Shown here: positions 1 to 24,473 of the stretch, one piece after another
Numbering within the stretch: position 1 is the first letter of the stretch
Layout of the letters: each line of letters starts with the position of its first letter
Source: a virus
Length of the DNA stretch: 24,473 bases
IMG/VR virus record: IMGVR_UViG_3300042549_010983
Location: 1 to 24,473 of that record
Direction: 5' to 3' (one strand)
Notes under the pieces: model-generated
The model's database searches: none
The model's input: only the letters and a program-made list of their open reading frames with translations
Told to the model about the DNA's origin: nothing
Translations under genes and position numbers: made by a program

Positions 1-94
1 TTTGTGGTACCTCCAGTACATTTTATTACAAATCAACAAGCTGGTTATTAAATATTTAAAAAACTTATGTGTTGGTTTTGTGTCGATTTCTTTA

Positions 95-463
95 TTAAAC
101 CTTAGAAATTTTATTGATTTCCTTCATTTTAATGTTTAGTACTTCTACTCTTTTGTACAACTCATCTACAATTTGTGGAGAATATTTTGGGTCGCTTTCT
201 GAAACTTTGGATATTTCTTCAGTAACAAACATGTTATAATCATCTTTTAGGAGCCAATTCAAATTTAAGTCGGGAAAAACTTCCATTAAAATATGTATGA
301 TTTTTAACCCGATCACTTGTTGACCTCTTGTGTAAGCATTCCACTGATTGTAATTCAGTTCGAAATCTTCTGCAAACTTCATTAAATAAGACTTTTGAGG
401 ATACCCTTTAAGCTTACCGTAGTGCTCAATGAGCATCTTTATTTTCTCGCTATCTACATTCAT
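95..463 (-). CDS. CI-like XRE-family phage repressor
   Basis: This 122-residue protein is the only leftward gene. It is probably the repressor that keeps the early operon off in the prophage. Residues ~20-75 look like a helix-turn-helix domain of the Bacteroidetes XRE type, ending in FPDLNLNWLLKDD, which matches the LNxxWLLTG signature common in repressors from these phages. The tail (~80-122) is short and charged and could dimerise. There is no LexA-like peptidase domain, so RecA-driven self-cleavage is unlikely. The gene faces the early operon across a 95-bp region containing mirrored -7 boxes, the usual geometry of a lysis-lysogeny switch. The start at 463 is the first ATG after that region. 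Fold and position are well supported; the repressor role is inferred. Confidence 0.75.
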   Translation of the reverse strand: MNVDSEKIKMLIEHYGKLKGYPQKSYLMKFAEDFELNYNQWNAYTRGQQVIGLKIIHILMEVFPDLNLNWLLKDDYNMFVTEEISKVSESDPKYSPQIVDELYKRVEVLNIKMKEINKISKV

Positions 464-480
464 TTATGTATTTATTTTAA

Positions 481-527
481 AAATATACATTAATTTACTT
501 GTTTTACACATTTATCTATGTATATTT
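481..527. promoter_or_regulatory. Divergent promoter/operator region with a 10-bp inverted repeat
   Basis: AAATATACAT at 481-490 is the exact reverse complement of ATGTATATTT at 518-527. The right copy overlaps the -7 box of the early promoter. The left copy places a similar box facing the repressor gene, although as TATATTTT without the final G. This symmetry fits an operator through which the repressor controls both directions. Repressor binding is inferred. Confidence 0.55.
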
Positions 528-528
528 G
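499..528 (+). promoter_or_regulatory. Early promoter (Bacteroidetes -33/-7 type)
   Basis: TTG at 499-501 (-33 element) and TATATTTG at 521-528 (TAnnTTTG -7 element) are separated by 19 bp, which fits the Bacteroidetes primary sigma consensus. It points at the early operon starting at 559. The longer string TGTATATTTGTG (519-530) recurs exactly at 9714-9725 and nearly so at 17229-17239. Confidence 0.7.
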
Positions 529-558
529 TGGCAGTATTAAAGCAAAATAACCGCAACA

Positions 559-864
559 ATGAAGCACAAAGATAGCAATTTTAAGGAAATGGATACTAGG
601 GTACTTACCCCAGAAGCCATTAAAGAGGCATTAAACAACTTGCCTTTCAACTACATCAAGCAAGTAATTGAACTTTTAACCAAGCAAAAAGAAGCGGGTT
701 TAATCGATAAAGTTTATTCCATACGCTACATCACAATGGTTAAAAATCAGGACGATGCTTTTAATGAGGAAGTCATGAATGCCATTGTTCAGGTGGGAAT
801 GGCCAACGTTGAAAAACTTAAAAGATTTGGGTCTAAAACAAAAAAAACCTCTCAAACTAATTAA
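559..864 (+). CDS. First early-operon protein, unknown function
   Basis: This 101-residue protein has no domain I recognise. It is mixed-charge and largely helical, with a basic C-terminal tail (KRFGSKTKKTSQTN). It is the first gene after the early promoter, about 30 nt downstream of the -7 box, and is the direct divergent partner of the repressor. That position usually belongs to a Cro-like or early regulatory gene, but no clear helix-turn-helix is visible, so no function is assigned. A hairpin overlaps its 3' end. Confidence 0.65.
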   Translation: MKHKDSNFKEMDTRVLTPEAIKEALNNLPFNYIKQVIELLTKQKEAGLIDKVYSIRYITMVKNQDDAFNEEVMNAIVQVGMANVEKLKRFGSKTKKTSQTN

Positions 865-879
865 AGCCTTCGAGGTTTT
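844..879 (+). terminator. Weak hairpin, possible attenuator
   Basis: AAAACCTC (844-851) pairs with GAGGTTTT (872-879) across a 20-nt loop containing the stop codon of the preceding gene. The T run is short and the loop is long, so partial termination or attenuation is more likely than a strong stop. Confidence 0.35.
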
Positions 880-880
880 C

Positions 881-899
881 TAAAATCATTTAGCGATGA
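881..899 (+). repeat. Repeated 19-nt translation leader, copy 1
   Basis: TAAAATCATTTAGCGATGA spans the start codon at 896 and is identical to 5905-5923, which spans the start codon at 5920. The two genes encode unrelated proteins. A shared ribosome-loading or post-transcriptional control element is one explanation, a recombination footprint another. Confidence 0.6.
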
Positions 900-1474
900 C
901 AAATATACAAATTCCTGCGGGTTTAATAGACCAAAACATCGAATTGTTTAAAGCAAACGATTCTGTACTAGGTATTCATAATGGTGTTGTCAAACATCTT
1001 TTCGAAATGCCATTTGCTTTCTTAGATATTTTGAAAGCAGAAATGAATGCAAATCATTCAATTGTCAAGTCACTTAAAATGGCTGGTTTTAAAAATGAGC
1101 GCTCCCGATTGGAAAAGTTTGCCGAATGTCGTTTTGGCGGTTTTGACCTAAATGCAGATTATAAAGATGGTGTTTTGGCCGAATCAGAATACCACGAATG
1201 TGGATTCCGAGGAAATTGCGACATGGAAGGAATTGTGTGCAATTTTTTCAAAGTCAAAGGTCAAATCATTTCGCCTTTTGAAATTCAGATGATCAAACAT
1301 TTGGCCAGTGATGACAAACTTACTTTGATCGCTCAAAAGATGAAAGTTTCCATAAACACTTTTGAAATCAAGAAGCAACGCCTTTTTGAAAAACTAGAGG
1401 TAATGTCTAGACCCAGACTAGTAGCCTACGCTTTTGAACTCCAAATCTTAAACGCAAAACCATGTACCGAATGA
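896..1474 (+). CDS. LuxR/GerE-type HTH regulator with Cys cluster
   Basis: This 192-residue protein is a likely DNA-binding regulator of early phage transcription. Residues ~125-185 resemble a GerE/LuxR helix-turn-helix, with SPFEIQMIKHLASDDKLTLIAQ followed by the recognition-helix region KVSINTFEIKKQRLFEKL and the closing SRPRLVAYAFE. Upstream, residues ~95-120 contain spaced cysteines (YHECGFRGNCDMEGIVC) that could bind a metal. There is no receiver domain, so it is not a two-component response regulator. Its ATGA stop overlaps the start of the next small gene, suggesting translational coupling. The HTH assignment is fairly secure; the target genes are unknown. Confidence 0.65.
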   Translation: MTNIQIPAGLIDQNIELFKANDSVLGIHNGVVKHLFEMPFAFLDILKAEMNANHSIVKSLKMAGFKNERSRLEKFAECRFGGFDLNADYKDGVLAESEYHECGFRGNCDMEGIVCNFFKVKGQIISPFEIQMIKHLASDDKLTLIAQKMKVSINTFEIKKQRLFEKLEVMSRPRLVAYAFELQILNAKPCTE

Positions 1475-1611
1475 CTACAAAACAAGTTGAGACCATTTAT
1501 TTGATAAAAATAAATGAGATCGAAATGAGTGATGATTTTTCCCAGAAAGACAAAGAAATCATGAAGCAGTTTTACAGAAGGAAAATTGCTCAAAAAAATT
1601 CCAAAAAATAA
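1471..1611 (+). CDS. Small coupled early protein
   Basis: A 46-residue, lysine-rich, mostly helical protein with no family I can name. Its ATG sits in the ATGA overlap with the preceding stop, which is why this start is preferred over the in-frame ATG at 1462. It ends in a basic tail (RRKIAQKNSKK). Tight coupling to the LuxR-type regulator suggests a joint role, but function is unknown. Confidence 0.5.
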   Translation: MTTKQVETIYLIKINEIEMSDDFSQKDKEIMKQFYRRKIAQKNSKK

Positions 1612-1637
1612 TACCCACGTTCTTATCCTTTTTTGAA

Positions 1638-1654
1638 TCAAGCTGTACGCTTGA
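1638..1654 (+). other. Short stem-loop upstream of terminator
   Basis: TCAAGC (1638-1643) and GCTTGA (1649-1654) form a 6-bp stem with a 5-nt loop. It stands 16 nt before the stronger terminator hairpin. The pair could act as tandem terminator or mRNA-end structures. Confidence 0.35.
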
Positions 1655-1670
1655 GACTTTATTTACCATC

Positions 1671-1694
1671 GCCTGCTAGAAATAGCAGGCTTTT
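1671..1694 (+). terminator. Rho-independent terminator with GAAA tetraloop
   Basis: GCCTGCTA (1671-1678) and TAGCAGGC (1683-1690) form a perfect 8-bp stem closed by GAAA, followed by TTTT. It lies between the regulator pair and the primase unit, so it may separate immediate-early from delayed-early transcription, either fully or with antitermination. Confidence 0.7.
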
Positions 1695-1708
1695 AAAACC
1701 AAAAACCC

Positions 1709-1879
1709 ATGAACGATACCCTTGAAAACATAGACAGCAAAATTGCCCTGCTTAACGATCAAATCGACAATGTCGAAAAGTCTGGATTTTTTACAGAAGC
1801 ACAAATGGACAAGTTGACCGCTTGTTACCGCACTGAATTAAAAAGCCTTGAGGAATTAAGAACACATTTATTATCCTAG
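1709..1879 (+). CDS. Small coiled-coil protein before primase
   Basis: A 56-residue protein starting just after the terminator and ending one base before the primase ATG. It is helical and acidic, with heptad-like leucines and isoleucines (residues 4-24 and 40-55) suggesting a short coiled coil. I recognise no family. Its tight spacing to the primase suggests co-translation and possibly an accessory role in replication, which is inference only. Confidence 0.6.
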   Translation: MNDTLENIDSKIALLNDQIDNVEKSGFFTEAQMDKLTACYRTELKSLEELRTHLLS

Positions 1880-1880
1880 T

Positions 1881-4800
1881 ATGAAATTTATAAAACAAAG
1901 TTCGATAAATAACGTACTGGATGAAGCTCGCATTTTTGACGTTATTTCAGCATCAGAAGAACTCAAGAAAAAAGGAACACACTATTTTTGTTTGTCGCCA
2001 TTTTCGGGCGAAAAAGGAACGCCTAGTTTTTGTGTGAATACCGTAAAAAATAGCTACTTCGATTATTCATCAGGTTTCGGAGGCAACGCGGTTAATTTTT
2101 TAATGAGACGGCATTCCATTGGGTTTTTTGACGCTATTGAAAAAGCAGCTGCCATTTGCAACATTACGCTGGACTATGAAGAGCAATCCGAGGATGCTAA
2201 AAAAATCAACGACGAATTTCTGTTGATGAAAAAGTTGGTGGATTTCGCTTCCGAAAAATACCAAATTGCCTATCACAAATTACCTGCTGAACATTGGGCA
2301 AAAGAACTTTTGTTGAAGGATCGGGCATTTACAGAAGAAACAATTCAGCAATTCGAAATTGGTTTCGCTCCAAATGAATCAAGCTATATTTCAACGCCTG
2401 TAATTAACAACGGAAATTTTGAAGTAGCCAAAACTTTGGGTTACACAATTACCAAGGACGGTGCTTCCTATGATTTTTTCAGAAACCGTATTATGTTTCC
2501 TATCCACAACGATCGTGGTGATATCGTTGGATTTGGCGGTCGCAGATCAAACCTAGAAGCAGATGAAAAGTTTGCTAAATACATGAATTCTAAAGAATCA
2601 AAATTGTATTTAAAAGACAAAGTTTTGTTTGGACTTTGGCAAGCCAAAAAGACAATTGTTGCATCTGGAAAAGCAGTTTTGAACGAAGGATATACCGATG
2701 TAATCGCTTTGCATCAAAATGAAGTTACCAATTCCGTAGCAAGTTGCGGAACGGCTTTCACCGAGTATCAGGCTAAATTATTGGGCCGTTATTGCAAACA
2801 CGCGATTTTGTTTCGCGATGGAGATACAGCAGGAACCAAGGCCGCTCACCGGGACCTCAATATTTTGCTTAAAGAAGGTTTTAAAGTTGAAATTGTAGTT
2901 TGTCCTGCAGGCGACGATCCAGATAGTTTGGCGCGAAAAACCAACATCAATGCTTTTATCGAAAAAAATAAAGAGGATGCCATCCTTTGGCGTGCCAAAG
3001 TTTTGCAACAGCAAACCATTAACCCTGAGTTGGTACTTCTCGAGAAAACATTGCGCGAAAACTTGGACAAGGAAATCGAGGATTTAAGATCCAGAATGAT
3101 TACCGACGAAGCAATGGAGTCATTGAATGCCATGGATAAGAAGTTTGCAAAAACTGAAAACTTAAAACTTTTCAAGGAGATTCAAAGTCTGGAAAAACAA
3201 ATGATGCAGCAGCTGTCTGATTTTCCAAAATACGAACCTCGCTTGGTTTCTGAAGCGGTAGAAGCAATGGCCAATACTTTGCATTTGATTCCCAACAAAA
3301 TCGCGCAAAAAGAGTACGTTAAAATGGTTTCTAAAATTTTAGATCAGAAACCAAAAGTAATTGAAGACATCATCAAATACAACGAAGACGAAGAGGAACG
3401 CGACAGAAAAGAGAAAGGCAAAAATCAAGAGAAAAAAGAGTATGAAGTTCTGGGTTTGCCAGAAGGAGCTGACAAGGATCAGTTTTTAACCGATCGTTTC
3501 TGCGAAATTGGTAATGCCTACTACTTCAGAAAAGAAAGTGGTTTTATGAAAGGTACCAACTTTCGAGTGGTTCCATTATTTCACGTAGAAGGCCGTCAAG
3601 ATAACAAACGCCTTTGTGAAGTAATAAATGAACTGGGACACAAACGTCTTATTGATTTTGAATCCACTGATTTAATCAATTTTACAAAATTCAAGGAACG
3701 CTTGATCATGGAAGGTTTCTTTTTCTTTGAACCAGGAACGTCTGTAAATGATTTTCAATTGATAGCTAAAAAGCTTTTGAACGACTTTATCACGGCTACG
3801 GAATTGAAAATATTAGGCCACCAAAAAGAAGGTTTCTTTGCTTTTGCCGACGGTATTTTTCACATGAATAGCTTTCACAAAGTCAATAAATATGGCATTG
3901 TAAACCTTGAAGGCCTTGAAAAAGGAGACAGCGAATACCGTAACGACATCACGCACTTTTATTCTCCATCGCATTCAGAAATATACAAGTCAGCGCGTGA
4001 AGATGATGACCCGTTCGAAAATGACCGTCATTTTGTGTATAAAATCGCTCCAATATCTCTGGATCAGTGGATGAGCCAAATGGTGAAAGTTTTTGGAGAC
4101 AGAGGCAGGCTTGGAGTTGCTTTTGCCATAGCGGCCAATTTTAGAGACTTGTTTTTGAAACATTACAACTACTTCACATTATTTGGCGGATTTGGTCAAA
4201 AAGACAGCGGGAAATCTGGTTTCGGAAGTTGCCTTCAGGCTTTCTTTTATTACGATTTGAACCCGTTGGAACTCAATACTTCCACTCTGGTAGGATTGGC
4301 CAGAAGATTAACCAGATGCAAAAACACAATTGTTTTCTGCGACGAAATGCGGGACGATATTGACGAAGCAATGCACCAAACGCTTAAAGGATCTTGGAAC
4401 GGAATAGGTCGTGAAAAAGGAAAGGGATTTGACAGTAACCGAACGTCGGTTGATAAAATAAATTCTGCAGTTTATTATTCCGGTCAGTATCTACCAACCC
4501 GCGACGATGGAGCTTTACCTTCAAGATCGGTGATTGCCAATTTCGAAAACAAAGAATTTACCACGCAGGAAAAGGAAGAGTACGGAAAATTGATTGCTTG
4601 GAACAAAATAGGCATCAGCTCTTTTGTATTGGATGTTATTCGGCACCGTGATTTTGTAACCCAAAATTTAACCAAGTATTACAACGAAGTACAAAAGGAA
4701 ATGAAAATTGCTTTAAAAGACCTTGAGTATCAGAACCGAGTTTTTGACGACTACATGATTCTCCTGGTGATTGTAAAAATGTTTGAAGACAAATTTAATT

Positions 4801-5312
4801 TCCCTTATAAATACACAGACTTTTTCAAACTGGTGCGTGAGAGTATTTTGGATAATTCCGAAACCATTACAGACACCGACGGTTTGGCTGCTTTCTGGCG
4901 CGTTATTGAATATTTGGCCACTACAACAATTCAACGCTCGATCGAGCAAGGTAGAGACTACGAAATTGAACGTGTGGGAACATTTGAATTTATACCAAAA
5001 AAAGGATCTAAGGAAGTTTACAAAAATAAAAATGGAGACAAAATTTTGTTTCTGCATTTTTCTAAAGTCCACCAGGATTACCACAAAGAAGTTTCTAAAC
5101 GTCAAGGCGAAGAAGTCATTGGAGCAACCACAATTAGGAATTATTTAAAATCAAAAAAATACTTCATCGGATTGTTTGCCTCTCGCAGAATTGGCGATAA
5201 ATGCACATCAGGATATGCTTTCAATTATTCCATGATGGAGCGAATGAATATTTTGAATTTGCCAGACGCAAATAACGATCAGTTAGACATTGATTTACCA
5301 GAAGGATTTTAA
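1881..5312 (+). CDS. Phage DNA primase-ATPase fusion (DnaG-like, TOPRIM)
   Basis: This 1143-residue replication protein likely makes primers and has ATPase or helicase activity at the phage fork. The N-terminus is a CHC2-type module with degenerate zinc ligands: positions matching the DnaG cysteines are Asp61 and Ser64, and the CPFH motif is SPFS. Residues 200-222 (FRNRIMFPI and onward) match the DnaG catalytic core. TOPRIM acidic motifs follow: EGYTD at 269-273 and DGDTAG at 313-318, then GDDPD (344-348). A charged linker (~480-530) leads to a C-terminal P-loop ATPase with Walker A GQKDSGKS (772-779) and Walker B FCDE (819-822). It is far longer than bacterial DnaG (~600), consistent with a primase-helicase fusion. 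The primase call is secure; calling the C-terminal part a helicase is inference. Confidence 0.88.
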   Translation: MKFIKQSSINNVLDEARIFDVISASEELKKKGTHYFCLSPFSGEKGTPSFCVNTVKNSYFDYSSGFGGNAVNFLMRRHSIGFFDAIEKAAAICNITLDYEEQSEDAKKINDEFLLMKKLVDFASEKYQIAYHKLPAEHWAKELLLKDRAFTEETIQQFEIGFAPNESSYISTPVINNGNFEVAKTLGYTITKDGASYDFFRNRIMFPIHNDRGDIVGFGGRRSNLEADEKFAKYMNSKESKLYLKDKVLFGLWQAKKTIVASGKAVLNEGYTDVIALHQNEVTNSVASCGTAFTEYQAKLLGRYCKHAILFRDGDTAGTKAAHRDLNILLKEGFKVEIVVCPAGDDPDSLARKTNINAFIEKNKEDAILWRAKVLQQQTINPELVLLEKTLRENLDKEIEDLRSRMITDEAMESLNAMDKKFAKTENLKLFKEIQSLEKQMMQQLSDFPKYEPRLVSEAVEAMANTLHLIPNKIAQKEYVKMVSKILDQKPKVIEDIIKYNEDEEERDRKEKGKNQEKKEYEVLGLPEGADKDQFLTDRFCEIGNAYYFRKESGFMKGTNFRVVPLFHVEGRQDNKRLCEVINELGHKRLIDFESTDLINFTKFKERLIMEGFFFFEPGTSVNDFQLIAKKLLNDFITATELKILGHQKEGFFAFADGIFHMNSFHKVNKYGIVNLEGLEKGDSEYRNDITHFYSPSHSEIYKSAREDDDPFENDRHFVYKIAPISLDQWMSQMVKVFGDRGRLGVAFAIAANFRDLFLKHYNYFTLFGGFGQKDSGKSGFGSCLQAFFYYDLNPLELNTSTLVGLARRLTRCKNTIVFCDEMRDDIDEAMHQTLKGSWNGIGREKGKGFDSNRTSVDKINSAVYYSGQYLPTRDDGALPSRSVIANFENKEFTTQEKEEYGKLIAWNKIGISSFVLDVIRHRDFVTQNLTKYYNEVQKEMKIALKDLEYQNRVFDDYMILLVIVKMFEDKFNFPYKYTDFFKLVRESILDNSETITDTDGLAAFWRVIEYLATTTIQRSIEQGRDYEIERVGTFEFIPKKGSKEVYKNKNGDKILFLHFSKVHQDYHKEVSKRQGEEVIGATTIRNYLKSKKYFIGLFASRRIGDKCTSGYAFNYSMMERMNILNLPDANNDQLDIDLPEGF

Positions 5313-5330
5313 ACCCTAAAACCCAAACCG

Positions 5331-5615
5331 ATGGACCACAAAGAATTTTCAAAATATTTTAAAGCTTGTGAAGATGCCAATATCTCGATTTATCCGAAGC
5401 CTAGCAATGTAGCCAGATATAAAATTATCATCAACACCCGCGGGAAGGAAAAGGAGGGGTCTGAATTTTACCAGGACAAAGAATCCAGTAAAAATGTAGT
5501 TATAAAAACAACCAAAGGGCTGGTAAATGTTTCTCAAAAAGTGCCATCGGTTTGGGACAAAATAAGAGAGTTGTACAAAGAAATATGTATAAAAAATAAA
5601 TTATTAGAATTATGA
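5331..5615 (+). CDS. Unknown small basic protein
   Basis: A 94-residue lysine-rich protein 18 nt after the primase. The middle has beta-type segments (ARYKIIINTRGK, KNVVIKTTKGLVNVSQ) and the C-terminus looks helical. I do not recognise a family. Its stop overlaps the next start by ATGA (5612-5615), so it belongs to the same translationally coupled cluster. High positive charge is compatible with nucleic-acid contact but proves nothing. Confidence 0.65.
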   Translation: MDHKEFSKYFKACEDANISIYPKPSNVARYKIIINTRGKEKEGSEFYQDKESSKNVVIKTTKGLVNVSQKVPSVWDKIRELYKEICIKNKLLEL

Positions 5616-5896
5616 AAAAAGTAATATGGAAAGTCCTAGTACCTCAAAAAACGAGTTCACTATTAAAACTACCAAAAGGAGCTGAAATCCAATCCGTTCA
5701 AAAACAATATGAAACGATTTGCCTTTGGGCATTGGTGGATCCTAAAGAAGAAAAAATCGAAGAACGATTAATTCAGGTTTTTAGCAAAGGTGAATCTGTC
5801 CCAGAAAATCAGCAAGCACGGAGGATTCACATCGGTACCGTTGCTTTGAAAAATGAAACAATCATACTCAATGTCTTTGAGACCATTTTAAATTAA
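5612..5896 (+). CDS. DUF7352-like phage protein
   Basis: This 94-residue protein begins with IWKVLVPQKTSSLLKLPKGAEI and continues through ICLWALVDP to the C-terminal segment HIGTVALKNETIILNVFE. This pattern matches the small phage DUF7352 family, in which a predicted beta fold has conserved Leu-Pro-Lys-Gly-Ala and Leu-Trp-Ala-Leu-Val-Asp motifs. Function of the family is unknown. It overlaps the preceding gene by ATGA and precedes the DNA-binding-type DUF3127 gene by two genes. Family recall is from memory, not a search. Confidence 0.65.
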   Translation: MKKVIWKVLVPQKTSSLLKLPKGAEIQSVQKQYETICLWALVDPKEEKIEERLIQVFSKGESVPENQQARRIHIGTVALKNETIILNVFETILN

Positions 5897-5904
5897 ATAT
5901 AAAT

Positions 5905-5923
5905 TAAAATCATTTAGCGATGA
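5905..5923 (+). repeat. Repeated 19-nt translation leader, copy 2
   Basis: Exact copy of 881-899, again placing the gene start (ATG at 5920) at the same offset inside the repeat. Confidence 0.6.
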
Positions 5924-6180
5924 ACGTAACCAAAACCATTCCCTTGCTTTTTCGGAAAGAAGTGAAAACATCAAAGGCTTTCCAGAAATTATCCAGTTTT
6001 CAAAAAGCCATCTATGGCACAGGACAAAACATAAGAGGCATCCAAAACGGACTTCTTACTGCAAAAAACCTCGGTATTAACCGCTGGCGCGAAATCTCTG
6101 GCAACTGCCATGTTAACTCCGAAATCATTGAGGAGTTGTATTTAAATCAAATAGAAGTTCAAGTATCAATTATTAAGTAA
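5920..6180 (+). CDS. Unknown small basic early protein
   Basis: An 86-residue protein, basic in its first half and helical overall, with a possible HTH-like stretch around residues 42-75 (LLTAKNLGINRWREISG). I cannot assign it confidently to a regulator family. Its start lies in the 19-nt leader it shares with the LuxR-type regulator at 896, hinting at common translational control. It sits 13 nt before the DUF3127 gene. Confidence 0.6.
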   Translation: MNVTKTIPLLFRKEVKTSKAFQKLSSFQKAIYGTGQNIRGIQNGLLTAKNLGINRWREISGNCHVNSEIIEELYLNQIEVQVSIIK

Positions 6181-6193
6181 ACAAACAATTATT

Positions 6194-6472
6194 ATGGCTA
6201 TTACAGCAGTTATCAAAAGAATTTTAGACACCAAAACAGTTGGTGCAAACGGTTTCGAAACTCGTGAGATTCACGTTACTACCGAAGAGCAATATGCTCA
6301 AACATTATCGATCAATTTTAATCAAGGTAAGGTTTCGCTTCTGGACAACTTTAAACCAGGACAAAAAGTAAAAATTGAAGTAAACCTCAAAGGCCGTGAG
6401 TGGACCAACCCACAAGGCGAAATAGTTGTTTTCAATACCATTGAAGGGTGGAAAATTGAGCCAGTTGTATAA
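6194..6472 (+). CDS. DUF3127 OB-fold protein, likely ssDNA-binding
   Basis: This 92-residue protein shows the DUF3127 pattern of Bacteroidetes: GANGFETREIHVTTEEQYAQ near residues 17-36, FKPGQKVKIEVNLKGREW around 53-70, and FNTIEGWKIEP at the end. DUF3127 proteins are predicted OB folds related to single-strand DNA binding proteins. Placement after the primase fits a phage single-strand binding role at the replication fork. Family assignment is confident; DNA binding is inferred from fold prediction and context. Confidence 0.8.
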   Translation: MAITAVIKRILDTKTVGANGFETREIHVTTEEQYAQTLSINFNQGKVSLLDNFKPGQKVKIEVNLKGREWTNPQGEIVVFNTIEGWKIEPVV

Positions 6473-6489
6473 TCCTAAGTTTTAGAATC

Positions 6490-6777
6490 ATGAAAAAATT
6501 ATTATTTCTATTGTTAGCTACTGTGTTAGCTACAGCACAGGACACCATTAAAAGTGTAAAGTCTACCAACATCCGAACGCACACAGTTACCGGATATGTG
6601 GTGCAGCAAATCGTAGGAACTGACACGACCTACTATCGTGTAGAAAACTTCACTAATTTGCCAAAGGATATCAAAGTAAACCGAAAGGATCCTATCAAAA
6701 ATTACCCTAAATCCCTGCTAAAAAAAGGGGAGGTGTACATGAACCACAAACGGTCGAATGTTAGAGGGGTAAGGTAA
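6490..6777 (+). CDS. Small exported protein, unknown
   Basis: A 95-residue protein with a clear N-terminal signal peptide (MKKLLFLLLATVLATAQ), with probable cleavage near residue 16-17 and no lipobox cysteine. The mature part is ~78 residues, basic and apparently beta-rich, with no family I recognise. An exported protein inside a replication operon is unusual. Small exported phage proteins can block superinfection or alter the envelope, but nothing in the sequence proves such a role here. Confidence 0.65.
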   Translation: MKKLLFLLLATVLATAQDTIKSVKSTNIRTHTVTGYVVQQIVGTDTTYYRVENFTNLPKDIKVNRKDPIKNYPKSLLKKGEVYMNHKRSNVRGVR

Positions 6778-6858
6778 AATTAAAAGATTGGCGACCGTTT
6801 TAATGTTGCCAAGCTCGATTTATCAAAAAAAATTAATCACTAAAAAATCACAACAAAA

Positions 6859-7218
6859 ATGGCACTAAAAAAATACAGAGTAGAAGTAACCCGTGTGGAT
6901 GAATACATTATAGAAATCGACACGGATGTTTGGAACGAAGGACTTATTCAGCAATTCAATGATAGTATTTACGAATCAGAAGATGCTGAAGATATTGCTA
7001 AGCATTTAGCAACATCCATTTCCTGTCAAGGAAAAGCAGAATGGATGGAAGGATTTGGATATGTGAAACAAAGATTTCACAGAATGGAAAAAGGAGAATT
7101 GCTCGATCAATATAAACCAGGAAGAATTAAAGTTTCTGAAGATGATTATTATCCTGGACTAATGGTCGAAATCAATGCTTATGATGAAGATCTACAAGCC
7201 ATATCTTTAAGTATGTAA
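6859..7218 (+). CDS. Unknown acidic protein; first gene of the cassette array
   Basis: A 119-residue acidic protein beginning with a beta-strand pattern (KKYRVEVTRVDEYIIEIDTDVW), then a helical part with EDAEDIAKHLATSI, then GFGYVKQRF. I have a weak recollection of similar unnamed Bacteroidetes proteins. The stop codon TAA at 7216-7218 is also the start of the TAAC of the first attC-like site, as is common for integron cassette genes. The upstream cassette boundary cannot be found: the expected complement of GTATGTAAC is absent before 6859. Confidence 0.65.
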   Translation: MALKKYRVEVTRVDEYIIEIDTDVWNEGLIQQFNDSIYESEDAEDIAKHLATSISCQGKAEWMEGFGYVKQRFHRMEKGELLDQYKPGRIKVSEDDYYPGLMVEINAYDEDLQAISLSM

Positions 7219-7348
7219 CGTTCGGCGGATAATTGTAGTCAGTAGCGTGCTGACACAAAACTATCATCGGAGTAAACACCGATAAAACCAAAAAAACGCA
7301 AAACATTAAATTAAACAACAATCAAGCTATTGCTACAATTATATGTTA
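7216..7348 (+). repeat. attC-like site 1
   Basis: The outer arms TAAC (7216-7219) and GTTA (7345-7348) enclose inner arms ATAATTGTAG (7229-7238) and CTACAATTAT (7333-7342), exact reverse complements. The inner pairing extends through CAGTAGC (7240-7246) and GCTATTG (7326-7332) with one bulged base and one G-T wobble. Left spacer is 9 nt and right spacer 2 nt. This R''-L''-L'-R' layout with asymmetric spacers is that of an integron attC site. The loop holds two smaller stems (GTCAG/CTGAC and ATCGG/CCGAT). Confidence 0.7.
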
Positions 7349-7663
7349 GTGATAGTTTATTTAAACAAATAAAATGGAATCACCAAAAATAACTTTAGAT
7401 ATTGAAGTTTATGAGATTTACGGAGAAGGCTATTTTGCTCAATGCAAATACTTAGTACACGCGTATAACGATGTTTTATGGACGAATGATTTAGACGAAG
7501 CAATGTCTTTTTTACGAGATTCTCTTGTGAATTATCACTAACGCTCGGTCGCTTTGTCTAGTGGCGTAATTTAAGACTAGACTTCGCAAAAATAAACTAA
7601 CATTAAATTTAAAAATTATGATTTCAGATAATACCCAAGCCAAGCCATTAGACAAAACGGCTG
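7346..7663 (+). mobile_element. Integron-type gene cassette A
   Basis: A 318-bp unit containing one ORF and its own attC-like site (site 2). Its 5' end with the flanking G, GTTAGTGATA (7345-7354), is the exact reverse complement of TATCACTAAC (7533-7542), the R'' end of its own attC. Integron cassettes show this relation because a circular cassette joins these ends. The ORF stop TAA lies within R''. No integrase is present. The seventh-base consensus GTTRRRY is only partly met (GTTAGTG). Confidence 0.65.
7374..7541 (+). CDS. Cassette A gene, unknown 55-aa protein
   Basis: A 55-residue acidic protein with aromatic-rich beta-type segments (VYEIYGEGYFAQCKYLVHAY) and a C-terminal helix (DLDEAMSFLRDSLV). 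It is the sole ORF of cassette A, starts 28 nt inside the cassette, and its TAA stop is the TAA of the attC R'' box. I recognise no family; cassette genes commonly encode small unknown proteins. Confidence 0.6.
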   Translation: MESPKITLDIEVYEIYGEGYFAQCKYLVHAYNDVLWTNDLDEAMSFLRDSLVNYH

Positions 7664-7666
7664 TTA
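7539..7666 (+). repeat. attC-like site 2
   Basis: TAAC (7539-7542) and GTTA (7663-7666) are the outer arms. The inner arms TTTGTCTAGTGGC (7553-7565) and GCCATTAGACAAA (7644-7656) pair over 13 positions with one G-T wobble. Spacers are 10 nt on the left and 6 nt on the right. The left arm starts TAACGCTCGGT, closely matching TAACGTTCGGC of site 1, so the two sites belong to one family though their inner arms differ in sequence, as in integron arrays. Confidence 0.72.
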
Positions 7667-7881
7667 GCACTCGTTTTTTTTTCGTATGCACAATGGGGAA
7701 AAATCCAAACGGGACAATAGGATTTAACAATTTCGATATTCAAACTACATACGGACATCCAGCATTTAGAAGGTGTATTGAACTTTCAAATGAAAAGTTT
7801 CCGAATATGTACGAAGTAACTTTGATTAGCATTTCAGAAATATCTGCCGAAGATTGGAAGGTATTTGTGTCGGAGCAATAA
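7618..7881 (+). CDS. Cassette B gene, unknown 87-aa protein
   Basis: The best ORF of cassette B. The ATG at 7618 lies inside attC-like site 2, upstream of the predicted cassette boundary at 7664, so its first ~15 codons come from the neighbouring cassette's attC. An alternative ATG at 7693 would give 62 residues but would drop the hydrophobic strand RFFFVCT, which looks like part of the fold. A T9 run at 7674-7682 lies at the junction and could hide or cause a frameshift. The protein contains TYGHPAFRR and ends ISAEDWKVFVSEQ. Function is unknown. Confidence 0.55.
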   Translation: MISDNTQAKPLDKTAVSTRFFFVCTMGKNPNGTIGFNNFDIQTTYGHPAFRRCIELSNEKFPNMYEVTLISISEISAEDWKVFVSEQ

Positions 7882-7892
7882 TGAGTGCTAAC
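7664..7892 (+). mobile_element. Gene cassette B with incomplete attC
   Basis: GTTAGCACTC at 7663-7672 is the exact reverse complement of GAGTGCTAAC at 7883-7892, the same cassette-end relation as in cassette A. Only the left R'' end of its attC is seen; no matching inner arm or closing GTTA was found before 8290. The right end of the array therefore seems truncated, and 7892 is a minimum boundary. Confidence 0.5.
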
Positions 7893-7915
7893 TCTCTAAC
7901 ACCCGCTATTAACTT

Positions 7916-8140
7916 ATGCAAAACACTAAAAACCAAACAACTGCAACATTTAAAATATACGATTATATCGTGTTGTTGCAGGATGGTTTTTTGTACCAGC
8001 TCGAGCATTGTCCTAAAAAGAGAACCAAAGTTTTTAGAAGATTAACCTGGAACCCAAACCGGAAAGCCTACTACATCAACGGAACATTATTAAGCAATAA
8101 AAGGCTAAAAAAATTAATCATTTACAGCTCAAAATTATGA
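7916..8140 (+). CDS. Unknown basic 74-aa protein
   Basis: A strongly basic, aromatic-rich protein, with KIYDYIVLLQDGFLYQLEH followed by KKRTKVFRRLTWNPNRKAYY and a lysine-rich end. No family recognised. It is the first gene to the right of the truncated cassette array, and its stop overlaps the next start by ATGA (8137-8140). Basic charge would suit nucleic-acid binding, but no motif supports it. Confidence 0.55.
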   Translation: MQNTKNQTTATFKIYDYIVLLQDGFLYQLEHCPKKRTKVFRRLTWNPNRKAYYINGTLLSNKRLKKLIIYSSKL

Positions 8141-8286
8141 AAAACTTAAAAAAACACGGCAACGAGTATGCCAACGAACACAACACAAGATTAGACAACC
8201 GAGCCACAAGACTACTCTGGTTCTTGTTAGGTTTTCTCCTAGGAGTAACCTGCCTTGTTTTATTATTAAACGAAAAACCCCTTTAA
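8137..8286 (+). CDS. Single-pass membrane protein, 49 aa
   Basis: The 49-residue protein has a charged N-terminal half (~25 residues) and one hydrophobic segment at residues 26-44 (LLWFLLGFLLGVTCLVLLL). It has no signal cleavage site. Positive residues before the segment predict the N-terminus in the cytoplasm. It starts in an ATGA overlap. Small membrane proteins in phage early operons can act as superinfection exclusion or holin-like factors; neither is shown here. Confidence 0.55.
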   Translation: MKNLKKHGNEYANEHNTRLDNRATRLLWFLLGFLLGVTCLVLLLNEKPL

Positions 8287-8288
8287 CG

Positions 8289-8987
8289 ATGAAAACTAAA
8301 TTTCACCCAATACTATTTTCTACCCCGATGGTTCAAGCTTTGCTCGATGGCAGAAAAACGCAGACCAGAAGAGTTGTAAAAAAGAAGTATTCTAATACAG
8401 ATCTGACATGGAAAGAAATTCATTCTGGAAAAACAAAAATACTAGTGGAACTTCAAAATGATGTTCCTGCACCTGTAAAAAACGAAAATGGAACAACTAC
8501 TCACAGACTTAGAGCTTATCACGTATCTGAATGTCCTTACAAAGTAGGCGATGTTCTCTGGGTTCGCGAAACGTTCTACGAGTGCGAAGCTCCAAAACTC
8601 AAAGGCGATTTTATTTACAAAGCTTCAAACGATGAAGGTTGGGAGTTGAAATGGAAACCCTCCATCTTCATGCCTAAACCTGCCTGCCGTATTTTTTTAA
8701 AAATAAAAAGTATTCGTGTAGAGCGATTGCAGGAAATCAGTGAGAGCGATGCTATTGCGGAAGGAATAATAGAAATTTTACCACAGATGTATCCACAGTA
8801 TAGAGAATGGAAGAACTATATAAACCCATGTAATCCACACGGATACAAATCAGATTATAATAATCCAATTAATTCTTTCAAGTCTTTATGGCAATCCATC
8901 AACGGCAAAGACTCTTGGAACGTCAATCCATTCGTGTGGGTTTATGAGTTTGAGCAAATCGAAAAACCTAATGATTTTATAGTATGA
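8289..8987 (+). CDS. ASCH/PUA-like domain phage protein
   Basis: This 232-residue protein begins HPILFSTPMVQALLDGRKTQTRRV and includes YKVGDVLWVRETFYE, the signature of ASCH-domain proteins common in phages. ASCH is a beta-barrel related to PUA domains and is thought to bind RNA or modified nucleotides. The later part contains IKSIRVERLQEISESDAIAEGI and WNVNPFVWVYEFE, also typical of the phage family. It starts 2 nt after the membrane-protein gene and overlaps the next gene by ATGA. The domain call is strong; the biological role is not established. Confidence 0.82.
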   Translation: MKTKFHPILFSTPMVQALLDGRKTQTRRVVKKKYSNTDLTWKEIHSGKTKILVELQNDVPAPVKNENGTTTHRLRAYHVSECPYKVGDVLWVRETFYECEAPKLKGDFIYKASNDEGWELKWKPSIFMPKPACRIFLKIKSIRVERLQEISESDAIAEGIIEILPQMYPQYREWKNYINPCNPHGYKSDYNNPINSFKSLWQSINGKDSWNVNPFVWVYEFEQIEKPNDFIV

Positions 8988-9223
8988 GCCTTGATGTCCA
9001 AAGCAAGTTTGATACCTTAAACTCCTTGATAAACGAAACTTCCGGAACTGGTTTTTACATGTACTGCAACGGCAGTTTTTGGACAATTGCAATAACAAAA
9101 TCAGGGTTTAGAGTTTACGGTACTATTGAAGATGTACTGGATAAAACGATAACAGAAATTAAACAGAATAGGATTGTGAGGCAAACAGCCAAACCAACGT
9201 ATAAAAAATTTATTTATTCATAA
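8984..9223 (+). CDS. Unknown 79-aa protein, end of early operon
   Basis: A small protein of unknown family, translationally coupled to the ASCH gene (ATGA at 8984-8987). Beta-type segments GTGFYMYCNGSFWTIAIT and GFRVYGTIEDVL are visible, with a basic C-terminus. A terminator follows 31 nt after its stop, marking the end of the early transcription unit. Confidence 0.6.
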   Translation: MSLDVQSKFDTLNSLINETSGTGFYMYCNGSFWTIAITKSGFRVYGTIEDVLDKTITEIKQNRIVRQTAKPTYKKFIYS

Positions 9224-9253
9224 GAATGATTCTAGATCAAATTCATAACCAAT

Positions 9254-9277
9254 CCACTCTATTCGAGTGGTTTTTTT
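9254..9277 (+). terminator. Rho-independent terminator ending the early operon
   Basis: CCACTC (9254-9259) and GAGTGG (9265-9270) form a 6-bp stem with loop TATTC, followed by seven T residues. Confidence 0.75.
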
Positions 9278-9279
9278 AT

Positions 9280-9431
9280 TTTCCCCCGCACCCCGAAATT
9301 AAAAAGATATTGCCAGAATGTTGAGCAGTTGAGTAGTTGACCCAACGAATAGCAATCATTACCGGGTACCGTTCAGCAGTTACACAACTAAAGTTTCAAT
9401 TGTAGCGTTTTACCTATTTCCCCCGCACCCC
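9280..9431 (+). repeat. Pair of C-rich direct repeats
   Basis: TTTCCCCCGCACCCC occurs exactly at 9280-9294 and 9417-9431, each followed by a similar A-rich stretch ending GATAT or GTAT. The pair encloses degenerate GTTGA and GTTCA repeats. The C tract stands out in this AT-rich DNA. Confidence 0.6.
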
Positions 9432-9683
9432 CTAAATAAAAAAAGTATGCGAAAGATAGAGCGGGCAAAATCCAAGTAATAAAAGGTTCAACAGTTCAAC
9501 AGTTCAACATATATTATACAATTATTTGATTTATTGTATTTTAACTCAATAAATCAATACTTTGAATTTGTTGAACTTGTTGAACCTTTTCTTGAGGTTC
9601 CAACAAAACAAGGGTATTTTCAACAGGTTCAACGGGGTTTTTAATACTAATGTTTTGATTTTCATTATGTTGAACTGTTGAAC
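9320..9683. repeat. Iteron-like heptamer cluster, candidate replication origin
   Basis: GTTCAAC or its complement GTTGAAC occurs exactly at 9486, 9494, 9502, 9570, 9579, 9627, 9669 and 9677. Degenerate copies on the same 8-bp period lie at 9320/9328/9336 and 9371/9379. The three forward copies (from 9486) face two reverse copies (to 9585) across an AT-rich core, a layout typical of iteron origins. No gene lies in 9224-9763. The alternative is an operator or partition site. Confidence 0.6.
9481..9590. repeat. Nested inverted repeat within the iteron region
   Basis: The outer arms 9481-9501 and 9569-9590 are reverse complements apart from one extra base; each holds two heptamers plus an A4GG or CCT4 end. 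Inside them TTGATTTATTG (9526-9536) and CAATAAATCAA (9547-9557) form a perfect 11-bp stem with a 10-nt loop. The enclosed DNA is nearly all A/T and could unwind or extrude. Confidence 0.65.
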
Positions 9684-9713
9684 CAAAAATTTAAAAAAAC
9701 ATACATTTTTTAC

Positions 9714-9725
9714 TGTATATTTGTG
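9714..9725 (+). promoter_or_regulatory. Promoter -7 element before the 9764 gene
   Basis: TGTATATTTGTG contains TATATTTG (9716-9723) and repeats the early-promoter string at 519-530. No TTG lies at the expected -33 position, so an activator may be needed. It is 38 nt before the start at 9764. Confidence 0.5.
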
Positions 9726-9763
9726 TTTTAAAATTCTTTTTCAAAAAAAAAATACATAAATCT

Positions 9764-10201
9764 ATGAGTGATAAAGCGGTTGTAGTAATCAATTTTCCTG
9801 TTAAGCCTCACGTGTATAAGTATTTGCAAAGTAAAGTGGGCGAAAAGCTTGTGGCCAGTGCCGGTAATTTCTTTGGAGCGACGGTTCTGGATATTTTAAG
9901 TAAGCGGTATTCCGATTATCAGGCCGTTTCTGAAGAGATCACTTTCCCAGTAGAAATTTCATTTCGCTATATGGGGACCCATGGGATTTATATCGATCAG
10001 CGGATTGTGAGAAAATTCAACAATCGGATGGATGATATGTTTAGAGAAGAGATGCGATCGCATGTTTCCATCAGTCATTCTCAATATCATATTGCGAAAG
10101 ACGAATCGCTTCGCCAATTTCTATTTTCATACAATATTTCCGAAGACGATATCAAGTTTGAAACGTTGAAAAAAGACATCGGTCGAAACTTAAAAAAGTA
10201 A
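9764..10201 (+). CDS. Conserved Bacteroidetes phage protein, unknown
   Basis: This 145-residue protein contains VVVINFPVKPHVYKYLQSKVG near the N-terminus, then RYMGTHGIYID, KFNNRMDDMFREEM and a charged C-terminus. I recall unnamed Bacteroidetes phage proteins with this layout but no known function. It is the first gene downstream of the iteron region and has a TATATTTG promoter. That would suit an origin-binding or regulatory protein, but no DNA-binding motif can be pointed out. It is monocistronic or leads the late region. Confidence 0.65.
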   Translation: MSDKAVVVINFPVKPHVYKYLQSKVGEKLVASAGNFFGATVLDILSKRYSDYQAVSEEITFPVEISFRYMGTHGIYIDQRIVRKFNNRMDDMFREEMRSHVSISHSQYHIAKDESLRQFLFSYNISEDDIKFETLKKDIGRNLKK

Positions 10202-10229
10202 GGTACAAAATAAAAATTTCCGAGTTTGT

Positions 10230-10246
10230 CCCTTTGTTTTCAAGGG
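10230..10246 (+). other. Short hairpin between 9764 and 10270 genes
   Basis: CCCTT and AAGGG form a short stem with loop TGTTTTC directly after the string TTTGTC, a partial match to the late-promoter motif. A T-rich tail is lacking, so termination is doubtful. Confidence 0.3.
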
Positions 10247-10269
10247 TTTAACCTAAAATAATTCTACTT

Positions 10270-10719
10270 ATGATTGATGCATCAATTTCCGAAGATTACA
10301 AAAATATCACTCGAATTTCCATTTTAGATTCGAGAAAAGTTTTTTACCCGTTATCGCATGTTTTACAAAAATGCGACATCACATTTGATGATGCCGAAGC
10401 GTTACTTATTAATCCAATGACTGAGGATGTGCAATATCCTTCATCGGTTAAGTTGGTAGATTCAGGTACCATTCGCTCTTATAAATTGGAAATGTCTATA
10501 AATAACCAGTTACCAGAAGTACAGCGGAAGCTCGAACGCTTCAATAATAAAAAGGTAATCGTGGTATTTCATCATTATTATGGCAAAATAATTTTTGGGT
10601 GCAATGATCAGCCTTTACTCTTTTCTGTTAAAGATGACAACACGGTAAATCCTGCAGCCAATTCAGGATTTAGTATCGAATGTACTGGAAATGCCTACTA
10701 TTTAAAGGTTTTGGTATAA
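10270..10719 (+). CDS. Putative virion-associated protein, unknown
   Basis: A 149-residue, mainly beta protein with YYGKIIFGCNDQPLLF and a C-terminal FSIECTGNAYYLKVLV. The pattern reminds me of small proteins found beside the S49 protease in Bacteroidetes phages, but I cannot name a family. It directly precedes the protease gene, so a head-assembly role is plausible by position only. Confidence 0.55.
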   Translation: MIDASISEDYKNITRISILDSRKVFYPLSHVLQKCDITFDDAEALLINPMTEDVQYPSSVKLVDSGTIRSYKLEMSINNQLPEVQRKLERFNNKKVIVVFHHYYGKIIFGCNDQPLLFSVKDDNTVNPAANSGFSIECTGNAYYLKVLV

Positions 10720-10723
10720 ATCT

Positions 10724-10760
10724 TTGTCCTTTTTAAAAGGCTCAAACGGCTGTAAAATTG
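10724..10760 (+). promoter_or_regulatory. Candidate late promoter before head protease
   Basis: TTGTCCTTTTTAAAA starts at 10724. TAAAATTG (10753-10760), one mismatch from TAnnTTTG, starts 27 nt after the G of TGTCC. The same spacing occurs at 20469 and 23145. It lies 36 nt before the TTG start at 10797. Confidence 0.5.
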
Positions 10761-10796
10761 TATCGTTAATAATAGTAACGATAACAATTTTGCATT

Positions 10797-12134
10797 TTGA
10801 GCGTAAAAAATCTACATTCTTTAATCAATGGTCGGTGGTTCATTCATGAATCATACGGTCATTCTCTTTTGCCTTCACTCTTTTCTATTTTGGAAGGAAA
10901 AGCGATTTTTCCCGATGCATCGAAAAAAGAACCTGAAGTATTTATTTCTATAAAAAGTAATAAAGCAGGTTTAGTTTCTGCAGCAGAATATAATTCTGGT
11001 GGAGATTCATCCAGTCAGTTTGTTGCTGTTGTGAATTTGAAAGATCCAATCTACAAATACAACCAGGAATGCGGACCATCAGGAACCAAAACCAAAATGG
11101 CTATCATGAGCCGTTTTGAGAAGGATCCTAATTGTGCGGGAATTGTACTGGATATTGATTCAGGTGGTGGTCAAGTTTCTGGAACTCCAGAATTCTACGA
11201 TTTTATAAAAAACTTTTCAAAACCCGTCGTTGCTTATACCGATGGGTATATGTGTTCTGCAGCTTATTATATCGGAAGTGCGGCTTCACATATTGTGGCC
11301 AATCAAAGAGCGGAACATATCGGAAGCATTGGTGTGATGATTCATTTTGTTGATTTTTCTGGAATGTACGAGAAAAAAGGGGCCAAGATCATTACGGAAT
11401 ATTCCACACACTCTCCAGAAAAAAACAGATCGTTTGAAGAATTATTGAAAGGTAATTCTGAATTGTACATTAAAAAGGAACTGGATCCAATTGCGGAAGA
11501 TTTCATTAAAGACATCAAAGCGGTCCGTAAAAATGTTGCTGAAGAAGTTTTTAAAGGAGGCACTTGGAATGCCACCGACGCATTGACTAAAAATTTAGTT
11601 GATGAAATTGGAAGTTTACAAACTGCCATCAATAAAGCTTTCGAGCTTTCAAAATCGAGTAATTCAAATAATAATATTAATTCAAAAACGAAGACTATGT
11701 CTAAAAAAACGAAAAGTTTCCCGGCTATTCAGAAAGTTCTCGGACTGAAGGATGAAGGTATCGCTACCATTTCCACGGTTCTAGGAAATAAAGGAGTGCA
11801 GCTTACGGAGGCTCAGCTTGAGACGTTGAACAACGCTCTGGTTGAAAAAGAAACCGCAGTTACTACTGCAAATGGCAAAGTGACGGAAGCGGAAGGCAAA
11901 GTCACTACACTTGGAACTGCAGTTGATGCAGCATTGACAGTTGGAAAACTGACAGCTGAAGCTTCTGCAACTACAGAAGAGAAAATCACGCTTTTGGGTG
12001 CTAAAGTTTTGGAGTATGGCAACAAGCCAGGAGCCAAAACTGCAAAACCAAAATCAGAAGGTGATTCTTTTGAAGAGAATGATGCTTTGGTCAACGAAGC
12101 TGATGCTCACAACGAATTGTATAACAAACTTTAA
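10797..12134 (+). CDS. S49-family head maturation protease with C-terminal scaffold
   Basis: This 445-residue protein is an SppA-like serine peptidase that likely processes the procapsid. Residues ~95-125 hold CAGIVLDIDSGGGQVSGTP. The nucleophile region MCSAAYYIGSAA places Ser154 as the catalytic serine, followed by HIGSIGVMIHF. Lys209 is a candidate general base. After ~residue 285 an Asn/Ser-rich linker leads to an Ala/Thr/Glu-rich C-terminal part typical of scaffolds, with an internal Met at 301. The start is a TTG at 10797; the region LINGRWFIHESYGHSLLPS is conserved in these proteases in my recollection, supporting it. The next gene is the major capsid protein, the expected neighbour. 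Confidence 0.85.
   Translation: MSVKNLHSLINGRWFIHESYGHSLLPSLFSILEGKAIFPDASKKEPEVFISIKSNKAGLVSAAEYNSGGDSSSQFVAVVNLKDPIYKYNQECGPSGTKTKMAIMSRFEKDPNCAGIVLDIDSGGGQVSGTPEFYDFIKNFSKPVVAYTDGYMCSAAYYIGSAASHIVANQRAEHIGSIGVMIHFVDFSGMYEKKGAKIITEYSTHSPEKNRSFEELLKGNSELYIKKELDPIAEDFIKDIKAVRKNVAEEVFKGGTWNATDALTKNLVDEIGSLQTAINKAFELSKSSNSNNNINSKTKTMSKKTKSFPAIQKVLGLKDEGIATISTVLGNKGVQLTEAQLETLNNALVEKETAVTTANGKVTEAEGKVTTLGTAVDAALTVGKLTAEASATTEEKITLLGAKVLEYGNKPGAKTAKPKSEGDSFEENDALVNEADAHNELYNKL
11697..12134 (+). CDS. Nested in-frame scaffold protein (predicted)
   Basis: An in-frame ATG at 11697 (residue 301 of the protease) follows an Asn-rich linker and opens with MSKKTKSFPAIQKVLGLKDEG, which looks like a natural protein N-terminus. 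Starting there gives 145 residues, acidic and Ala/Thr-rich, the composition of a head scaffold. This mirrors the lambda C/Nu3 arrangement, where scaffold is made from an internal start in the protease gene. Internal initiation is inference, supported by composition and the A-rich sequence before the ATG. Confidence 0.45.
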   Translation: MSKKTKSFPAIQKVLGLKDEGIATISTVLGNKGVQLTEAQLETLNNALVEKETAVTTANGKVTEAEGKVTTLGTAVDAALTVGKLTAEASATTEEKITLLGAKVLEYGNKPGAKTAKPKSEGDSFEENDALVNEADAHNELYNKL

Positions 12135-12146
12135 TTCCATATTCCT

Positions 12147-13145
12147 ATGTCTGTAAACATTGACCAGGTATTAAACGAAACCATTCGTTTTAAAGATCAG
12201 AATCCTGCGATTCTGAACGGAATGATTATGTCAAGCGAGATTCTTTTGAATCGTTTGGCACGATTGGTTCCCAAAATCAGAGGCGAATTTGCTTCTGTAA
12301 ATAGTGTGATGGGGCACGTGGTTCAGCAATTTTCTGCAACATGGACTGAAACTGCCGATGTTCAATTTCGTGGAAAACAGTTGAAAAACTACCACCAGAA
12401 AGTAAACTTCGCATTTACGCCTGCTGAAATCTTAGGATCTTGGATTGAGCAAAAGTATGATGAAGGTGTGGAATTGAAAGACAAATCAATTTCTAAGCAC
12501 GTGATGACTATGCTTAAAGCAAAAGTGATCAGTGATGTAAATATTCTATCTGTTACGGGAGTATACAACGCGGCTACTCCAACGGTTTTTGGTGCTTCGA
12601 TGAACGGTTTGAACAAAATTCACACGGATTTATTGGCAAACACCGTAAATCCATGTTTCAAAATTCCAACCGATGCCATCGATGCTACAAACATCCTTGA
12701 TGTTGTTTTGGAGTTTGAAAAAGGAATTCCGGAAGCGGCTAAGGATTTGACAAAAGCTATTTTAATGAGTACTACAAATGCTCAGAATTACAAATTGCTT
12801 TACGAAGATACCTTTGGCAAAAACACCGATTATAAAGGTGAAAAAGGAATGCGCACCCGATTAGGAGAGCGTATGATTATTGCCGTTCCTAGAATGAGCA
12901 ATAATGTTATTGCTGCAACTTTTGACGGTAACTTGATACGTCTTATTGACGTGGTTGAGAATCCTGGTACCATTACCGACGTGCAAAAACTTGATTATAA
13001 AATCAAAGTTTTTGGAGAATTTACACTTGGTTACGACTATGCTGTGAATGAACTAGTGTTTTTGAACGATGCTGTGGGTGAAACCAGAGGATTAGGCAAT
13101 GCTGCTTTGAATAAATTGTATTACCCAGAAGAAGTTCTGGCTTAA
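12147..13145 (+). CDS. Major capsid protein (HK97-like, probable)
   Basis: This 332-residue protein immediately follows the protease-scaffold gene. It has a helical N-terminus (~1-60), a mixed central domain, and a C-terminal part with RLGERMIIAVPRMSNNVIAATFDGNLIRLIDVVE and KVFGEFTLGYDYAVNELVFLND, which resembles the late beta segments of phage coat proteins. Length fits HK97-fold capsids (~280-400). Position beside the protease is the strongest evidence. A cleavage site for the protease is not evident. Confidence 0.75.
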   Translation: MSVNIDQVLNETIRFKDQNPAILNGMIMSSEILLNRLARLVPKIRGEFASVNSVMGHVVQQFSATWTETADVQFRGKQLKNYHQKVNFAFTPAEILGSWIEQKYDEGVELKDKSISKHVMTMLKAKVISDVNILSVTGVYNAATPTVFGASMNGLNKIHTDLLANTVNPCFKIPTDAIDATNILDVVLEFEKGIPEAAKDLTKAILMSTTNAQNYKLLYEDTFGKNTDYKGEKGMRTRLGERMIIAVPRMSNNVIAATFDGNLIRLIDVVENPGTITDVQKLDYKIKVFGEFTLGYDYAVNELVFLNDAVGETRGLGNAALNKLYYPEEVLA

Positions 13146-13155
13146 TCTTTTATAA

Positions 13156-13689
13156 ATGGCAATAGCAAAAAAGAATACAGTAGCAAACCCTGGTGCAGAA
13201 AGCACCAAGGCGGCTGCTCCAGAACAAGTGAACCAGGAAGGTGCAGTAATTGCAAAAGCGGAAACTTTGAACATAGAAACGGAAGGCAAAACCGCTGAGG
13301 AATTGCAGGAAACTATTCAAGAAGTAGAAGATTTGCAAGCTGACATTAACAACGAGGCACGAAATGCGGAAATAGTAGCTTATCTGGCTGCTTATTTGGG
13401 AGTGGAAGATTTGGAAGCTTTGACAAAAGCGGAAGTTGAAAAACTTTTGGCAGAAAAAGAAGCCAAAATCGCAAACGGCATTGAAGTAGTGGAGGAAGTG
13501 GTTTTGGAGGGTAAAACCGATAAAGCATTTACAGCTTCAAATGGTAAGGAGTATGTGTTTACTGAAGATGCACCTGCAAAATTCAGATACCTTGGAGTTT
13601 TGAAAACTCAAGAAGAGTGGATCGCTGACGGAGATTCAGTGGAACTAATGATTGCGGGAAGGCTTTCATTTTTAACCTTAAAAAAATAA
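13156..13689 (+). CDS. Acidic head-accessory protein, unknown
   Basis: A 177-residue protein, very rich in Ala and Glu, directly after the capsid gene. The N-terminal 40 residues are low complexity. Residues ~45-110 look coiled coil or helical, and include LGVEDLEALTKAEVEKLLAEKEA, similar to a small LEM/HeH-like helical hairpin. The C-terminal ~60 residues appear beta-rich (KEYVFTEDAPAKFRYLGVLK). It may be a head-completion or decoration protein. Evidence is position and composition only. Confidence 0.6.
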   Translation: MAIAKKNTVANPGAESTKAAAPEQVNQEGAVIAKAETLNIETEGKTAEELQETIQEVEDLQADINNEARNAEIVAYLAAYLGVEDLEALTKAEVEKLLAEKEAKIANGIEVVEEVVLEGKTDKAFTASNGKEYVFTEDAPAKFRYLGVLKTQEEWIADGDSVELMIAGRLSFLTLKK

Positions 13690-13693
13690 CTAT

Positions 13694-14254
13694 ATGGCTT
13701 GTTTTGATGAAATACCAGTAGAAGATTTAGATGCATGCATCAATGCTGAAGTACAGGCGGGAATTTCAGAAGTAGGAGTACACTATGCTGTGCATCCTCA
13801 AATTGTAGATTTTCCAATGCCTTTAAATTATGGAGAAGCTTTATATTCTTATGATACTGCAGTAGCAGTTAATGAAGATATCGAGTTTCAGGCCACAAAG
13901 GGTTTTGGTAAAATTACCATTATGCCAGACTCTGGTGAGGTGAAGGTGGATATTGTGGGCAATAAAGGAAACAAAAAAACCAAATGTACTTTCGGTTTTT
14001 CAATTTCTGGAAACAACAAAAAAGCATTAGGCTTTATGCGTACGCACAAAAATACACCAATGGTGTTTTGTGTAACCGAACGCGACGGAACCAAGCGTTT
14101 GATTGGTGACAAATTCAATCCTGCTTACATTGTTGAAGGTGCAGCCACTACCGGAAAAGGTGGTGAAGACGATAAGATGATCAACTTTAGTTTTGAATCT
14201 TACTGTGTGCCTATTGTTTACACTGGAGTTATCCAGGAACCTACAGTTGTGTAA
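13694..14254 (+). CDS. Putative virion structural protein
   Basis: This 186-residue, mostly beta protein has segments FGKITIMPDSGEVKVDIVG, ALGFMRTHKNTPMVFCVTERDGTKRLIGD and a C-terminal SFESYCVPIVYTGVI. The pattern and ATG-TAA coupling with the next gene fit a phage structural protein in the head or tail-tube group. I cannot decide between a decoration protein and a tail tube. Its stop and the next start overlap by one base (TAATG). Confidence 0.55.
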   Translation: MACFDEIPVEDLDACINAEVQAGISEVGVHYAVHPQIVDFPMPLNYGEALYSYDTAVAVNEDIEFQATKGFGKITIMPDSGEVKVDIVGNKGNKKTKCTFGFSISGNNKKALGFMRTHKNTPMVFCVTERDGTKRLIGDKFNPAYIVEGAATTGKGGEDDKMINFSFESYCVPIVYTGVIQEPTVV

Positions 14255-14562
14255 TGAATAAGTATTTTGAAATAATCAACTTACAAGTGCCGTGTGCTTT
14301 CGTTTTAAACGATGGCACTCGCATTTGTTTGCAAACGGGAATTCCTAACAGTGCATACAAAGTGTACAAAAAAGGATTTAAGTACCTTGGATTGCTTCCT
14401 GGTGCTGAAGAACTTTTTAAAAAGGAATCAACCACTGTGATTGTTGATTTGATTTCAAACGCTAAAAGAGTTCAGGACGTAGAAATTTTGGCTTTGGCCA
14501 AAAAAAACAAAGCTGTTGCAGCTGCAGCAGAAAAAAGAATCGAATTTTTAACCAATCTTTAA
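14254..14562 (+). CDS. Small morphogenesis-operon protein, unknown
   Basis: This 102-residue protein is coupled to the previous gene through TAATG. A beta-type N-terminus (VPCAFVLNDGTRICLQTG) is followed by a helical, Ala/Lys-rich C-terminus (KKNKAVAAAAEKRIEFL). No family recognised. Coupling suggests it works with, or in stoichiometry to, the preceding structural protein. Confidence 0.55.
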   Translation: MNKYFEIINLQVPCAFVLNDGTRICLQTGIPNSAYKVYKKGFKYLGLLPGAEELFKKESTTVIVDLISNAKRVQDVEILALAKKNKAVAAAAEKRIEFLTNL

Positions 14563-14567
14563 TAATT

Positions 14568-15002
14568 ATGAAACGGATTTTAGTACTCGGTCTCCTTACG
14601 TTAGGGTTTACGATGTCGGCTATGGAGCCTTCCAGAGATTTTATTGCAGAATATGAAACCATCGTTGTTTCTCCGCATAAATCCATTTTTGTTGATCAAG
14701 TGACTTTGACAGATGTCACTTCTTTTGAAAACTATTCAGAATCATTTGTTTTGAAAAATTTTGATTTTGTAGCACCATTGTTTTCTGTAGACGTGAGTCA
14801 CGGATGTGATGGATTTAATTATCAAAAGCATTTTGAAAGTGAATTGTATAAACAGCGGGAGGCCGTTGTGAATTCTATTTTCATTGATAATCCAAAAATA
14901 AAAATATTAGATAAATTGCTATTGTACCATCCCGTCCATTATAAACAGGATATCGAAAGGCAACATCCAAAAAATATTTTTCACAATACTTGTTTTCTCT
15001 AG
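14568..15002 (+). CDS. Exported protein in head operon, unknown
   Basis: This 144-residue protein has a signal peptide (MKRILVLGLLTLGFTMSAME), with probable cleavage near residue 18. The mature part is mixed, with several histidines and two or three cysteines (one at DVSHGCDG, one at NTCFL near the end). No family is recognised. It is the last gene before a terminator. An exported product in a head-assembly unit is unusual and suggests a cargo gene affecting the envelope. Confidence 0.6.
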   Translation: MKRILVLGLLTLGFTMSAMEPSRDFIAEYETIVVSPHKSIFVDQVTLTDVTSFENYSESFVLKNFDFVAPLFSVDVSHGCDGFNYQKHFESELYKQREAVVNSIFIDNPKIKILDKLLLYHPVHYKQDIERQHPKNIFHNTCFL

Positions 15003-15028
15003 TTTAATTTGTTTGTATTTAGTGGTGG

Positions 15029-15059
15029 AAAAGCCTCGGAGTGATTCGAGGCTTTTTTT
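15029..15059 (+). terminator. Strong rho-independent terminator after capsid unit
   Basis: AAAAGCCTCG (15029-15038) and CGAGGCTTTT (15047-15056) form a 10-bp stem with an 8-nt loop, followed by further T residues. Confidence 0.85.
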
Positions 15060-15070
15060 AAATAAAAAGA

Positions 15071-15820
15071 ATGGATATCAATAGTTGGTTTGCAAATTCA
15101 GGAACGTATGAGGAAGGATTGACATTATTAAGTCAATTGCCTACCTGCAATGCGATGATGTTACGCAAATTTCAACGCGAGACTCCATCTACTTTTCTCC
15201 AACTCAAATACGAGCTCAAGAAAGCATCAATGGGTGGGATGACCGCTTCTGTTGAAAAAGCAAAAGAAGTAGTTCCTGCGTCAAAAAAACCCGCAATAAA
15301 AGTTGAAGAAGAACCTTTATTGCAAACCATAATTCAGCAATCAGCAGATGTTTCTTTTCATAAAGAACACATGGGGTTGTATCCTGCAGAACTTCACAGC
15401 GTTTATCGGGAACGAATTAGTAATTTTTACAAAGCCTGTGAACTTAAATTTCAACTCAATGCGGTACCAGATCGAGAAGATTCGGACGCATTGAAGATAA
15501 TACTCCAACTTGAAGATTTGTGGACCAAAATCGACAAGGCTTGGATGATACTTGATCATTGGAAAGATCACAATCGGATGATGCCTGTAAAGTGTAGCGA
15601 GGATTTTGCACAGCTTTCTCCGGTTAAAATAGTTTTGATGCGAAACAATCTCGAAGCGAAGATTAGTAAGCGGCAGAAAACTATTGATTCAATGTATGAG
15701 AAGGTAAAATCTAATCCAGAGGATCGATTGATTTCTAACGCGTATAATCGGAAGCTTGAGCAATTGCATCAGCTACAAATCGATTTAGAAACCGTTAGAA
15801 ATCTATTGCAAAATGAATAA
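15071..15820 (+). CDS. Unknown helical phage protein before ParB-methylase
   Basis: A 249-residue, strongly helical and charged protein. Residues ~1-55 are one helical part and ~55-80 a Lys/Glu/Pro linker. The rest, including YPAELHSVYRERISNFYKACELKFQLN, is long helices with coiled-coil character to the end. Similar unnamed proteins sit near the terminase genes of Bacteroidetes phages in my recollection. Its stop overlaps the methyltransferase start by 8 nt, implying coupled translation. Function is unknown. Confidence 0.65.
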   Translation: MDINSWFANSGTYEEGLTLLSQLPTCNAMMLRKFQRETPSTFLQLKYELKKASMGGMTASVEKAKEVVPASKKPAIKVEEEPLLQTIIQQSADVSFHKEHMGLYPAELHSVYRERISNFYKACELKFQLNAVPDREDSDALKIILQLEDLWTKIDKAWMILDHWKDHNRMMPVKCSEDFAQLSPVKIVLMRNNLEAKISKRQKTIDSMYEKVKSNPEDRLISNAYNRKLEQLHQLQIDLETVRNLLQNE

Positions 15821-17150
15821 TTTATTATTAGCTCCACTTGAATGGACCACAGAAAAAAGGAAAGTTAAAGACTTAATTCCTTACGAATACAATCCCAGAA
15901 TGCTATCTGAAACCAAAAAACAGAAGCTTCGCGATTCTCTAGAAAAATTTAACCTTGCCGAAATTCCTGCAATCAATACCGACAATATAATTATTGCCGG
16001 ACATCAGCGCGTTTTGGTTTTGATGGAAATAGGTCGAGGCGATGAACTTATTGACGTTCGGGTACCAAACCGTGAACTCACTGAGCAAGAATTTAAGGAG
16101 TACAACATTCGCTCTAATGTTGCCGTGGGAGATTGGGACATTGATATTTTGAACACTATTTTTGACGATATCGATTTGATGTCGTTGGGTTTAAATGTAG
16201 ATGAAATTCAACTTCCAGAAGATACCTTGCCGGCTCACATGCAGGAGGAAAGCGAGAGTGATTTTGATCCAGAACCACCAAAGGATCCAATATCAGTTTT
16301 GGGCGATGTTTATGAGTTTCGTTCTTTGCAAAAGAAATTAGTGCACCGCATTGTTTGTGGTGATTCCACCGCACCAGAAGTATATGCTTCGCTTTTGCAA
16401 AACGAACAATTTCAGTTATTGGTGACAGATCCACCGTATAACATCAACTATGAAGGCGGTACGAAGGACAAATTGAAAATTATGAACGATAACATGTCAT
16501 CGGATGACTTTTATACTTTTCTATATGGATTTTATAGAGAGTGTTTTTTGAATGCGGTTCCTGGTGCAGCGATCTATGTTTTTCATGCAGATACAGAAGG
16601 AATCAATTTCCGAAAAGCGTTGAAAGATGCGGGTTTCAAATTGTCGCAATGTTTGGTTTGGTTAAAGAATTCCATTGTTATGGGTAGGCAGGATTATCAA
16701 TGGAAACACGAACCTTGTTTGCAGGGCGAAGTACCGGTACCGGAACCAGAACCACTAACGCATGAACCTGTGCTTTATGGATGGAAAGAAGGCGCGGCCC
16801 ACAATTGGTATTCCGACAGAAAGCAAACCACTATTTTAGAATTTTCACGGCCGTTTCGAAGTAAAGAGCATCCAACAATGAAGCCTTTGGACATGATTGT
16901 TTACTTAATTAAAAACAGTTCGAAGCAAAGGGAAATTGTAGGCGACAGTTTCTCCGGTTCTGGCACCACTTTAATAGCGTGCGAGATCTCCTGGAGACAA
17001 GCTCGCGTTATCGAACTGGATCCAAGATTTGTTGATGTGAATGTAAACCGGTACATCAAATACATGCGGGAAAACCATTTACAGTTTGAAGTTTTGAAAA
17101 ATGGACAGATTTTGTCCAAAATTGAAATGGATGGTTTTTTTGTGAAGTAA
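15813..17150 (+). CDS. ParB-like/N6-adenine or N4-cytosine DNA methyltransferase
   Basis: This 445-residue fusion likely methylates phage DNA, protecting it from host restriction or marking it. Residues ~18-110 form a ParB/Srx-like domain with GHQR at 63-66. The methylase domain has the catalytic motif DPPY at 206-209 before the AdoMet motif SGSGTT at 381-386, the order of beta-class enzymes. KEHPTMKPLDMIVYLI and ARVIELDPRFVDV complete the fold. An extra ~18-residue Pro/Glu-rich segment (302-316) separates two HEP tripeptides (299-301, 317-319), where relatives normally run straight through HEP-LYGW. It overlaps the previous gene by 8 nt. Confidence 0.88.
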   Translation: MNNLLLAPLEWTTEKRKVKDLIPYEYNPRMLSETKKQKLRDSLEKFNLAEIPAINTDNIIIAGHQRVLVLMEIGRGDELIDVRVPNRELTEQEFKEYNIRSNVAVGDWDIDILNTIFDDIDLMSLGLNVDEIQLPEDTLPAHMQEESESDFDPEPPKDPISVLGDVYEFRSLQKKLVHRIVCGDSTAPEVYASLLQNEQFQLLVTDPPYNINYEGGTKDKLKIMNDNMSSDDFYTFLYGFYRECFLNAVPGAAIYVFHADTEGINFRKALKDAGFKLSQCLVWLKNSIVMGRQDYQWKHEPCLQGEVPVPEPEPLTHEPVLYGWKEGAAHNWYSDRKQTTILEFSRPFRSKEHPTMKPLDMIVYLIKNSSKQREIVGDSFSGSGTTLIACEISWRQARVIELDPRFVDVNVNRYIKYMRENHLQFEVLKNGQILSKIEMDGFFVK

Positions 17151-17191
17151 AATAAAATGTTTAAAACGTTAAATTTTTACTTTCAAGCAAA

Positions 17192-17238
17192 AATAAATAC
17201 CATTTATGGTATTTATTAGAATAACCGTTGTATATTTG
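17192..17238 (+). promoter_or_regulatory. Promoter and operator palindrome of cargo unit
   Basis: AATAAATACCA (17192-17202) and TGGTATTTATT (17207-17217) form a perfect 11-bp inverted repeat around TTTA. It covers the expected -33 position of the -7 box TATATTTG (17231-17238). A repressor bound there would block the promoter. The HTH protein two genes downstream is the natural candidate. Confidence 0.65.
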
Positions 17239-17314
17239 TACAAGAGTTAAGGAAGTGATTTACACGGCAAACTTTAAGAAGAGGCGGCAACTCGAAAATA
17301 CGGCAAAAATTAAG

Positions 17315-17668
17315 ATGAAAACTTCAACTACAGTTTCAAACAACATCACAAACAAGTCTTCTAAAAACTTTGAAAAAAACGTCGCTAAATTACTTCCTGA
17401 AGGCGTTACTGAAATTAATCTTTCCTCTTGTGGAATGAAAAGAGCTAGCGGATATGGGTCTTATCACTTTTTTTTAGATGTAAAAATTAACGATAGCGAA
17501 TACTTCACGTTTACAAAACACACTAATAGTTCTCCAGCGTGGGACGCCTGGACAGGCATCGAGGCAGGTACAATGAAACACGACAATTTCAATAAAGCAA
17601 CAGCATTGATGCTTTTAGAAGAAAACCAAGACTTAATCATAGAATATTTAAACCAAGATAATGAGTAA
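17315..17668 (+). CDS. Unknown 117-aa cargo-unit protein
   Basis: The ATG at 17315 is chosen because the longer reading frame begins at a TTG inside the promoter. The 117-residue protein has a polar N-terminus, then KLLPEGVTEINLSSCGMKRA, a beta-type segment SYHFFLDVKI, FTKHTNSSPAWDAWTG, and a helical C-terminus (ALMLLEENQDLIIEYL). No family is recognised. It overlaps the XRE gene by 8 nt, and the pair has its own promoter and terminator inside the late region. A toxin, anti-defence or lysogenic conversion role is possible. Confidence 0.6.
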   Translation: MKTSTTVSNNITNKSSKNFEKNVAKLLPEGVTEINLSSCGMKRASGYGSYHFFLDVKINDSEYFTFTKHTNSSPAWDAWTGIEAGTMKHDNFNKATALMLLEENQDLIIEYLNQDNE

Positions 17669-17972
17669 CATATCACCAATTAACCAAAACGAGCAATGGA
17701 TGTTGCTCGTTTTTTTGCTAGATGAAATTAGACATCAGAAAAAAATATCAAACTTGCAAATTGCAGAATTAACTGGAATGCAAACTTCACACGTTTCACG
17801 CTTTTTTAGTTGTAAATTTCCTCCAACGTTTCCGACTTTTTTGAAAATTGCCAAAGCAATAGGAGTTAATTTTTTCTTTGAAGATAAAGAAAGTCAAACC
17901 GATCTAAATTTAGCAATGGAAAAAGCAATGGAAGCACTCGGAAGGCGTCCAGACAGAATACCTAAAAATTAA
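17661..17972 (+). CDS. XRE-family HTH regulator
   Basis: A 103-residue protein with a helix-turn-helix at about residues 18-70: KKISNLQIAELTGMQTSHVSRFF, then FPTFLKIAKAIGVNFFFE. The turn and recognition helix (MQTSHVSRFF) are clear. It overlaps the preceding gene by 8 nt and probably controls the two-gene unit by binding the palindrome at 17192-17217. The arrangement also fits a toxin-antitoxin pair with the regulator as antitoxin, but the partner has no recognised toxin fold. Confidence 0.8.
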   Translation: MSNISPINQNEQWMLLVFLLDEIRHQKKISNLQIAELTGMQTSHVSRFFSCKFPPTFPTFLKIAKAIGVNFFFEDKESQTDLNLAMEKAMEALGRRPDRIPKN

Positions 17973-17990
17973 TTTAAAATTAAGGTAAAC

Positions 17991-18020
17991 AAAAACCCAC
18001 TGTAGCAGTGGGTTTTTTTA
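17991..18020 (+). terminator. Strong terminator closing the cargo unit
   Basis: AACCCACTG (17994-18002) and CAGTGGGTT (18006-18014) form a 9-bp stem with a TAG loop, followed by a T run. Confidence 0.85.
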
Positions 18021-18056
18021 TTGTCCTTTTTTGCCAATCAATCATTCTTGTAATTG
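18021..18056 (+). promoter_or_regulatory. Possible late promoter before small terminase
   Basis: TTGTCCTTTTTT (18021-18032) matches the late motif seen at 10724, 20469 and 23145. A weak -7 candidate (TGTAATTG, 18049-18056) lies at about the same spacing, one base shorter. It starts directly after the terminator, so the terminase unit needs its own promoter. Confidence 0.4.
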
Positions 18057-18072
18057 CATCAAAATTGAACGA

Positions 18073-18654
18073 ATGAGCGGTATTGTTGTAAAAAATAAGA
18101 GTGAAACCACCTTGGATAAAATACGAAAGTATTATTTGCAAGGGCCCGATGCTGTTGTTCTTTCGGATAAGCAGGATGCTATTCGAGTGAACGTTTACAA
18201 GGCTTGGAACTTAATGATAAATTATCATTCAAGGGAACAAGCGATTAAAACCATTATGACTGAAACGGGATGTTCGAGAGCTCAAGCGTATCGCTATGTG
18301 AGTGACTCGATGTCTGTTTTTGGCAATCCACAAAACAACCAGAAAGAAGCTAAACGATATCTTATCGAAGAGGATTTAATGCGATTGCAGCAACGAGCCA
18401 TCAAAGAAAAAGATGGCAACTTGGAGTTGGCTGTTATCAAACAACGTATTAAAATTGGTGGTTTTGATAAAGATACGGATCCTAAATTCAATCCAGAGAA
18501 GTTACAGGCTCAGGTGTATATTTTGAAACCACATCCTGCTGCAGTAAAAATGATGGAAGCTTCGCGCGAAGGAGGTTTGTTTGATTTCAATAATGTTCAG
18601 GCCGATGATGTAGAATATCAAGTAATACCTGATTCCGAAGACGATGAAGAGTAA
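18073..18654 (+). CDS. Terminase small subunit (probable)
   Basis: The ATG at 18073 is preferred to an upstream TTG (18031), giving 193 residues. The protein is helical with a putative HTH at ~45-75 (REQAIKTIMTETGCSRAQAYRYVSDSMSVFG), a segment I associate with small terminase subunits of Bacteroidetes phages. The C-terminus is acidic (PDSEDDEE). It overlaps the start of the large terminase by 11 nt, the usual coupling. It would recognise phage DNA and load the motor. Confidence 0.75.
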   Translation: MSGIVVKNKSETTLDKIRKYYLQGPDAVVLSDKQDAIRVNVYKAWNLMINYHSREQAIKTIMTETGCSRAQAYRYVSDSMSVFGNPQNNQKEAKRYLIEEDLMRLQQRAIKEKDGNLELAVIKQRIKIGGFDKDTDPKFNPEKLQAQVYILKPHPAAVKMMEASREGGLFDFNNVQADDVEYQVIPDSEDDEE

Positions 18655-20248
18655 TACTGTAAAACAAGCCCGGAAAGAAATTCAATTGAATGGCCCGCAA
18701 TATACCGCCATTTATCAGGCAGATCAAAAAGTTCATAATCCATTATTAGGTGTTTTAATTTATATAAAAACCATTGTTTTAGAGTGGGCGCGTGGTACCG
18801 GTAAGTCTACTATTTTGGGGTGGTTTATCAAAGAAGCGGTTATTCAGATGCCACGTGCCACTGGTATCATTGTAGGTGAAACTTACCTGCAGATACTGTC
18901 CAGAACCTTACCATCTACCAAGGAAGGTTTGGAAATGTTCGGACTTTATGAAGACATTGATTATGTGGTGGGAAGGTGTGGTAAATCTTTAGGCTTTGAG
19001 ATGCCGTTCCAGGCACCATCCAAAAGTTGGGACAATGTTATCCATTTTTCTAATGGATTTATAATGATCCTGGTGTCAAATGATTTGCCTAACGCGGGAC
19101 GTGGTATCAACTCTAGTTTCGTTATTGGTGACGAAGCGGCCTTACTAGATAAGGAACGATTATTTAATAATGTGCAAACAACCAACCGCTCAACGTGTGG
19201 TGGACTCTATGCTGATAAGCCATTGTGTAACGCTGAGATATATGCTTCATCTGTAGCGATGACCAAGAAGGGGCAATGGTTCACGGATCTAGAAGCTGTG
19301 GCCAAACGGGAACCGTGGAAAGTATTGTTTATTAAGGCTAATGCATTTGCCAATAAGTACAATCTCGCTAAGGATTGGTTTCAACGTATGCGTGACAATG
19401 CACCGTCTCAAATGCATTATGATGCTGAGATATTAAACATCAGGCCTAAGAAAACCACCAATGGTTTTTATCCACAGTTAGATCCTAAGCGGCATTACTA
19501 TCGTGATGCGTATGACTATGATTACCTGCGGAAGGTGGGTGTTCATGCTACTAAGAAGGATTTCAATTGTAAGCAGGATGTAGACTTCATGAAGAGTAAG
19601 CCGCTCATTGTATCCATTGACTGGGGTAATATCATTACTATGAAGGTGGCACAGGATCAAGGCGAACGTTACCGATGCTTGAAGACTTTCTTTGTTACAT
19701 CGCCAGAGATTATTGACGATATCATCGAGAAGCATTTCGTTCCATACTATGAGGATAAGAAGAAGCACAATAATGTGATTGAGTTCTACTTCGATCGTAA
19801 TGGTAACAATAAGACGCCTAACTCCCGCGTGACGTTTGCTGAGCAAGCGATTGAATGTTTCAAACGTGCCGGTTGGAAGATAGTGGTCAAGGTTCGTAAG
19901 GGTTCAGAGAATCCACCACACAATGAGAAGTTCATCGTTATCAATTACCTATTGAAACATGGTGGCACTAATGGTTTGCCTATTGTAGAAATCAATGAGG
20001 GTAATTGTCCGGATCTTATTATCTCACTTGAGAATGCACCCGCGATGGAAGGCAGTCGACCCAACACGATTGTGAAGGATAAGCGAAGCGAGAAGTCCAA
20101 GACTTTGGCACAAGAACATGCGACGCACTTCTCTGATACATTCGACATTCCACTCTATTGGAAATACCACAAGCAAGTATTCAGACTGATCAGTCAGAAG
20201 GATGATAGAACCTTCATCCCTATGTTTAAAGGTCATACCCTCACTTAA
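18644..20248 (+). CDS. terL: Terminase large subunit (packaging motor)
   Basis: This 534-residue ATPase-nuclease cuts and pumps phage DNA into heads. Walker A is WARGTGKS (48-55) and Walker B is VIGDE (160-164). The RNase H-like nuclease has acidic residues at SIDWGN (Asp326), FYFDRN (Asp384) and FSDTFD (Asp498 or Asp501). Length is normal. Codon use changes within the gene: from about 19260 lysine is almost always AAG, while neighbours and the first part use mostly AAA. This may mark a recombination junction. It partners with the portal encoded two genes downstream. Confidence 0.92.
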   Translation: MKSNTVKQARKEIQLNGPQYTAIYQADQKVHNPLLGVLIYIKTIVLEWARGTGKSTILGWFIKEAVIQMPRATGIIVGETYLQILSRTLPSTKEGLEMFGLYEDIDYVVGRCGKSLGFEMPFQAPSKSWDNVIHFSNGFIMILVSNDLPNAGRGINSSFVIGDEAALLDKERLFNNVQTTNRSTCGGLYADKPLCNAEIYASSVAMTKKGQWFTDLEAVAKREPWKVLFIKANAFANKYNLAKDWFQRMRDNAPSQMHYDAEILNIRPKKTTNGFYPQLDPKRHYYRDAYDYDYLRKVGVHATKKDFNCKQDVDFMKSKPLIVSIDWGNIITMKVAQDQGERYRCLKTFFVTSPEIIDDIIEKHFVPYYEDKKKHNNVIEFYFDRNGNNKTPNSRVTFAEQAIECFKRAGWKIVVKVRKGSENPPHNEKFIVINYLLKHGGTNGLPIVEINEGNCPDLIISLENAPAMEGSRPNTIVKDKRSEKSKTLAQEHATHFSDTFDIPLYWKYHKQVFRLISQKDDRTFIPMFKGHTLT

Positions 20249-20468
20249 CCCTTGAATTTGTTGAGTTTTAACGAAACTAGTCCCACATATATCGCTTTTT
20301 TATCAAACGTTAAGTGTAGGTCTAGAATAGGGGCAAGCCGCGAAGTTTAAGCGCATTTTGAGAAAGATTTTATTGTTATGGCTATTTTGAAAAGCTTAAT
20401 ATTTTGATTTTGAAAATACTAGCTTTTTTAATTGTGAGATTGACGGGAATTTTTAGGGGCGTTTTTCG

Positions 20469-20505
20469 ATGTCCTTTTTATAAATATCATTAAAAACGAA
20501 TTTTG
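20469..20505 (+). promoter_or_regulatory. Candidate late promoter before portal unit
   Basis: ATGTCCTTTTTATAAA (20469-20484) is identical to 23145-23160. Both are followed, at the same 29-nt distance from motif start, by a TAnnTTTG-like box: GAATTTTG at 20498-20505 here and TAGTTTTG at 23174-23181. The remaining gap 20249-20468 holds no gene. Confidence 0.55.
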
Positions 20506-20509
20506 AAAC

Positions 20510-20851
20510 ATGGTTAAGCGCATTTTTTTGAGACAAGTTTTAGAGGAAATTAAAAAAGTGGATGCAAATGGTTTGGCGGTTCCGTTCGATATTGAGTTTC
20601 GAACTTTTAACAGCCAAAATAAAGGCGGGGGCGGTTTGAAAGTTTACGAAGGGGCGCGGCTTTTAATCGGTAAAAAATTAGAAGGAAAGGAATTTAATCC
20701 AAAAAGTTTTTTTTACAGAAATGAGCGCGAACGAAAAAACCCAAATCACTGGCAAAACAGAACTAGAAATATAGAAACGCCTTCAGGGCAAATTAGAAAA
20801 TTAAACATTTTGTATATCACAAAATTCAACGGTAACGAAGTAATTTATTAA
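20510..20851 (+). CDS. Unknown protein upstream of portal
   Basis: A 113-residue basic protein with a Gly-rich centre: NKGGGGLKVYEGARLLIG, then KNPNHWQNRTRNIETPSGQIRKLNILYITKFN. I have seen similar small proteins before the portal gene in Bacteroidetes phages but know no function. It abuts the portal start (20852) with no gap, so the two are probably translated together. Confidence 0.65.
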   Translation: MVKRIFLRQVLEEIKKVDANGLAVPFDIEFRTFNSQNKGGGGLKVYEGARLLIGKKLEGKEFNPKSFFYRNERERKNPNHWQNRTRNIETPSGQIRKLNILYITKFNGNEVIY

Positions 20852-22186
20852 ATGAAAAATTTTAAAAATATCCACGTCGGAAAGTCATCACTGGTTTTAA
20901 CATCGGTTCAGGGTTCGGTTCGGCCTGCACCGATTAAAATAAAAATTGATCCCGCAAATCAAGAAGCTACCGACGAAATCATACCATGGGGGACTGACAA
21001 TCTTTACCCACAAAATTTTTTCAATAAAAAATATTTAAAAAACGGTGCAGCCGTTGGAGGTCTAGGTTTGCTAAAAGCCGCCATCAATGGAAACGGGTTT
21101 CATCTTTATAAAAAAGTAAGGCCTGCAGGAAGTACCAAAATTGAAATTGAAGAACAATTAATTTATGATTTTCCAGAAATTGAGCAATTCCTTCTGGATA
21201 ACAATATAGATAAATTGTTTTTTGAAAAAATTACCGATCAGGGAATGTGGCAAATGTCATTTACCGAACACATCCTGTCACAAAATCAGGAACTGATCAC
21301 TCGAGCAAAAAGACATAAGGCCGCTCATTGTCGTTTTGCAAAAATGGATGAAGCAGGTGTAATTCCTTTCGTGTATATCAATACCAATTGGGCAAACGAA
21401 GACAAAAAATACACAGTCAAAATCCCATACATCGACAATACAGAAATGAATGCCGATGAAATAAAAGAGTATTGCAAAGAAAAAAAGATTTTCAATTTCA
21501 TCACATGTTCAGTACAACCACTTGTTGATGAATCTTATTACATTAAAACCGACTGGCATGCTGTAGACCGAAACGGATGGATGGATGTAGCCAACTCGGT
21601 ACCAGAATTAAAGCAGGCCATCTTCGAAAATCAGCAACATTTCAAGTACATCGTGTACGTTTCTGATTACTACTTCGAAAGTTTTTACAAGCAAGAGTGG
21701 GACGATTTCGACGCTGAAAAACGTCAAAGTCTTCGCGAAGAATTAGCCACTGCAATCGACGAACACATGTCTGGCAATAAAGCAGGCGGCCGTTCATTAA
21801 CCGCTCCAATCTTTGAGGAGGGCGGCAAGTTTGTGAAAGGCATCGAAGTAGAACCAATCGACAATAAATTAAAAGACGGTTCCTACCTTCCAGACGCTTC
21901 AGCTGCCAATTCCGAGATACTTTGGGCAATGGGTGTAAATCCTGCAATCATTGGTGCGGGAACTCCAGGTGGTCAAAACCTTGGAGGTTCAGGATCCAAT
22001 ATTCGTGAAGGTTATACTGTGCTTTCTGCAAATCAGGTACCTAAACGCGTCTATGTTTTAGACGATTGGAAACTGTGGCAACGCTTTAATGGTTGGGACA
22101 AAAATTTAATCGGGGCGTTCCCTGGAGTTAACCTTACAACCTTAGATAAAAATCCTTCAGGTCAAGAAAATACAATACACGAATAA
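20852..22186 (+). CDS. Portal protein
   Basis: This 444-residue protein would form the dodecameric DNA entry ring at the capsid vertex. Key evidence is the C-terminal segment ANSEILWAMGVNPAIIGAG, followed by NLGGSGSNIREGYTVLS, a pattern of phage portals in which the stem/wing region ends in an Ile-Gly and Asn-Leu-Gly-Gly series. The N-terminal half contains EIIPWGTDNLYPQNFF, also typical. It follows the terminase and precedes the DUF6712 gene by one base. Length is close to many phage portals. Confidence 0.82.
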   Translation: MKNFKNIHVGKSSLVLTSVQGSVRPAPIKIKIDPANQEATDEIIPWGTDNLYPQNFFNKKYLKNGAAVGGLGLLKAAINGNGFHLYKKVRPAGSTKIEIEEQLIYDFPEIEQFLLDNNIDKLFFEKITDQGMWQMSFTEHILSQNQELITRAKRHKAAHCRFAKMDEAGVIPFVYINTNWANEDKKYTVKIPYIDNTEMNADEIKEYCKEKKIFNFITCSVQPLVDESYYIKTDWHAVDRNGWMDVANSVPELKQAIFENQQHFKYIVYVSDYYFESFYKQEWDDFDAEKRQSLREELATAIDEHMSGNKAGGRSLTAPIFEEGGKFVKGIEVEPIDNKLKDGSYLPDASAANSEILWAMGVNPAIIGAGTPGGQNLGGSGSNIREGYTVLSANQVPKRVYVLDDWKLWQRFNGWDKNLIGAFPGVNLTTLDKNPSGQENTIHE

Positions 22187-22187
22187 C

Positions 22188-23141
22188 ATGGCAAAGCTTA
22201 TTAATACAGTCGACGATCTAAAAAAGCACATTGTACTTTCGGCAAGTTTCGATTTCAAGAAAGTATTGCCGTATGCCAAACGTGCCGAACGCAAAATAAT
22301 GATCAACCTCATTGGCCGTGAACAATATGATGCAATCGTGGAGCATGCTTACGATGAGGAAAGTGACGAACCAATAAATGAAGTCCGGCACCTTTTTGAA
22401 GAAGCCGTTTCTTATTACGCCATGTTTCTGGCATTTCCTACGCTGAATATTCTCATCACAAATTCAGGGGCAAAACAATTGGATAATTCAGAATCTACTC
22501 CTGCAACGTGGTCGGATAAATTGGATATCAATCGCTCGTTAGTAAAAACCTACACCGAAGCTTTAGACGATGCCTTTGAGATAATGGAGTCGAATCCTGA
22601 AGATTTTACAGAGTGGAGTGATTCCGATTATTACACCATTTTCAAAGACCTGATTGTTTCACAAACCAAGGATTTCAATAAGTTTTTCAATATCCAAAAC
22701 AACCGGTACACCTTCATCGCACTTAAGCCAATGATGCGAGAGGTCGAGTCTCAATACTTGGTTTCCATGTTGGGGCAATGCACACTTGATTTTCTTAAAG
22801 AAAAAAGCGCCGATGACATTGTTTTGAAAGCACAGGAAATTGCCACACAAGCCGTGGTAGCATTAACCGTTGCCAAAACTGCCGAAAATGGCGCTTTCTC
22901 TTTTACCGAGGCATCCATGACTTACAACATGGACCAATTGCCGTGGGAAAAGAAAAACCAACTTTCAGATGAAAAGATTGACCGATTAATGAAAGCACGT
23001 CAAACTGCAGGCGAAGAATATTTAAAGCAGTTGAAAAAATTTATTGTAGCCAATACTGAAAAGTTCACGTGCTACGAGGATAAGACAGAACTGGGACTCG
23101 ATGCTAAAATTATCCGTAAGAAATCAGGATTGTTTCTATAA
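22188..23141 (+). CDS. DUF6712 family head-tail adaptor (probable)
   Basis: A 317-residue protein, almost all helical, with VLPYAKRAERKIMINLIGREQYDAI near the N-terminus and KEKSADDIVLKAQEIATQAVVALTVA in the C-terminal half. I associate this layout with DUF6712, found next to portal genes in Bacteroidetes phages and thought to be a connector. Its start is one base after the portal stop. Family assignment is from memory of pattern; adaptor function is inferred from position. Confidence 0.7.
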   Translation: MAKLINTVDDLKKHIVLSASFDFKKVLPYAKRAERKIMINLIGREQYDAIVEHAYDEESDEPINEVRHLFEEAVSYYAMFLAFPTLNILITNSGAKQLDNSESTPATWSDKLDINRSLVKTYTEALDDAFEIMESNPEDFTEWSDSDYYTIFKDLIVSQTKDFNKFFNIQNNRYTFIALKPMMREVESQYLVSMLGQCTLDFLKEKSADDIVLKAQEIATQAVVALTVAKTAENGAFSFTEASMTYNMDQLPWEKKNQLSDEKIDRLMKARQTAGEEYLKQLKKFIVANTEKFTCYEDKTELGLDAKIIRKKSGLFL

Positions 23142-23144
23142 ATC

Positions 23145-23181
23145 ATGTCCTTTTTATAAAATCAGTATTCCAATAGTTTTG
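23145..23181 (+). promoter_or_regulatory. Candidate late promoter before tail genes
   Basis: ATGTCCTTTTTATAAA (23145-23160) plus TAGTTTTG (23174-23181), a full TAnnTTTG match. It starts 4 nt after the DUF6712 stop and 15 nt separate the box from the next ATG. Confidence 0.6.
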
Positions 23182-23195
23182 ATAAAAAATAACGA

Positions 23196-23741
23196 ATGAA
23201 AGTTTTAAAGATAGCAACCGCAAATGGTATTGACGACATTAAGCTCGTAGGTGAAACCGCATTAGAACGAGAGTTTATTAAGCAACTGGCCGAAGCCGGA
23301 ACGCTTACTTGCTTGAGCCGTCAAGTATCTGAATCCATTGTATTCCGTCCCATATCGGTTTCGGCTCCAGGATCAGGTTCTTATTCATCTGCAGAAACCA
23401 TTGGCACCTATAACTTTTCTATACGTCAAAATGCAAATCACTTGGTGGATCTCAAATTTGAAACTGCGCCAGGCGAACCACTCGATCTTTCTGCCTATTC
23501 AGAAATCAAGTTGCAACTGAAGTTACGGAAGACCGCACAGCCGGTTCTTACGCTTTCTCTTGGTTCTGGATTGACAGTTACCGGAGATGAAAGCAATATT
23601 CTAGGAGTTGAATTTACTGCAGCACAAACAAAAGCATTGACCAGCGATCTCTATTATTACGATGTTTTGATGAGCACGCCATCATCCAATTTATATTATT
23701 TAGAAGGAAAAATTAACGTTAATAAATCAGTAACACAATGA
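23196..23741 (+). CDS. Baseplate/tail-fibre-associated protein, BppU-like N-domain
   Basis: This 181-residue protein is beta-rich. Residues ~75-175 show the pattern NHLVDLKFETAPGEPLDLSAYSEIKLQLK, LTLSLGSGLTVTGDESNIL and LYYYDVLMSTPSSNLYYLEGKI, similar to the small beta domains (BppU-N/DUF2479-type) that attach receptor-binding modules to baseplates. Its stop overlaps the tail fibre start by ATGA. The domain relation is a recalled pattern, not a search. Confidence 0.6.
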   Translation: MKVLKIATANGIDDIKLVGETALEREFIKQLAEAGTLTCLSRQVSESIVFRPISVSAPGSGSYSSAETIGTYNFSIRQNANHLVDLKFETAPGEPLDLSAYSEIKLQLKLRKTAQPVLTLSLGSGLTVTGDESNILGVEFTAAQTKALTSDLYYYDVLMSTPSSNLYYLEGKINVNKSVTQ

Positions 23742-24473
23742 GTGTAGTTATTACCATCGATGAAAATTCATCACAGTCGGCCAAAGATGCAGCGGAACAA
23801 GCACAAGCAATTGCGACTTCAATTGTCAATTATAATTTGGGAATCATCAATATTTCGGATGTTCCACCAGTTTTAGGAAAATTCAAAGGCGATGTGATTG
23901 TCGCAGGTACTTACACTAATTTTAAAGATAGTGGTGGGGTATCTATTGTTTTTACAACAGCAGAACTTAACACCAATTCAGGATTTATTTATGTCGAAAA
24001 CAATGTAGCTGTTAAGTCATTAGTACCAAAAACATCTGGGAAATCAGCTTATGAATTGGCTATAATTAATGGGTATGTAGGTACAGAGGAAGAATGGTTA
24101 CTTTCCTTAAAAGGAACTAACGGAAGTTCTGCATATGAGGTGGCTTTACTAAATGGATTTGTAGGCACAGAAGCCCAATGGATAGCTTCATTAAAAGGAG
24201 TTTCTAAAATTCCATTGTGGACAGCTACCTCATTTGCATCAGGCGCTCAAGTTGTTTTAGACGGAAGAGTGTACGAAAGCAATGCGGCGGCAGTTTCTAC
24301 AGACATACCAGGTGTTTCTTCTAAATGGGTTGAAAGAATTGTTGGCATTAGAGACTTAGGTTTAGACCCAAACTTAGATACAATTGTCACGCCTGGTACA
24401 TACACTTTCAATAGAAGAGTTGGAACATTGGCCTACGCATCGACAGTTCAAAAATTTACCTTAATTGTTTCTG
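23738..24473 (+). CDS. Tail fibre / receptor-binding protein, 5' part
   Basis: The reading frame stays open to the window edge, giving 245 residues of a longer protein. It starts in an ATGA overlap. Two tandem repeats of a tail-fibre motif are present at about residues 105-160: GKSAYELAIINGYVGTEEEW then SLKG, and GSSAYEVALLNGFVGTEAQW then SLKG. Later parts (GAQVVLDGRVYESNAAA, VTPGTYTF) look like carbohydrate-binding or knob-type beta domains. It probably binds the host surface. The C-terminal specificity domain is not in the window. Confidence 0.8.
   Translation, partial: MSVVITIDENSSQSAKDAAEQAQAIATSIVNYNLGIINISDVPPVLGKFKGDVIVAGTYTNFKDSGGVSIVFTTAELNTNSGFIYVENNVAVKSLVPKTSGKSAYELAIINGYVGTEEEWLLSLKGTNGSSAYEVALLNGFVGTEAQWIASLKGVSKIPLWTATSFASGAQVVLDGRVYESNAAAVSTDIPGVSSKWVERIVGIRDLGLDPNLDTIVTPGTYTFNRRVGTLAYASTVQKFTLIVS

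Follow-up and report, generated by a model that had tools for sequence, protein, structure and literature searches.

Phage-borne gene cassettes are not a new idea. Qi et al. (2023; PMC9892861) reported that virulent phages, Polaribacter phage P12002L among them, carry CALINs, and that IntI1 recombined five of the six tested virulent-phage sites with attI1. Like the locus described here, these CALINs have attC-like sites, small genes and orphan methyltransferases, and no integrase. In contrast to what we describe below, gene inversion and natural relocation of units are not known to us from that study, and the word "Flavobacterium" does not occur in its main text. Treponema-type integrons, in which intI is transcribed toward attI, are the second system for comparison (PMC3607928). 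A review places Bacteroidota among the integron-bearing phyla (PMC8618304), and attC models have been built for 11 taxa, none of which is Bacteroidota (PMC8352920).

The window analyzed here is a stretch of viral DNA of 24,473 nt. The initial annotation had found integron-type recombination sites with small cassette-like genes and no integrase in it, and regarded this as a feature not described in Bacteroidetes phages. The CALIN-like character was upheld, with two sites and no PF00589 match in a 24-kb record that may be a fragment. The claim of novelty holds in part: phage CALINs are published (PMC9892861), while no paper describing the integrase type, the inverted cassettes or the relocation in phages was found in the open-access, non-preprint literature searched. 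We consider it very probable that two units in this segment form an array of an integron type found in Bacteroidota, and that a host tyrosine recombinase moves them.

Recombination sites of the window and their family in Bacteroidota

The two sites are present with the arms claimed for them. Site 1 lies at 7216..7348 and site 2 at 7539..7666, and the canonical strand of both is the minus strand. The inner arms of site 1 are ATAATTGTAG (7229-7238) and CTACAATTAT (7333-7342), and those of site 2 are CGCTTTGTCTAGTGGC (7550-7565) and GCCATTAGACAAAACG (7644-7659). In site 1, the R'' box is the reverse complement of 7345-7348 and the R' crossover box is that of 7216-7219, which would be cut as TAA|C at 7218/7219. 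The corresponding cut in site 2 would fall at 7541/7542.

A covariance model built from 36 bacterial sites and no phage sites scored site 2 at 62.8 bits (E 3.7e-11) and site 1 at 29.0 bits (E 2.8e-4). The third-best match in the window reached only 11.1 bits. The window was also scanned for the layout (TAACG, a spacer of about 5 nt, inner arm, loop, second inner arm, a spacer of about 1 nt, GTTA), and sites 1 and 2 were the sole matches; a locally shuffled control of 744 kb gave 2 matches in the same scan. Energy folding of single DNA sequences gave z-scores of -2 to 0 for the window sites and by itself would have missed both of them, and an Rfam search returned no match. Site 1 belongs to the family as a weak member, with 29 bits and with 9 and 2 nt separating its outer from its inner boxes. 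Over 121 nt it shares 82% identity with a site of the lillamy group of Flavobacterium phages, where a different gene follows, and site 2 is 76% identical by blastn to a site of the mumin/filifjonk phages. The blastn matches in phage genomes were almost confined to the sites, and the flanking genes differed on both sides. A plasmid search by blastn with site 1 gave chance matches only.

The window sites belong to a large attC-like family of Bacteroidota. A pattern scan of bacterial genomes found at least 120 loci, and among those listed nearly all are from Bacteroidota. Many of the listed loci carry several sites on one strand, and the site length in them is sharply set at about 126 nt. Sites with E 1e-6 or better were found in 160 of 199 sampled Flavobacterium genomes; such genome counts, here and below, vary with the thresholds and with the sample drawn. 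In 36 diverse host sites, compensatory two-sided changes were observed in 17 of the 18 inner-stem pairs, and the covariation score was 0.576 compared to 0.03-0.08 for slid structures. Phage sites reached 97 bits under the model trained on the 36 host sites only. Moreover, the two ends of a unit were complementary over a run of at least 5 nt in 79% of units compared to 2% of random pairings, while the two ends of one site were complementary in only 6%. Such a pattern is expected if closing a unit into a circle rebuilds a full hairpin.

The sites share the attC hairpin, with two nested pairs of boxes, variable sequence and conserved structure. They depart from the classical form in the boxes and spacers. 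R' boxes fitting GTTRRRY were found in 3% of phage sites and 7% of host sites, so the classical GTTRRRY/RYYYAAC pair is mostly absent, and the host consensus spacers are 1 nt and 5 nt in place of 5-6 nt on both sides. The GTTA core is present in every site by the detection rule. Of the initial attC assignment, the integron-type site stands and the canonical attC does not.

Integrase and attI in host arrays

In 20 site-bearing genomes, the best match to the integron-integrase HMM was mostly a recombinase other than XerC or XerD, and in several of these genomes it adjoined an array. Ten of these recombinases were aligned, and the alignment was then used to search genomes. The integrase gene was found in 91 of the 199 Flavobacterium genomes; among 149 genomes sampled from the class, 73 had it. 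Strand and position were tallied by eye at 40 integrase loci. At 36 of them, sites lay downstream on the strand of the integrase within about 9 kb. Among 156 sites, 153 were downstream on the same strand, 3 were upstream on the same strand, and none was on the opposite strand. Three of the four loci without sites were near contig ends, and the other had a divergent integrase. Furthermore, an attI box, TAAC|TWGTWTATA, was located 97-131 nt after the integrase stop, at the point where the first unit ends, in all 17 loci with an identifiable end of the first unit. A tyrosine recombinase and an attI thus adjoin the host arrays as they do in an integron.

The array-linked protein keeps the catalytic residues of tyrosine recombinases. 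In the alignment to VchIntIA, residues at about 187-245 were unmatched, which means that the IntI-specific domain is absent, and the score against TIGR02249 was 181-213 bits, below the cut-off of 265. The enzyme therefore lacks both the domain and the curated family score of an integron integrase. NF040815 (XerA-type recombinase/integron integrase), a broad family name, was the best or second-best NCBIfam family of the array-linked enzyme with 200-229 bits (cut-off 220); a linkage of NF040815 to Bacteroidota arrays was not found in the literature searched. The host arrays have an integron architecture in the order of Treponema-type integrons (integrase, attI, gene, attC, with the genes in the integrase direction), minus the IntI-specific domain and GTTRRRY. 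Unlike in the Treponema type, the integrase has no IntI-specific stretch and stays below the cut-off for integron integrases, the boxes keep only GTTA, and the spacers are 1 and 5 nt. We are not aware of any assay of recombination by an integrase from Bacteroidota.

In Flavobacterium sp. LMO8, a host strain from the same Baltic study as the phages compared below, we counted 35 sites; it also encodes a relative of the integrase, and a site follows shortly downstream of that gene. The mumin and lillamy phages have LMO6 and LMO9 as hosts. LMO6 was sought via its prophage laban6-1, and there was no match among 399 genomes. A PF00589 search of the window, in agreement with the initial annotation, and of the mumin9-1 and lillamy9-1 records found no tyrosine recombinase. 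Since the phage records have none, the enzyme is probably supplied by the host.

On balance, we favor the wider reading that there is a widespread class of Bacteroidota integrons with a XerA-like recombinase lacking the IntI domain, and that phages have evolved mirror-image cassettes which use the host enzyme in trans to reshuffle genes between infections. If this is right, a gene-capture system that is very common in Flavobacterium and its relatives falls outside the usual definition of integron integrases, and virulent phages parasitise the integron system of their hosts to trade genes. It would also provide a new enzyme, attI and set of sites for studying the origin of integrons from Xer-like recombinases. 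In addition, plasmid NZ_CP041688.1 of Chryseobacterium sp. SNU WT5 encodes a 52% identical integrase at 16041-17075, and integrons with this type of integrase may travel on plasmids too.

Crossover box and movement of units in Baltic phages

Sixteen isolates of Baltic Flavobacterium phages were compared. Close isolates differ from TAAC box to TAAC box, and the joints share only 4-7 nt, TAAC(G)(TT). In lillamy9-7, a 440-nt unit is gone from the interior of the array and present at the array end beside TACAATATTACATG, while lillamy9-1 shows the reverse state. The relocated unit is 100% identical, and no scar was left. In 48 of 54 partly matching site-context pairs, the change was at the 5' TAAC and the site stayed with the following gene; the other 6 went against this rule, two of them indicating the 3' box. 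These pairs were drawn from 50 distinct site contexts and are not independent, and the counts are not probabilities. The 5' TAAC box is the same box that faces attI in the host arrays. Clean presence or absence of units, which the initial annotation had proposed to look for in close relatives, was observed in sister phages, with the ends at the 5' TAAC and not at the 3' GTTA. A crossover at the 3' GTTA, tried as a candidate, was dropped after this comparison. Filifjonk9-1 (5271-5344) and sniff9-1 (near 4289) each have the left flank and the site in common with their counterparts while the right flank differs, a breakpoint on the 3' GTTA side that is contrary to the general rule.

IntI is known to insert cassettes into non-attI sites, termed attG. 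The phage insertion points likewise need little beyond G|TTA, whereas the repeated use of one phage array end is more like attI than like scattered attG sites.

The phage junctions bear directly on the reading of the initial annotation, an ordinary CALIN with canonical attC sites, in which cassettes of gene plus attC are cut at the 3' GTTA and moved by a classical IntI. The crossover maps to the 5' TAAC and contradicts it, GTTRRRY occurs in just 3-7% of the boxes, and the linked integrase scores under the integron-integrase cut-off without the IntI-specific stretch. We therefore regard this reading as improbable, although it would explain the TAAC/GTTA arms, the hairpin layout and the stops in TAAC, and although published phage CALINs have attC sites that work with IntI1 (PMC9892861).

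Exchange at the short and conserved TAACGTT, by homologous recombination of the phage or of the host or by switching of templates, could also give joints with 4-7 nt of TAAC(G)(TT) in common. The hairpins would then be merely terminators or leaders of moron-like genes, in keeping with the start codon of the next gene that half of the long phage sites carry. We give this explanation little chance, since it does not predict structure-preserving covariation, end complementarity that is set per unit and not per site, the linkage with a host integrase and attI, or the clean relocation of a unit to the array end. Passive single-strand transposon units (IS200/IS605 or REP type) that a Y1 transposase would mobilise, and which also have hairpins, insert beside a tetranucleotide and need no terminal gene, are hardly credible here, because a tyrosine recombinase gene and an attI box adjoin the arrays and the outer boxes are mutually complementary and unit-specific.

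Movement by a host integrase of the array-linked type would proceed as follows. Each unit consists of an attC-like hairpin site and one gene, with TAA|C boxes at both ends. In the excised circle, base pairing of the unit ends along about 10 nt would close the outer stem. The enzyme, a tyrosine recombinase of host origin that has no counterpart in the window, probably recognises the single strand in its folded form, here the minus strand, and would cut it at G|TTA, which the plus strand shows as TAA|C. Units would be inserted or removed most often at the attI-like array end. The sequences themselves show how the sites are built, the unit ends, the crossover box, the integrase linkage in hosts, the inversion, and the gain, loss and relocation of units in sister phages. 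We infer this acting enzyme, the single-stranded substrate and such movement of the window's own units from the host arrays and the sister phages.

The arrays of Baltic Flavobacterium phages are rich in orphan DNA methyltransferases, and differences in plating on LMO6 have been linked to the presence or absence of one methyltransferase (PMC7077304). If the account is right, cassette exchange would be the route of methyltransferase gain and loss behind these differences. The phages would gain a plug-in system for swapping small genes, e.g. DNA methyltransferases, and would be a natural case, open to testing, in which cassettes move in a virus.

Gene orientation and units of the window

Read in the orientation of the site, the gene was on the plus strand in 21 of 22 viral units and on the minus strand in 66 of 80 host units, and 8 of the 14 host exceptions came from a single locus, L119. 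In the integrase-linked host units, 45 genes were minus and 1 was plus, i.e. 1 of 46 was phage-like. The site is accordingly at the 3' end of the gene in 45 of these 46 units, and 5' of the gene in phages. The possibility that host genes face their sites in the phage way was ruled out, since the host ORFs are opposite. By this comparison of sequences, phage cassette genes are inverted relative to host cassettes. The inversion lets the cassette genes be read along with the phage operon; the crossover box can then coincide with the stop of the previous gene, and the site is upstream of its own gene, often supplying the start codon. An in-frame start codon within the site, running into the next gene, was found in 27 of 54 long phage sites compared to 18 of 203 host sites. 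The 3' arm of such phage sites encodes a polar leader at the N terminus, such as MISDNTQAKPLDKTAVS; with a start codon in the loop and a coding 3' arm, the recombination site would be partly translated. Sites of this kind were seen in the window (7618-7666) and in loci L002 (filifjonk9-1), L003, L059, L075, L079, L080, L082, and others. L119 itself (3572-7912, Flavobacterium caseinilyticum) is a nine-site array with phage gene orientation and phage-like small genes, and judged by its genes it looks like a prophage array within the chromosome.

In the window, the 119-aa gene at 6859..7218 (plus strand) has its stop TAA inside the first crossover box. It has a weak match to a PHROG of unknown function, and the covariance model scored no site upstream of it. 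It would be either part of the phage backbone or an older cassette whose site is gone. Unit 1 (7219..7541, 323 nt, plus strand) comprises site 1 and a 55-aa gene at 7374..7541, the stop TAA of which falls inside the site 2 box; the initial statement that stop codons lie in the TAAC boxes was thus correct for both genes. The ends of unit 1, GTTAGTGATA and TATCACTAAC, are self-complementary. Unit 2 (7542..7891, 350 nt, plus strand) comprises site 2 and a gene at 7618..7881, which has 87 aa from an in-frame ATG at 7618 in the site 2 loop, a possible start codon, or 62 aa from the ATG at 7693. Family searches with the products of the two cassette genes gave no match.

The complementarity of unit ends is a point that the initial annotation had missed. 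GTTAGTGATAGTT (from 7345) pairs with AATTATCACTAAC (to 7542) and GTTAGCACTC (from 7663) pairs with GAGTGCTAAC (to 7892), over 13 and 10 nt, respectively. Each is a single-gene unit, and circularisation of its ends restores one complete site, as in a gene cassette. The pairing of GTTAGCACTC with GAGTGCTAAC points to a third box at 7889-7892, the end of the array. This array-end box (7883..7892, plus strand) is complementary to the start of unit 2, is followed by non-site sequence, and is analogous to the attI-like end of Flavobacterium phage arrays, which is TTATAAC|TACAATATT in mumin and lillamy. Unit ends at the 3' GTTA (7345/7346 and 7663/7664), with a unit of gene plus following site, had been proposed initially and are contradicted by the host attI junctions and by the insertion and deletion differences of the phages. 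By analogy with these, the crossovers of the window would be at the 5' TAAC (7218/7219, 7541/7542 and 7891/7892), and the unit would be a site plus the following gene.

Among syntenic relatives of the window, the closest is a prophage of a Flavobacterium genome, with a 71% identical primase; in this prophage, the interval from the gene for the single-strand binding protein to the 8289-8987 homologue has no site. The window primase had no relative in viral_contigs, and a like search with the gene 6859-7218 gave one weak relative. Among close relatives in the collections searched, none has a site at 7218/7219 or 7891/7892 that is exactly empty, so the boundaries of the window's own units rest on analogy.

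P12002L has short TAACG..GTTA hairpins of 56-58 nt at 38035-38090 and 38879-38936 (13035-13090 and 13879-13936 of the extracted locus L321). The host-site covariance model gave these candidate sites no score. They may be the ones that Qi et al. tested with IntI1, published as attC1 and attC2. The hairpins adjoin methyltransferase-type genes, and the unit ends are complementary. In the window, an AT-rich, gene-free stretch at 9485-9586 has repeated GTTCAACA units facing TGTTGAAC-like copies. The surrounding segment, 9223-9764, holds a hairpin or iteron-like region with an 11-bit covariance match at chance level.
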